Source of the DNA: a virus
DNA: 40,368 bases
Direction: 5' to 3' (one strand)
IMG/VR virus record: IMGVR_UViG_3300043410_000763
Span: 1-40,368 of that record
Shown here: piece by piece, positions 1 through 40,368 of the stretch
How positions within the stretch are numbered: position 1 is the first letter of the stretch
Layout of the letters: every line of letters begins with the position of its first letter
The notes under the pieces: generated by a model
Databases searched by the model: none
What the model saw: only the letters and a program-made list of their open reading frames with translations
Told to the model about the DNA's origin: nothing
Program-made: the position numbers and the translations under genes

Positions 1-194
1 ATGAAGAAGCTATTTCTGCTTTTAATAAAGCAGATGAATTAACTAGGAAAAGGTTTTGTAATCTTATTTCCTATTTGTATAGTTTCTTAATAGCACCAAA
101 GAATAAACAACAATTCGAAGATAATATGAAGTATTGTTATTTCTCATCTAAAAAGATAACTACAGGCAGTGCCATGTACGTGATTATTCAATAA
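1..194 (+). CDS. C-terminal end of an unidentified protein (5' cut by window edge)
   Basis: An open frame enters from the left edge (first full codon at base 3) and runs 63 codons to a TAA at 192-194. The visible part is basic and contains a Tyr/Phe-rich hydrophobic patch (NLISYLYSFL), then KNKQQFEDNMKYCYFSSKK. I do not recognise a family. It ends just before a strong promoter at 204-232, so it is probably the last gene of the preceding transcript. Because the N-terminus is missing, no function is proposed. Confidence 0.55.
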   Translation, partial: EEAISAFNKADELTRKRFCNLISYLYSFLIAPKNKQQFEDNMKYCYFSSKKITTGSAMYVIIQ

Positions 195-203
195 AAATAG
201 TGC

Positions 204-232
204 TTGACATTAATTCAATAATAGGGTATAAT
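204..232 (+). promoter_or_regulatory. sigma70-type promoter (TTGACA-17-TATAAT)
   Basis: Perfect -35 TTGACA (204-209) and perfect -10 TATAAT (227-232) with a 17-base spacer; GGG precedes the -10. The expected transcription start is near 239, which coincides with the ATG of the following gene. The spacer begins TTAATTCAATAAT, almost the same as the promoters at 31178 and 38926. Confidence 0.85.
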
Positions 233-238
233 AAAGGT

Positions 239-1477
239 ATGGGATTGAAAAGTTTAAAGGGATTTATTGTTGAGGAAAAGAACACCCACATGGAGCACCT
301 CGAGGATCTTATCTTCAACGAGGGTGTAAATGGTACTCGTAAAGCTATCAATTTCCTCAGAGACCTTCGTGACATGCTTGCAGGACATGCTACAAGCAAG
401 GTTACCGCTACCGTTAAATGGGATGGTGCGCCAGCCATATTCGCTGGAATAGACCCTACAGACGGAAAGTTCTTCGTTGCCAAGAAAGGTGTATTCAACA
501 AGAATCCAAAGGTTTATAAGACAGCCAAGGATATTGATGCCGATACACAAGGCGATCTTGCTGCTAAACTCAAAGTTGCCCTTACAGAATTTAAAAAGCT
601 AGGTATCCGTTCTGGAGTCTACCAAGGGGATCTAATGTTCACCAAAGGTGATCTCAAGAAAGAAGTCATTGAGGGTGAAACATACATAACTTTCCATCCA
701 AATACAATTGTCTATGCTGTTCCAGATGGAAGCAATTTAGCGAATAAAATCAAACAAGCCAAAATCGGTGTAGTGTGGCATACAACTTATACTGGTGATT
801 CTTTCGAAACCATGAAAGCATCTTTTGGTAAATCAATTGTTTCTACCATGACTCAGTCTCCTTCTGTTTGGATGGATGATGCCAACTATAAAGATTATTC
901 TGGAACTGCTACTTTTACAGCTGAAGAAACTGTTCATATTAATGGTCTTTTATCTAGAATTGGTTCGAAGTTTAATAGTATCAAAGCAGAAGCAATTGAT
1001 GCCATTCACCAAAACCCAGATTTGATGCTTGCTATCAAAACCTACACTAACTCGAAGGTTCGCTCAGGTGAAAGTTTCGCAGATGTGAAAGCGCATGTTA
1101 AGGGACTGTTTGATTATATTCACCAGAAGTATCAGAAAGAAATTGATACTAAAAAAACTGAGAAGGGTAAGTCTGCTCAGGAAGAAAAGCGTAAATCGGT
1201 TCTAAAGTATTTTGCTGAACACGATCCACAGGACATTCAATACATTTTCGAGTTAGCAAATCTGATGACAGAAGCCAAGGAAATTATTGTTTCTAAAATG
1301 AACCAAGCTGGACATATCTCCACATTCCTCAAAACAACCTCTGGATTCAAAACTACAGGTGTTGAGGGATTCGTTGCGATTGACCATCTTAAGGGTGGTG
1401 CTGTAAAGATCGTTAATCGTATGGAGTTCAGTCGTTCCAACTTCTCGGCAGACATCATTAAGGGATGGCAAAGATGA
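239..1477 (+). CDS. KxDG-motif nucleotidyltransferase/ligase-like phage protein (DUF6267-like)
   Basis: This 412-residue protein carries KWDGAPA around residue 60. That matches motif I (KxDG) of the covalent nucleotidyltransferase superfamily (DNA/RNA ligases, capping enzymes), in which the Lys takes AMP or GMP. I recognise it as a protein widespread in marine T4-like phages, which I believe is named DUF6267; no activity is established to my knowledge. The start at 239 is chosen because the frame upstream lies inside the promoter, and because the N-terminus (MGLKSLKGFIVEEKNTHMEH) matches the usual beginning of the family. An alternative ATG at 290 has a possible GAGG upstream. The KSLKGFIVEE start resembles T4 capsid-targeting sequences. 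The 3' end overlaps the next gene by ATGA. Confidence 0.8.
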   Translation: MGLKSLKGFIVEEKNTHMEHLEDLIFNEGVNGTRKAINFLRDLRDMLAGHATSKVTATVKWDGAPAIFAGIDPTDGKFFVAKKGVFNKNPKVYKTAKDIDADTQGDLAAKLKVALTEFKKLGIRSGVYQGDLMFTKGDLKKEVIEGETYITFHPNTIVYAVPDGSNLANKIKQAKIGVVWHTTYTGDSFETMKASFGKSIVSTMTQSPSVWMDDANYKDYSGTATFTAEETVHINGLLSRIGSKFNSIKAEAIDAIHQNPDLMLAIKTYTNSKVRSGESFADVKAHVKGLFDYIHQKYQKEIDTKKTEKGKSAQEEKRKSVLKYFAEHDPQDIQYIFELANLMTEAKEIIVSKMNQAGHISTFLKTTSGFKTTGVEGFVAIDHLKGGAVKIVNRMEFSRSNFSADIIKGWQR

Positions 1478-2322
1478 GTGATTTAAATGATTTTTTAAAA
1501 GCCATTGCTGATGCTAAGAAAGCAGATCCAAAGCAAAAGTTAATAAAACAAGTTAAGGAAACTGTTAAAACTGATTTAAATAATTTGTTCTCTGAGTTAA
1601 GTAAAGTTGCTTCTACTAAAAATATTACACCTGAAGCTATTAAAAAGATAGATGAGATGGTTGAAGTTGTAGAAATTATTGAACAAGAATCAACTCCTCA
1701 GGTAAATCCTGTTTACAATTTATTAGAAGTTTCTCCAACTACTCCACCAACTCCTGAGGAACGTAAGGATAGCGTTGAGAAATATATTAACTCATTACCA
1801 AAAGATTCTCACTCGTTTCAACAACCATTGGAGCAACCAATTGGTAAAGAATTAAAAACAATAACACATAAATTAAAATTTCTTGAACAGTGGATCGGTA
1901 AAATATCTGCGACAGGTCCAGGTGGTGGCGAAGTTAATCTTCGTTGGCTCGATGATGTAGATCGACCAACCATTTATGATATGCGTTATTTAAGATATAA
2001 TGAAGCAAAGAAAAAATTTGAGTTCGCAGAAGTTAATCCACATGATATAGTTTACACAACTCATTTAGTAGAAACTCCTACATATACTGTAGATGATGAC
2101 GATTATTATGTTGGTGTTAATTATGATGGAGATGTAACTATAACTTTACCAGTAACTCCAAATTCTGGTAGAATGGTAATTATTAAAGACGAATCTGGAA
2201 ATGCGGAATCAAACCCTATTACTGTCCAAGGCACTGTCGACAACGATGCTGGTGGATTTATAATTCAAATCAACAATGGAGCCATTCAATTAATCTATAG
2301 AAATGGTTGGAGAATCGTATGA
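1474..2322 (+). CDS. putative virion appendage/structural protein
   Basis: A 282-residue protein in two parts. The N-terminal half is Lys/Glu-rich, probably helical, with a Pro/Thr-rich linker (SPTTPPTPEERK). After GPGGGEVNLRWLDDVDRPT comes a beta-rich C-terminal domain with a DDDYYVGVNYDGDVTITLP repeat-like stretch, ending NNGAIQLIYRNGWRIV. Similar C-terminal domains occur in tail or head appendages of marine phages, so a structural role is inferred. ATG 1474 overlaps the previous stop (ATGA) and has AAGGG about ten bases upstream; ATG 1465 in the same frame is the alternative. The 3' end overlaps the next gene by ATGA. Confidence 0.6.
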   Translation: MSDLNDFLKAIADAKKADPKQKLIKQVKETVKTDLNNLFSELSKVASTKNITPEAIKKIDEMVEVVEIIEQESTPQVNPVYNLLEVSPTTPPTPEERKDSVEKYINSLPKDSHSFQQPLEQPIGKELKTITHKLKFLEQWIGKISATGPGGGEVNLRWLDDVDRPTIYDMRYLRYNEAKKKFEFAEVNPHDIVYTTHLVETPTYTVDDDDYYVGVNYDGDVTITLPVTPNSGRMVIIKDESGNAESNPITVQGTVDNDAGGFIIQINNGAIQLIYRNGWRIV

Positions 2323-3647
2323 CATATTTGTTTAAACCTTATGATGGTGAGATTAAGAATGATACTGGTAATCCGTTACCAGTATCCAAAAATACAACTG
2401 TAAACTCAAATGAAAATCCAATTTATGTTCAAGGAACTTCAGATACAAGTTTCTTTGCACCTACTCAATCAGATGCCTTTGGCCGTTTGAGAGTTTCAAA
2501 CCCATTTACGTTATACGATCTTTCTCATCGTTATCAAGACACTGGACATGTGGCTGTTAAAACTACTGGTACTGCGACGAGCACACATGACATCAACTCA
2601 AGCACTATTAATATGACAGTTGGTACTGCCAGCGGTGATGAAGTTGTGAGAGAAACTAATCGTGTATTCGCTTACCAACCAGGAAAGAGTTTGCAGATTC
2701 TTACTACATTCTGTATGAATCCAGTAAAGACTAACCTTCGACAACGAGTTGGTTACTTTGATACCAACAATGGTGTGTATTTGGAAAGAAACAGTACTGG
2801 CGTTTATTTTGTTCTTCGTTCTAGTTCTGCTAATGGTTCACCAGTTGAGCGTCGTATTGAACAGGCTGATTGGAGTGAGAATACTTTCTCTGCACTAAAC
2901 TTAGATCGTGTTCAAATCCTATGGTCGGATATCGAGTGGCTTGGTGTTGGTTCTGTTCGTTGCGGTTTTGTTGTTGATGGTGCGTTCGTTCACTGTCATA
3001 CATTCCATAACGCAAATACAGAGATCTCTGCTGGTGTTCCACTAACAACTACTTACATGACAACTGCGTGTCTGCCACTTAGAACTGAAATTACAAATAC
3101 TGGAGCAACATCTGGTTCTAGTACTCTAAAGGCAATTTGCGCTTCAGTTATTTCTGAGGGTGGTTTTGAACTTCGTGGTCGTCCACGTAGCATTGGTCAT
3201 TTATTAAATTCACCGTACAGACTTGCAGTAATTAACACTTCATATCCAGTATTCAGTGTTCGCCTAAAAGCTGGAAGAGATGGTGCGATTGTTCTACCAA
3301 AGAACTTCTCTTTTGCACCATTGACTCAAGCAAACTATAGATGGAATCTAATTCAAGGTGTTACTACTGGTGGAACATGGATTGATGCAGGTAGCGATAG
3401 TTCTGTTGAGTATAATCTAACTGCAACCAGCGTAACATCTACTCAGTTCGTGTACGAACAGGGATATGTTCTAGCTACGAATCAATCTGTTGCTACACCT
3501 AGCACCGAGGTATTCCCATTCGCATTCCAGTTAGAGAGAAATACTCTTTCTTCTCCTAAAATGTATTATGAATTCATTTTAACCGTATCTACAACAGCTC
3601 AAAACCCAGATGTAGTTGCTTCTATTAACTGGGAAGAACTTACATAA
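2319..3647 (+). CDS. putative virion structural (appendage) protein
   Basis: This 442-residue, beta-rich, Ser/Thr/Asn-rich protein has few charged clusters. The segment FGRLRVSNPFTLYDLSHRY followed by the region around RETNRVFAYQPGKSL belongs to a protein type common in marine phage structural modules, so I call it a virion protein, perhaps a head or tail appendage. The precise location in the particle is unknown. Start ATG 2319 overlaps the upstream TGA and is preceded by GGAGA; the in-frame ATG at 2307 is less likely. A CTAAATAA late-promoter-like element follows at 3660, separating it from the next gene. Confidence 0.65.
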   Translation: MTYLFKPYDGEIKNDTGNPLPVSKNTTVNSNENPIYVQGTSDTSFFAPTQSDAFGRLRVSNPFTLYDLSHRYQDTGHVAVKTTGTATSTHDINSSTINMTVGTASGDEVVRETNRVFAYQPGKSLQILTTFCMNPVKTNLRQRVGYFDTNNGVYLERNSTGVYFVLRSSSANGSPVERRIEQADWSENTFSALNLDRVQILWSDIEWLGVGSVRCGFVVDGAFVHCHTFHNANTEISAGVPLTTTYMTTACLPLRTEITNTGATSGSSTLKAICASVISEGGFELRGRPRSIGHLLNSPYRLAVINTSYPVFSVRLKAGRDGAIVLPKNFSFAPLTQANYRWNLIQGVTTGGTWIDAGSDSSVEYNLTATSVTSTQFVYEQGYVLATNQSVATPSTEVFPFAFQLERNTLSSPKMYYEFILTVSTTAQNPDVVASINWEELT

Positions 3648-3659
3648 GATTTAAAATGA

Positions 3660-3667
3660 CTAAATAA
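3660..3667 (+). promoter_or_regulatory. T4-late-promoter-like element CTAAATAA
   Basis: CTAAATAA lies 24 bases before ATG 3691 and resembles the T4 late -10 element TATAAATA, which works without a -35 box through the gp55 sigma factor. Comparable elements occur at 9816, 14822, 17403 and 19366, each in a gap before a gene. The motif is short and AT-rich, so chance matches are possible. Confidence 0.4.
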
Positions 3668-3690
3668 TAGGCTGAATAATAATTTTATAG

Positions 3691-6627
3691 ATGGGTCCAA
3701 TGAAGAATTACAAACAACTAATAAAAGAACTTCCATCCAAGAAAGTCGTATTTGCTTTTGGGCGATTTAATCCCCCAACGACTGGACACGAGTTACTAAT
3801 CAAAGTCGTTAAAAAGCTGGCAGTTACTCATAACGCTGACCACGCAATATACGCATCAAAGACCCAAGACTCTAAAAAGAATCCACTATCAGTGGATAAA
3901 AAGGTTCACTATTTGAACCTTATGTTTCCGAATACTCGCTTTGTAGCTGCCAACAATGAAATAAGAACATTCATTGAAGCTATTAAGCAACTAAACAAAA
4001 AATATAAAAATTTAATCATGGTCGCTGGTAGCGATCGTGTTCCAGAATATCAAGAACTCCTTACCAAATATAATGGTAAGGAGTTTCACTTTGATACCAT
4101 TCAAGTAGTTTCTGCTGGTGAGCGTGACCCAGATGCCGATGATGCTGCTGGTATGTCTGCTACAAAAATGCGTGCCCTAGCAGTTAAGGGTGACTATAAA
4201 CATTTCAAAACTGGACTGCCATCTTCTATTCGTGACATCGATGGTCGTCGCCTGATGAACGACATTCGTCAGGGAATGGGTTTGGAGGTTGTCAAAGAAC
4301 AAATTAAATTCACTGTTGATGAAGTTCGCGATAAATATCACAAAGGTGAAATCTATCATGTTGGTGAATTTGTAGAAGTTAATGAACAACGATACGAAAT
4401 TCTAGATCGTGGTTCAAATTATTTGGTTCTAGTTGATTCCACTGGAAATACTTCACGTAAGTGGATTCAAGATGTAACTTTATCTGATAACCAAGTTAAA
4501 GAAGATATTTCTATTGGATATGCTCCAACTGAAATTACATTTAAAGGTTATACAACAAAGAATTTTAATAAGACTGCCGATGCTGCTAAAGCATTTCAGG
4601 ATACTATCTCTCGTGCTTCTGAGAAAGATCCAGTAGCAGTTCTTAACGCATTAAAAGCCACAGATACATATATGGGTATTAACGATCGACATATAGCTGG
4701 CGAAGAATTAACTGATGCTGAGATTTCTGAATGGAAGTCAGCTAGAGAAAAAGCTAAAGAATCTTTACAAAGAGTTGGTGAGTTTGAACACCACAGAGAT
4801 TACTGGCATAATCATGAGAATGAGTTAGAAGGATTATTAACAAATTACAAAACAAGCGGACAAGGCGATATGAACGAAGAACTTACCGATAAGACACTAA
4901 GACCAACAGATAAGATTAAGGTAGCACGTATCATCGCTACTATGCTTGGTGTTGATAAAGTTGAAGGGACATCAAATCCAGAGATGTTAGTTAATAATGC
5001 TTTACGTAAAATCAAAACTAAAGCACTTAATCCAGAAGGATATAAGATTCTTGATAAGATGTTGATATTGGCCACTGAAGTTGGTATCAATTATGATGTT
5101 ACTCTTAAACCATCAAAGTTAAAAGAAGCATCTGTTACTAAAGTAGACACTACTAAAGACAACAATATCTCTGGCTCGATTATGTCTGATGATGATATGG
5201 AGAAACTTGAATTGATGACTAAGAAACATGGTCACACCATGGCTCCTAACCAATCTGATACTGTTCGTAAAATGAAAATCAAACAACATCTTGGAGAAGG
5301 TAAAACTGCTCTTGAGAAGTGGAGAGCTGCAGCTGCTGAACGTCAAAAGAAACATGATGCTATCGAAGCTGAGCATGAGAAAAAGAAAGCTAACTTCGAA
5401 GTTGAATTTAAGAAGTGGCAAAAAGAAGTTCATGGCGATAATTTAAAAGAATCTCATGTAGAATTCAGAATTGATCATCGCGATAAACCAACTGGTGATA
5501 CTAAATCAACATTTGCTGACCATGAAGCAAAAGTGTCTGATATGACGGATAAAGCTACATACGTTAAAGTTCCTTCTCATAAGGCAGACTCTTTTAAGTC
5601 AGCAATGAAATCTAAACATGGAACACGTGTTGAGTTAGCTGAATCTCGTAATCAGGCAGACAAGTATTACGACGAAGCAGAAAAGCATAAAGAAGAAGCA
5701 AACAAACACAAAGTTGGTACTGAACAACATCACTACCATATGTCTAATCACTATGACGCAATGCATCGTTATCATAGCGACCTTGGTCAACACGGTGCAG
5801 CTGATAAAGCTGCAGACAAAGCAGAAGAACACCATGAAAAATCTCTACAGGCTAGTGGTAAAGGTTTAGCTGAAGCACATAAGCTAGGTGATAAAGTTAA
5901 AATCACTAAGGGTTCTGAGTCTGGTAAAACTGGCACTATCGGAGAAATTCGTCATGGTGCATTTAAAGGTGCAGAAAAGACATATACGATTGACCATGAA
6001 GGTGGTTCAATTCAGTTGAAGAAAACTCACTTCTCTTCAGTTAAAGAAGAAGTTGAACAACCAGTTGAAATGGATCAAACAGAAAAAAATCTAGAAGACC
6101 AATTAGCAGCTGAATTAGATTTAACTGATGAGCAAATTGATCATATCGTTGATTCTGCTCAAGAAGATGACTTCATCGAAGAATACGAAGATGATGAGTT
6201 GGCAGTTATCGATGACGAAACTGGCGAAGAAATCCCAGAAGAAGAATGTGGTTGTATGCATGAAGAGAAACTAATGGAAGTTCTTTCTCGCTCAGAACGT
6301 ATTCGTGCTAAAGTTCGTTTTGCTAAAACAAAATCTAAGCGTGAACGTAGAGCTTCTATCGCAGCAAGATCTCATGCATCGAATGCGACAATTAACAAAC
6401 GTGCTCGTCGCTTAGCTGTTAAATTGATGAAGAAGCGTTTATTGCGTGGACGTAACATCAATCAACTTTCCGTTGGTGAAAAGGAAAGAATTGAACGTGT
6501 TCTTCAAAAGCGTAAGAAGGTTATCGGACGTGTTGCTATGAAGTTAGCACCAAGAGTTCGTGCCATTGAGAAAGCTCGTTTATCTCATACTAAGTTCACA
6601 AAGGGAACACCGAATGTTAACTTTTAA
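3691..6627 (+). CDS. large modular protein with N-terminal nucleotidylyltransferase domain; candidate packaged capsid protein
   Basis: 978 residues. Residues about 10-185 form a nucleotidylyltransferase-fold domain: FAFGRFNPPTTGHELL gives the (H/T)xGH nucleotide-binding motif and MSATKMR the ISSTxxR-like motif, as in NMN/phosphopantetheine adenylyltransferases. After this come many short modules: an SH3-like stretch (GEIYHVGEFVEVNEQRYEI), helical regions, a His-rich segment, a KOW-like segment (GDKVKITKGSESGKTGTIG), an acidic region, and a very basic Arg/Lys C-terminus. Module borders repeatedly carry LxE-A/S/G (LKEA, LGEG, LKES, LAES, LAEA), like T4 gp21 protease sites. The N-terminus MKNYKQLIKE resembles a T4 capsid-targeting sequence if translation starts at the second ATG (3700). 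Which substrate the enzyme domain uses is unknown. It sits among virion genes. Confidence 0.7.
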   Translation: MGPMKNYKQLIKELPSKKVVFAFGRFNPPTTGHELLIKVVKKLAVTHNADHAIYASKTQDSKKNPLSVDKKVHYLNLMFPNTRFVAANNEIRTFIEAIKQLNKKYKNLIMVAGSDRVPEYQELLTKYNGKEFHFDTIQVVSAGERDPDADDAAGMSATKMRALAVKGDYKHFKTGLPSSIRDIDGRRLMNDIRQGMGLEVVKEQIKFTVDEVRDKYHKGEIYHVGEFVEVNEQRYEILDRGSNYLVLVDSTGNTSRKWIQDVTLSDNQVKEDISIGYAPTEITFKGYTTKNFNKTADAAKAFQDTISRASEKDPVAVLNALKATDTYMGINDRHIAGEELTDAEISEWKSAREKAKESLQRVGEFEHHRDYWHNHENELEGLLTNYKTSGQGDMNEELTDKTLRPTDKIKVARIIATMLGVDKVEGTSNPEMLVNNALRKIKTKALNPEGYKILDKMLILATEVGINYDVTLKPSKLKEASVTKVDTTKDNNISGSIMSDDDMEKLELMTKKHGHTMAPNQSDTVRKMKIKQHLGEGKTALEKWRAAAAERQKKHDAIEAEHEKKKANFEVEFKKWQKEVHGDNLKESHVEFRIDHRDKPTGDTKSTFADHEAKVSDMTDKATYVKVPSHKADSFKSAMKSKHGTRVELAESRNQADKYYDEAEKHKEEANKHKVGTEQHHYHMSNHYDAMHRYHSDLGQHGAADKAADKAEEHHEKSLQASGKGLAEAHKLGDKVKITKGSESGKTGTIGEIRHGAFKGAEKTYTIDHEGGSIQLKKTHFSSVKEEVEQPVEMDQTEKNLEDQLAAELDLTDEQIDHIVDSAQEDDFIEEYEDDELAVIDDETGEEIPEEECGCMHEEKLMEVLSRSERIRAKVRFAKTKSKRERRASIAARSHASNATINKRARRLAVKLMKKRLLRGRNINQLSVGEKERIERVLQKRKKVIGRVAMKLAPRVRAIEKARLSHTKFTKGTPNVNF

Positions 6628-6901
6628 AGAATACTTAAGCGAAGCTGCTGTTGACGCTAAAGGACATAAAAGTTCTACTGGTGGATTGACACAAAAGGGT
6701 CGCGATTACTATAATAACAAATATGGTAGCAACCTTAAAGCACCAGTAACTACTAAACCATCTAAATTAAAACCAGGAAGCAAAGCAGCCAATCGTCGCA
6801 AATCATTCTGCGCACGTATGAGTGGAGTTGATGGTCCAATGAAAGACGAAAAAGGACGCCCAACTCGTAAGGCTCTTGCTCTTAGAAAGTGGAACTGTTA
6901 A
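6614..6901 (+). CDS. DUF6321-like small basic protein with capsid-targeting-like N-terminus
   Basis: 95 residues starting at ATG 6614, overlapping the end of the previous gene. The N-terminus MLTFKEYLSEA-A closely parallels the T4 internal-protein capsid-targeting sequence, which is cut after an L/I-x-E by the prohead protease. The rest (SSTGGLTQKGRDYYNNKYGS, KPSKLKPGSKAANRRKSFCARMSG and the end TRKALALRKWNC) matches a phage family I believe is DUF6321. It is rich in Lys/Arg with two Cys. Role unknown; I infer a DNA-associated or internal head protein. No clear Shine-Dalgarno is visible, so coupling to the upstream gene is likely. Confidence 0.75.
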   Translation: MLTFKEYLSEAAVDAKGHKSSTGGLTQKGRDYYNNKYGSNLKAPVTTKPSKLKPGSKAANRRKSFCARMSGVDGPMKDEKGRPTRKALALRKWNC

Positions 6902-6902
6902 T

Positions 6903-7340
6903 ATGGAAGAATTAAAATTATCTCTTAAAATTGCTTTGGCTAATACATTTGTTATGTATTACAAAGCACATTCTTATCATTGGAATGTAGAAGGAATTAA
7001 CTTCTCTCAATACCATGACTTCTTTAGCGATATCTATGAAGATGTTTATGGAGCAGTAGATCCTTTGGCAGAAGAACTAAGATCATTAAATGACTTCGCT
7101 CCGCACAGTTTGATGGATCTTTATACATACAAAACAGTTCAAGAAGATGAGACAATTCCTTCTTCAGTTGTTAATATGTTATCTTCTTTACAGACAGCAA
7201 ATCAAGAAGTTATTGATAGCCTAAATAATTTATTCAAGAAAGCTAGTGAGCAGAATGAGCAAGGGTTAGCTGACTTAGCAGCTGCTAGATTAGATACTCA
7301 TAAGAAACATGCTTGGATGATTCGCTCAAGTTTAAAGTAA
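6903..7340 (+). CDS. Dps/ferritin-like protein
   Basis: This 145-residue helical protein keeps the Dps signature KAHSYHWNVEGINFSQYHDFF, then DIYEDVYGAVDPLAEELRSL. It supplies the His, His, Asp and Glu expected for the inter-subunit ferroxidase site (H in SYHWN, H in QYHDF, D and E in DxxxE). Dps proteins form 12-mers that oxidise and store iron and protect DNA. The length is slightly short for Dps and the N-terminal DNA-binding tail is absent. ATG 6903 follows the previous stop by one base. It lies between two candidate internal head proteins, so it may be packaged or used during virion production; that is inference. Confidence 0.85.
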   Translation: MEELKLSLKIALANTFVMYYKAHSYHWNVEGINFSQYHDFFSDIYEDVYGAVDPLAEELRSLNDFAPHSLMDLYTYKTVQEDETIPSSVVNMLSSLQTANQEVIDSLNNLFKKASEQNEQGLADLAAARLDTHKKHAWMIRSSLK

Positions 7341-7352
7341 TAGGAAAATGAC

Positions 7353-9218
7353 ATGGCAAAGAAATTTAAAGATTTAGCATCAGCTTGTTGGAAAGGTTAT
7401 AAAGCTGTTGGTCTTAAAGACAAGAACGGCAAGAAAGTTCCTAACTGTGTTCCTGAAGAAACTCAAATTCAAGAAGCAGATGAGGTTCAATCATCAGACT
7501 ATAAACTATCTGCTTCTGGTAGAAAAGTTAGAGCTAAACATATCATCTTTCACAACCAAGATGATGATAAAAAAGAAGATAACAAGGAAGATATGAAAGA
7601 AGAAACTTTAGTAGAAGCAACTGTTGAGACGAAAAAATATTCATGGGGAACTATGAAGACTGTTCATCATGGTGCTGACTTCTCTATTCCTCTACATCCA
7701 GAACACCACCAAGCGATTGCCAAGTTGAAAGATCAACAAGAACACCATTTCAAAGATGAAACTGGTCGTCATTGGACTGCTCGCCGTAAGGGTGACGAAG
7801 TTCACTTCCAGGGTGCTAATGGTGGTAACTCTACAAAAGTTAAACATGACACAATGAAAGAAAGTTATGACGACAATCGTCGTGGTTTTGGTAAACGTCC
7901 ACGTGAAGACGACGAGTATCATGTTCCAGATCCAGAAGTTAAAAAGAATAAACTCAAAAAAGAAGAAAAGATGACTGACGATGAGATGGCTGAACGTGAG
8001 CGTATCGTTAAAGGTATGAAGAAAAACCTTCAATCTTTCAAAGACAAATACGGCGAGCGTGCTAAGTCAGTTATGTATGCTACTGCTACTAAGTTAGCTA
8101 AGGAAGAAGTTGAATCTGTCGATGAAGCAGTTATTTATCATGGGGGTGATCCGTTTGAGCAACCTTCAGCAGCTACAATAGCTAGACGTGAGCGTGCTGC
8201 CGAAAAAAGAAAACAAAAAGAAGCTGAACAAAAACGACAAAAAGAACAACTTAATAAAGAAGAAGTAGAACAGATTGATGAAGCTAACCATCGTGAGTTT
8301 GCTTCACAAGGTAAGATGCATCCAGATATGGCTAAGCATATGACTGTTGGTTCTCATATGGATTACTATGAACCAAAGACTGGTGATAAAGTTCATGGTA
8401 AAGTAATTAAGAACGATGGTAAAGAAGTTCATGTTAAACAATCCCATGATTCATATGACTCAAAGAAAGTTGGATCTATGCACAAATTTAAAGTTTCTTC
8501 AAAATTAGATGAAGCTAAAAATGATGTTCCATTTGATGGTCCATATACTAAGAAGCCATCAGACGTAAAAGATAAGTCTGGTGCTACTCATACACCAATG
8601 AGTCGTGTTCGTGACCTAGCTCGTCAGGCTATGAAGAAACAAATGAAAGAAGAGTTCGGAATTGATATTGACGATCAAACTGCGGATGGTTTAGTTGAAG
8701 CAGCTCAGAAAGTTGACATTCCTGCTTATCTACGTAAAGCTAAAGGTGAAGCACCATTAACTCTTAAAGATCTGAAGCGTAAAGACACTATCTCTGATAG
8801 AGAAAACCTAGCTAAACTACGCAATGAAGAACATAACGAATTAGAAAAAGGTAACTTGGAGACGACAGTGAAATCATACAAAGAATTTATGACAGGTCTA
8901 GACGAAGCTCTATGGCCAGGAACACCAGAGCACAATGCTAAATTTGGTGGACCGAAGCGTGATAAGGGTTCTACAACATCAACGACTCATGGAACTGCAA
9001 TCGGTACTGGTACTGGCGTGCGCCATGTTCGTGATTATGATAGAAAAGAAAAGGAATCTGCTGAAACACCTGAGCACGAAAAGAAAGAAAAACGTGGTCG
9101 TGGTCGCCCAGCTGGATCATCAAGTGGTGCTCGTTTAAAGAATGCACCTAAATCTAGTGATAGTGGCTCTGCTGACTACACTGGTTACAAATTACACTTG
9201 CCAAATACAAACAAGTAA
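7353..9218 (+). CDS. large modular basic protein with AT-hook; candidate packaged/scaffold capsid protein
   Basis: 621 residues, very rich in Lys/Glu/His, starting at ATG 7353 after AGGAAAATGAC. The N-terminal segment SACWKGYKAVGLKDKNGKK followed by VPNCVPEE is a short domain common in T4-like marine phages. A second recognisable module is GMKKNLQSFKDKYGERAKSV with MYATATKLAKEE (about 221-252). L/I/V-x-E-A sites recur: IQE-A (41), LVE-A (88), VDE-A (258), IDE-A (310), LDE-A (387), LVE-A (449), LDE-A (518). They suggest a string of modules that could be separated by a prohead protease. RGRGRPAGS near residue 581 is an AT-hook, implying minor-groove DNA binding. KSYKEFMTGLDEA is an internal copy of the capsid-targeting pattern. 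Function is inferred from these patterns only. Confidence 0.7.
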   Translation: MAKKFKDLASACWKGYKAVGLKDKNGKKVPNCVPEETQIQEADEVQSSDYKLSASGRKVRAKHIIFHNQDDDKKEDNKEDMKEETLVEATVETKKYSWGTMKTVHHGADFSIPLHPEHHQAIAKLKDQQEHHFKDETGRHWTARRKGDEVHFQGANGGNSTKVKHDTMKESYDDNRRGFGKRPREDDEYHVPDPEVKKNKLKKEEKMTDDEMAERERIVKGMKKNLQSFKDKYGERAKSVMYATATKLAKEEVESVDEAVIYHGGDPFEQPSAATIARRERAAEKRKQKEAEQKRQKEQLNKEEVEQIDEANHREFASQGKMHPDMAKHMTVGSHMDYYEPKTGDKVHGKVIKNDGKEVHVKQSHDSYDSKKVGSMHKFKVSSKLDEAKNDVPFDGPYTKKPSDVKDKSGATHTPMSRVRDLARQAMKKQMKEEFGIDIDDQTADGLVEAAQKVDIPAYLRKAKGEAPLTLKDLKRKDTISDRENLAKLRNEEHNELEKGNLETTVKSYKEFMTGLDEALWPGTPEHNAKFGGPKRDKGSTTSTTHGTAIGTGTGVRHVRDYDRKEKESAETPEHEKKEKRGRGRPAGSSSGARLKNAPKSSDSGSADYTGYKLHLPNTNK

Positions 9219-9234
9219 TTAAGGAGAAAATAAA

Positions 9235-9816
9235 ATGGCACTATGGACAATGACAGACGAAGAAGCTGGTAAACCAAAATACTTATCAGATACACTTCGC
9301 AACGATCAATCAGTTTCTGATTTAGATTCAACATATGGCGTTGATGCGTCTGAAGCTAAGGTAGCTGCGAACAAAGCTAAAGGTATTCAACATGCAGGTT
9401 GGGTTAAGACTATGTCTTATACTGACGCACAAGGTAACACACGTTACAGAACTGAAACATTAGTAGCTGCTGGTTCTATGGGTGGTGACGCAGCTGACGA
9501 TTCAGTTGTTGCTGACTTGGCTATTACTATCGGAACTCATCCTTCTAATCAATCAGTAACTGCACCTGCTCCAGCTACATTCACTGTTGCTGCGACAATT
9601 AATGGTGCTGTTGAGTTGACATACCAATGGCAGATTCAACAAGAAGGTGCTGGTGCTTGGGCGGACATCTCTGGCGCAACTTCAAATTCATACACTACTG
9701 GCGCAACTGCCACTGGTGATGGTGCTGGCGCAACTGATGGCGACAAGTATCGTGTAGTAGTAAGCGGAAATGGTTTAACTGCTACTTCAAACGCTGCGAC
9801 TCTAACAGTAGCCTAA
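9235..9816 (+). CDS. Ig-like-domain capsid decoration/structural protein
   Basis: 193 residues behind a good ribosome site (AAGGAG). The N-terminal part (ALWTMTDEEAGKPKYLSDT and ASEAKVAANKAKGIQHAGWV) is a module typical of marine phage virion proteins. The C-terminal 95 residues form an Ig-like domain: HPSNQSVTAPAPATFTVAA, LTYQWQIQQEGAGAWADISG, DGDKYRVVVSGNGLTATS. Such domains decorate capsids or tails (compare T4 Hoc) and may bind carbohydrate at the host surface. The strong ribosome site suggests high expression. A GC-rich hairpin follows directly, closing the structural cluster. Confidence 0.75.
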   Translation: MALWTMTDEEAGKPKYLSDTLRNDQSVSDLDSTYGVDASEAKVAANKAKGIQHAGWVKTMSYTDAQGNTRYRTETLVAAGSMGGDAADDSVVADLAITIGTHPSNQSVTAPAPATFTVAATINGAVELTYQWQIQQEGAGAWADISGATSNSYTTGATATGDGAGATDGDKYRVVVSGNGLTATSNAATLTVA

Positions 9817-9822
9817 TAAATA
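9816..9822 (+). promoter_or_regulatory. possible T4-late-like element ATAAATA
   Basis: ATAAATA overlaps the stop codon region of the Ig-domain gene and precedes the hairpin at 9830 and the gene at 9888. It resembles TATAAATA. Position and short length make this weak evidence. Confidence 0.25.
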
Positions 9823-9829
9823 AAGTGAC

Positions 9830-9849
9830 GAGGGGAGATTCCTCCCCTC
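9830..9849 (+). terminator. GC-rich hairpin, possible terminator
   Basis: GAGGGGAG (9830-9837) pairs perfectly with CTCCCCTC (9842-9849) around a four-base ATTC loop. It is followed only by ACCTTTAC, not a true U-tract, so it may be a weak terminator or an mRNA-protecting 3' stem. Confidence 0.5.
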
Positions 9850-9887
9850 ACCTTTACAATGGAATATTATGTTAGAGAGTATGTTTG

Positions 9888-10262
9888 ATGCGCGAATTAA
9901 ATGAAGATAATTTTTTAGTATTCGCCATGCATCATTATGACAATCCTCAATGTCATAGTTTAGCTGAGTTCGAAGACGACTTAAAAAAGTTTATATACTT
10001 AAAGAAGTTAATCTATCGATATAAGAATACTGGAGAATTAAGAGAGAGATTAATCATCAATCACATTATTGTTTTATATAACGTGTTCGGTGAATCTACA
10101 ACTAAGATGTTATTCTATAAATTAGAAGAATCGTTGTGGGAACAATTAGTCACTTTCTTAGTTTTTCTCAATAGAATGCCAGAAGAAATTCCTGAGTATG
10201 GAATTAAACTGTCAAACGTAAAATTAGACGAAAACATAATTGCTGTTTTAAGGAAGATATGA
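9888..10262 (+). CDS. conserved T4-like phage protein of unknown function
   Basis: 124 residues, starting at ATG 9888; an in-frame TTG lies just before it, and GAGAG is upstream. Motifs include FAMHHYDNPQCHSLAEFEDDL, followed by KKLIYRYKNTGELRERL and NHIIVLYNVFGEST. I recognise this as a conserved hypothetical of T4-like marine phages (the name DUF7207 comes to mind, not certain). It looks helical, with no signal peptide or membrane segment. It overlaps the next gene by ATGA, so the two are co-translated. Confidence 0.65.
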   Translation: MRELNEDNFLVFAMHHYDNPQCHSLAEFEDDLKKFIYLKKLIYRYKNTGELRERLIINHIIVLYNVFGESTTKMLFYKLEESLWEQLVTFLVFLNRMPEEIPEYGIKLSNVKLDENIIAVLRKI

Positions 10263-10783
10263 GCAGATTAGTAGACAACTTAGTAGCATATAGAATTCTA
10301 TCTATGTTGGTTACTCCATTCGTTGATACCAAAGCGTATAAGTTAGGTATCATCGATGAAAAAGGTAAAAACCTTAAGAAGTCAAGCACATTAAAAACTA
10401 CTGAAGAGAAAGACGCTTATACTTATCTTCATCGTTTGGTTTTTAATATGAAAAAAATTATTGGTAAATTGCCAGGTGGTGATTCCAAATTAAAAAATAT
10501 TATTGCTGCTTTATTTTTAGTTAAAGAATATTACCAGAGTGGTGATAAAACAACTTCTTTGATGGAAGAAAAATACCTAAGAATTCTTGATAAAGTTAAT
10601 TCTGGTGTTATTATGGTCGAAGAAGAAATACTTGTTAAAAAGTTTCTTGAGAATCCTATATCTGAAGAGGGAGTCGCCAATGTTACTGGTGCTGGTGTTG
10701 CCACTGACACTCCTGCTCCACTTAAGAAAAATGTAGCAAAATATAAACAAATGGCTAGACGTAAAACCCCTGTTGGAGTTTAA
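10259..10783 (+). CDS. conserved T4-like phage protein of unknown function
   Basis: 174 residues; ATG overlaps the upstream stop. The N-terminal half (VDNLVAYRILSMLVTPFVDT, KLGIIDEKGK, DAYTYLHRLVFNMKKI) is conserved in T4-like marine phages, in my recollection as a hypothetical next to the 9888 gene. The C-terminus is Ala/Gly/Thr-rich, then basic (KQMARRKTPVGV). No catalytic motif was found. It could be a head- or tail-assembly factor, but the sequence does not show this. Confidence 0.6.
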   Translation: MSRLVDNLVAYRILSMLVTPFVDTKAYKLGIIDEKGKNLKKSSTLKTTEEKDAYTYLHRLVFNMKKIIGKLPGGDSKLKNIIAALFLVKEYYQSGDKTTSLMEEKYLRILDKVNSGVIMVEEEILVKKFLENPISEEGVANVTGAGVATDTPAPLKKNVAKYKQMARRKTPVGV

Positions 10784-10784
10784 T

Positions 10785-11369
10785 ATGTTAATTTGGATTT
10801 ATGAGTTGATACCATTTTGGTTAATTCATTTGGTGGTTTTATCTGGTTTGGTTGGAATTTTAGTTTCATATTTTATTTCAATTATTCCATTTATCTCGAA
10901 ATATAAATTACCAATTCGTTTCATTTCTATTGCTGTTTTATTGCTTGGTATATTCTCTGAAGGTGGTATTATGTACCGTGCCGAAATGGATAAAGTCAGA
11001 GCAGAGATTGCCAGAATTGAAAAAGAATCTAAACAAGTAACAGAAAAAGTTGTAACAAAGTATATAGAAAAGACAAAGGTTATTAAGGAGACAGGTGATG
11101 TTATTGTTAAAAATGTTCCAGTTTATGTCACTAAAGAAAGTGACAATGCTTGCATTATCCCTAATGGTTTTGTCAGCTTGCACGACAGTGCCGCAAAAAA
11201 CAAAATTCCCAACTCCACCAGCGGAATTAATGATCAAGCCAGTGGAATTAAACTCTCTGAAGTCACAACAACAGTAGTTGGAAATTATAATCAATATAAT
11301 TCAATTAAACAACAATTAGAATCTTTACAAGAATGGATTCGATTGCAAGAAAAACTGTATAACGATTAA
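10785..11369 (+). CDS. inner-membrane spanin subunit (Rz-like)
   Basis: 194 residues starting at ATG 10785 with GGAG nine bases upstream. Two hydrophobic segments (about residues 9-38 and 46-66) precede a charged coiled-coil region (MDKVRAEIARIEKESKQVTE) and a further soluble part expected in the periplasm. In Rz-type i-spanins the coiled coil spans the periplasm and pairs with an outer-membrane lipoprotein to fuse the membranes at lysis. Here the lipoprotein partner is encoded inside this gene in another frame (11125-11277), which is the main support for the call. Classic Rz has one N-terminal membrane segment, so the second one is unusual. Confidence 0.75.
   Translation: MLIWIYELIPFWLIHLVVLSGLVGILVSYFISIIPFISKYKLPIRFISIAVLLLGIFSEGGIMYRAEMDKVRAEIARIEKESKQVTEKVVTKYIEKTKVIKETGDVIVKNVPVYVTKESDNACIIPNGFVSLHDSAAKNKIPNSTSGINDQASGIKLSEVTTTVVGNYNQYNSIKQQLESLQEWIRLQEKLYND
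11125..11277 (+). CDS. outer-membrane spanin lipoprotein (Rz1-like), nested in the i-spanin gene
   Basis: A 50-codon frame lies wholly inside the i-spanin gene. From ATG 11125 it reads MSLKKVTMLALSLMVLSACTT: a short basic start, a hydrophobic core and a lipobox LSAC giving a lipid-modified Cys at residue 19. The mature part is short and Pro-containing (VPQKTKFPTPPAELMIKPVE), as in Rz1 o-spanins. The nested arrangement is the lambda Rz/Rz1 architecture. In-frame ATGs at 11095 and 11098 are possible but would add an unneeded hydrophobic extension. Confidence 0.8.
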   Translation: MSLKKVTMLALSLMVLSACTTVPQKTKFPTPPAELMIKPVELNSLKSQQQ

Positions 11370-11373
11370 TGCC

Positions 11374-11694
11374 ATGGAACTAGAAAGAATCGCCAAATTG
11401 GAAGCTCAGGTAGAAGGTATCAAAGAAGATGTCGCCAGTGTAAAAAGTGACATCAAAGAACTTCATTCCCGTATAACTACTGGGAATCGTGAGATCATGG
11501 ATAAACTAGATGAGAAAATTGATGAATTGGCAAAAGCTGATAAAGACCAGCATCAAGCACTTAAGTCTGCAATGGAAAACGTTAAAGACCGTGTAGATGT
11601 TTTAGAAAAATGGCGTTGGATGATTGTTGGTGGTGCGATTGTTCTTGGATATTTAATTGGCCATTTGGAAGTGTTCGCAAAATTGGTAAAATAA
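11374..11694 (+). CDS. coiled-coil protein with C-terminal membrane segment (XhlA/holin-like)
   Basis: 106 residues. Residues 1-75 are a heptad-rich coiled coil (ELERIAKLEAQVEGIKEDVA). They are followed by a short linker and one C-terminal transmembrane helix (WMIVGGAIVLGYLIGHLEVF) with a short Lys-ending tail. This layout matches hemolysin XhlA-type phage proteins that cooperate with holins, and it sits directly after the spanin pair. A holin or lysis-accessory role is therefore likely but not proven. The gene ends just before a promoter for the replication genes. Confidence 0.6.
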   Translation: MELERIAKLEAQVEGIKEDVASVKSDIKELHSRITTGNREIMDKLDEKIDELAKADKDQHQALKSAMENVKDRVDVLEKWRWMIVGGAIVLGYLIGHLEVFAKLVK

Positions 11695-11697
11695 AAT

Positions 11698-11726
11698 TTG
11701 CTTTTTATTATGATGTAGAGTAAAAT
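11698..11726 (+). promoter_or_regulatory. sigma70-type promoter (TTGCTT-17-TAAAAT)
   Basis: TTGCTT (11698-11703) and TAAAAT (11721-11726) with a 17-base spacer, 21 bases before the primase ATG at 11748, which has CTGGAG as ribosome site. Weaker than the other promoters in the window. Confidence 0.6.
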
Positions 11727-11747
11727 TATTATTCTACTGGAGTTATT

Positions 11748-12770
11748 ATGTTATACATTGATTTGAAATATGCAAATATCTTGGGTGCTCGCCTAAGAAA
11801 TTTTAAACAAAAACGAGATTATCTTTGGAACTACTCTTGCCCTGTTTGTGGTGATAGTAGTTCCAACAAACTTAAGGCACGTGGTTACATCTATCGTGCG
11901 AAATCCGATCTATTTGTTAAATGTCATAATTGTAATTATGGCACAAATCTTGGTAACTTCATCAAGTATGTAGATACACATTTATATGATGAATATGTCT
12001 TAGAAAGATATAAATCTGGTGCATCTAAACATAACGCAAATAAGGACGTCGCTCCTTTAATTCCCAAAGTAGAAAAAGAAGAACTCTTAGAGGATGATAT
12101 CCTCGAAGGATTATCTAGAATTGATAATCTACCATTAACTCACCCTGCCGTTGCATATCTGGCTAAAAGAAAAATACCAAAAGATAAATGGAATCTTTTA
12201 TATTTTGCTCCTAAGTTTAAAGCATATACTAATAGTGTTACACCGAAATTCGCAGAACCGATTATCGATGAACACCCTCGTATGATTATTCCTTATTTTA
12301 AACCTAGTGGTAAATGTTTCGCATTTCAAGGTAGAGCATATGGTGCAGAGGAACCTAAGTATTATACCATCAAGGTAGATGAAACTGAGGAGAAAATTTA
12401 TGGTTTGGATAGAGTTGACTATTCTAAGAGAATATATGTCGTTGAAGGACCAATTGATTCGTTATTTCTTCCAAACGCAATTGCTGTTTCAGGAGCAAGT
12501 TTTGATACCCCTACTATTCGTCAGCTACTATCTAATGCAACGATCGTGATGGACAACGAACCTCGCAATAAAGATATCGTCAGGCAGTTAGCTAAGTATA
12601 TTGAGATGGGTTATGATGTTTGTATGTTTCCAGATTATATTGAAGAAAAAGATATTAACGATATGATTTTATCTGGTAAAACTAAAGAAGAAATCGTTGA
12701 GATAATAAATACAAACACCCACCACGGGATTGAAGCGAAATTAAGATTTTCCACCTGGAAAAAATGTTAA
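11748..12770 (+). CDS. 61: DNA primase (T4 gp61-like)
   Basis: 340 residues. An N-terminal zinc-binding domain shows CPVCGDSS (near 35) and CHNCNYGTN (near 60), as in DnaG-type primases. A TOPRIM domain follows, with VVEGPIDSLFLPNA (catalytic Glu), VMDNEPRNKD (metal-binding Asp) and the D of EEKDINDMIL. T4 gp61 makes pentaribonucleotide primers for Okazaki fragments with the gp41 helicase; the same role is expected here. Length is close to T4 gp61. It heads a replication/nucleotide cluster under its own promoter. Confidence 0.93.
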   Translation: MLYIDLKYANILGARLRNFKQKRDYLWNYSCPVCGDSSSNKLKARGYIYRAKSDLFVKCHNCNYGTNLGNFIKYVDTHLYDEYVLERYKSGASKHNANKDVAPLIPKVEKEELLEDDILEGLSRIDNLPLTHPAVAYLAKRKIPKDKWNLLYFAPKFKAYTNSVTPKFAEPIIDEHPRMIIPYFKPSGKCFAFQGRAYGAEEPKYYTIKVDETEEKIYGLDRVDYSKRIYVVEGPIDSLFLPNAIAVSGASFDTPTIRQLLSNATIVMDNEPRNKDIVRQLAKYIEMGYDVCMFPDYIEEKDINDMILSGKTKEEIVEIINTNTHHGIEAKLRFSTWKKC

Positions 12771-12786
12771 ATTATAGGAGTTGTCA

Positions 12787-13455
12787 GTGAAAGTAAAGTT
12801 AATTAGTTATAGTAAACCATCTCGTGAAATGTATGATGAGGGTTTGCTTGATACGCAGGAGTTGATTGGCTTCTGTGCTAGAGTAAGTAATCCAAACAAT
12901 CAATTCAACACAGAAACATCAGAAAAGTTAATTCGATATTTAATTAAACATAAACACTGGTCGCCACTAGAAATGGTTTCTGCGTGTTTAGAAATTGAAA
13001 CAACTCGTGATATTGCAAGACAGATCTTGCGTCACCGCTCTTTCTCGTTCCAAGAATTCAGTCAGCGATATGCTGACCCAACAAAAGATTTAGATTTCGT
13101 TCTAAGGGAAGCACGTCTTCAAGACACTAAGAATCGTCAGAACTCTGTTGAAACTGACGACAGAGAATTACTAAATCTTTGGAATGAGAAACAAAGGGAA
13201 GTGATTAAAGCAGCAAGAGAAGCATATACTTGGGCAGTTTCTAATGGTATCGCAAAAGAACAAGCACGTGCTGTTCTACCAGAAGGGAATACTGTTAGTA
13301 GATTATACATGAATGGTACTCTACGTAGTTGGGTTCATTATTTGGAATTAAGAAGTTCTAATGGTACACAAAAAGAACACATGGATATAGCACGTGAGTG
13401 CGCAAGGGTCATTGCCGAAGTATTCCCTATGGCAAATGAGTTTGTAACAGAATAA
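12787..13455 (+). CDS. thyX: flavin-dependent thymidylate synthase ThyX
   Basis: 222 residues from GTG 12787, chosen because AGGAG at 12776-12780 is correctly spaced for it; the in-frame TTG at 12781 touches the ribosome site. The ThyX signature RHRSFSFQEFSQR (RHRxxSxxxxSxR) is complete, with HWSPLEM upstream and EQARAVLPEGN downstream. ThyX methylates dUMP to dTMP with methylene-tetrahydrofolate and FAD. It sits between primase and ribonucleotide reductase, supplying deoxynucleotides for phage DNA. Confidence 0.95.
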   Translation: MKVKLISYSKPSREMYDEGLLDTQELIGFCARVSNPNNQFNTETSEKLIRYLIKHKHWSPLEMVSACLEIETTRDIARQILRHRSFSFQEFSQRYADPTKDLDFVLREARLQDTKNRQNSVETDDRELLNLWNEKQREVIKAAREAYTWAVSNGIAKEQARAVLPEGNTVSRLYMNGTLRSWVHYLELRSSNGTQKEHMDIARECARVIAEVFPMANEFVTE

Positions 13456-13472
13456 TAATAACAGAGGTAAAT

Positions 13473-14816
13473 ATGGAAGTTGTGCATGGCATTAAGGTTG
13501 ACTACACTCGTGATTCGCTATTTGATGAACTAGGGAAAATACGATTAAAAGAAAGTTACATGAAAGATGAAGAAATTTCACCACAAGAAAGATTCGCATA
13601 CGTTAGCAGCAAATTTGGTAGCAATCCAGAACATGCACAAAGATTATATGATTATTCCAGTAAACACTGGCTTAGCTACTCAACTCCTATCCTCAGTTTC
13701 GGAAGAAGTAAACGAGGATTACCTATCTCTTGTTTCCTCAACTATATTGAAGACACAGCAGAAGGATTAGTAGATAATCTTTCTGAAACAAACTGGCTAT
13801 CAATGCTTGGGGGTGGTGTAGGTATTGGTTTCGGTATTCGTTCTGCCGATGATAAATCTACTGGTGTTATGCCACACTTAAAGATGTATGATGCATCTTC
13901 ATTGGCTTATCGTCAAGGTAGAACTCGTCGTGGAAGTTATGCTGCGTATCTTGATATCAGTCATCCTGATATTATTCAATTTTTAGATATGCGTAAACCA
14001 ACTGGTGACCAGAATATGCGTTGCCTAAATTTACACCATGGTATTAATATTCCTGATGCGTTTATGGAAATTATCGAAAAGTGTATGCTTGATCATGATG
14101 CTGACGATTCTTGGAATTTAATTGACCCAGCTTCTAATGAAATTCGTGAAACAGTTTCAGCTAGAGAATTGTGGCAAAAGATTTTAGAAATGAGAATGCA
14201 GACTGGAGAACCATATCTACACTTCATTGATGAATCAAATCGTAAATTACCTCAGTGGTTAAAGGATAAAGGTCTTAAAGTTAATCAATCAAATCTTTGT
14301 TCAGAAATCATTTTACCAACAAACGAACAACGAACAGCTGTATGTTGTTTATCATCTTTAAATTTAGAATACTATGACGAGTGGAAACAAGATCCTTTAT
14401 TTCTTTCTGATATTGCAGAAATGCTTGATAATGTTCTTCAGTATTTTATTGATAATGCTCCTGCCTCCATTGAGCGTGCAAGGTATTCTGCCTTACGTGA
14501 GCGCAGCATTGGTATCGGTGCTTTGGGCTGGCATGCTTTTCTTCAGCGAAACAATCTTCCCTGGGAATCGTCAATCGCAGTTGGACGAAACAAACAAATC
14601 TTCAAATACATTAGAGAACAATTAGATGCAGCGAATAAAAAACTTGGTTCCGAGAGAGGCGAGGCTCCTGATGTACAAAGTGAAATTCTTTTCGAAGATG
14701 ATTCTGGCAATTCCATTAGCGTTAAGTCTTCTGATTTTGTTACTGTTGTCCGAGGTGGTGAAGAAATGTCTATTCGTGCTTGTGCCGTCCTTGAAGGAGA
14801 TGATCTGAAAATGTAA
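13473..14816 (+). CDS. nrdA: ribonucleotide reductase large subunit, N-terminal piece (split NrdA-a)
   Basis: 447 residues covering the N-terminal two thirds of class I NrdA. It holds ISCFLNYIED (first redox Cys), NQSNLCSEIILPT (Asn-Cys-Glu catalytic triad) and AVCCLSSLNL (second redox Cys). The ATP-cone regulatory domain is missing. NrdA homology stops near residue 400 at RGEAPD. It is followed by a foreign tail of 47 residues (starting VQSEILFEDDSGN, ending LEGDDLKM) reminiscent of the end of an N-intein but lacking Cys1. An HNH endonuclease gene and then the C-terminal NrdA piece follow. All catalytic residues exist across the two pieces, so a working two-chain enzyme is plausible, as in Aeromonas phage Aeh1. 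AGAGG precedes the ATG. Confidence 0.92.
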   Translation: MEVVHGIKVDYTRDSLFDELGKIRLKESYMKDEEISPQERFAYVSSKFGSNPEHAQRLYDYSSKHWLSYSTPILSFGRSKRGLPISCFLNYIEDTAEGLVDNLSETNWLSMLGGGVGIGFGIRSADDKSTGVMPHLKMYDASSLAYRQGRTRRGSYAAYLDISHPDIIQFLDMRKPTGDQNMRCLNLHHGINIPDAFMEIIEKCMLDHDADDSWNLIDPASNEIRETVSARELWQKILEMRMQTGEPYLHFIDESNRKLPQWLKDKGLKVNQSNLCSEIILPTNEQRTAVCCLSSLNLEYYDEWKQDPLFLSDIAEMLDNVLQYFIDNAPASIERARYSALRERSIGIGALGWHAFLQRNNLPWESSIAVGRNKQIFKYIREQLDAANKKLGSERGEAPDVQSEILFEDDSGNSISVKSSDFVTVVRGGEEMSIRACAVLEGDDLKM

Positions 14817-14821
14817 AATCG

Positions 14822-14829
14822 CTAAATAA
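14822..14829 (+). promoter_or_regulatory. T4-late-like element before the homing endonuclease
   Basis: CTAAATAA in the 34-base gap between the N-terminal NrdA piece and the HNH gene, about 20 bases before ATG 14851. Free-standing homing endonuclease genes in T4-like phages often carry their own late promoter; this would express the endonuclease separately from early NrdA. Confidence 0.45.
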
Positions 14830-14850
14830 GCATTAGGAGCATATAATTAA

Positions 14851-15438
14851 ATGGAGCACCCAATGCTATACAGTAAGATTTACGATTCGATCATCGAACG
14901 AGCCAAGAACCGAGTTTTAACAGATTATTCAGAAAAACATCATATCTTACCTAAGTGCTTGGGTGGAACTGATACCCATGATAATCTAGTTAAACTTACC
15001 TTCAGAGAACACTTTATTTGTCACCAGTTATTATGTAAAATATACCCAGAGAATCAAAAATTAATCTTTGCATTTTCTTCTATGGTTCGAGTTTCTAGAA
15101 AAAACGCTAAACGATTTGATGTTCTAACTTCTAGACATTTCGAGATTGTTAAGAAAACTCTAGCACCTCATATGGGTAAATGGAATATTGGAAGAACTGC
15201 TTGGAACAAAGGTATCACTGGTGACGAATTAAAAGCGAATTATAAGAATGGTGGATTGACTCCACCAAAAATGAACGGATGGAAGTGGATTACTGATGGT
15301 GTAGTTAATAAAAAGATTCCACCAAATGTTGAAATTCCAGAAGGATGGATTAGAGGTCGTTCTGGTTTTAGTGAAAATAATCCAATGAAGAATAAAGAAA
15401 CATCTACAAAAAATGCAGAATTAAGGAAAAAGAAATGA
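14851..15438 (+). CDS. HNH homing endonuclease interrupting nrdA (MobE-like position)
   Basis: 195 residues. The HNH core reads EKHHILPKCLGGTDTHDNLV then LTFREHFICHQLL, with the paired His, Asn and His expected. NUMOD3-like DNA-binding repeats follow (PHMGKWNIGRTAWNKG; GFSENNPMKNKET). Such enzymes cut a target in related phages and spread by recombination. ATG 14863 (MLYSKIYD) has GGAG at 14853 and is an alternative start. It overlaps the C-terminal NrdA piece by four bases. Position and type match MobE in the split nrdA of phage Aeh1, though whether it is homologous needs an alignment. Confidence 0.9.
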   Translation: MEHPMLYSKIYDSIIERAKNRVLTDYSEKHHILPKCLGGTDTHDNLVKLTFREHFICHQLLCKIYPENQKLIFAFSSMVRVSRKNAKRFDVLTSRHFEIVKKTLAPHMGKWNIGRTAWNKGITGDELKANYKNGGLTPPKMNGWKWITDGVVNKKIPPNVEIPEGWIRGRSGFSENNPMKNKETSTKNAELRKKK

Positions 15439-16052
15439 AAGTTAAAAAAATAACAAAACAAGAATGGGCAGGAAACAGATTTTCACATTTAACTGCGATA
15501 GCACCAAATGCTTCTTCTTCCATTCTCATGGGCAATACTTCTCCTAGCATTGAACCTTATCGTGCCAATGCGTATCGTCAAGACACTCTTTCTGGATCGC
15601 ACTTAAATAAAAATCGTTATTTAGATGCAATCATCAAAGAACAATCTGTAAATAATAAAGAAGGATGGGTTGATGAAGTATGGTCTAGCATTATTGCCAA
15701 TGATGGTAGTGTTCAACATCTAGATTGGATGGACGACTGGACGAAAGATGTTTTCAAAACATCTATGGAAATTGACCAGCGTTGGGTAGTTCAACATGCA
15801 GCAGATCGTCAAGAATACATCGATCAAGCGCAGTCACTAAATGTATTCTTCCGTCCAGACTCCAATATTAAATACATTCATGCTGTTCACTTCCAAGCAT
15901 GGAAGCAAGGATTGAAAACAATGTATTATTGTCGCAGTGATAAGATTGCTAAAGCTGATAAAGTATCTAAGCGTATTGAACGTGAAGTTATTAAAGAGAT
16001 TGACCTAACAGCTCTAGCTGAAGGTAATGAGTGTTTAGCTTGCGAGGGATAA
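15435..16052 (+). CDS. nrdA: ribonucleotide reductase large subunit, C-terminal piece (split NrdA-b)
   Basis: 205 residues. After a short extension (MKVKKITKQEWAGN), homology to NrdA resumes at RFSHLTAIAPNASSSILMGN, with NTSPSIEPYRAN. The radical-transfer tyrosines appear in KTMYYCRSDK, and the C-terminal redox pair in ECLACEG, which reloads the active site with electrons from thioredoxin/glutaredoxin. No C-intein HN end is visible, so the pieces are probably joined by assembly rather than protein splicing. The ATG overlaps the endonuclease stop (ATGA), and GGAAAAAG is upstream. Confidence 0.92.
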   Translation: MKVKKITKQEWAGNRFSHLTAIAPNASSSILMGNTSPSIEPYRANAYRQDTLSGSHLNKNRYLDAIIKEQSVNNKEGWVDEVWSSIIANDGSVQHLDWMDDWTKDVFKTSMEIDQRWVVQHAADRQEYIDQAQSLNVFFRPDSNIKYIHAVHFQAWKQGLKTMYYCRSDKIAKADKVSKRIEREVIKEIDLTALAEGNECLACEG

Positions 16053-16053
16053 T

Positions 16054-16281
16054 ATGGATGCACATAAATTAGGTAACAAAATTTTGGATTTGTGGAGACA
16101 GGAGTTTAGAGATGCGATGACTTCTGGAACTTGTGAGCCAGGATCAGTTGCTGATATAGGATTATATGTTGACACTCCTTATGGAGTATATAAATTAGAT
16201 GATGTTTCCATCGATCCAGAATTTGGTATTATGTTAAATGTAAAAATTAAAGAATATAAGGCAGATTGTGAAAAAGAATAA
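16054..16281 (+). CDS. small acidic protein between nrdA and nrdB, unknown
   Basis: 75 residues, starting one base after the NrdA-b stop. Sequence features: an N-terminal helix with KILDLWRQEFRDAMTSG, then short strands (VDTPYGVYKLDDVSI) and a KEYKADCEKE end. No known motif. Its place inside the reductase operon suggests a link to nucleotide synthesis, but nothing in the sequence confirms this. It runs up to the start of NrdB. Confidence 0.6.
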   Translation: MDAHKLGNKILDLWRQEFRDAMTSGTCEPGSVADIGLYVDTPYGVYKLDDVSIDPEFGIMLNVKIKEYKADCEKE

Positions 16282-16288
16282 TACAAAA

Positions 16289-17257
16289 ATGACAGATGAG
16301 AGAACGTACTTTAAGCCGTTCAATTATCCATGGGCATATGAAGCGTGGCTAAAACATGAACAAGCACACTGGCTTCATACAGAAGTTCCGATGATGGAAG
16401 ACGTGAAAGATTGGAAGAAGAAATTAACTAAGGAAGAAAAACAATTCCTTACTAATATTTTCCGTTTTTTCACACAAGGCGACATTGACGTTGCTGGTGG
16501 TTATGTTAAGAACTATCTTCCATATTTTCCGCAACCAGAAATTCGCATGATGTTGTCTGGCTTCGCTGCACGTGAAGCGTTACATATTGCTGCATATAGT
16601 CATTTGATTGAAACGCTTGGATTACCTGAGTCCACTTACAATCAATTCCTTGAATATCAGGAAATGAAAGACAAACACGATTATGTTACCGAACTCAGTT
16701 CGAAAAACGGTACTCTTGAATCGACTGCAACACATATCGCTGTATTTTCTGCTTTTACAGAAGGTATGCAACTTTTTAGTTCTTTTATCATGTTGCTTAA
16801 TTTTCCTCGCCATGGTCTCATGAAGGGAATGGGTCAGATTGTTACTTGGTCTATCGTTGATGAAACAATGCACGCTGAGTCAATGATTAAATTATTTAAA
16901 GAGTACATTAAAGAAAACCCAGAAATCTGGAATGATGAATTGAAAAGTAAAATTTATTCAATCGCTGAGAAGATGGTTGAACTTGAAGATAAGTTTATTG
17001 ACTTATCATTCGCTGATGCTGATATGAGAAATTTGAAAGCTGAAGATGTTAAAGAATATATCCGTTATATTGCGGATCGTCGTTTAATTTCTTTGGGTAT
17101 GAAAGGTATTTTTAAGCGTAAGAAAAATCCACTTCCATGGGTTGAAGAAATGATCAACGCACCAGTTCACGGTAACTTCTTTGAGAATCGTGTAACTGAC
17201 TACGCTAAAGGTGCGTTGTCTGGTTCATGGGATGATGTATGGGGGAAACACCAGTAA
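16289..17257 (+). CDS. nrdB: ribonucleotide reductase small subunit NrdB
   Basis: 322 residues, starting at ATG 16289 (MTDERTYFKPFNYPWAYEAW). Di-iron ligands are visible in AREALHIAAYSH (Glu, His), TEGMQLF (Glu) and DETMHAESM (Glu, His). The Tyr four residues after the first His is the radical tyrosine, so this is a normal Tyr-radical class Ia subunit. It partners the split NrdA to reduce NDPs. The C-terminus should carry the NrdA-binding tail (GSWDDVWGKHQ). No strong Shine-Dalgarno is seen, so coupling with the small upstream gene is likely. It overlaps the next small gene by TAATG. Confidence 0.95.
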   Translation: MTDERTYFKPFNYPWAYEAWLKHEQAHWLHTEVPMMEDVKDWKKKLTKEEKQFLTNIFRFFTQGDIDVAGGYVKNYLPYFPQPEIRMMLSGFAAREALHIAAYSHLIETLGLPESTYNQFLEYQEMKDKHDYVTELSSKNGTLESTATHIAVFSAFTEGMQLFSSFIMLLNFPRHGLMKGMGQIVTWSIVDETMHAESMIKLFKEYIKENPEIWNDELKSKIYSIAEKMVELEDKFIDLSFADADMRNLKAEDVKEYIRYIADRRLISLGMKGIFKRKKNPLPWVEEMINAPVHGNFFENRVTDYAKGALSGSWDDVWGKHQ

Positions 17258-17406
17258 TGGCAACTAAACATTTTGAATGCACGGAGTGTGGTGCTTTTGG
17301 TAAAATCACACTAAAGGGAGATGATCATTCTTTGGAAGACATCGTTTATTGCCCAATCTGCTCAGCTGATATCTATGAAGAAGAGGACATCGAAGACGAC
17401 GAATAA
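17257..17406 (+). CDS. small zinc-ribbon protein
   Basis: A 49-codon frame starting in the NrdB stop (TAATG). It contains two CxxC pairs: ECTECGAFG near the start and YCPICSAD about 24 residues later, forming a zinc-ribbon knuckle, followed by an acidic tail (EEEDIEDDE). GGGGG lies upstream. Small zinc ribbons may bind nucleic acid or a partner protein; the specific role is unknown. Real coding is supported by the clean Cys spacing and the overlap. Confidence 0.7.
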   Translation: MATKHFECTECGAFGKITLKGDDHSLEDIVYCPICSADIYEEEDIEDDE

Positions 17407-17409
17407 ATA
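17403..17409 (+). promoter_or_regulatory. possible T4-late-like element ATAAATA
   Basis: ATAAATA spans the stop of the zinc-ribbon gene and lies 8 bases before ATG 17417. The distance is shorter than the usual late promoter spacing, so this is tentative. Confidence 0.25.
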
Positions 17410-17416
17410 GTCTTCT

Positions 17417-17842
17417 ATGTGGAAATATAAAGATAATATAGTTGAATCGTTACCTGATGAGTGCGTTGGGTTTGTATATGAAATTACGAACCTAACGAAT
17501 AATCGTAAGTATATTGGTAAAAAACTAGCCAAGTTCTCAAAGACATCTACTAAAACAGTTGTCTTAAAGAATGGCACGAAGAAGAAAAAGAAAATCAAGT
17601 CAAAGATTGACTCAGATTGGATGGAATATTATGGTTCTAGCATTGAATTGAACAAAGACGTTGAACAACTCGGGGTGGATATGTTCACCAGAGAGATTTT
17701 GTTTTTCTGTAAATCCAAGGCAGAGTGCTCATATATTGAAGCACGAGAACAATTTTCGAGAAAGGTATTAGAATCTGACGACTACTATAATGGTCAAATC
17801 TCTGTAAGAGTCCACGGTTCTCATATTAAAAACAAGCTATGA
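17417..17842 (+). CDS. GIY-YIG-like nuclease-domain protein
   Basis: 141 residues. The N-terminal part GFVYEITNLTNNRKYIGKK has the GIY...YIG arrangement (here GFVY and KYIGKK). Downstream come FFCKSKAECSYIEAREQF, with an invariant-type Glu in the third element, and DDYYNGQI with a late Asn. Similar proteins are conserved hypotheticals in T4-like phages and are not obviously homing enzymes, since they lack a separate DNA-binding domain. Nuclease activity is inferred from the fold only. It overlaps the next gene by ATGA. Confidence 0.7.
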   Translation: MWKYKDNIVESLPDECVGFVYEITNLTNNRKYIGKKLAKFSKTSTKTVVLKNGTKKKKKIKSKIDSDWMEYYGSSIELNKDVEQLGVDMFTREILFFCKSKAECSYIEAREQFSRKVLESDDYYNGQISVRVHGSHIKNKL

Positions 17843-18822
17843 CAAAACTATTATTCATAACAGCATTGGCATTATCTGCCTGTGCTGCTTATTATTCAGT
17901 AATGGGACTGTTAGCGATTTTCGCTGCAGCAGTAGTTCCTATTTTCATTATGGGTTCGTTACTAGAAGCGTCTAAATTGGTAGTCGCTTCATGGTTATAT
18001 CGTTCGTGGAAAGAAATTCCGAAGTTGATGAAAGTTTACTTCACATCAGCTTTGGTTATATTGATGTTACTAACATCAATGGGTATCTTCGGATATCTTT
18101 CAAAGGCACACTTAGACCAAGCAATTCCATCAGGAGATGTGGCAGCTAAGTTGTCATTAGTGGATGAGAAAATTAAAACAGAAAAGGAAAACTTAAATGC
18201 AGCTCGTAAAGAACTTAATCAACTGGATTCGCAAGTCGACTCAACCCTCTCAAGAACAACCGATTCAGCAGGAGCCGATCGAGCAATCGCCATCCGTAGA
18301 AACCAACAAAAAGACAGAACAAGAATCCTCAAAGAAATCGGCGACTCGCAAACCAAGATCGCCAAACTCAACGAAGAACGTGCGCCGATCGCCAGCGAAG
18401 TCCGTAAAGTCGAAGCAGAAGTAGGACCAATTAAGTACATTGCTGCATTAATTTATGGTGATAACCCAGATGCTGACATTTTAGAAAAATCTGTTAGATG
18501 GGTTATCATTATGATTGTTATTGTATTTGACCCACTGGCTGTTCTTATGTTAGTCGCAGCAAACTGGAACATGAGGAGAGAAACTGATGGTTTATTTAAT
18601 GTCGTCCCTCAACCATATATTTCTGAGGAACAAAAACCTGAACCAGCACCTCTACCAGAAGAATCTAAAAGTATCATAAAAGATTTCTTTAAACCTAAAA
18701 TAGAAACCCATCACCACGCAAATACTAAACATTTGATTGAATTGGGTGATGATGTAGAAGTTAATGATAACATTAAAATTGATCTTTTACAAGAAAAACC
18801 AGCGAGACAACCACTCAGATGA
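17839..18822 (+). CDS. multi-pass membrane protein with long periplasmic coiled coil, unknown function
   Basis: 327 residues. Three hydrophobic segments lie in the first 90 residues (SACAAYYSVMGLLAIFAAAV, then ASKLVVASWLYR flanks, then LVILMLLTSMGIFGYL). A coiled coil covers about 100-185, and a fourth membrane segment about 218-243 (WVIIMIVIVFDPLAVLML). The tail is cytoplasmic and Pro/Glu-rich with a His cluster (ETHHHANTKH). I recognise it as a conserved marine T4-like phage membrane protein of unknown role. The stretch 18190-18420 is noticeably richer in G and C and uses different codons from its flanks. Confidence 0.7.
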   Translation: MTKLLFITALALSACAAYYSVMGLLAIFAAAVVPIFIMGSLLEASKLVVASWLYRSWKEIPKLMKVYFTSALVILMLLTSMGIFGYLSKAHLDQAIPSGDVAAKLSLVDEKIKTEKENLNAARKELNQLDSQVDSTLSRTTDSAGADRAIAIRRNQQKDRTRILKEIGDSQTKIAKLNEERAPIASEVRKVEAEVGPIKYIAALIYGDNPDADILEKSVRWVIIMIVIVFDPLAVLMLVAANWNMRRETDGLFNVVPQPYISEEQKPEPAPLPEESKSIIKDFFKPKIETHHHANTKHLIELGDDVEVNDNIKIDLLQEKPARQPLR

Positions 18823-19364
18823 TAGCTGTATTCGATAACATATTTACTGACGCAGAGATCGATAAATTTGAGAAAGGTTTTCTATCGTTACCATGGTATC
18901 TCTCAACAGCTGATAACCACGCAAGCGTGACATCAGATGTTTATAAAAAATATAGCGACACAAACACAATAGAGGGTGTTCAATTAACGAACTTCCTATT
19001 CACAAATAAACCAAATTCTATAGATTATCCACTTGGGGCTACTATTCTTGAACAATTTTGTTTAAGAACTCAAACTCCAATTAAGGAATTGATCAGAATA
19101 AAGGCTAATCTCCAACTCCCCCAAACAAGAGAAGAAACTCAATATAATACACCACATGTGGATAATTATTCTCCGCATATTGTAGCTTTGTATTATGTTA
19201 ATGATTCAGATGCATGCACATTGTTCTTCGATGAGTCCTTTTACGTCACAAATAAAGTTGAATCTAAACGTGGTAGAATGGTCTTATTTTCTGGGGATCA
19301 CTACCATGCTGGACAACCTCCAACTAAAAAACCAAGAATTGTTGTAAACTACAACTTCCGTTAG
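18819..19364 (+). CDS. 2-oxoglutarate/Fe(II)-dependent oxygenase (prolyl-4-hydroxylase-like)
   Basis: 181 residues; ATG overlaps the upstream TGA. The double-stranded beta-helix signature is present: TPHVDNYSPHIVALYYVND supplies HxD. A distal His is in GDHYHAG, and the 2-oxoglutarate-binding Arg in KKPRIVVNYNF. Such enzymes hydroxylate protein or small-molecule substrates using Fe(II), O2 and 2-oxoglutarate; the substrate here is unknown. Another two candidate family members lie at 32341 and 36782. Confidence 0.75.
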   Translation: MIAVFDNIFTDAEIDKFEKGFLSLPWYLSTADNHASVTSDVYKKYSDTNTIEGVQLTNFLFTNKPNSIDYPLGATILEQFCLRTQTPIKELIRIKANLQLPQTREETQYNTPHVDNYSPHIVALYYVNDSDACTLFFDESFYVTNKVESKRGRMVLFSGDHYHAGQPPTKKPRIVVNYNFR

Positions 19365-19365
19365 C

Positions 19366-19373
19366 CTAAATAG
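19366..19373 (+). promoter_or_regulatory. T4-late-like element CTAAATAG
   Basis: CTAAATAG directly follows the oxygenase stop and lies about 40 bases before ATG 19413. It is the first promoter-like signal upstream of the membrane-protein pair and the curli-like block. A TATAAT also occurs at 19377-19382, without a convincing -35. Confidence 0.4.
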
Positions 19374-19412
19374 TTGTATAATCCTATAATTATAACAACA
19401 AGTGGGTATACA

Positions 19413-19688
19413 ATGGAATTTTTTAAGCTAGTAGCCGAACTCGGCTTCCCGATCGCTGCAGCAATTGCAGGCGGATATTTCGTATTTTTGACGCTAAAGT
19501 TCATCCTGGCAGGTGTAACTGGAGCAGTTAATGGTATGAAAGGTATAATTATCGCTCTCGATAAACGAGTTGCGGCAATGAACCATGATGTTATCCGTAT
19601 TGACACCAAAGTATCTCATGCTTTGGGAATCCCACCAGACCTAGATCGTATTGCCAGAGCAGAGCAATCTGATGCGAGGAGAGACTAA
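19413..19688 (+). CDS. small membrane protein, first of a tandem paralogous pair (YvrJ/holin-like)
   Basis: 91 residues from ATG 19413. One N-terminal membrane segment (GFPIAAAIAGGYFVFLTLKF) begins with the GFPI motif seen in YvrJ-like and small phage holin-like proteins. A helical, charged C-terminal part follows (RVAAMNHDVIRIDTKVSHALG). The next gene has the same plan and key residues (LVxxxGFPIxAA, GYF, D-x-IR-x-x-x-KV). Function unknown; a holin or an accessory of the following export block are both possible. Confidence 0.65.
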   Translation: MEFFKLVAELGFPIAAAIAGGYFVFLTLKFILAGVTGAVNGMKGIIIALDKRVAAMNHDVIRIDTKVSHALGIPPDLDRIARAEQSDARRD

Positions 19689-19984
19689 TGGATATCGTAG
19701 AATTAGTTAACAAATTTGGATTTCCAATTGTCGCAGCATTTGGTCTTGGGTATTTTATTTACTATGTTTGGCAGTGGGTTACTACTGAAATTAAACCAGT
19801 AACAAGTGAAGCAAATAAAGTTCTGATTGATTTAATAGATCGAATTAGGATGTTGGATAACGACCTTATCCGTTTGAATCAGAAAGTGAATGTCATATTA
19901 TCGTTACGAGAAAAACACGAAGAAAAGAACGATGGCATTTCAAAAAAGAAATTTAGCACTAGCGATTTTACTAATAACAAGTAA
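19688..19984 (+). CDS. small membrane protein, second of the tandem pair
   Basis: 98 residues; ATG shares its A with the previous stop (TAATG). The plan matches the upstream gene: LVNKFGFPIVAAFGLGYFIY membrane segment, then a helical segment with DNDLIRLNQKVNVIL. Its Lys-rich end (EKHEEKNDGISKKK) is encoded where the CsgF gene already begins in another frame (overlap of 53 bases). Sequence similarity indicates duplication of one ancestral gene. Confidence 0.65.
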   Translation: MDIVELVNKFGFPIVAAFGLGYFIYYVWQWVTTEIKPVTSEANKVLIDLIDRIRMLDNDLIRLNQKVNVILSLREKHEEKNDGISKKKFSTSDFTNNK

Positions 19985-20381
19985 CACATTCGCAGCTGAA
20001 CTTACTCATCAATTTAATTCTCCATCATTCAGTGGTGTTGGATATTCATCACATATTCTAACAATCGAACAACTGGAAGCAACAAGAAAGAAAGCTATCA
20101 AGGATGCTGAAAAAGCAGCCAACGATCAAGCTGCTCGTGATGCTAAAAATACAAATCTATCAAAATTTTTAGTTAACGTAGAATCTCGCATCTACGCTCA
20201 ACTATCGAAACAACTGGCAGACGCTATGTTTGCTGAAGGTGCGTCTGATAATGGTGCAATGGATTTTCAAGGAACTAATATTTCTTGGGTGAAAACTGGT
20301 ACTGAAGTGACTCTTACTATAATCGAGTCGAACGGTAATCGTACTGATATTACTGTTCCAATCGCGAGTTTTGCATTCTAA
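19932..20381 (+). CDS. csgF: curli assembly factor CsgF homologue
   Basis: 149 residues from ATG 19932. Signal peptide: FQKRNLALAILLITSNTFA, cut before AELTHQF. The mature start LTHQFNSPSFSGVG matches the CsgF N-terminus (FxFxNPxFGGN type), which plugs into the CsgG pore. The end (FQGTNISWVKTGTEVTLTI, TDITVPIASFAF) matches the C-terminal beta domain. In Escherichia coli CsgF caps the CsgG channel at the cell surface and anchors the fibre nucleator. CsgG and a curlin-repeat gene lie downstream, which strengthens the call. Confidence 0.85.
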   Translation: MAFQKRNLALAILLITSNTFAAELTHQFNSPSFSGVGYSSHILTIEQLEATRKKAIKDAEKAANDQAARDAKNTNLSKFLVNVESRIYAQLSKQLADAMFAEGASDNGAMDFQGTNISWVKTGTEVTLTIIESNGNRTDITVPIASFAF

Positions 20382-20390
20382 GGAAAATAA

Positions 20391-22400
20391 ATGTTTAAGA
20401 AGAAAATAGTTGCAAGCGTTATTGCGTCAATTTTATCTAGTGCTGCTTTAGCTCAGAACGTAATATTAGTTAATGAGTATGTTAAAGCAGGTGTCAACCA
20501 AACAACTGGAACATTGGGTTCTGGTGGCAATACTTCTCCTGGATTACTTTACGACTCAACAGGAACAGGTACTTTTAATACATCATACGATTATCTAACT
20601 CCTGGCTCTCCGTTCGAGGGATGGGCTGTTCGTATCGTTAATGGTGGAGTTGGAACAAACTATCATAATAATAATGCATATGTGACTCAGGTCGCAGGTG
20701 GTGCTTGGGTTGGAACACCAACTTCGAGTTCAGCAGTTTGGGCAGTTAATCATAGCGATTTTAACCTACAGCATACATATAGTTTGGGTGCTGGTAAACA
20801 ATATCTAGACATCGCTACTCAAATCCAAGCAAATATCGCTATGGATGGTTTATACTTCGCTAGATTTATTGACCCAGATGCTAGAGCAGCAGCTGGTGAT
20901 AGTTCTTCAACTGATAACGTGCGTGGTTATGGTGTTATTCCTAGAGCTAACGTAGTATTCTCTGAAGCGTTGGCGTCACGATATGCTTTAGGATTATACA
21001 CAACACAAGCTACTGGGACTAACACAAGTATTAGTCCTATGTGGTCAAATAACCCACAAGATTACTATGATAACACTAGTGGACACGATGTTGTTCGTGG
21101 AGATTATACCATCGGTGTCGCATTTTATTCTAGTGGATTAGCTGTTGGTGATATTGTAACATATCGTTATGCTTATATTTTCGGACCATCAGCATTCGCT
21201 TCTGCTTCTACTGCTATCGCTGGTGGAGCAGGTGGTGGTACTGCAGGAACAAGTAGTTTCGGTACATTGACTGATGTTGGATCTGCCACTACTGCTGCGT
21301 CAACTCCTTCAGCTCCAACTGTGACTGGCACTTCAGTAACTAATGAAGTTATTGTGACTGATGCTGTTAACACTTCTTTACCAGTATTAACATCATCATT
21401 GGCTCATCATGTTGCGAGCAAAACAGCTGGCGTTCAAACAATCGCAAGAGAAACTACAACAACTGTAACAAATCCTTGGGTTAGAACTACTAATACTACT
21501 CCAATTACAACTACATCATACAGCGATTCAACAACTACAACATCTCGTGGAACTACAACAACTACAACTGAATTGTATAACGTAGTTGACACTAGCGTGG
21601 CCAATGACAGTTTCTCTGGTCGTGCTGATCAACTTGAACAATTCGCAAATATCAAATCTGGTGTAATTAGAAGATTAAATCGTTTAAATGCAAATAACGG
21701 AGTTTCTGATGAAAAGGGAAGAATTGCGATTAATGGTACTGGTCTTACTTATTCTGGTAATTCTGGATATTCTGCTACATCGTCTATTGTTGGTTTAGCA
21801 TATGAAACTGATGTGTCAAAAAATTTAGTCGTTGGTATTCAATACAATAAAATTGGAAGTAAGATGAGTGGGGTTGATAATAGTGGAACTATAAAAGGTG
21901 ATCACTTTGGCGTTTATACAAATTATACTATTGAAGATTTCATTGTAAGAGGCGATGTTGGTTTAGCAAGTTTTAATAACAAATATAATAGAACAATTGG
22001 ACCATTCTCTAATTCTCTTGATCTTGATACTAAATCAACATGGGCTAACGTAAGAGCTTATACACCTAATGTTTATGGATTCCGTCCATTCGTTGGTGGT
22101 ATGATTAATAAAACAACAAACCCAACTAAAACTGAAGCAGGTAGTGTGCAGTCAGCAATGACAATTGATTCTGTTAATACAACTAAAACTACTGGTGAGT
22201 ATGGTGTTAGTTATGGAACTAAAGTTTTTGATGGAGATTTAAATTTAGAAGTAGGTGAAACTACTGACAAAATTAAAGAAGCAAATTTAACATTATCTAA
22301 AACTGATGGTAATACTACTTATGCAGTATTACTTGGTAAGAATTGGATAAATGATACAACAAGCAACATTATTGGATTAAACTTAAGAATTAAATTCTAA
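20391..22400 (+). CDS. secreted outer-membrane protein with autotransporter-like beta-barrel
   Basis: 669 residues with AAGGAAAATAA before ATG 20391. Signal peptide: KKKIVASVIASILSSAALA, cut before QNVILV. Residues about 22-275 are a Gly/Ser/Asn-rich beta domain without motifs I know. A Thr/Ala-rich linker follows (TTTTSRGTTTTTTELYN near 395-410). The last 230 or so residues look like an autotransporter barrel: alternating strands such as SSIVGLAYETDVSKNLVVGI, ending LNLRIKF with the terminal Phe needed by the BAM machinery. It would display its N-terminal domain on the infected cell. It sits between csgF and csgG; it could also be a bacterial-style adhesin acquired with them. Confidence 0.75.
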   Translation: MFKKKIVASVIASILSSAALAQNVILVNEYVKAGVNQTTGTLGSGGNTSPGLLYDSTGTGTFNTSYDYLTPGSPFEGWAVRIVNGGVGTNYHNNNAYVTQVAGGAWVGTPTSSSAVWAVNHSDFNLQHTYSLGAGKQYLDIATQIQANIAMDGLYFARFIDPDARAAAGDSSSTDNVRGYGVIPRANVVFSEALASRYALGLYTTQATGTNTSISPMWSNNPQDYYDNTSGHDVVRGDYTIGVAFYSSGLAVGDIVTYRYAYIFGPSAFASASTAIAGGAGGGTAGTSSFGTLTDVGSATTAASTPSAPTVTGTSVTNEVIVTDAVNTSLPVLTSSLAHHVASKTAGVQTIARETTTTVTNPWVRTTNTTPITTTSYSDSTTTTSRGTTTTTTELYNVVDTSVANDSFSGRADQLEQFANIKSGVIRRLNRLNANNGVSDEKGRIAINGTGLTYSGNSGYSATSSIVGLAYETDVSKNLVVGIQYNKIGSKMSGVDNSGTIKGDHFGVYTNYTIEDFIVRGDVGLASFNNKYNRTIGPFSNSLDLDTKSTWANVRAYTPNVYGFRPFVGGMINKTTNPTKTEAGSVQSAMTIDSVNTTKTTGEYGVSYGTKVFDGDLNLEVGETTDKIKEANLTLSKTDGNTTYAVLLGKNWINDTTSNIIGLNLRIKF

Positions 22401-23203
22401 TGCGTTATTTAATTACATTATTAGTAGTATTTTTAACTGGTTGTGCCAATGTCCATATGATGTTGGCACAAGAAGAACCAGTTAAATTAAAACCAAGACA
22501 AGCTCTAATAGAAAAGATACCAGAGTTGGATGGTGCACCGATAACAGTTGCTGTTTATACTTTCGCTGATAAAACAGGACAGAAAAAACCAAATGATAAG
22601 TTAGCGTTATTTTCAAGTGCAGTAACTCAAGGTGGTGAAGTGTTTTTAATTAAAAGTTTACAAGATTCTAAAAACTGGTTCAAAGTAGTTGAACGAGTTG
22701 GTTTAGATAACTTAGTTAAAGAACGACAGTTGATTAGAAATCAACGAGAAGTTTATGAAGGAAAAGATGCTAAAGCATTAAAACCTATGACTGTTGCTGG
22801 TGTAGTTATTGAAGGTGGTATTATTGGATATGATAGCAACATTCGCTCAGGTGGTAATGGAGCAAGATTTTTGGGAATTGGCGGTAGTCAACAATACCGT
22901 GTGGATGAGGTAGTAATTTCGTTACGTTTGGTTAGCGTTACATCAGGAGAAATCCTTTTAACTAACGCTGTGTCTAAAACAATTTATAGTACAGCCCATA
23001 ACGTTGGTGTCCTAAGATTTGTTGATGCTGGGACATCTTCATTAGAACTAGAAAATGGTTCTGCGTTAAACGAGCCAACAACGTATGCAGTGAGAGTGGC
23101 TATTGAACAGGCTGTTTATGAGATGATTATGGATGGAGAAAAGAAAGGTATTTGGAAATTTAAACCAAAACCAAACAAGGAAAACGAACAAAATGAAAAT
23201 TAA
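22400..23203 (+). CDS. csgG: curli secretion channel CsgG homologue
   Basis: 267 residues; ATG overlaps the previous TAA. Lipoprotein signal LLVVFLTGCANV with lipobox LTGC gives a lipidated Cys. The CsgG fold is shown by ITVAVYTFADKTGQKKPN, FKVVERVGLDNLVKERQLIR, VAGVVIEGGIIGYDSN, and YRVDEVVISLRLVSVTSGEI, plus a C-terminal AIEQAVYEMIMDG. CsgG forms a nine-subunit outer-membrane pore that exports curlin subunits. Length is near that of E. coli CsgG. The Asn/Lys-rich end overlaps the start of the curlin-like gene. Confidence 0.92.
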   Translation: MRYLITLLVVFLTGCANVHMMLAQEEPVKLKPRQALIEKIPELDGAPITVAVYTFADKTGQKKPNDKLALFSSAVTQGGEVFLIKSLQDSKNWFKVVERVGLDNLVKERQLIRNQREVYEGKDAKALKPMTVAGVVIEGGIIGYDSNIRSGGNGARFLGIGGSQQYRVDEVVISLRLVSVTSGEILLTNAVSKTIYSTAHNVGVLRFVDAGTSSLELENGSALNEPTTYAVRVAIEQAVYEMIMDGEKKGIWKFKPKPNKENEQNEN

Positions 23204-23789
23204 GAAATTAATCACATCTTTGTTATGTGTGACTGTTTCAACTTTCGTTTATGCTAATGAAATTTATATCGAACAGGTAGGAGATTCTTCTACTATTAGT
23301 ATAACTCAAGACGGTACTAGCAATAGAATCGGAGACTCACTATCACCAACATTCATTGGTGGTGGATCTAACACTGTTACCATTCAGCAAATAGGATCTA
23401 CTAATCAATTAGATGCTGTTGTTAATGGATCAGCTGCTTCTTTAGTTATTGATACTACTGGTAGCGGTAACATTCAAACTGTAAACTGTGGAACTACTAC
23501 ATCTGCTGGTTGCTCAAGTTCTGTTATAAAACAAATAGTAACTGGTGACGACAATACTATCACTCAAAATTTAGGCGCAGGTGCTAACCATAATAGTGAA
23601 ATAACTGTTATTGGTAGTACTAATACTATCACTCACACTTCAACTAACACTGGAGCTGCGAGTGCTATTGTTAATGCAACTGGTGATTCAAATACTATTG
23701 GAGTGACACAGAGTGGGACTACAGCGAAAAGCGTTACTGTTAATTCAACTGGTAACCTTAACAATATTACTATTAACCAGTCAAACTAA
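23193..23789 (+). CDS. curlin-repeat (CsgA/CsgB-like) secreted amyloid-type protein
   Basis: 198 residues from ATG 23193. Signal peptide: KKLITSLLCVTVSTFVYA, cut before NEIYIEQVG. The mature protein consists of degenerate curlin repeats with the N-x-(I/V)-x-(I/V/Q)-x-Q-x-G pattern: IYIEQVGDSSTISITQDG, NTVTIQQIGSTNQLD, NTITQNLGAG, NTITHTSTN, NTIGVTQSG, NNITINQSN. Such strand-loop repeats stack into the beta-helix of curli amyloid. A Cys-containing insert (NCGTTTSAGCSSS) is unusual for curlins. It lies just after CsgG, its likely exporter. CsgA versus CsgB identity cannot be decided. Confidence 0.82.
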   Translation: MKIKKLITSLLCVTVSTFVYANEIYIEQVGDSSTISITQDGTSNRIGDSLSPTFIGGGSNTVTIQQIGSTNQLDAVVNGSAASLVIDTTGSGNIQTVNCGTTTSAGCSSSVIKQIVTGDDNTITQNLGAGANHNSEITVIGSTNTITHTSTNTGAASAIVNATGDSNTIGVTQSGTTAKSVTVNSTGNLNNITINQSN

Positions 23790-24807
23790 TTACGCTGGTG
23801 TTGGTAAAGTCTCTGAACAGACTGGACCAATGGAAATTGTTAGAAATAAAAAGTCCATTGAGAGTAAAGTAAACTCTGAGGTGGAGATGAATGACGCAGT
23901 TGTAACTGCAAAGGCTAAAGCCAAATTAACTTTCGAGGATAACACGACAGTCAACATTACCGAGCAATCAAAACTCGTTATTGATGACTTCGTGTACGAT
24001 CCTAAAAAAGGTTCAGGTAAACTCGCAATGAAAGTTGTATTGGGTACTGCTCGATACGCAAGTGGTCAAATCGCAAAATCAAATCCTCAAAGTGTAAATG
24101 TTCAAACTCCAACAGCAACAGTAGCTGTCAGAGGAACAGACTTTTCAATGACTGTTGACGAATTGGGGCGAAGTTTAATTATGTTATTGCCTTCTTGTGA
24201 CAAAAAGGCATGTGTCACAGGTGCTATTGAAGTTTCTACTGAAGCTGGATCTGTTTTTATGGATGTGGCATATCAAACAACAATTGTTAATGATAGAAAC
24301 CAATCACCATCAAAACCAATCATCGTTTCGATTGACCAATCAAATATAAATAATATGCTTATCGTTTCTCCACCAAAAGAAATTGATGAGGATAAATATA
24401 AATCAGAAACAAAGACAGCATTAGATGTCAATTTTCTAGATGTTGATTTATTAAAATATACGAAATTAGATGAAGACGTTTTAAAATTTAATTCGCTTGA
24501 TATCAATTTACTCGATGTAGATTTATTGACTAATCTATTAGACGAAAGTAATAAAGCATTAGCTGCGAGTCAAGAATCAATTCTAGAACAAAAAACTATG
24601 CTTCCAGGATATAATGAATCATCTGGGTTGAAGTATGGTATAGATGAAAACGATAAGTTAGTTTTATATCGAATAAGTAGTCATACAGCACAAATAACTA
24701 TTGATAAAGAATCAGATAAAACAATAAATTTATCGCAAGATGGTTCAGTTGTTTATCAACAAGTTAATAGGGGTGGTAGCACTACTATTAACATAACACA
24801 AAAGTGA
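23713..24807 (+). CDS. FecR-domain protein with curlin-like C-terminal tail
   Basis: 364 residues. GTG 23713 is chosen because GGAG (23700-23703) is well spaced and because it yields a signal peptide (RKALLLIQLVTLTILLLTS, cut near NYA-GVGK). This means the signal peptide is encoded inside the 3' end of the curlin-like gene in another frame. The FecR domain runs about residues 35-155: AKLTFEDNTTVNITEQSKLV, VVLGTARYASG, TPTATVAVRGTDFSMTVDE. A low-complexity middle repeats LDVDLL units. The end (INLSQDGSVVYQQVNRGG, TTINITQK) resembles a curlin repeat. FecR domains act in periplasmic sensing or assembly. An interaction with the fibre is inferred. Confidence 0.8.
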   Translation: MGLQRKALLLIQLVTLTILLLTSQTNYAGVGKVSEQTGPMEIVRNKKSIESKVNSEVEMNDAVVTAKAKAKLTFEDNTTVNITEQSKLVIDDFVYDPKKGSGKLAMKVVLGTARYASGQIAKSNPQSVNVQTPTATVAVRGTDFSMTVDELGRSLIMLLPSCDKKACVTGAIEVSTEAGSVFMDVAYQTTIVNDRNQSPSKPIIVSIDQSNINNMLIVSPPKEIDEDKYKSETKTALDVNFLDVDLLKYTKLDEDVLKFNSLDINLLDVDLLTNLLDESNKALAASQESILEQKTMLPGYNESSGLKYGIDENDKLVLYRISSHTAQITIDKESDKTINLSQDGSVVYQQVNRGGSTTINITQK

Positions 24808-24816
24808 TTGGATGAT

Positions 24817-25206
24817 ATGGCATATAGCGAAAAAGTAATCGAACACTATGAGAATCCACGTAACGTTGGATCTTTCGATAAAGAAGATACCTCTGTTGGC
24901 ACTGGTATGGTTGGCGCACCTGCTTGTGGAGACGTAATGAAGTTACAAATTAAAGTCAATGATGACGGAATCATTGAAGACGCTAAATTCAAAACTTACG
25001 GCTGCGGTTCGGCGATCGCTTCATCATCATTAGTAACTGAGTGGGTTAAAGGAAAAACATTACAAGAAGCTGGTCAGATTAAAAACTCACAAATTGCTGA
25101 AGAGTTGGCTTTACCTCCAGTGAAGATCCACTGTTCTATTTTGGCTGAAGATGCTATTAAAGCAGCAATTAAAGATTATGAAACTAAATGTGCCTGTAAA
25201 CAATAG
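24817..25206 (+). CDS. iscU: Fe-S cluster scaffold protein IscU
   Basis: 129 residues from ATG 24817 (MAYSEKVIEHYENPRNVGSF). The three cluster cysteines are in GAPACGDVM (with the regulatory Asp), YGCGSAIASSS and IHCSILAED. LPPVK, the HscA chaperone recognition motif, is complete. IscU assembles [2Fe-2S] and [4Fe-4S] clusters from IscS sulfur and delivers them. No IscS is visible here, so the phage protein would depend on host IscS. Embedding between FecR and a lipoprotein gene is odd; IscA occurs far away at 38523. Confidence 0.95.
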   Translation: MAYSEKVIEHYENPRNVGSFDKEDTSVGTGMVGAPACGDVMKLQIKVNDDGIIEDAKFKTYGCGSAIASSSLVTEWVKGKTLQEAGQIKNSQIAEELALPPVKIHCSILAEDAIKAAIKDYETKCACKQ

Positions 25207-25214
25207 GAGATAAA

Positions 25215-25559
25215 ATGAAAAAGATAATCGCAGCATTAAGTGTAGTAGTTATAACTGGGTGTTCCATAATTTTACCGATACCGCATGATCCTGCCATGTT
25301 CAATAGTTTAGTTGAAGTTAAAATTGCTGTTGATAAAATTTCATGTCAAAACAAAGATTGGTCTGATGCTCAGAATAAAATTAAGCATCTAAAAGTTTAT
25401 ACTCAAATTAGAAAAGATCCTCAAGCAAATTCAATTTCTCAATTAGAAGATGCTATCAATAAAGCGAAAGAATCTAAAAATGATTTATTTTGCGAAAATA
25501 TTTTAAAGATTAATAGAACAAGAATTAATGTCATAGCGGAAGCGTGGGAGGGAAGATAA
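25215..25559 (+). CDS. small lipoprotein, unknown function
   Basis: 114 residues with AGGAG before the ATG. The signal (KKIIAALSVVVITGCS) has lipobox ITGC, so residue 16 is likely lipidated. The mature part begins IILPIPHDPAMFNSLVEVK and is mostly helical with two further Cys (ISCQNKDW, LFCENILK) that might form a disulfide. I recall similar lipoproteins in marine T4-like phages without a known role. The stop overlaps the next start. Confidence 0.6.
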   Translation: MKKIIAALSVVVITGCSIILPIPHDPAMFNSLVEVKIAVDKISCQNKDWSDAQNKIKHLKVYTQIRKDPQANSISQLEDAINKAKESKNDLFCENILKINRTRINVIAEAWEGR

Positions 25560-25789
25560 TGTTAGAACAGTTAAGAGAAGTTGCTGGAATGGGTGGACCT
25601 GCTGCAGCACTTGCAAATGAAATGTTAGTTATTCGCACTCAGTATGAGAACTCAGAATTAACTACAGAAGAATACCAATTCTTAATGCAACAGATTATTG
25701 AAGTTAGAGCTGCTCAAGATTTAGCTAATGATGAGCAAGCATGTCGTTATATTATTTCCGCTGCGCAAGCATTATCGATGGTAATATGA
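25559..25789 (+). CDS. small helical conserved phage protein
   Basis: 76 residues from ATG 25559 with GGGAGG upstream. Helical, with MGGPAAALANEMLVIRTQYE and LTTEEYQFLMQQIIEVRAAQ. It has no membrane segment or Cys pair that points to a function. It overlaps the cyclase start by ATGA, so its translation is coupled to the cyclase; whether it acts with it is unknown. Confidence 0.6.
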   Translation: MLEQLREVAGMGGPAAALANEMLVIRTQYENSELTTEEYQFLMQQIIEVRAAQDLANDEQACRYIISAAQALSMVI

Positions 25790-27798
25790 AAAAACTTCTT
25801 AGTCCATGGACAGCACTAGTAACTCTAGTGCTTTTGATTTTATTGCGAGTAGCTGATCCTAGTTTCATAGAGTCAGTTCGTCTTCGTTATTTCGATCAAC
25901 TAATAACAAGTAAAGGGACTACAGTATCAGAACAGATACACGTAGTTAATATCGACGATGCCTATATTCGACAAAAAGGACAATTCCCATTCCCTCGTGG
26001 AGAATATGCCAAACTGGTTGCTGATTTGTATTCTCATGGTGCTGGGTTGGTTGTCTTTAACATCTATATGCCTGAGCGTGATCGCTTTGGTCAGGACTCT
26101 CAATTAGCACAATTAATGAGGGAAGTGCCTTTAGTGCTTCCTCATGTTGCTACATCAGATAAAATAACAAACACATACCCACCATTCCGTCCAGGTGTTT
26201 CGGTTATCGGTGGTGATACTGCAACAACAGGCATCAAATATGAAAACATTGAACCTAATATTAAAGAGTTTAATAATACTTCTGTTGGGATTGGCGTTGT
26301 TAACACATTACCAGAAATCGATGGCGTCACAAGAAGAGTACCGCTCGTCGTCAATTCTAATGGACAACTCTACCCAAGTATCGTTCTTGAAACCTTACGA
26401 GTCGCAAGCGGAGACCCATCATTCCAAGTTAAAGTTAATGACGGATCAATCGAAGCACTCAGAATTCCTAAATTTGGAAAAATTACGTCTGACGAGATCG
26501 GTAGAGTATGGGTCGATTGGAGCTCTAAGCCAATTGAACATTCCGCAAGCAACTTACCAAAGAACTTTAACGGAGGTATCGTCATCGTTGGTCTCACAGC
26601 GAAAGGACTTAACAATCCAATCGCTACTGCTACAGGATCTGTCTATCCACATTACGTTCACGCTGCCGTTTTAGATACAGTAATAAGTGGAACAAATATA
26701 TCAAGACCTGACTGGGCATTACCAGCAGAAATTTTGTTTATGGTTGTATCGGTATTGTTATCAATATTTTTAACAAGGTATAAACATGGATATGTATTCG
26801 CAATCGCTTTGGGATTCATCACTTATTGGACAGGTTTCCAACTCTTTATTCGATCAGCTTATCTACTTGATGCTGTCTTCCCAATACTTACCATATTCGT
26901 CTGTAGCTTCCATGGATACATTGTCAAATTCCTTGTCGAATTGCGCCAAAAGCTCCAAATTAAAAAACAATTCGGAACCTACTTATCTCCAGCTTTGGTC
27001 GAAAAACTCCAACGAAATCCTGAACTTTTACAACTCGGTGGAGAATCAAGAGAACTTTCAATTATGTTCACCGATGTTAGAGGGTTTACGACAATATCAG
27101 AACATTATGGAAAAGATGTTCAAGGACTTACGAAAATAATGAATCGCTATATGACAGCGATGACAGCAAAAATTATTGAAAATAATGGTACGTTAGATAA
27201 GTACATTGGTGATGCTCAAATGGCTTTCTGGAACGCACCACTTGATGATAAAGACCACGCACTTAATGCTGTTAAGACAGGTCTTTCTATGTTAGGAGAT
27301 TTAGATGCATTTAATGAAGAAATTGCTAAAGAGGGTGTACCAGCTTTTGGTATGGGTCTTGGTATTAATACTGACACCGTGGTTGTTGGGAATATGGGTT
27401 CTTCTCAACGCTTTGATTATACTTGTCTTGGGGATGGCGTCAATCTTGCCTCAAGATTGGAGGGACAGTCTAAGCCATATGGTGTTAAAATTGTTCTTGG
27501 ACAAAGAACAGCCGAATTAGTTAAAGACCACTATCCTGTAGTTGAAATGGATTGCATCGCAGTGAAAGGTAAAACGCAAGGTGTTAAAGTATTTACTATT
27601 GGCAAAACCATTGGATATTTGCATGATGACTATTTGCAAAGTTATTATCGTGGCGACTGGAATCGTGCCACGAAAGTTTGCAAAGAATTAATCTCCAAAG
27701 ATACAGAACTTACAAAATATTATGAATCTATGCTGGAACGTCTCGAGGAGGGACTTCCTCCAAACTGGGATGGGACTTATAGAGCTACATCTAAGTAA
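25786..27798 (+). CDS. CHASE2-domain class III adenylate/guanylate cyclase
   Basis: 670 residues from ATG 25786. An N-terminal membrane anchor is followed by a periplasmic CHASE2 sensor domain (about 30-300; e.g. VNIDDAYIRQKGQFPFPRGE, GVVNTLPEIDGVTRRVPLV). Three membrane helices follow (about 307-380), then a class III cyclase domain. Metal-binding Asp residues are in MFTDVRGFTTISE and YIGDAQMAFW. The purine site has KYIGD and DYTCLGDGVNLASRLEG, with transition-state Asn/Arg. K plus T/C-type residues favour ATP over GTP as substrate. It would make cAMP in response to an envelope signal. CHASE2 cyclases next to FecR genes are known in bacteria; finding the pair on a phage is unusual. A strong terminator follows. 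Confidence 0.92.
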   Translation: MKKLLSPWTALVTLVLLILLRVADPSFIESVRLRYFDQLITSKGTTVSEQIHVVNIDDAYIRQKGQFPFPRGEYAKLVADLYSHGAGLVVFNIYMPERDRFGQDSQLAQLMREVPLVLPHVATSDKITNTYPPFRPGVSVIGGDTATTGIKYENIEPNIKEFNNTSVGIGVVNTLPEIDGVTRRVPLVVNSNGQLYPSIVLETLRVASGDPSFQVKVNDGSIEALRIPKFGKITSDEIGRVWVDWSSKPIEHSASNLPKNFNGGIVIVGLTAKGLNNPIATATGSVYPHYVHAAVLDTVISGTNISRPDWALPAEILFMVVSVLLSIFLTRYKHGYVFAIALGFITYWTGFQLFIRSAYLLDAVFPILTIFVCSFHGYIVKFLVELRQKLQIKKQFGTYLSPALVEKLQRNPELLQLGGESRELSIMFTDVRGFTTISEHYGKDVQGLTKIMNRYMTAMTAKIIENNGTLDKYIGDAQMAFWNAPLDDKDHALNAVKTGLSMLGDLDAFNEEIAKEGVPAFGMGLGINTDTVVVGNMGSSQRFDYTCLGDGVNLASRLEGQSKPYGVKIVLGQRTAELVKDHYPVVEMDCIAVKGKTQGVKVFTIGKTIGYLHDDYLQSYYRGDWNRATKVCKELISKDTELTKYYESMLERLEEGLPPNWDGTYRATSK

Positions 27799-27805
27799 AC
27801 CCAAT

Positions 27806-27829
27806 AACCCTACTTTATGTAGGGTTTTT
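27806..27829 (+). terminator. rho-independent terminator after the cyclase
   Basis: AACCCTAC (27806-27813) pairs with GTAGGGTT (27819-27826) around TTTAT, followed by a run of T to 27829. Ends the curli/FecR/cyclase transcript; a new promoter starts 12 bases later. Confidence 0.85.
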
Positions 27830-27840
27830 AATTACAAGAC

Positions 27841-27869
27841 TTGACATTTATTTGATTTGGGAGTAAACT
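27841..27869 (+). promoter_or_regulatory. sigma70-type promoter (TTGACA-17-TAAACT)
   Basis: TTGACA (27841-27846), 17-base spacer beginning TTTATTTG, then TAAACT (27864-27869). Drives the phosphatase and the following small genes. Confidence 0.75.
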
Positions 27870-27899
27870 TACGGTGTAGGGTTTTATGAAAGAATAGTA

Positions 27900-28400
27900 A
27901 TGATTCGTTGGATTGAAAATGTTAGTTGGGATGATGTGAAGAACGGATGGCACTACGACTGTGGTGACAACTCTATGCTGATTCAGATTGCTGATCCAGC
28001 ATCTTTCTTCCCAACACCGAAACGCAGTTTTAAAGAAGTTCATCAATTTGAATTTCTAGACGCTGAGGATGGCGATCGTTTTCCAGAGGAAGCGATGATT
28101 AGCGATGAGCAAGCAAAACAGTTAGTTGATTTGTTGCAACATGCAAAAGAAACATGCATGAATGTTGTTGTTCATTGTCATGCTGGAATTTGTCGAAGTG
28201 GTGCTGTCGTTGAAGTTGCTTCTATGATGGGATTTACTCCAACAGATAGGTATCGTCAACCAAATCTTCGTGTTAAACACAAGATGATGAAGGTGCTCGG
28301 TTGGACTTACGATGAGAATGAGAAGACTAGTAGCACTGGTGGTTGGATTTCTGCTGGTGGAATTGCTATTCCATTTTCAGCTGAGGATAGAACAGAATGA
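27900..28400 (+). CDS. dual-specificity/tyrosine phosphatase-like protein
   Basis: 166 residues. The phosphatase P-loop HCHAGICRSG (HCx5R plus Ser/Gly) lies at about 98-107 after a hydrophobic strand (MNVVVHC), and a preceding Asp-rich stretch (EFLDAEDGDRF) could supply the general acid. Such enzymes remove phosphate from Tyr, Ser/Thr or other substrates through a Cys-phosphate intermediate. The tail (SSTGGWISAGGIAIPF) is a short Gly-rich element. First gene after a fresh promoter; target unknown, perhaps a host regulator. No strong ribosome site is seen before the ATG. It overlaps the next gene by ATGA. Confidence 0.78.
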   Translation: MIRWIENVSWDDVKNGWHYDCGDNSMLIQIADPASFFPTPKRSFKEVHQFEFLDAEDGDRFPEEAMISDEQAKQLVDLLQHAKETCMNVVVHCHAGICRSGAVVEVASMMGFTPTDRYRQPNLRVKHKMMKVLGWTYDENEKTSSTGGWISAGGIAIPFSAEDRTE

Positions 28401-28738
28401 GTCTTGACGTATATCTAACTAAAGTAATGCCGACTGAAGTTTACTCGAATAATATTACTCATAATCTCGGTAAGATGGCATCAGCTGTTAAACTGAGTAA
28501 TGGTAAAACATTATACGATATTCTATGGCGACCAGAAGAACATGATTATAATAATGCGAAGGATATCTCTGAGATGCTTGACGAGGGATTTAATATTTTA
28601 CTCTCAGACCCTGACAAGTATAAAACATATAACCCAGAGAATGGTTGGGGTTCATATGATGGGCTAGTAAACTTTGTATATAAGTATCGTAATGCGTGTT
28701 GGGATAATCCAGACGCAGAGATTGGAGTGAGTCGATGA
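28397..28738 (+). CDS. conserved phage hypothetical protein (MSLDVYLT family)
   Basis: 113 residues, overlapping its neighbours by ATGA at both ends. Begins MSLDVYLTKVMPTEVYSNN, then ITHNLGKMA, LYDILWRPEEH, NGWGSYDGLVNFV and NACWDNPDAEIGVSR. This motif order is familiar from a very widespread phage protein of unknown function. No catalytic or membrane signature. Confidence 0.7.
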   Translation: MSLDVYLTKVMPTEVYSNNITHNLGKMASAVKLSNGKTLYDILWRPEEHDYNNAKDISEMLDEGFNILLSDPDKYKTYNPENGWGSYDGLVNFVYKYRNACWDNPDAEIGVSR

Positions 28739-29043
28739 ATGATAAAATGTGGGAAAAACCTGTAATGATACATGGTTATATACTTCAGCGAACTTGTCAT
28801 GCCTGTCCAGAACAGTATGATGTATTCGCTGGTGAGCATTTGGTTGCTTACTTACGTCTACGTCATGGTAACTTCTATGCAGCATGTCCAGATGTAGGTG
28901 GTGATGTTGTTTATGAAGCAAGCCCATATGGTGATGGGATATTCAATAAAGAAGAACGAGTTGGTTATCTAACTCAAGCAATTCTTGCAATTCAAGAATA
29001 CTATTTAAATCGTGAGTGGGATAAAGAGGATAATTGGGTATGA
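28735..29043 (+). CDS. conserved small phage protein, unknown
   Basis: 102 residues. Contains QRTCHACPEQYDVFAGEHLV, then AYLRLRHGNFYAACPDVGGD and GDGIFNKEERVGYLTQAI. The CxxC near the start and a third Cys could bind metal, but no matching fold is recognised. It overlaps genes at both ends, so it is part of a translationally coupled run of small proteins. Confidence 0.65.
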   Translation: MNDKMWEKPVMIHGYILQRTCHACPEQYDVFAGEHLVAYLRLRHGNFYAACPDVGGDVVYEASPYGDGIFNKEERVGYLTQAILAIQEYYLNREWDKEDNWV

Positions 29044-29198
29044 CTGAAGATCGCAAGTTGGTAATGAAGGCAGTATTGGATGGTGAATTGGACGCCAGCC
29101 ATGTTACACTGGAAGAGATCCAAGAACTAGAAGAATTGGTGTTTGATTTGATTGCAAGTCGAGTTACACCATTCGACACATATGAGGTTATGCAATGA
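29040..29198 (+). CDS. small acidic helical protein
   Basis: A 52-codon frame that starts in the ATGA overlap with the previous gene and ends in an ATGA overlap with the next. Sequence: EDRKLVMKAVLDGELDASHV then TLEEIQELEELVFDLIASRV; strongly helical and acidic. Overlaps at both ends are good evidence that it is translated. Function unknown. Confidence 0.6.
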   Translation: MTEDRKLVMKAVLDGELDASHVTLEEIQELEELVFDLIASRVTPFDTYEVMQ

Positions 29199-29347
29199 AA
29201 GCAGACAAAAATTTTAAATTAAGTAAAAGTACAAAGAGAATTCTCGCTTTGATGCCACAAGAAAGACGAAGCGAGTATAAGCGTATGATGATTGACGCTG
29301 AGTTGGCTGAGTCAAGAGCAAAATTCGCAAAGACAAAAGAAAATTGA
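29195..29347 (+). CDS. small basic helical protein
   Basis: A 50-codon frame beginning in the ATGA overlap. Lys/Arg-rich (KADKNFKLSKSTKRILALMP, QERRSEYKRMMIDAELAE), and could bind nucleic acid or a host protein. Its stop codon lies on the -35 box of the promoter at 29344. Function unknown. Confidence 0.55.
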   Translation: MKADKNFKLSKSTKRILALMPQERRSEYKRMMIDAELAESRAKFAKTKEN

Positions 29348-29372
29348 CATTTAAATGAAAACGCAGTATAAT
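29344..29372 (+). promoter_or_regulatory. sigma70-type promoter inside small genes (TTGACA-17-TATAAT)
   Basis: TTGACA (29344-29349) and TATAAT (29367-29372) with a 17-base spacer. The -10 lies within the first codons of the 29355 frame, so transcripts from here start inside that gene and mainly serve the genes from 29488 onward. Confidence 0.75.
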
Positions 29373-29501
29373 CTTATTAAACCTCGCGACTTTGTTGCCA
29401 AGGATTTACGAACACCGAAGTATCGCATGCGTGTTGTAGAATCCAAAGTAGCATTCACACGCAAGGTTAAACATAAGAAAGGTGATCATGAGTGGACTTA
29501 A
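29355..29501 (+). CDS. small basic phage protein
   Basis: A 48-codon frame: KTQYNLIKPRDFVAKDLRTP, RVVESKVAFTRKVKHKKGDH. The VAK...R...R(K)xKHKKG pattern recalls small proteins found in many T4-like phages. It overlaps the next gene. No ribosome site is evident because its start lies in the promoter spacer, so it would be made from upstream transcripts. Confidence 0.5.
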   Translation: MKTQYNLIKPRDFVAKDLRTPKYRMRVVESKVAFTRKVKHKKGDHEWT

Positions 29502-29739
29502 TTACGAAGCAGAATTGTTTAAATCTGGATTGTTAACTTCATTGAAAGTTAAACAACATGATTATGATGTTATTGAAGTTACCTTTAGACGTAATCTTAA
29601 AGATGATAAAGGTAACATTATTGTTGACAATCATTATACTATGTTTTATAGTAAAAATGAATTTAAAGATTTTTTCCTACCATTAATTAACACATTGAAA
29701 GAAAGATTTGATAATGACGACCCAACCACAAGTGAATGA
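29488..29739 (+). CDS. small hypothetical protein
   Basis: 83 residues from ATG 29488, with AAAGGTG upstream; an in-frame GTG at 29482 is less likely. Mixed alpha/beta: SGLNYEAELFKSGLLTSLKV, VIEVTFRRNLKDDKGN, HYTMFYSKNEFKDFFLPLIN. No motif recognised. Its end overlaps the next gene by 26 bases. Confidence 0.55.
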   Translation: MSGLNYEAELFKSGLLTSLKVKQHDYDVIEVTFRRNLKDDKGNIIVDNHYTMFYSKNEFKDFFLPLINTLKERFDNDDPTTSE

Positions 29740-30004
29740 AAAGGAAGTAAATGAAATCCTCACAAAGTTGCGCACTAACGAAAACGGAACAACTGTCACT
29801 TTCACAAAGAAAGATGGAACGAAAAGAGAAATGCTCTGCACTCTTATCGAATCCAAAATCCCAGCTGACAAACGACCAAAAGCAAGCGTCGGGTTGGAGG
29901 AAGAGACAAATAGCAGCACTGTTGGATCCGCAGTTCGCGTCTTCGATCTAGGTAAATCTGAGTGGAGATCTTTCCGCTGGGACACAGTTATTTCTGTAAA
30001 TTAA
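29714..30004 (+). CDS. SH3/WYL-like small protein (DUF2693-like)
   Basis: 96 residues from ATG 29714. The pattern VTFTKKDGTKREMLCTL followed by a C-terminal VFDLGKSEWRSFRWDTVISV matches small phage proteins that I associate with DUF2693, a beta-barrel (SH3/WYL-like) fold. In T4-like phages these are of unknown role. Codon use shifts to more G and C (about 29800-29950) than its neighbours. Confidence 0.65.
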   Translation: MTTQPQVNEKEVNEILTKLRTNENGTTVTFTKKDGTKREMLCTLIESKIPADKRPKASVGLEEETNSSTVGSAVRVFDLGKSEWRSFRWDTVISVN

Positions 30005-30016
30005 TAAAGGTATATT

Positions 30017-30232
30017 ATGTTTAAAGCAGCTCTTAACACATTCGGTATCGCAGGTATGGTAGTTCTTATTGTCGCACTTATTGTGTTTATGCCATTCGCA
30101 TCAATCTGGGCATTCAATACACTATTCCCTACATTTCTAATTCCATACACATTTGACACTTGGGTAGCAGCAATCCTTTTGGGTATGTTTTTCCGTGGTA
30201 CTGGTTCAGTATCAACTTCTAAGAAAGATTAA
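30017..30232 (+). CDS. small two-segment membrane protein
   Basis: 71 residues with AAAGG before the ATG. Two hydrophobic segments (GIAGMVVLIVALIVFMPFAS and TWVAAILLGMFF) flank a short loop; the tail is GTGSVSTSKKD. Placed in an accessory cluster under the 29344 promoter. Function unknown. Confidence 0.55.
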   Translation: MFKAALNTFGIAGMVVLIVALIVFMPFASIWAFNTLFPTFLIPYTFDTWVAAILLGMFFRGTGSVSTSKKD

Positions 30233-30234
30233 TA

Positions 30235-30507
30235 ATGAGCATTTCATCTATTGAAGATCGTAAGAAAATTTTTGGTGCTATTCGTGAGATTAGCAACTCA
30301 ATGGTTCGTATTGAAGCTGAGCGTGATCTAATTAAAGATATCGTAAAAGATGTTTCTGACAATTTCCAGATTTCAAAGAAAACTGTAAATAAAATGGCTA
30401 AAGTTTATCATAAACAAACTTTAACACAAGAAGTAGCTGAACACGAAGAATTCGTTGAGATGTACGAAGAAGTGACAAGTGCAAATACACCACCGAAAAC
30501 CGAGTAA
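30235..30507 (+). CDS. DsbA-like double-stranded-DNA-binding/late transcription accessory protein
   Basis: 90 residues, almost wholly helical: REISNSMVRIEAERDLIKDI, then VSDNFQISKKTVNKMAKVYH, KQTLTQEVAEHEEFVEMYEE. This helix pattern resembles T4 DsbA-type proteins, small dsDNA-binding factors that help late transcription, and the wider RxEaExDxIK...K..vnKmAk.yhK family in phages. Identification is by pattern, not alignment. Confidence 0.6.
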   Translation: MSISSIEDRKKIFGAIREISNSMVRIEAERDLIKDIVKDVSDNFQISKKTVNKMAKVYHKQTLTQEVAEHEEFVEMYEEVTSANTPPKTE

Positions 30508-31174
30508 CGTAAAAACTAAACTCCTTTATGTTATGGGAGCAACATGGAAAACTAAATCCATGTTCGATTTGGATTTTGAGGAAGAAAGTTTTTGTGATCT
30601 ACTCAATGCTTCTGGTATAGAAACATTTTCGTTTGATATACCAGAAACTAATCATTCAGACGTTGTTAGTATTTGTCAAGAATTAATAACTACTCATAAC
30701 ATACAAAATGTAATGGGTTATAGTTATGGATGTTTACCAGCGATGGACATTGCATTATCCAATGAAATTAAAAATTTGATAATGCTTGATCCATTCTCTG
30801 GAGTTCCAATAAAGTGTGAAGAAAATGATTCTAAGTTACATTATAAAACTGAAGATGTTTATTCTGCGATTAAGGAACATTCTTATATGAGCGAGTTAGT
30901 TTCTTTAGCTTATATAAAAACACTTGGTCAGTCTTTTGATGTTTGCAAATTTCCAAAGCAATATTCAAAAGATAATTTTGATAAGTACACCAACTGGAAC
31001 TTGCATAGGAAACTCAAATGCAACACTCTTGTAGCGTTCACAGAGTCTTCCAAGAAAGAACTTCGTTTAAAGTTTTCCACATTACAACAAAGGTTTTACC
31101 CATATTCCCACTGGATTTTACTTGAAAGTGGCAGAAAACGACTCTGTGAGGACCTATCTGCCGTATTGAAATAA
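30479..31174 (+). CDS. alpha/beta-hydrolase-fold protein
   Basis: 231 residues from GTG 30479, overlapping the previous gene by 29 bases. No later start keeps the first strand TKLLYVMGATW. Nucleophile elbow GYSYG (VMGYSYGCLPAMDIALS) gives the Ser. An Asp after LIMLDPFSG and a late His in YSHWILLESGRK complete a plausible triad. Small (231 residues) and without a lid, so perhaps an esterase or thioesterase; substrate unknown. Its stop codon directly precedes a strong promoter. Confidence 0.65.
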   Translation: MQIHHRKPSNVKTKLLYVMGATWKTKSMFDLDFEEESFCDLLNASGIETFSFDIPETNHSDVVSICQELITTHNIQNVMGYSYGCLPAMDIALSNEIKNLIMLDPFSGVPIKCEENDSKLHYKTEDVYSAIKEHSYMSELVSLAYIKTLGQSFDVCKFPKQYSKDNFDKYTNWNLHRKLKCNTLVAFTESSKKELRLKFSTLQQRFYPYSHWILLESGRKRLCEDLSAVLK

Positions 31175-31177
31175 TGC

Positions 31178-31206
31178 TTGACATTTATTCAATAATGAGG
31201 TATAAT
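31178..31206 (+). promoter_or_regulatory. sigma70-type promoter (TTGACA-17-TATAAT)
   Basis: Perfect -35 (31178-31183) and -10 (31201-31206) boxes, spacer 17, GAGG just before the -10. The 29-base leader to ATG 31235 contains a six-codon mini-ORF (31218-31238), and AGGTT (31222-31226) that can pair with AACCT (31230-31234) over the ribosome site. Confidence 0.85.
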
Positions 31207-31234
31207 TATATTATTAAATGGAGGTTGTAAACCT

Positions 31235-32341
31235 ATGAGTAATACTGCAAAACGTAATGCGAAAGCGCATGCAATTCTTAAAGCTGGCAAAGGTGACGAG
31301 CCAACGACTAGCATTGAGAATTATAAAATTGACCTAACCAAAGCATTGGTATGGTATAACAATAATGAAGACGACAAAGTTAAACGAAACTGGGTCAATT
31401 CATATCTAACTAAAACTAATCGTAAAGGGTTAGTGTCTCATTTCAACGACGCACCTGATTATGTTGTCCGTCAACTCGGTGTTATCTGTCGTTTAAAACT
31501 CCGTGAACAATATCTTGATATTCGCGAAGAACAGTGGATTGAAAATAAGATCACAGAAATTACAGATAAAAACTTTAAAAAGAAAAAGATTGATGTTGAT
31601 ACTGCGCCAGTGGTTCCAACAGCATCAATTCAAGATCGCATGGAAGAAAAAGCCAGAGAACTTGCTGGCGAAATTGAGGGTGCCATTGATGACTTCGCAC
31701 AAAACAAAAAAACAGATTTTTCAACAAAAAACTATCTCGCAGCCAATGAAGTTGCAGGTCCAATCGCTAAACGTATCGGAGAGTTCTATGTCGGACTCTC
31801 AAAAGAATTGGCTGAAGCAATTGCTGGCGACGACGAGCAACTCGTGGAAGGTTACTCAAACTTCTCAAAACGAGAGCTAAAGAAATTCGCAGAGTTTGTT
31901 GATGGCATTATTTCAGATTGTCAACAACAAGTTCAATCATCTAAAGCTAATCGTGCACCTCGTAAGCGTAAAGAGGTGTCGCCAACTAAGATGGTATCCA
32001 AAATGAAGATTCTTAAAGAGTTCGCTGAGTTGAATCTTAAGTCAGTGAATGCTACTAATATTATTGGTTCTTCAGAGGTTTGGTTCTATAATACGAAGTA
32101 TCGTCGTATTGGTGTATATAAAGGTGAGAATGGTGGAACAGTTTCAGTTAAGGGAACTACTATCATTGGTATTGACGTTAAAGAATCTAAACAATGGACT
32201 CTTCGTAAACCAGAAGAATTCTTCAAGGGATTATCTTTGGGTAAGCGTGCGTTGAATAGTGCTGTTAAATCTCTAACAACAAAACCAGCTACACCGAATG
32301 GTCGCTTTAATGAAGAAACAATTTTACTTGGAGCGTTTTAA
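31235..32341 (+). CDS. conserved T4-like marine phage protein, unknown function
   Basis: 368 residues with GGAGG before the ATG and its own perfect promoter, implying strong expression. N-terminal helical part (SNTAKRNAKAHAILKAGKGD and VKRNWVNSYLTKTNRKGL), a Lys/Arg-rich middle (RAPRKRKEVSPTKM), and a beta-rich C-terminal domain: SEVWFYNTKYRRIGVYKGE, GTVSVKGTTIIGIDVKESKQ, GRFNEETILLGAF. I recognise the C-terminal pattern as a conserved protein in T4-like marine phages. The basic middle suggests nucleic acid binding. No enzyme motif is visible. Confidence 0.6.
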   Translation: MSNTAKRNAKAHAILKAGKGDEPTTSIENYKIDLTKALVWYNNNEDDKVKRNWVNSYLTKTNRKGLVSHFNDAPDYVVRQLGVICRLKLREQYLDIREEQWIENKITEITDKNFKKKKIDVDTAPVVPTASIQDRMEEKARELAGEIEGAIDDFAQNKKTDFSTKNYLAANEVAGPIAKRIGEFYVGLSKELAEAIAGDDEQLVEGYSNFSKRELKKFAEFVDGIISDCQQQVQSSKANRAPRKRKEVSPTKMVSKMKILKEFAELNLKSVNATNIIGSSEVWFYNTKYRRIGVYKGENGGTVSVKGTTIIGIDVKESKQWTLRKPEEFFKGLSLGKRALNSAVKSLTTKPATPNGRFNEETILLGAF

Positions 32342-32949
32342 TGGATATAGTTAAAAGCGAGTGGTGGTCTACTCCAGTTTGGGAGACTGACATTAAGTAT
32401 GATGATGCTACATATGGTCAGATGGTTCGTGCTGCGCAAGACTTTCAAAAAGTTGAGCGAGGGTATGGTGACGTTTGGTCTATGAAGTTTCCTTGTTTCA
32501 ATAAGTTAAAGAAAGATATGTTGGATATTGTTTTAAAAGAAACACCAATGTATTTTCCTCCTTCTTTTGGATATGAACCAACTGTCGGTCGCTCACATAT
32601 CAGCGTTCAAACTCCTGGGGAAAACCTTGAGATGCATGATCACCCTGGATCTTTATTCGTTATCGTTTATTACATTGCGTGCGAAGAAAACAGTGGAGAT
32701 TTGATTTTAATGGACCCACGTGGTTATACTAATTTCGATATTCAAACAGGCGATGGTCAGTATGATGCGAAATATAAACGAATCAAACCACAGGTTGGTA
32801 AGATGGTTATGTTCCCTGGATACATAACACATGGAGTAGAAACTAATAAGTCTTCTAAAACTAGATTGTCTTTAGCGACTAACATTTATGCTCCAAACAA
32901 AAGAATCTTTGCTGGTGCGAAACAAGCAAATAACATTGGAAGAACATAA
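32341..32949 (+). CDS. 2OG-Fe(II) oxygenase-like protein
   Basis: 202 residues; TAATG overlaps with both neighbours. Cupin/DSBH motif order: ENLEMHDHPGSLFVIVYYI (metal His/Asp region, here HDH), SGDLILMDPRGY, GKMVMFPGYITHGVETN (distal His) and KTRLSLATNIYAP (Arg). This matches the phage 2OG-Fe(II) oxygenase family in which the product and substrate are unknown. It lies immediately before RNase H. Confidence 0.7.
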   Translation: MDIVKSEWWSTPVWETDIKYDDATYGQMVRAAQDFQKVERGYGDVWSMKFPCFNKLKKDMLDIVLKETPMYFPPSFGYEPTVGRSHISVQTPGENLEMHDHPGSLFVIVYYIACEENSGDLILMDPRGYTNFDIQTGDGQYDAKYKRIKPQVGKMVMFPGYITHGVETNKSSKTRLSLATNIYAPNKRIFAGAKQANNIGRT

Positions 32950-33839
32950 TGATTTTAGTTGATTATTCACAAGTTGCCTTGAGCAATATCCTATCATTTC
33001 AGCGTGAGTTGAAAGGTACTGACTCAGAAGTTAAAAACTTGATTCGTCATGTAATATTATCTACATTGAAATCTTACAAGAAGAAGTATGGTAAAGAGTA
33101 CGGAGAGTTAGTTATCTGTTGCGATGGACGTAAATACTGGAGACGTGATGTGTTCCCACAATACAAAGCGAATCGTAAGAAAGCAAGAGATAATAGTGAT
33201 TTAAACTGGACATTGATTTTTGATACTCTATCAGAAATCCGTGACGATATCGCAAAACATTTTCCATATCGTGTTATTCATATCGATCGTGCCGAAGCAG
33301 ATGATGTTATTGCTGTCATGGCTAAGTGGACGCAAGAAAATGCATTGGTTCAGCAGGGGTTGATCGAAGAGCCACAAAAAGTTATGATTCTTTCTTCTGA
33401 TGGTGACTTCATTCAATTACAAAAATACGAGAATGTTTATCAATATTCTCCAATGCAAAAGAAACAAATCAAAGCCAACGCTAAAGAACTTTATGAGAAA
33501 AAGATTACTCATATTGTTAAAGCTGGAGACGATGGCATTCCGAATATCCTAAGTAAAGATGATGTGTTTGTTATTGGTGAACGACAGAAACCTGTTTCAG
33601 CTAAACGATTGGCTGAGTTTCTGGAGTTGGGATATGATGCTTGTAAAAATGATGATGAAAGACGCAATTGGCATCGCAATGTCCAGTTGATTGATTTTGA
33701 TCATATTCCGCAAGATGTATGCGCAGAAATTATAGATACATATGTTAACAATAAACCGAATGGCGACAAAATGACAATTATGAGTTACTTAATTGAAAAT
33801 AAGTGCCGTTTACTTTTAGATGAATTAGAGGACTTTTAA
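32949..33839 (+). CDS. rnh: RNase H / 5'-3' flap exonuclease (T4 Rnh-like)
   Basis: 296 residues; TAATG overlap with the oxygenase gene. FEN-family signature: ILVDYSQVALSN (first metal Asp), VICCDGRKYWRRDVFPQYKA with NRKKARD, RAEADDVIAVMAKW, and ILSSDGDFIQLQKY. T4 RNase H removes RNA primers and adjacent DNA from Okazaki fragments, working with gp32. Length is close to T4 Rnh. The C-terminal helix-hairpin-helix region (GIPNILSKDDVF) is present. Confidence 0.93.
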   Translation: MILVDYSQVALSNILSFQRELKGTDSEVKNLIRHVILSTLKSYKKKYGKEYGELVICCDGRKYWRRDVFPQYKANRKKARDNSDLNWTLIFDTLSEIRDDIAKHFPYRVIHIDRAEADDVIAVMAKWTQENALVQQGLIEEPQKVMILSSDGDFIQLQKYENVYQYSPMQKKQIKANAKELYEKKITHIVKAGDDGIPNILSKDDVFVIGERQKPVSAKRLAEFLELGYDACKNDDERRNWHRNVQLIDFDHIPQDVCAEIIDTYVNNKPNGDKMTIMSYLIENKCRLLLDELEDF

Positions 33840-34303
33840 TGGCTACTAAACTTATAACTGAATTGCTTGATGAAATTAATAAAGAACCATCTTCTGTTAT
33901 CAAGTATAAAGATAATGGTGCTTTACGTATTCTTTTCGACTATGCTTTTGATCCGCAAAAGAAATTTAATTTACCTGATGGAGATCCTCCATTTAAAGAA
34001 GATCCTGCTCCGATCGGGATGAGTCCAGGAAATTTACATATGGAAATGCGTAAGTTATACATTTTCTGTCGTAAAGATTTAACTGACTTGCGTCGTGAGA
34101 CTTTGTTTATTCAATTACTGGAAAACGTCCATCCTTCTGAAGCTAAACTATTGCTTGCAATTAAAGATCAGAAGTTGACAAAAATGTATCCAAAAATTAC
34201 ACATAAACTAGTACATGAAGCAGGTTTAATTGCAGTGCCACCAGCAAAGAAAGAGTCAGTGGCAAAAAAAGCTGCAGCTCCGAACGATGGAGCTACGTCT
34301 TAG
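33839..34303 (+). CDS. conserved T4-like phage protein (DUF6433-like)
   Basis: 154 residues; ATG in TAATG overlap with rnh. Helical: KLITELLDEINKEPSSVIKY, NGALRILFDYAFDPQKKF, TLFIQLLENVHPSEAKLLLA, with a Lys/Ala-rich tail. I associate it with a T4-like marine phage family (DUF6433, from memory) found near rnh. Function unknown. Confidence 0.65.
   Translation: MATKLITELLDEINKEPSSVIKYKDNGALRILFDYAFDPQKKFNLPDGDPPFKEDPAPIGMSPGNLHMEMRKLYIFCRKDLTDLRRETLFIQLLENVHPSEAKLLLAIKDQKLTKMYPKITHKLVHEAGLIAVPPAKKESVAKKAAAPNDGATS
34276..34294 (+). terminator. possible hairpin at gene end
   Basis: AGCTCC (34276-34281) pairs with GGAGCT (34289-34294) around GAACGAT within the last codons of the DUF6433-like gene. 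No U-tract follows, so a terminator function is weakly supported. Confidence 0.3.
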
Positions 34304-34324
34304 ATAGACGCAAAGAAACCATAC

Positions 34325-34353
34325 TTGACAAAATTAAGAAAGTATGGTATAAT
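34325..34353 (+). promoter_or_regulatory. sigma70-type promoter (TTGACA-17-TATAAT)
   Basis: Perfect -35 (34325-34330) and -10 (34348-34353) boxes, spacer 17. An ATG (34360) lies seven bases after the -10 and opens a six-codon ORF that contains the ribosome site (TTGGAG) of the next gene. Confidence 0.85.
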
Positions 34354-34381
34354 TATATTATGAAACTTTTGGAGAAATAAA

Positions 34382-35095
34382 ATGCCAAATTGGTGTGACA
34401 ACAGTATGCGTCTTTATCATGAAGACAAATCAAAAATTGATGCTCTTGAAGCTGAGATGCAAAAGAAAAATGATGCTGGCCATTCTATGGCTTGCCCATT
34501 CGAACATCTTCATCCGAATCCAGCTGGTGAGTGGCAATATGATTGGTCAGTGAATAATTGGGGAACAAAGTGGGAAGCTGACATTATTGATTGGGAACGT
34601 AGTGGTGATAATGAAATAACTATCTACTGTAATACAGCTTGGTCGCCACCAATTGCTTTGTATGATTATCTCGGTGAGCAGGGATGGCAAGTTGATGCTA
34701 TCTATCACGAGGGTGGTATGGCTTATGCTGGTATCTATAAAGATGGATGTGATGAATACTATGAGTATGATGTCACTGATAAAGGTAGTATCGATGAACT
34801 TCCTTCAGACATTATCGATTTCGCTGGTCTAGAAACTGCTCATGATGAGTGGTTGGAAAGAGAATTTGAGGATCGTTTGGTAGGACTACCACGAACAGAA
34901 TGGTACCCAGTTAAAGTTAAACCAACACAAAATGGTCGTTATGAAGTCACAACAAAGGCATGGGAATTCCCACAGTACTGCGAATACAAAGATGGTAACT
35001 GGGGACGTTGGGTTGGTGATGAAATTAAAGTTGTTCAGTGGCGAGGTTTAATCAAAGAGTATACCAATGAAGATATCCATGCATTGGAAAATTGA
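34382..35095 (+). CDS. YubB/DUF1281-like ferredoxin-fold phage protein
   Basis: 237 residues with TTGGAG upstream. Starts MPNWCDNSMRLYHEDKSKID, a hallmark opening of the DUF1281/YubB ferredoxin-like family found on plasmids and phages. Later motifs NNWGTKWEADIIDWE, TAWSPPIALYDYLGEQGW and EGGMAYAGIY fit that family. Very Trp/Asp/Glu-rich. Function in phages unknown. It has its own strong promoter. Confidence 0.75.
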   Translation: MPNWCDNSMRLYHEDKSKIDALEAEMQKKNDAGHSMACPFEHLHPNPAGEWQYDWSVNNWGTKWEADIIDWERSGDNEITIYCNTAWSPPIALYDYLGEQGWQVDAIYHEGGMAYAGIYKDGCDEYYEYDVTDKGSIDELPSDIIDFAGLETAHDEWLEREFEDRLVGLPRTEWYPVKVKPTQNGRYEVTTKAWEFPQYCEYKDGNWGRWVGDEIKVVQWRGLIKEYTNEDIHALEN

Positions 35096-35180
35096 AAACT
35101 TTTTAACAAAAATACAGCGTAAATTTACGTTGGTTGAGTGGTTGTTTATTGTAGCATTGTTATTGTGGTTAATGATATGA
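35079..35180 (+). CDS. 33-residue single-pass membrane peptide
   Basis: ATG 35079 lies within the end of the previous gene; the TGA (35178-35180) overlaps the ATG of dCMP deaminase (ATGA). Sequence: HWKIENFLTKIQRKFTLVEW followed by LFIVALLLWLMI, i.e. a basic segment then one transmembrane helix. The overlaps and fill of an otherwise empty gap suggest it is real and coupled to cd. Confidence 0.5.
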   Translation: MHWKIENFLTKIQRKFTLVEWLFIVALLLWLMI

Positions 35181-35611
35181 AAAAGAAGTGGGTTGACGCA
35201 TTTATGGATACGGCTGATAGGTTTGCTCAGCTGTCCAGTGCAAAAAGATTACAAGTAGGGTCTGTTGTTGTTAAAGATAATCGTATTATTTCGATTGGAT
35301 ACAATGGTATGCCTGCTGGGTGGACAAACGAGTGTGAGGAGATAGTCGAAGTCCACGAAGATGGTGGAGTTGTAACTAAAACGAAAGATGAGGTAATTCA
35401 TGCTGAAGCGAATGCTATATCAAAACTTGCACGTGATGGTGAATCAGGCTATGGTGCCAGTTTATTCTGTACTCACGCTCCTTGTATTCATTGTGCTAAG
35501 TTAATCTACGGTGCGGGAATCAACAAAGTTTATTATAGAAATTCATATCGCGATGAACATGGGTTGGATTTTCTAAAGTCTTGCAATATCGATATTGAAA
35601 AAATCAATTAA
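35177..35611 (+). CDS. cd: deoxycytidylate (dCMP) deaminase
   Basis: 144 residues from ATG 35177. Zinc site: VIHAEANAIS (His-Ala-Glu) and HAPCIHCAKLI (PCxxC). RLQVGSVVVKDNRIISIGYN GMP is the typical substrate loop. The enzyme turns dCMP into dUMP, the substrate of ThyX at 12787, completing a dTMP supply route. Slightly shorter than T4 Cd (193 residues); the T4 insertion is absent. Confidence 0.93.
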   Translation: MKKKWVDAFMDTADRFAQLSSAKRLQVGSVVVKDNRIISIGYNGMPAGWTNECEEIVEVHEDGGVVTKTKDEVIHAEANAISKLARDGESGYGASLFCTHAPCIHCAKLIYGAGINKVYYRNSYRDEHGLDFLKSCNIDIEKIN

Positions 35612-35707
35612 GGTCATTGAAAAATGTTATTAGTAAAAATGAGGGTTTACGCTGATTTTTAACTAAGTATTAATGTAACATTTAACATAACCATAAAGGA
35701 AATAAAA

Positions 35708-36247
35708 ATGAAAACAGTTGGAGATAAATTAGATTCGTTCGTAGTAACTGGTGTTCGTCCAGGACAACCAGAAGATGCTTTCTTTGACATTACAGAAAAG
35801 TCATTCGAAGGTAAATGGAAGATTATCGTTTACTATCCGAAAGACTTCACATTCGTATGTCCCACTGAAATCGTAGCATATGATAAGTTGGCAGGAGATT
35901 TTAGTGATCGTGATGCAGTTCTTTTGACTGGTTCAACAGATAACGAATTCTGTAAGGTAGCATGGCAAAAAGCACATAGTGATCTACAGAAGATTACTCA
36001 TACACAATTCGCAGATACGCAACGTGGTGAGTTATCATTGATTGAACAGCTTGGTGTATTCTATGCGCCAGCAGGTGCTGCTTTGCGTGCAACATTCATT
36101 GTTGACCCAGAGAATGTCATTCAACATGTTACAGTAAACAACCTTAACGTTGGTCGTTCACCAGAAGAAACATTACGTATCCTTGATGCGTTGCAGACTG
36201 GTGAGTTATGTGCATGTAATCGTACAGTTGGTGGGGAGACTCTGTAA
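35708..36247 (+). CDS. ahpC: AhpC-type two-cysteine peroxiredoxin
   Basis: 179 residues with AAGGAAA before the ATG. Peroxidatic Cys in DFTFVCPTEI (PxxxTxxC-like PKDFTFVC) and resolving Cys in GELCACNR near the C-terminus, the order of AhpC. It reduces H2O2 and organic hydroperoxides. The following gene encodes AhpD, the usual reductant in the mycobacterial-type AhpC/AhpD system, rather than AhpF. The 96-base gap upstream (35612-35707) is AT-rich with no clear promoter; a weak TTTACG...TATTAA arrangement can be seen. Confidence 0.93.
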   Translation: MKTVGDKLDSFVVTGVRPGQPEDAFFDITEKSFEGKWKIIVYYPKDFTFVCPTEIVAYDKLAGDFSDRDAVLLTGSTDNEFCKVAWQKAHSDLQKITHTQFADTQRGELSLIEQLGVFYAPAGAALRATFIVDPENVIQHVTVNNLNVGRSPEETLRILDALQTGELCACNRTVGGETL

Positions 36248-36789
36248 TGTCAGCTTGGATTGATTCAGTCAAAGAGAGTCTGCCAGAGTATGCTAAAGAT
36301 ACTAAGCTGAATCTAGACGCTGTAATCAAGCGTAGCACACTAGATCCAGTCGAAGCTGAGGCATGCGCTTTGGCTGCGTTGGTAGCAACAGGCAACGGCA
36401 AATTACTTGCGTTTGTTCTGTCAAATACTGACCTTAACATCAAGACTGATACACAGAACAATGTTAAGGAACGTGCCGCAGCTATGACGGCAGCAAGCAT
36501 TATGGCACAAAACAATGTATGGTATCCATATGTTGAAATGGCAGATGATTCTGCACTCAAGGGATTACCAGCACAATTACGTATGAATTCGATTGCTAGC
36601 CATGGTGGAACTACAAAAGCTAGATTCGAAGCATATAGCCTAGCAGCTAGTATCGTAGGTAAGTGTCATTTCTGTGTTAAGGCACACTATGATACGCTTA
36701 AAAAAGAAGGATATACTGTTGAACAACTTCGCGACATTGGTCGTATTGCAGCAGTAATGAATAGTCTAGCAAAAGTATTGAATGCCTAA
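36247..36789 (+). CDS. ahpD: AhpD-like alkylhydroperoxidase (CxxC)
   Basis: 180 residues; TAATG overlap with ahpC. All-helical AhpD/CMD fold with the active site GKCHFCVKAHYDTLKK (CxxC plus His), and an upstream Glu region (TKARFEAYSL). Size matches AhpD (about 175). AhpD passes electrons to AhpC; in mycobacteria they come from lipoamide. Together the two genes make a self-contained peroxide defence unit that depends on host reductant. Confidence 0.9.
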   Translation: MSAWIDSVKESLPEYAKDTKLNLDAVIKRSTLDPVEAEACALAALVATGNGKLLAFVLSNTDLNIKTDTQNNVKERAAAMTAASIMAQNNVWYPYVEMADDSALKGLPAQLRMNSIASHGGTTKARFEAYSLAASIVGKCHFCVKAHYDTLKKEGYTVEQLRDIGRIAAVMNSLAKVLNA

Positions 36790-37414
36790 TAAACCACAAG
36801 CATTTACGTGGCTAACTCTTCCAGAATTACCAAAAGTTCCGGAAGAGTTTTTGTCACATGCAGTAAAAACTGTTGAGGAATCTCTTCACATTAAAGATGA
36901 TGTTCTAGTTAAACTAAGCATCTCCAATGATGAATATCGAAACAGAACTTTGATTAAAGATAATAAACAAATTCCAACTTTACATCAACGAGCATATCCT
37001 CTTGGTGATAAATGGGAAACTTGGGTCAAAGAAAACATCACCAGAAATTTTTACGAAACCAGTGTTCGTGTTAGTTATGGTGACATTGACGCTACAGAAT
37101 TAGGACCACATTGTGATGGACCGAAACTTCGTCTTTATTATTTGATAGAACGAGGTGGAGAAGATGTCATTACCAACTTCTTTCTTGAACCGAACTATCC
37201 TTTGGTTAGAGATGTAACTGATGATGAAATAACACATTGCGATAATTTAGATAAATTACAAGTAGTTGATACTGCCAAATTTCCAATGAACACATGGATT
37301 ATATTAAATAGTCATGTTCTTCACGGAGTATCTGGTGCTCAATCTGGTAGAAGAATAAACCTATCAATAACAATACCTTCAGACAGCATAACACATTCAA
37401 TAAAGTTTAAATGA
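36782..37414 (+). CDS. 2OG-Fe(II) oxygenase/DSBH-like protein
   Basis: 210 residues; starts inside the end of ahpD. Candidate iron ligands in LGPHCDGPKLRLYYLIERGG (HxD) and WIILNSHVLHGVSGAQSG (His), with RRINLSITIPSD as the Arg-containing final strand. A double-stranded beta-helix fold is inferred. The order resembles phage hydroxylase-like proteins of unknown substrate. It overlaps the PP-loop gene by ATGA. Confidence 0.6.
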   Translation: MPNKPQAFTWLTLPELPKVPEEFLSHAVKTVEESLHIKDDVLVKLSISNDEYRNRTLIKDNKQIPTLHQRAYPLGDKWETWVKENITRNFYETSVRVSYGDIDATELGPHCDGPKLRLYYLIERGGEDVITNFFLEPNYPLVRDVTDDEITHCDNLDKLQVVDTAKFPMNTWIILNSHVLHGVSGAQSGRRINLSITIPSDSITHSIKFK

Positions 37415-38526
37415 TAAGTTCAAGTGGTTATTATACAGTTGGTAATAAAACTGTAATTTCAAGAAGTGAAGCTGAATTATTATCTAAGCAGAGTAAGGTA
37501 AGACCATCTTGGCATTTTCATGATTCAGAATTTGATGCATTCGATTGGACTAAAGAACCAATTGAAGGTATTGAAACATTATATCAAGATAGATGTAGAC
37601 AGCTAAGAGATGAGTATGATTATCTCGTTCTACATTACACTGGTGGATCAGATAGTCACAACATATTAGTGAGTTTCATTCAGGCTGGTATTCATATTGA
37701 CGAGATCTACTGTAAAGTTCCTCTAGAATACTGGGAAAAATATAAACCAGAAACTGACTCGAAATCAGCTTATGACTTACAGAATGAGTGGTATAAGACA
37801 ACACTACCACAACTTCGCTGGGTAGAAAAGAACTTACCTAAAACCAAAATAAGAATCCATGATGTTTCTCGTGTTTCTAAGATACATGTTCCAGATGATT
37901 GGTTAAGTTATGTCGGTGGTTCTATAAACCCACAAAGTATGTCTAAGTTTGAGACGTTGGCTTTGCCAGATCATGTTAAAATCTCAAATGTTAAAAAGTT
38001 GGGGCATATCTTCGGTGTTGATAAACCTGTAATTGTGTCAAGTAACAATTATATGTATGTAACTTTTGTCGATTTGTTAGCGAACTTTCATATATCAACA
38101 ATACCAGATACGCATGAAGATTATAAACATTTAAACATTGAACGATTTTATTGGCACCCAAACTCAGCAAAAATAATCATAAAGCAGGCACATATGCTTA
38201 AGAAGTTTGTTGAGGTTAATCCAATATACAAGCAGATGATAACTGATAGAAGCAAACCAGTAACTTGGGAAAAGAGAACTCTCTATGAACAGTTTATTCG
38301 TGGGGTTATCTACCCAAATTGGAATTTAAACACGTTTCAAAACGATAAACAAACCAGTGCTCTTCAGAATGAGGGCGATGTGTTTGTGTTTCAAAGTGAG
38401 TTTGGTGATGTTTGGAAAAGCGATATTCAGAATCTTATAGATAGTGTTGGTGAAGATCCACTTAGAGATGTTAATGGTTTCACTGGGATAAGAACTAAAT
38501 ATAGGTTTATTGGAATAATAAAATGA
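37411..38526 (+). CDS. PP-loop (N-type ATP pyrophosphatase) superfamily protein
   Basis: 371 residues. LVLHYTGGSDSHNILVSFI near residue 72 is a PP-loop (SGGxDS type) used by QueC, ThiI, TtcA, MnmA and asparagine synthetases to adenylate a substrate. The N-terminal part FDWTKEPIEGIETLYQDRC and downstream EIYCKVPLEYWEKY recall a marine phage family with this loop. No CxxC Fe-S motif is evident. Likely reactions include tRNA or base modification, but the substrate cannot be named. It is co-translated with IscA (ATGA). Confidence 0.72.
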   Translation: MISSSGYYTVGNKTVISRSEAELLSKQSKVRPSWHFHDSEFDAFDWTKEPIEGIETLYQDRCRQLRDEYDYLVLHYTGGSDSHNILVSFIQAGIHIDEIYCKVPLEYWEKYKPETDSKSAYDLQNEWYKTTLPQLRWVEKNLPKTKIRIHDVSRVSKIHVPDDWLSYVGGSINPQSMSKFETLALPDHVKISNVKKLGHIFGVDKPVIVSSNNYMYVTFVDLLANFHISTIPDTHEDYKHLNIERFYWHPNSAKIIIKQAHMLKKFVEVNPIYKQMITDRSKPVTWEKRTLYEQFIRGVIYPNWNLNTFQNDKQTSALQNEGDVFVFQSEFGDVWKSDIQNLIDSVGEDPLRDVNGFTGIRTKYRFIGIIK

Positions 38527-38828
38527 TAACAGTAACGGAAACAGCAAATTCAAAAATAGAACAACTTCTTGTTGATTCAGCAGAACCGTATCTACGAATC
38601 TCAGTTAAGGGTGGTGGTTGTTCTGGGTTCACTTATGTTTTCAATTTCGATGAGACGAAAGAAGAAGACGATTGGGAATTAGGTAAGATCCTTGTTGATG
38701 TTATGAGTATGCAATATCTACAAGGTGCGACTGTTGATTATGTTGAAGAACTTATGGGTGCGTCATTTAAAGTAACCAATCCAAATGCTGCAAACACTTG
38801 TGGGTGCGGTTCTAGCTTCACAGTATAA
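38523..38828 (+). CDS. iscA: A-type Fe-S carrier IscA/ErpA-like
   Basis: 101 residues; ATG in overlap with the PP-loop gene. The three cysteines are in KGGGCSGFTYVFNFD and NTCGCGSSFTV (CxC near the C-terminus), the complete A-type carrier signature. These proteins take clusters from IscU-type scaffolds and hand them to apo-enzymes. IscU is encoded at 24817, so this phage carries two steps of the pathway. Confidence 0.93.
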   Translation: MITVTETANSKIEQLLVDSAEPYLRISVKGGGCSGFTYVFNFDETKEEDDWELGKILVDVMSMQYLQGATVDYVEELMGASFKVTNPNAANTCGCGSSFTV

Positions 38829-38843
38829 AATTTTTAAAAATAG

Positions 38844-38872
38844 TTGACATTTATTCATTTTACGGGTAAAAT
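38844..38872 (+). promoter_or_regulatory. sigma70-type promoter (TTGACA-17-TAAAAT)
   Basis: TTGACA (38844-38849), spacer 17 ending CGGG, TAAAAT (38867-38872). It is followed within 50 bases by a hairpin at 38899 and only a seven-codon ORF, so its transcript may be a short leader RNA. Confidence 0.7.
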
Positions 38873-38898
38873 TTGTCTAAATACATTGATGAGTGAAA

Positions 38899-38919
38899 AA
38901 CCTTACAAGTAGTAGGGTT
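38899..38919 (+). terminator. hairpin, possible terminator
   Basis: AACCTTAC (38899-38906) pairs with GTAGGGTT (38912-38919), one G-U pair, around AAGTA, followed by ATTTG. The right arm is identical to that of the terminator at 27806. The next promoter's -35 begins seven bases later. Confidence 0.5.
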
Positions 38920-38925
38920 ATTTGC

Positions 38926-38954
38926 TTGACATTAATTTAATTAAAGGGTATAAT
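38926..38954 (+). promoter_or_regulatory. sigma70-type promoter (TTGACA-17-TATAAT)
   Basis: Perfect -35 (38926-38931) and -10 (38949-38954) boxes with a 17-base spacer; GGG before the -10. The ATG of a 43-codon ORF lies at the expected transcription start (38962). Confidence 0.85.
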
Positions 38955-38961
38955 TTCAGTT

Positions 38962-39093
38962 ATGAAATTGAGAAACTGTTCAAAACGTATAGCAAACCAT
39001 CTTCCGATGAATAGAGGATGGACATGCTCACGCTCACAGTTTAACTCTTTAGTTTCAGCGATTGAGTATGATAGTGGGGGTTTTGGAAAGTAA
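38962..39093 (+). CDS. 43-residue peptide, possible leader ORF
   Basis: ATG at the predicted transcription start, TAA at 39091-39093. Contains KLRNCSKRIANHLPMNRGWT, then SRSQFNSLVSAIEYDSG. Last codons form the left arm of a long hairpin that competes with a terminator. Basic, two Cys; no known family. It might be a real small protein or a regulatory leader; no ribosome site precedes it. Confidence 0.4.
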   Translation: MKLRNCSKRIANHLPMNRGWTCSRSQFNSLVSAIEYDSGGFGK

Positions 39094-39126
39094 ATTGTAA
39101 CTAATTACTTTATTTCCCAAAACCCC
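39077..39126 (+). promoter_or_regulatory. possible antiterminator hairpin
   Basis: GGGGTTTTGG and AAAGTAA (39077-39093) pair with TTACTTT (39105-39111) and CCAAAACCCC (39117-39126); only 39112-39116 bulge. The right arm includes bases 39121-39126 of the terminator that follows, so the two hairpins exclude each other. The left arm is the last codons and stop of the 38962 ORF. Confidence 0.5.
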
Positions 39127-39151
39127 GATGAAGAAATTCTCGGGGTTTTTT
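39119..39151 (+). terminator. rho-independent terminator before the tRNA cluster
   Basis: AACCCCGA (39121-39128) pairs with TCGGGGTT (39140-39147) around an 11-base loop, and a run of six T ends at 39151. The tRNA promoter follows at once. Confidence 0.85.
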
Positions 39152-39161
39152 GTTTTGGGGG

Positions 39162-39190
39162 TTGACTTTAATCTCCAACCGTAGTATGAT
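39162..39190 (+). promoter_or_regulatory. promoter of the tRNA cluster (TTGACT-17-TATGAT)
   Basis: TTGACT (39162-39167), 17-base spacer, TATGAT (39185-39190). Start expected near 39197, 27 bases before tRNA-Gln. Confidence 0.7.
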
Positions 39191-39223
39191 TGCGGTTCGT
39201 TCTTTAAAAATTTGGGATTCTGT

Positions 39224-39297
39224 TCCCTGATGGTGTAGAGGTAACACAACGGATTTTGATTCCGTCGTCCTTGGTTCGATTCCAAGTCGGGGTGCCA
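39224..39297 (+). tRNA. tRNA-Gln (anticodon TTG)
   Basis: Cloverleaf: acceptor TCCCTGA/TCGGGGT with an unpaired first position, D stem GTGT/ACAC, anticodon stem ACGGA/TCCGT with loop TTTTGAT, T stem CTTGG/CCAAG with TTCGATT, encoded CCA. A weak first pair is normal for tRNA-Gln. Confidence 0.92.
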
Positions 39298-39390
39298 AAC
39301 AGAAACAAACTGGTCGTCTAATGATCAGGATAATGGACAGCACGTGCCATCAATGTAGGTTCAAGTCCTACTCAGTTTGTTTCTGTTTGG
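39295..39390 (+). ncRNA. tRNA-like RNA closed by an 18-bp perfect helix
   Basis: CCAAACAGAAACAAACTG (39295-39312) is the exact reverse complement of 39373-39390. Inside lies a tRNA-like body: acceptor AAACTGG/TCAGTTT, a D-arm-like GTCT/GGAT, and a T arm GTAGG/CCTAC with TTCAAGT (39356-39372). The anticodon arm is abnormal: ATGG-a-C/GCCAT with a bulged A and loop AGCACGT, which lacks U33. No CCA is encoded after the acceptor. It could be a degenerate tRNA or a distinct stable RNA. Confidence 0.6.
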
Positions 39391-39395
39391 TATTT

Positions 39396-39469
39396 GGGAG
39401 TATAACTTAATGGTAAAGTAATCGGCTTTTAACCGATAAATCAGAGTTCAATTCTCTGTGCTCCTACCA
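39396..39469 (+). tRNA. tRNA-Lys (anticodon TTT)
   Basis: Acceptor GGGAGTA/TGCTCCT, D stem ACTT/AAGT, anticodon stem ATCGG/CCGAT with loop CTTTTAA, T stem CAGAG/CTCTG with TTCAATT, encoded CCA. Confidence 0.93.
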
Positions 39470-39481
39470 GTTTTCTTTGGT

Positions 39482-39555
39482 GTGACTATGATGTAGCGGT
39501 AGCATCTCAGATTGTGATTCTGATCGTATGGGTTCAACTCCCATTAGTCACCCCA
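39482..39555 (+). tRNA. tRNA-His (anticodon GTG)
   Basis: Acceptor GTGACTA/TAGTCAC, anticodon stem TCAGA/TCTGA with loop TTGTGAT, T stem ATGGG/CCCAT, C at position 73, encoded CCA. The base before the acceptor is T, not the G-1 that most bacterial tRNA-His genes encode. Confidence 0.92.
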
Positions 39556-39566
39556 AAGAAAATTGC

Positions 39567-39642
39567 GCAACTTTAGCTGATGTGGTCATAGCGGTGGTCT
39601 GAAGAGCCATTGAAGTAGGTTCGATCCCTACAGGTTGCACCA
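39567..39642 (+). tRNA. tRNA-Phe (anticodon GAA)
   Basis: Acceptor GCAACTT/AGGTTGC, anticodon stem GTGGT/GCCAT with loop CTGAAGA, T stem GTAGG/CCTAC with TTCGATC, encoded CCA. Confidence 0.92.
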
Positions 39643-39650
39643 AGTTTTAT

Positions 39651-39724
39651 ACCTAGGTAGCTCAATGGTAGAGCAATCGGCTGATAACCGATAGACAGAA
39701 GTTCAATTCTTCTTCTAGGTACCA
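39651..39724 (+). tRNA. tRNA-Ile (anticodon GAT)
   Basis: Acceptor ACCTAGG/TCTAGGT, D arm GCTC...GAGC, anticodon stem ATCGG/CCGAT with loop CTGATAA, T stem AGAAG/CTTCT, encoded CCA. Confidence 0.93.
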
Positions 39725-39733
39725 AGTTTCTAT

Positions 39734-39812
39734 TCCGTAAAATCCGAGCAAGGTGCATGGACCTGACTGTTAATCAGTGGTTAGTTGAGTTCGATTCTCA
39801 AATGCGGAGCCA
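39734..39812 (+). tRNA. tRNA-Asn (anticodon GTT)
   Basis: Acceptor TCCGTAA/ATGCGGA (last pair mismatched), D stem TCCG/TGGA, anticodon stem with CTGA/TCAG and loop CTGTTAA, T stem TTGAG/CTCAA with TTCGATT, G73, encoded CCA. Confidence 0.9.
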
Positions 39813-39821
39813 AAGTTTTAT

Positions 39822-39896
39822 CTCAGTGTCGGCAAGTGGTATGTCACTTGGTTTGGGACCAAGATTTCGAGTGTTCGATTCACTCCACTGAGACCA
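39822..39896 (+). tRNA. tRNA-Pro (anticodon TGG)
   Basis: Acceptor CTCAGTG/CACTGAG, anticodon stem CTTGG/CCAAG with loop TTTGGGA, T stem GAGTG/CACTC with TTCGATT, encoded CCA. Confidence 0.93.
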
Positions 39897-39904
39897 TGTT
39901 TTCT

Positions 39905-39979
39905 GGGGGCAGTAGTGGGCTACGGCTCTCCCTTGCAAGGAGGGTGTCTAGAAGGATTCGATTTCCTCGGTCTCCACCA
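39905..39979 (+). tRNA. tRNA-Ala (anticodon TGC)
   Basis: Acceptor GGGGGCA/GGTCTCC with wobble pairs and a mismatch, anticodon stem TCTCC/GGAGG with loop CTTGCAA, T stem AAGGA/TCCTC with TTCGATT, encoded CCA. Slightly irregular, so the exact ends are less sure. Confidence 0.85.
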
Positions 39980-39987
39980 GATTATAT

Positions 39988-40062
39988 GCATCGTTAGCTC
40001 AGCGGTAGAGCAATGCCCTTACAAGGCGAAGGTCGGGAGTTCAATCCTCTCACGATGTACCA
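39988..40062 (+). tRNA. tRNA-Val (anticodon TAC)
   Basis: Acceptor GCATCGT/ACGATGT, D stem GCTC/GAGC, anticodon stem with TGCC/GGCG and loop CTTACAA, T stem GGGAG/CTCTC with TTCAATC, encoded CCA. Confidence 0.93.
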
Positions 40063-40069
40063 GATTTAT

Positions 40070-40145
40070 GCCCGATTGGTGAAATGGATGATCATACTGT
40101 GCTACGAACGCAGAGGTAGAGGTTCGATTCCTCTATTGGGTACCA
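40070..40145 (+). tRNA. tRNA-Arg (anticodon ACG)
   Basis: Acceptor GCCCGAT/ATTGGGT, anticodon stem CTGTG/CGCAG with loop CTACGAA, T stem AGAGG/CCTCT with TTCGATT, encoded CCA. A34 would need deamination to inosine by host TadA to read CGT/CGC/CGA. Confidence 0.93.
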
Positions 40146-40151
40146 AATTAT

Positions 40152-40240
40152 GGAGGGTTATCTCAGCTGGGCTGAGCACTGTCTTGAAAACAGTTGGACT
40201 GCGGAAGCGGTTGGAGTTCGATTCTACCATCCCTCCTCCA
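40152..40240 (+). tRNA. tRNA-Ser (anticodon TGA)
   Basis: Class II tRNA with a long variable arm (region CTGCGGAAGCGG). Acceptor GGAGGG/CCCTCC, anticodon stem ACTGT/ACAGT with loop CTTGAAA, T arm TTCGATT, encoded CCA. Last tRNA of the cluster. Confidence 0.92.
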
Positions 40241-40264
40241 TTTTTAATATGAAAGGAGTTGTAT

Positions 40265-40368
40265 ATGCCAAGTGTATTTTTAGTAAGCGATACGCACTTT
40301 GGTCATCTCGGTGTATGCAAGTTCTTGCGTGCTGATGGTGTCACAAAGTTGCGACCATGGGATAGTCC
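40265..40368 (+). CDS. metallophosphoesterase (calcineurin-like), 3' cut by window edge
   Basis: 34 codons visible from ATG 40265, preceded by AAAGGAG. MPSVFLVSDTHFGHLGVCKF contains the first metal-binding motif DxH of the calcineurin-like phosphoesterase family. Related proteins are common in T4-like phages after tRNA clusters. The remaining motifs lie beyond the window, so activity cannot be checked. Confidence 0.8.
   Translation, partial: MPSVFLVSDTHFGHLGVCKFLRADGVTKLRPWDS

What the first reader, a model, noticed from the sequence alone, without database searches (positions are those of the whole stretch)
13473..16052. Ribonucleotide reductase large subunit split by an HNH endonuclease
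All NrdA catalytic motifs are present but divided between two ORFs, with an HNH/NUMOD gene between them. The N piece carries a foreign tail of 47 residues and the C piece a short new start. This matches the genes-in-pieces nrdA of phage Aeh1 (mobE), where both chains assemble into active enzyme. The break here lies between RGEAPD and RFSHL.
Basis: partly seen in the sequence, partly recalled or inferred. Interest (0 to 1): 0.75.

Follow-up and report, generated by a model that had tools for sequence, protein, structure and literature searches.

The report
Half-intein staple on split reductase
A phage DNA-precursor enzyme is encoded in two pieces around a homing endonuclease, and each piece carries a short add-on that looks like half of a self-splicing intein with its splicing parts gone, apparently kept as a non-covalent clip; the same clip sits on split DNA polymerases of unrelated phages.

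Summary
The split is real. nrdA is divided at RGEAPD|GNRFSHL into an N piece (13473-14816, 47-residue tail) and a C piece (15435-16052, about 14-residue head) around a MobE-like HNH gene. It is not the Aeh1 split: Aeh1 breaks about 117 residues earlier and its tails are unrelated. Fifteen further viral contigs carry the same tail, with an HNH gene, a GIY-YIG gene, a decayed gene, or only 41 bases between the pieces. Both enzyme pieces are under strong purifying selection (dN/dS 0.05-0.10). Tail DNA is 93-99% identical among close relatives where adjacent nrdA is 63-77%, so the cassette spread horizontally. The tail is predicted to be the second lobe (blocks B and N4) of an intein Hint fold; block A, the block-B histidine and blocks F/G with the terminal Asn are absent, so splicing is not expected. 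The same tail and a matching basic MK..KI head occur on split dnaE (Cellulophaga, Tenacibaculum and Bacteroidales phages) and split polB (a 484-kb phage). Best reading: a non-splicing split-intein remnant that clips enzyme halves together non-covalently. Not shown: the interaction, enzyme activity, and absence of splicing.

The parts
13473..14816 (+). nrdA N piece: NrdA residues 1-400 with the catalytic-Cys motif NLCSEIILPT, plus tail and stop
14673..14813 (+). 47-residue tail, Hint second lobe (degenerate block B NSISVKSSDFVTV plus N4-like MSIRACAVLEGDDL); no block A
14829..14867 (+). possible RNA hairpin around the HNH ribosome-binding site (-10 kcal/mol, z -1.44; weak)
14851..15438 (+). HNH homing endonuclease gene, MobE-like (PHROG 655); probable start at 14863
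15435..16052 (+). nrdA C piece: RFSHL..PNASSS, LKTMYYCRSDK and C-terminal CLACEG
15435..15476 (+). 14-codon head MKVKKITKQEWAGN, basic, resembles the strand just before intein block F; the last residues (AGN) may be native
16268..17257 (+). nrdB small subunit, uninterrupted

Best explanation
A mobile cassette (Hint second lobe - endonuclease gene - short C strand) has split nrdA. The lobe is fused to the end of the N piece and the strand to the start of the C piece. The two halves are made separately from adjacent genes, and the acidic tail and basic head are proposed to pair as they do in the capture step of a normal split intein, holding the two NrdA halves together so the shared barrel can close. 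No peptide bond is formed, because the catalytic parts of the intein are missing. Shown here: the split, the missing splicing motifs, selection on both enzyme halves, horizontal spread of the cassette, and recurrence on dnaE and polB. Inferred: physical pairing, enzyme activity, and lack of splicing.
For: Tail predicted at pLDDT 89.6; Foldseek's 11 best PDB matches are all inteins, TMq about 0.62-0.73, though no E-value is below 0.7; 17 of 18 listed VIA-align rows are inteins or hedgehog Hint, mostly at residues about 73-120 of mini-inteins. Profile of nrdA tails hits Pab PolII intein E 0.0012 at the same place. For dnaE tails the Pfam family matched by most members is Intein_splicing, 11 of 14, best E 0.0015, middle of the model only, below cut-off. 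MIJ3 split-intein N half is the only non-training hit at E<1 (E 2e-4) among 22,691 ORFs. Same tail-head pair on dnaE and polB. hhalign nrdA tails vs dnaE tails E 3e-8. Both NrdA pieces dN/dS 0.05-0.10. Split kept after endonuclease loss or swap. Tail and head opposite in charge, as in the capture step (PMC11923092, PMC11766414).
Against: No multimer prediction or experiment. nrdA tails in the close set show dN/dS 0.84 (little synonymous change after recent spread), so purifying selection on this tail is not shown in nrdA; it is shown for the last 20 codons of the dnaE tail (0.063). The broader profile A4 ranks P-type ATPases and PCNA above inteins. Heads are too short for a homology test and have no Pfam intein hit.
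Confidence: 0.74

Rival explanations
1. Tails are functionless leftovers of insertion; the NrdA halves assemble through their own surfaces.
For: nrdA tail dN/dS near 0.84 in the close set.
Against: Same fold kept on three unrelated genes, always at the split ends; dnaE tail under strong purifying selection; tails kept after endonuclease loss. In Aeh1 tails were reported essential (from memory, paper not held).
Confidence: 0.14
2. Active split intein that joins the halves covalently by trans-splicing.
For: Tail looks like part of the Hint fold; a true split intein sits in PolB of phage MIJ3.
Against: No block A or nucleophile at the N junction, block-B histidine replaced, no block F/G and no HN before the C extein; the tail starts at about intein residue 73.
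Confidence: 0.04
3. RNA intron or ribosome bypass joins the frames, giving one chain.
For: Phage RNR genes often hold group I introns (PMC3653736).
Against: No Rfam intron match; L005/L006 have only 41 nt between the pieces, too short for a self-splicing intron; purine-rich ribosome-binding-like sequence and ATG before most heads.
Confidence: 0.02
4. Decaying, non-functional nrdA.
For: Gene is interrupted.
Against: Both pieces dN/dS 0.05-0.10 across split loci; all motifs kept; nrdB and thyX intact beside it.
Confidence: 0.06

Closest known systems
Aeromonas phage Aeh1 nrdA-a / mobE / nrdA-b
   Same: nrdA split by a MobE-family HNH gene; both pieces carry extra tails; reported to form active enzyme (PMC2988022)
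   Different: break about 117 residues earlier; tails unrelated in sequence and opposite in charge order; no Hint similarity found
Fractured genes with split inteins (Dassa 2009; e.g. PolB of Pseudomonas phage MIJ3, PMC6892783)
   Same: gene split with a Hint half on each piece and an endonuclease gene between
   Different: there blocks A, N2, B, N4, F, G and VHN are present and trans-splicing is expected; here only the B/N4 lobe and one C strand remain
Split gene 43 of Aeromonas phage 25
   Same: replication gene in two pieces with an endonuclease gene, reported active (PMC2988022)
   Different: no Hint-like tail visible on 43A

Membership tests
Split intein (trans-splicing) | Hint fold in the N half | tested here: met
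   second lobe only, by prediction and weak profile hits
Split intein (trans-splicing) | Block A with Cys/Ser/Thr at the N junction | tested here: not met
   tail follows RGEAPD directly; third residue Ser is Gly in L016
Split intein (trans-splicing) | Block B TxxH histidine | tested here: not met
   SSDF/SSDT/SSEK instead
Split intein (trans-splicing) | Blocks F/G with terminal Asn and +1 C/S/T | tested here: not met
   head of about 14 aa, ends GN before RFSHL or GK in L014
Aeh1-type genes-in-pieces RNR | nrdA in two ORFs with a MobE-like HNH between, motifs divided | tested here: met
Aeh1-type genes-in-pieces RNR | same break point and homologous tails | tested here: not met
Aeh1-type genes-in-pieces RNR | two chains form active reductase | not testable with these tools
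   only indirect: dN/dS 0.05-0.10 on both pieces
Group I/II intron | intron RNA structure around the break | tested here: not met
   no Rfam match; 41-nt gap in L005/L006

The most novel reading that the evidence does not exclude
There is a widespread class of non-splicing mobile cassettes, Hint second lobe - cargo gene - C strand, that invade essential phage replication genes (nrdA, dnaE, polB) and mend them by non-covalent clipping instead of protein splicing; the cargo (HNH, GIY-YIG, helicase, methyltransferase) is exchangeable and can be lost while the clip stays.
Probability: 0.58. Interest if true: 0.86.

Novelty: new variant of a known kind. Interest (0 to 1): 0.76.

Why it matters
Split inteins are thought of as splicing devices. 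Here their capture half seems to have been kept alone, as a protein clip, in at least three enzymes of distant phages. It would be a second route, besides Aeh1, by which a selfish gene neutralises the damage it does, and it offers small natural heterodimer tags. It would also explain split dnaE genes in Bacteroidales phages.

Tried and rejected
Rfam intron search (chance matches only). Aeh1 as direct homologue: break and tails differ. Aeromonas phage 25 gp43A/B: no such tail. Profile search over mixed tails in viral contigs: no usable pattern. phiST and Larrie tails gave no relatives in viral contigs. N-piece model is weak: mean pLDDT 64, N half of the barrel under 35, tail near 78. TATAAATA late-promoter motif is not enriched in the window. 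L165 is not a dnaE tail. Only two literature hits, judged by title not relevant, for degenerate or vestigial split inteins in the held library.

Full report
OBSERVATION. nrdA in this window is encoded by two ORFs, 13473-14816 and 15435-16052, around an HNH gene. The N piece ends RGEAPD plus 47 foreign residues; the C piece starts MKVKKITKQEWAGN before RFSHL. Intact relatives read RGEAPDAVGTGNRFSHL, so four or five native residues were replaced. The catalytic cysteine motif NLCSE lies in the N piece; the PNASSS loop, the YY pair and the C-terminal CxxC lie in the C piece (roles from general knowledge of NrdA). Neither piece could be expected to work alone.

NOT AEH1. Aeh1 nrdA-A stops just after NLCIEIALPT, about 117 residues before this break, and its tails have no similarity to these. 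The HNH proteins are related (45% over 117 aa). So a MobE-type endonuclease is associated with splits of nrdA at two different points.

RELATED LOCI. The tail is found in 15 viral contigs (L002 is practically the window's own sequence). Between the pieces lie an HNH gene (L002, L007, L008, L009, L013-L016), a GIY-YIG-type endonuclease (L003, L004; PHROG 314 E 2e-10), only 41 nt (L005, L006), an HNH remnant plus another ORF (L011), or small ORFs (L012). L010 ends at the contig edge and L015 before the C piece. Tail and head stay in all loci where both ends are held. No contig has a second nrdA, but all are fragments.

SELECTION AND SPREAD. In split loci the N piece has dN/dS 0.085 and the C piece 0.05-0.10: both halves are maintained. 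Tail DNA is 93-99% identical between the window and L003, L004, L005, L007 and L008, where the adjacent 300 bases of nrdA are only 63-77%. Tail dS is about 0.15 against about 2 in the neighbouring nrdA. On a tree of the enzyme parts, split loci are scattered among intact ones; well-supported branches force at least three changes of state, which could be gains or losses. Together this fits a cassette that homes between genomes.

WHAT THE TAIL IS. Profile search against PDB sequences: best hit Pab PolII intein, E 0.0012, aligned over intein block B and N4; two more intein chains at E 0.06-0.07. AlphaFold2 models the tail alone at pLDDT 89.6. Foldseek's first 11 PDB matches are all inteins; E-values are weak, as expected for 47 residues, but TMq is about 0.62-0.73 and hedgehog Hint follows. 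VIA-align places the whole tail on intein residues about 73-120, best Z 5.8, 17 of 18 listed rows Hint proteins. Block names follow the MIJ3 annotation in PMC6892783. Block A, the block-B histidine, block F/G and the terminal Asn are missing, so splicing is not expected.

RECURRENCE. The L013 tail query returned, among its few and individually non-significant hits, the end of DnaE N pieces and the N half of a true split intein in PolB of Pseudomonas jumbo phages. Cellulophaga phage phiST dnaE is in two adjacent genes with tail ..NYKLTLEDGSIVELPEGTVVKIIRNKKEISIFIHDIIEGDDLIKY and head MKIINIEQNTAPKLVNG. Tenacibaculum phage Larrie has the same (43% identical tail). A 484-kb phage has polB split with tail VEFEDESEMNIDFNETYLVMRDGMKMKVKGKELQEEDELVIED and head MKTKKIKNIPESKLNQDG. 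Bacteroides phage BS-TP1 dnaE carries a tail and head with a Dda-like helicase gene between. Thirty viral contigs and ten Bacteroidales genome contigs hold the dnaE tail. Profile-profile comparison of nrdA and dnaE tails: E 3e-8 and 1e-7. For dnaE tails, Intein_splicing is the Pfam family matched by most members (11 of 14; best E 0.0015, below the Pfam cut-off, middle of the model only). In a scan of 22,691 ORFs with a combined tail profile, the only non-training hit below E 1 is the MIJ3 split-intein N half (E 0.00023); that locus had been fetched by tail similarity, so this is supportive rather than independent. The last 20 codons of the dnaE tail have dN/dS 0.063, like the adjacent polymerase.

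THE HEAD. All 11 heads compared start with a short strand of the form MK..KI (two with two extra residues) and align with the strand just before block F in intact inteins. They are too short for a statistical test. dnaE heads of Bacteroidales phages are longer and end HG|S or GG|S where an intein would have HN|S, which may be a dead block G (inference).

MECHANISM. In split inteins the second lobe of the N half and the C half carry opposite charges and associate first (PMC11923092, PMC11766414). The nrdA, dnaE and polB tails examined are acidic (net -1 to -11) and the heads computed are basic. The most economical reading is that the association half of an intein has been kept and the splicing half lost. 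Aeh1 gives the functional precedent: its split NrdA is active (PMC2988022), and its unrelated tails were reported essential for assembly (Crona et al. 2011, from memory; not held).

LIMITS. No interaction, activity or chain-mass data. Purifying selection on the tail is shown in dnaE, not in nrdA (dN/dS 0.84 in the close set). One broader profile ranked unrelated proteins above inteins. All nrdA contigs are metagenomic fragments.

Noticed in passing
window 17417-17842: SegE-like GIY-YIG protein (Pfam PF19835, E 1e-31) right after nrdB; its best PHROG is labelled NAD synthetase, probably a mislabel.
   Followed up: no
L126 1390-4620 (Bacteroides phage BS-TP1): A Dda-like helicase gene sits between the two dnaE pieces, as cargo in place of an endonuclease.
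   Followed up: partly
L125 900-4500 (MT835494): dnaE split by a DNA methyltransferase gene and two HNH genes; head frame does not run into the C piece in this unverified record.
   Followed up: partly
L117 79-3132 and L122/L121 (LR756508): PolB of a 484-kb phage holds two ordinary-looking cis inteins as well as the split with a half-Hint tail.
   Followed up: partly
L009 3784-4778, L012 3168-3664, L016 3781-4352: Related small ORFs of unknown function accumulate between the nrdA pieces.
   Followed up: no
L013 about 3163-3180: TTTTATAAATA, a T4-type late-promoter-like sequence, precedes the HNH gene; the window has only CTAAATA there.
   Followed up: no
L001 2681-5470 (Vibrio phage 1.161.O): NrdA with a cis Hint insertion at a different site (after YKQGE).
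   Followed up: no

Follow-up and report, generated by a model that had tools for sequence, protein, structure and literature searches.

The published debate on phage curli asks why a phage would retain an amyloid exporter, and the locus presented here, on the contig of a T4-like phage, holds such an exporter with a barrel protein as an additional partner. The window, that is, the whole stretch of DNA analysed, comprises 40,368 nucleotides (positions 1 to 40,368 of the IMG/VR virus record IMGVR_UViG_3300043410_000763). A first-pass annotation had placed at 19932-24807 consecutive genes for CsgF, an autotransporter-barrel protein, CsgG, a curlin-repeat protein and a FecR protein. All five identifications are right, and the genes are intact, consecutive and on the + strand according to the ORF list and profile matches, with Pfam recognizing CsgF, CsgG, Curlin_rpt and FecR and the AlphaFold2 fold giving the barrel. 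The proposed limits were somewhat narrow. The module begins at 19413, with genes for two small membrane proteins ahead of csgF, and past fecR it continues through those for IscU, a lipoprotein and a CHASE2-adenylate cyclase before ending in a terminator-like hairpin (27806-27826). In our opinion, the balance of probability leans slightly towards a phage-encoded module for display on the host surface, consisting of a fibre and an anchored adhesin. Its features are as follows.

19413..19688, + strand: small membrane protein 1, 91 aa (phrog_18771, 3.8e-35; ORF listed from TTG at 19374, ATG at 19413)
19688..19984, + strand: small membrane protein 2, 98 aa (phrog_18771, 8.3e-36; 3' end overlaps the csgF start)
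19932..20381, + strand: CsgF, with signal peptide and N-terminal plug-like segment ELTHQFNSPSFSG (Pfam CsgF, 1.4e-15; alignment)
20391..22400, + strand: predicted type Va autotransporter, 669 aa (AlphaFold2 model; Foldseek, NalP)
20460..21185, + strand: predicted autotransporter head (aa 24-265), mostly beta (model of moderate confidence)
21630..22397, + strand: predicted plug helix (aa 414-431) and 12-strand barrel (aa 444-668) (DSSP of the model)
22400..23203, + strand: CsgG lipoprotein pore (Pfam CsgG, 2.6e-51; E. coli CsgG, PDB 3x2r, 1.4e-46)
23193..23789, + strand: curlin-repeat protein (CsgA/B-like) with signal peptide (Pfam Curlin_rpt, 4.2e-8, two stretches)
23713..24807, + strand: FecR-domain protein, start uncertain, leucine-periodic middle (Pfam FecR, 4.4e-11)
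about 24721-24804, + strand: single curlin-like repeat at the FecR C-terminus (alignment; hhalign)
24808..25206, + strand: IscU iron-sulphur scaffold (TIGR01999 iscU, 1e-69, above cut-off)
25215..25559, + strand: small lipoprotein, common to the close relatives L005, L006, L085 and L086
25544..25789, + strand: small ORF, 81 aa (similar 83-aa ORF in the corresponding position of L005 and L006, by eye)
25786..27798 (ORF listed from 25741), + strand: CHASE2 and class III adenylate cyclase (Pfam CHASE2, 4.9e-37; Guanylate_cyc, 4.2e-18)
27806..27826, + strand: terminator-like hairpin at the module end, 8 pairs with a T-rich tail (consensus match only)

The genes are tightly packed: csgF and the barrel gene are 9 nt apart, the barrel gene and csgG overlap by 1 nt, csgG and the curlin gene by 11 nt, and the curlin gene and fecR by up to 77 nt, given the uncertain fecR start. 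Values of dN/dS lie between 0.03 and 0.33 across the module genes with measurable dS, and the genes are kept together under purifying selection. A search for the same gene order in other phages, which had been suggested as a check, recovered 87 distinct modules (66 complete, some on contigs of 288-364 kb), and the order csgF-csgG-curlin-FecR is found in all 87. The phage curli module now extends to large T4-like phages. A T4 late promoter (TATAAATA) ahead of the module was considered and rejected, as the single site in the window lies within fecR and is not above chance.

The export part of the module is the most readily recognized. The match of CsgG to 3x2r covers residues 4-263 and its lipobox is LTGC, with the cysteine as residue 15. 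A PDB sequence search with CsgF at E 0.1 gave no match. At the constriction, which we take to be formed in E. coli CsgG by a Phe, Tyr51 and Asn55, the phage protein retains the Phe but neither of the other two. The window CsgG is without the SH3 extension; SH3-like domains are present on some CsgG proteins of related phage modules, and we found no published description of such domains on phage CsgG. The earlier remark that CsgE is not visible was borne out: PF10627 matched the E. coli control but none of 13 phage records, among them HTVC008M, Melnitz and contigs 161-364 kb long. This absence is not exclusive of the curli family, because alphaproteobacterial modules also are without CsgE, as reported by Wittmers et al. 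(PMC9599517).

The curlin-repeat protein shows six G-x-x-N turns and, by eye, a signal peptide; it matches NCBIfam CsgA at 3.9e-6, under the model's cut-off. The window contains no second curlin gene, such as is present in 21 of the 66 complete modules. The FecR protein had been given a curlin-like tail in the first-pass annotation. This tail is conserved, with Q342, I361 and Q363 invariant in the alignment, but its statistical support is weak (hhalign profile-profile comparison with curlin, P = 1.1e-4, probability 56%). The FecR model is of low confidence (mean pLDDT 60, tail unresolved in the model) and gives a Foldseek match to a PupR/FecR-type signalling domain at 3.3e-4. The cytoplasmic anti-sigma N-terminus is absent, a signal-like helix being found at the start and the FecR domain as the sole match. 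The cyclase matches PDB cyclases down to 5.5e-33, and its sequence shows the catalytic motifs of class III. In bacteria, FecR and a CHASE2-type cyclase lie at most about 2.5 kb apart in the three of three stretches drawn around FecR matches, and neither was present in 16 bacterial curli stretches examined. We found no published description of a conserved curlin-like FecR end, nor of FecR standing in this way away from curli in the bacteria sampled. The module suggests that FecR may act here as a fibre partner and not as an iron regulator.

The barrel protein matches no Pfam family (including Autotransporter, PF03797) and no PHROG. The structural model nevertheless identifies it as a type Va autotransporter, with a signal peptide, a variable N-terminal head, an S/T-rich beta arm, a plug helix, a barrel and, as the aromatic BAM signal, a C-terminal Phe, the last being shared by 119 of 123 family members. 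The plug and barrel are modelled at pLDDT 71-92, lower around 432-441, and the closest solved fold is NalP (1uyn; Foldseek E 4e-10, TM 0.81 on the target, rmsd 2.9). Moreover, the homologue in locus L013 does match PF03797, at 1.2e-14. Of the 66 complete modules, 27 have a member, placed either in the csgF-csgG gap or after fecR and ahead of the cyclase (L273 was counted as a curlin protein). The family was scanned with a narrowed barrel alignment, the full one being too diverse, and 66 of its 113 loci are without csgG nearby in the fetched DNA, many pieces of which are short or cut. Because the family is also found in phages without csgG nearby, the autotransporter is not a dedicated curli partner.

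The L013 autotransporter and the second curlin protein of L265 have in common a head of about 370 aa, with 56% identity over 372 aa, past which L013 continues as a barrel and L265 as curlin repeats. Further head likeness is seen between L013 and L036 (45% over 160 aa) and between L013 and L019 (52% over 166 aa). A long phmmer match between L013 and L019 had raised the idea of curlin repeats within barrel proteins, which was rejected, as these sequences share head and linker only. Judged from such alignments, heads are swapped between autotransporter and second curlin; this is seen for the heads of relatives, not for that of the window. Among relatives, heads have matches to F5/8 type C domains reaching 2e-12 and to PA14 domains reaching 6.8e-12, with a discoidin head in L013 and a PA14 head in HTVC008M. 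As the window head matches no family, its ligand is a guess. The slot itself changes quickly: four slot states undergo 19 changes on the CsgG tree, the csgF-csgG position was filled independently at least two times, and both autotransporter and second curlin are missing from 26 of the 66 complete modules. Mutual exclusion of the two was considered and rejected, since eight modules have both. The same slot holds, in some modules, a phosphoesterase resembling LpxH and a glycosyltransferase of the GT4 family.

Much of this system is already known. The first-pass annotation spoke of isolated csgG/csgF-like genes in some marine T4-like phages, which understates the published record: csgF, csgG, csgA/B, FecR and cyclase were described together in pelagiphages by Wittmers et al. 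2022 (PMC9599517), and the core is also covered by Zaragoza-Solas 2020 (PMC7029224) and, in part, for Melnitz, by Buchholz 2022 (PMC9004378). Its suggestion that the set with a secreted barrel partner may be undescribed appears to hold for the barrel, as no account of this partner was found in these three papers or in further searches of the literature; nor did we find the head exchange described. The ideas of a fibre coat, exclusion or aggregation are largely in them too, and in culture the authors saw no clumping with Melnitz (PMC9004378). The pelagiphage and Melnitz module has the same order, csgF-csgG-curlin-FecR-adenylate cyclase, with small membrane-protein genes upstream; protein identity of the window to HTVC008M and Melnitz is 45-52% in the case of CsgF and CsgG, FecR being lower at 37-38%. 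In contrast, the window has an autotransporter between csgF and csgG, an inserted IscU and no second curlin, and its relatives include far larger T4-like phages and CsgG proteins with SH3-like domains. Bacterial curli (type VIII) operons have CsgG, CsgF and curlin repeats in common with the phage module, which differs in that no CsgE was found and in having FecR and cyclase, absent from the 16 bacterial stretches, as well as in the CsgG constriction. The type Va autotransporters NalP, EstA and EspP share the signal peptide, plug helix, 12-strand barrel and terminal Phe, whereas the phage family is phage-encoded, lies in a curli operon and has heads common to curlin proteins, the window protein being below Pfam detection. 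A further parallel is the holdfast anchor HfaA-HfaB-HfaD of Caulobacter (PMC6707917), where a curlin-like protein and a second, separate surface protein depend on a CsgG-like pore to reach their place on the cell; the CsgG of phage locus L034 matches HfaB at 6.9e-13, below the cut-off. That anchor holds polysaccharide, and FecR, cyclase and autotransporter are not described with it in the available part of that source.

The display reading would work as follows. In the infected cell, CsgG and CsgF would export curlin, which would polymerize at the outer membrane, and the FecR tail might seed or cap the fibre in a CsgB-like role. The autotransporter would insert via BAM and show its head on the same cell. 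Since such a head is built onto the second curlin in relatives, fibre and barrel may carry, as alternatives or together, a binding head that changes fast and is most likely glycan-binding (discoidin/F5-F8 or PA14 in relatives). FecR and the CHASE2-cyclase would probably signal the state of the fibre or envelope to the cytoplasm as cAMP. The infected cell would most likely become adhesive or re-coated, so that neighbouring hosts are tethered or receptors masked, and we favour adhesion over exclusion as the effect. Several results speak against this reading: Melnitz cultures did not clump (PMC9004378), the autotransporter family also occurs away from csgG, 26 complete modules lack autotransporter and second curlin alike, CsgE, which normally gates export, was not found in the 13 records, and the FecR tail resembles curlin weakly. 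One binding head on curlin or autotransporter, in the same slot, points to display as the selected function, which can be tested with single proteins. The fullest version, a surface organelle with an exchangeable sugar-binding head on an amyloid fibre or barrel, in which a curlin-tailed FecR seeds the fibre or caps it and informs the cyclase of its assembly, the virus thus both re-coating the cell and sensing that coat, is in our opinion rather improbable as a whole.

The same display anatomy would serve a superinfection shield, proposed by Wittmers et al. (PMC9599517), in which fibre and heads cover or occupy receptors and block adsorption of rival phages, adhesion being a by-product. The fast turnover of the slot would fit an arms race, and the phosphoesterase and glycosyltransferase found there are consistent with further envelope change; the discoidin and PA14 heads, however, suggest an external binding target. 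Moreover, phage exclusion is usually managed by one small protein, and we hold the shield to be an unlikely main function. Still less probable, in fact distinctly so, is that CsgG and CsgF serve only as a gated outer-membrane pore, for nutrient uptake or for lysis timing in the manner of a pinholin or secretin, with the curlins as relics. This idea comes from the Melnitz paper (PMC9004378); CsgE was not found in the 13 phage records, so the pore may stand open, and the upstream membrane proteins have a weak likeness to the holin family phrog_4898 (E 0.016). Against it, a curlin gene lies between csgG and fecR in 87 of 87 modules and is under purifying selection (dN/dS 0.07-0.16), and the Melnitz record annotates two genes as curlin-repeat proteins, contrary to the statement in PMC9004378 that csgA and csgB are lacking.

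It could also be that the autotransporter is an unrelated outer-membrane passenger of a variable region and that the curli block functions without it. The many family loci without csgG, the 26 modules without such a protein and the repeated filling of the csgF-csgG position would agree with this. Against it, the gene lies between csgF and csgG and shares 1 nt with the latter, which suggests that their translation is coupled, and heads of the family swap with those of the second curlin in the same slot; we consider a passenger possible but doubtful. There remains the artefact, bacterial DNA mis-assembled into a phage contig, to which we give practically no probability. The csg genes are of bacterial origin according to published phylogenies (PMC9599517), and the phage CsgG constriction is of the alphaproteobacterial type. 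Nevertheless, phage genes (NrdA/NrdB, primase, ThyX and tRNA genes) flank the block on both sides, in keeping with the phage setting first assigned to it, GC is uniform at 32-40%, and the core block recurs in scores of contigs and, without the barrel, in HTVC008M and Melnitz, both of them sequenced isolates; the isolate genomes and the uniform GC rule contamination out. MAG contigs with the module resemble mis-binned phage. One CsgG genome scan for a bacterial source gave eight loci, five with the phage module (FecR or small membrane proteins adjoining csgF-csgG), one (L093) from a true bacterium, and the remainder short pieces.

Two features at the edges of the block deserve mention. IscU was matched nowhere among the first 87 related loci but in the window itself. 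Wittmers et al. (PMC9599517) place a histidine kinase at the position occupied here by the two small upstream proteins, yet these have no kinase domain or other confident match in Pfam or NCBIfam; the N-terminal segment of the first is hydrophobic. In 59 of the 66 complete modules, members of their family, phrog_18771, precede csgF or follow fecR.

The first-pass annotation described a consecutive csgF-barrel-csgG-curlin-fecR block, which is borne out: it lies on a single strand with all genes intact, and the Pfam E-values of the window proteins are 1.4e-15 for CsgF, 2.6e-51 for CsgG, 4.2e-8 for Curlin_rpt and 4.4e-11 for FecR. Upstream of it stand two small membrane proteins, both of family phrog_18771, and fecR is followed by IscU, a lipoprotein, a small ORF, a CHASE2-adenylate cyclase and a terminator-like hairpin, where the module ends. 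Phage genes flank the module in this record of 40,368 bases, namely primase, ThyX, a split NrdA and NrdB upstream and an exonuclease, a 2OG-Fe(II) oxygenase and nine tRNA genes downstream. GC content is uniform along the window, and dN/dS is 0.03–0.33 for every module gene with measurable dS. Gene content, order and selection of the module are established. IscU (24808-25206) is full length (TIGR01999, 1e-69) and was found inside the module only in the window among the first 87 loci compared; the PHROG database has a family of phage NifU-like proteins.

The core of the module is already covered by published work. CsgF and CsgG were described in pelagimyophages (Zaragoza-Solas 2020, PMC7029224), the CsgGF of Melnitz was discussed with csgA/csgB stated as lacking (Buchholz 2022, PMC9004378), and csgF, csgG, csgA/B, FecR and cyclase were identified in podo- and myophages, with sibling capture, superinfection defence and uptake discussed as functions (Wittmers 2022, PMC9599517). 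Among GenBank phages, HTVC008M and Melnitz have the module; unlike the window, each carries two curlin-type genes and lacks the barrel. Both curlin-type genes are annotated as such in Melnitz, and the second one of HTVC008M is recognised by profile. The module is a variant of the published one, and its apparently new part is the autotransporter together with the shared heads.

The barrel protein was modelled with AlphaFold2 from 19 homologues (mean pLDDT 74.6). In the model, residues 24-265 form a head and 311-411 a long beta arm, followed by a helix at 414-431 and twelve strands in 444-668. The top PDB match of this model, the translocator of NalP, has E 4e-10, TM 0.81 over the target and rmsd 2.9; EstA, Hbp and EspP come next. 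Moreover, the protein of the related locus L013 matches Pfam Autotransporter (1.2e-14), and a C-terminal Phe is present in 119 of 123 family members. The window protein is thus predicted to be an autotransporter. The family also occurs apart from curli: 66/113 of its loci have no csgG in the fetched DNA, and members in contigs without any csg gene there show that it extends further. Such phage contigs are L196-L203, L207-L209 and L226-L254, with one gene neighbourhood recurring in L198, L208, L230 and L240.

Within this family, linker and barrel are alike while heads vary, as in L004, whose barrel is related to that of the window and whose head is different. Head exchange in the relatives is shown by the L013 autotransporter and the second curlin of L265, which have their first ~370 residues in common (56% identity, E 4e-127) and then continue into linker and barrel in L013 and into curlin repeats in L265. 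Single domains of L013 also recur in the curlin proteins of L036 (E 1.7e-39) and L019 (E 6.2e-55). Heads recognised in relatives are of the F5/8 type C and PA14 families, which are often sugar-binding. The window's own head has no family classification, and no curlin protein with a head of this type was found among the loci compared. The module products may serve export, fibre formation, display and sensing, from which some benefit could follow. Both adhesion of neighbouring hosts and receptor masking fit the module; we prefer adhesion, only modestly, because the recognisable heads belong to those often sugar-binding families.

A CsgG scan of viral contigs gave 87 relatives, of which 80 were kept, and barrel-protein scans added more loci. 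After removal of identical CsgG, 87 modules with CsgF, CsgG and FecR remained (the equal number is a coincidence), all 87 with the curlin between CsgG and FecR. In the 66 modules that reach a cyclase, with L273 counted as a curlin protein, the autotransporter lies between csgF and csgG in 7 and between fecR and cyclase in 12, it accompanies a second curlin in 8, the second curlin occurs without it in 13 and neither is present in 26; these are not unbiased frequencies, since the set was partly gathered with autotransporter queries. Mapped on the CsgG tree, the slot state requires 19 changes, where shuffles average 32, and at least 2 are required for filling of the csgF-csgG position. The T4 capsid family Gp23 was found in 5/16 records tested, four of these being contigs of 288-344 kb. 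Bacterial MAG contigs L088, L089, L091, L092 and L095 (Flavobacteriaceae, Rhodobacteraceae, Pelagibacter) carry the phage module and look like mis-binned phage DNA. Two further features recur in relatives, the first possibly akin to the SAR11 lipid remodelling genes PlcP-Agt:

L026, 15275-17182; L064, 13566-15476; L077-L083: calcineurin-like phosphoesterase (LpxH-like) adjoining a GT4 glycosyltransferase, fecR-cyclase interval
L034, 8485-8859; L026, 7987-8304; L180, 3151-3471; others: free-standing homologues of the cyclase C terminus

The latter, of ~100-138 aa, share homology with the last ~110 residues of the phage cyclase and lie upstream of csgF; some loci in which csg genes were not found have them near the autotransporter.

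At about two dozen loci CsgG is extended by a C-terminal linker, which in most of them bears a bacterial SH3-like domain that may serve as a peptidoglycan anchor; the Pfam SH3_3 match is 2.8e-10 in L034 and falls below cut-off in L008. In its constriction loop the phage CsgG is like several bacterial ones (KPSD/KPND...); of the E. coli constriction, Phe is kept and Tyr51 and Asn55 are not. CsgE was not found in the 13 records searched.

The FecR domain of the window protein is of periplasmic type (Foldseek PupR-like, 3.3e-4), with no recognisable cytoplasmic anti-sigma part. The tail had been called curlin-like at first reading; it is indeed conserved, with Q342, I361 and Q363 of its C-terminal repeat invariant in 17 diverse aligned sequences, but its likeness to curlin is weak (profile comparison, P 1.1e-4, probability 56%). 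The curlin model is matched by 71/74 real tails against 395/1480 shuffled ones. The best FecR matches in 399 Pseudomonadota genomes end short of the tail, none of 16 bacterial curli stretches has a FecR or cyclase match, and a CHASE2-type cyclase stands within ~2.5 kb in 3/3 stretches drawn around bacterial FecR hits. We infer that two bacterial cassettes have been brought together in the phage module, with the FecR tail tying them. In residues 237-276 (gene 23713-24807) leucines lie 5 residues apart, a regularity equalled in 20 of 20,000 shuffles; the spacing is like that of pentapeptide repeats, but Pfam gives no match and the model has low confidence here.

Elsewhere in the window, NrdA (13473-16052) is split into 13473-14816 and 15435-16052 by a homing endonuclease (14851-15438), no intron being found by Rfam at gathering threshold; we take it to resemble the split NrdA known from other T4-like phages. 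Directly past the module (27900-28400) lies a weak dual-specificity phosphatase-like protein (Pfam DSPc 1.6e-5, below cut-off). At 40152-40236, Rfam gives a marginal tRNA-Sec match (47.5 against a threshold of 47 bits) and ARAGORN no tRNA; the anticodon is TGA, so a tRNA-Ser with a long variable arm is more likely than tRNA-Sec.

Follow-up and report, generated by a model that had tools for sequence, protein, structure and literature searches.

CCA-anchored stems between phage tRNA genes and their likeness to the intervening stem of permuted tmRNA

The window analysed here, a stretch of 40,368 nucleotides (positions 1 to 40,368 of IMG/VR virus record IMGVR_UViG_3300043410_000763), ends in a tRNA cluster (Table 1). 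Between tRNA-Gln and tRNA-Lys lies a perfect 18-bp inverted repeat, the arms of which are 60 nt apart; its left arm, the overlap of which with the CCA of tRNA-Gln had been seen in an earlier note on this DNA, begins exactly at that encoded CCA, and its right arm ends 5 nt before tRNA-Lys. The two arms close on a tRNA-like body, which we call X.

Table 1. Positions of the features discussed, in the window unless another locus is named
Feature	Position	Strand	Basis
tRNA-Gln (UUG), upstream partner	39224..39297	+	ARAGORN; RF00005 57.9 bits
Encoded CCA of tRNA-Gln, start of stem	39295-39297	+	
Left stem arm CCAAACAGAAACAAACTG	39295..39312	+	18/18 complementary to right arm
X, a tRNA-like body whose acceptor, D and T arms are present but whose anticodon arm is defective	39307..39379	+	RF00005; MFE fold
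Right stem arm CAGTTTGTTTCTGTTTGG, terminal TGG pairs with CCA of tRNA-Gln	39373..39390	+	
tRNA-Lys (UUU), downstream partner, CCA overlapping next extended helix	39396..39469	+	ARAGORN
Left arm, second extended helix, around tRNA-His	39468..39488	+	21 nt, 90% complementary to 39545-39565
tRNA-His (GUG), inside second helix	39482..39555	+	ARAGORN
Right arm, second extended helix	39545..39565	+	complementarity to left arm
Asn-like (GUU) tRNA	39735-39812		uncalled by ARAGORN and by Rfam at gathering score
Ala-like (UGC) tRNA	39904-39980		uncalled by ARAGORN and by Rfam at gathering score
Ser-type tRNA (UGA)	40152-40236		Rfam tRNA-Sec model score just above cut-off
Extended tRNA-His helices	window 39468-39565; L174, L205, L255, L267, L290, L296, L316, L324, others		
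Permuted tmRNA genes with CCA-anchored stem (phages and one Cupriavidus plasmid)	L142:13937-14332; L190:7366-7766; L244:10539-10918; L248:11094-11546; L290 (minus); L355:1473-1923; L354:344-675		
Interior family A1 in the window's phage, past the window end	L002:7522-7757		
Further A1 members	L003, L013, L146, L173, L232, L253, L260, L286, L296, L308, L324		

The repeat is not the only long helix of the cluster. The earlier note held that the other tRNAs lack one, which is contradicted by tRNA-His: it sits inside a second extended helix, and the CCA of tRNA-Lys, the tRNA before it, overlaps the left arm of that helix. Pairing of the 5' leader of tRNA-His with its own CCA and trailer recurs across loci, extending the acceptor by 11-14 bp, and outward helices of this kind were found at 26 of 2382 tRNAs, compared with 1 in the control. 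Three further tRNAs of the cluster, of Asn-like, Ala-like and Ser type, are listed in Table 1.

The stem and the tRNA-like body X

The stem around X is the longest perfect inverted repeat of the 40-kb window, while the longest perfect repeats in dinucleotide shuffles of the cluster measure 7-11 bp. Its left arm allows one further G-U pair inward and an outward extension through UG. The fold of the whole X segment has a z of -7.0, equalled by 0 of 200 shuffles. A chance hairpin is ruled out for the stem by the shuffles, even though decay of a tRNA could well account for the interior.

X matches the tRNA family RF00005 with 38.7 bits, against a cut-off of 29. The earlier note looked to an Infernal-type score to place this body relative to tRNA, and the score does lie above the cut-off, but the match appeared only when a short stretch was scanned under permissive filters; wider Rfam scans missed the body, and ARAGORN did not call it as a tRNA. 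The anticodon arm, AUGG-A-C/G-CCAU, is abnormal in the manner first described, in that an A (A39337) is bulged out, the arm measures 18 nt where 17 would be normal, and U33 is missing; the body also lacks a following CCA, which the other tRNAs of the cluster encode. X thus has neither the normal anticodon arm of a tRNA (5 bp, a 7-nt loop, U33) nor its CCA end. Global alignment to tRNAs yielded no clear isotype, the best being Trp, Arg and Cys. It is unlikely that X is a working ordinary tRNA, and the interior would most simply be a decayed one.

What is conserved at this site was seen in related phages, which were reached through a small IscA-like gene upstream of the cluster. One record, L002, is identical to the window over the whole cluster, and therefore comes from the same or a nearly identical phage; it extends past the window end with many more tRNAs. 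Two of its tRNAs are separated, at L002:8005-8230, by about 225 nt that look structured and have a hairpin CATTGATAA..TTATCAATG at the end. Three others (L003, L005 and L006) have an RNA directly after tRNA-Gln, closed by a long helix from CCA to TGG and spanning 223, 81 and 142 nt, respectively. Their interiors vary in length and are not tRNA-like, so that the conserved feature of the site is the CCA-anchored stem and not the tRNA-like body. In these four records, chosen only by the neighbouring protein and not by any arm pattern, 8 of 57 tRNA CCA ends begin a helix with a score of at least 14, while 0 of 1140 shuffled ends even reach a score of 10. An ordinary tRNA at this place in relatives, standing there without the repeat, would have spoken against the earlier note; what the relatives have is the helix, with another interior.

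These observations also bear on the idea that X is nothing but a tRNA pseudogene beside a chance hairpin. The defective anticodon arm and the missing CCA would fit a pseudogene, but a perfect helix of 18 bp lies far from the shuffles, and relatives keep such a helix at the site around other interiors, which makes this explanation highly improbable.

CCA-anchored stems as a class

Pattern scans of viral contigs yielded about 198 distinct elements that start at the CCA end of a tRNA; they come from 134 loci, nearly all of uncultured phages. The elements span 43-341 nt (median 85), the upstream tRNA encodes CCA in every one of them, and the common arms are CCATATTRAARCACATTR and YAGTGTGTTTYAATATGG. 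Most of these loci were gathered with arm patterns, and the class size and the counts by isotype carry that selection; tRNA ends are those defined by ARAGORN. When arms were sought by sequence alone, 132 of 136 lay within 1.5 kb of a tRNA, 76 of them exactly at the CCA of a called tRNA. When geometry alone was used, 120 of 659 inter-tRNA gaps of 45-320 nt had at least 15 of 17 arm pairs, forming a clearly separate peak, compared with 17 gaps in a control with swapped partners; of the 120 helices, 64 reach precisely to nucleotide 2 of the tRNA that follows. One-sided tests gave the same picture, the right arm being present for 7/7 tRNA-anchored left arms and the left arm for 17/19 right arms at a tRNA start.

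The arms covary across elements. Many arm positions show several pair types, in elements that were preselected for pairing. Among elements chosen by the left arm and position only, a set that contains some gaps without an element, 71% of cells pair as opposed to 62% with redealt right arms; none of 500 such redealings reached the observed value, and arms slid by 1-3 positions gave 35-51%. At position 16 the usual pair is U.G, and at position 8 an A.C mismatch is frequent, meaning that pairing within the class is imperfect and that a strand test of G.U against A.C is ambiguous.

Judged by its arms, X is a diverged member of this class. Its helix of 18 bp (the class has 15 or more) runs from a tRNA CCA to a UGG near the next tRNA, but the consensus arm core CACATT/AGTGTG is missing from it. 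Homologues of X, sought by body or by arm pattern, were found in its own phage only, so the evidence for arm covariation comes from the other members. The covariation that the earlier note had proposed as a check is seen across the class, in arms other than those of X.

The tRNA that precedes a class element is mostly one for Glu, Lys or Gln. In loci gathered with the right arm only, they follow tRNA-Glu in 19 of 45 cases and tRNA-Lys in 18 of 33, but Met (0/56), Ser(GCU) (0/37) and Asp (0/30) in none; for Glu, Lys and Gln against the rest Fisher's test gives p = 5e-23, computed over related phages that are not independent.

The interiors fall into many small families, with 99 singletons, or about half. 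Several families recur behind different tRNAs in different phages, and a given tRNA pair may also occur free of any element, with a 6-nt spacer, which indicates that elements come, go and move. At L118:1-2661, about ten stems stand in tandem, with structured RNAs between them, some of which resemble degenerate tRNAs; inside the stem at 1183-1301 is a tRNA whose anticodon region is enlarged. Such turnover, the tandem run included, is what would be expected of mobile DNA cassettes, MITE-like or attC-like, that have inverted ends, insert at tRNA 3' ends and need the helix as DNA; conservation of the arm sequence beyond pairing points the same way. The covariation of the arms across elements argues against this, as does a position fixed exactly from the CCA to the next tRNA. 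The stem occurs moreover inside tmRNA genes, where it belongs to an RNA intervening sequence, and on inspection the consensus arms contain none of the R and L boxes (RYYYAAC / GTTRRRY) that form the core of integron attC sites. We regard cassettes that act as DNA as an unlikely explanation, bearing in mind that an element could be both mobile as DNA and cut as RNA.

The interiors might instead be the functional part, as stable trans-acting RNAs (tRNA mimics, decoys or anti-defence RNAs) to which the stem would give protection and from which it would be cut free. One interior family that fits is A1, a conserved structured RNA without a match in Rfam (216-251 nt in the alignment, 209-251 nt among the members in Table 1), which is found inside CCA-anchored stems, nearly always after tRNA-Glu, and has two-sided changes in 31 of its 54 predicted pairs. 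The tRNA-like score of X also fits such a role, as does a T arm beside the stem in 7 of 198 interiors, where 0.35 would be expected. However, half of the interiors are singletons and some elements are nearly plain hairpins of 43-66 nt, indicating that cargo is unnecessary, and X, with its defective anticodon arm, gives no indication of a target. A trans-acting role as the explanation of the class appears to us quite unlikely.

Likeness to permuted tmRNA and a proposed route of excision

Five of the six phage permuted (two-piece) tmRNAs in the collected loci, that of the cultured phage Melnitz among them, have a CCA-anchored stem that closes their intervening sequence. The tmRNA core GAARCACATT/AGTGYGYTTC, with the U.G included, corresponds to the inner portion of the arms between tRNAs and is found in many inter-tRNA elements. 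Among the five, L142, L190 and L244 have a core close to the consensus, and the tmRNA stem of Xanthomonas phage X1 has it as well, while Stenotrophomonas phage Mendera has a diverged form, the L290 stem differs in sequence, and the cultured Methylophilales phage Melnitz, the two-piece tmRNA of which had already been described (PMC9004378), has a shorter AAACACTT/AAGTGTTT. Among betaproteobacterial tmRNAs, plasmid-borne copies were examined for the stem GAAGCACATT/AGTGCGCTTC; two such copies, with CCACCAGAAGCACATTG and AGTGCGCTTCTGATGG, are found in the betaproteobacterium Cupriavidus pinatubonensis. X is flanked by tRNA-Gln and tRNA-Lys and does not lie inside a tmRNA gene, but its arms and the L142 tmRNA stem have CAGAAACA/TGTTTCTG in common; this match of 8 bp is suggestive only, and could be due to chance.

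Precursors of permuted tmRNA are cut by tRNA-processing enzymes, and the mature RNA lacks the intervening sequence (PMC11915505). We favour, with moderate confidence, the reading that the segment at 39295-39390 is an intervening RNA excised between tRNA-Gln and tRNA-Lys by this route. While both tRNAs are still part of one polycistronic precursor, the CCA of the first, with its trailer, would pair with the leader of the second, and the resulting stalk of 18-21 bp would close the intervening segment. Host tRNA-processing enzymes would then excise that segment: RNase P would cut where the next tRNA begins, while on the CCA side an endonuclease, RNase III-like or other, would act together with trimming. 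This would be the way in which the intervening sequence of permuted tmRNA, with its stem of class core, is removed, and it would leave the interior free to vary, down to a decayed tRNA in X. The sequences show the anatomy, the class, its anchoring at CCA ends, the covariation of the arms and the core in common with tmRNA stems; from these we infer the single precursor, the cutting and the enzymes, as well as that X acts like the consensus members. The end of the stem at nucleotides 1-2 of the next tRNA is consistent with release by RNase P. On the CCA side, RNase III is a plausible candidate for a stem of 18-21 bp, and it acts in the tRNA maturation of T4 (reviewed in PMC4810235); no phage-encoded RNase III was found in 20 related phage records, and a host enzyme must therefore be assumed. 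Of the roles that the earlier note had offered, a processing signal is the best supported, given the large class of tRNA stems and the core in common with tmRNA; a dsRNA substrate would also fit, and no observation here points to a decoy.

More tentatively, and at somewhat less than an even chance, environmental phages may have co-opted the stem that serves excision in permuted tmRNA and made it into movable cassettes, placed between tRNAs and mainly behind those for Glu, Lys and Gln, which would both release the ends of tRNAs and hold RNA cargo of various kinds, such as X.

Comparison with known systems

CCA-anchored stems between tRNA genes are widespread and apparently undescribed. Rfam has no family for the elements, its only matches in the loci being tRNA, tmRNA and one GOLLD; the consensus arms were absent from a bacterial genome collection, and BLAST found no elements between tRNAs of cultured phages, although the tmRNA form does occur in isolates. 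A text search of open-access papers (subscription papers lay outside its scope) returned nothing that resembles them. At least about 200 RNA elements of the tRNA arrays of uncultured phages thus stand outside Rfam, even though their arms are easily recognised, and many of the interior RNAs, including the covarying A1 family, are candidate new phage RNAs. The class ties phage tRNA arrays to the processing of permuted tmRNA and offers a testable account of how long arrays become separated into tRNAs; it also turns the strong preference for Glu, Lys and Gln into a direct question.

Several known RNAs share part of this anatomy. RNAs C and D of T4 (species 1 and 2), with which the earlier note compared X, are likewise stable non-tRNA RNAs, in a T4-type tRNA cluster, and RNA C terminates in a T-arm-like hairpin; they are not close relatives, however, since the folds and sequence of rnaC and rnaD contain no CCA-anchored closing helix. 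GOLLD and ROOL, two structured RNAs of as yet unknown function, also occur in phage tRNA islands, but are much larger and have defined folds, and class elements have no Rfam match; the GOLLD of L237 (2411-2870, minus strand) overlaps a tRNA in an array rich in CCA-anchored stems.

The theta (HDV-like) ribozymes of gut phages are likewise fixed to tRNA 3' ends, which they are proposed to make; their cleavage site lies at these ends (PMC10879173), where the elements also start. It is nevertheless very unlikely that the elements are self-cleaving ribozymes of this sort. A theta ribozyme is pseudoknotted, and only 4.5% of the tRNAs associated with it encode CCA (PMC10879173), whereas here all do so, and the two ends of an element pair with each other in one long closing helix, around interiors without a common conserved core. 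The hammerhead core was found in 0 of 198 elements, and no Rfam ribozyme matched.

The RNase III processing stalks of rRNA operons and T4 tRNA maturation are likewise long helices formed by the flanks of stable RNAs in a polycistronic precursor; the class differs in that its stems start at a tRNA CCA, stand between tRNAs and have a conserved arm sequence. The intervening sequence of permuted tmRNA (RF01850 beta_tmRNA, RF04321 tmRNA_permuted) likewise follows a 3' end with CCA and precedes the next 5' end, and has a CCA-anchored helix with the class core, CAGAAGCACATT/AGTGCGCTTCTG in Cupriavidus and CAGAAACACATT/AGTGTGTTTCTG in phage L142. Class elements, on the other hand, part two whole tRNAs and not two halves of one tmRNA, and most of them add four base pairs (TATT/AATA) to the helix and vary in their interiors, with the arms of X diverged further still.
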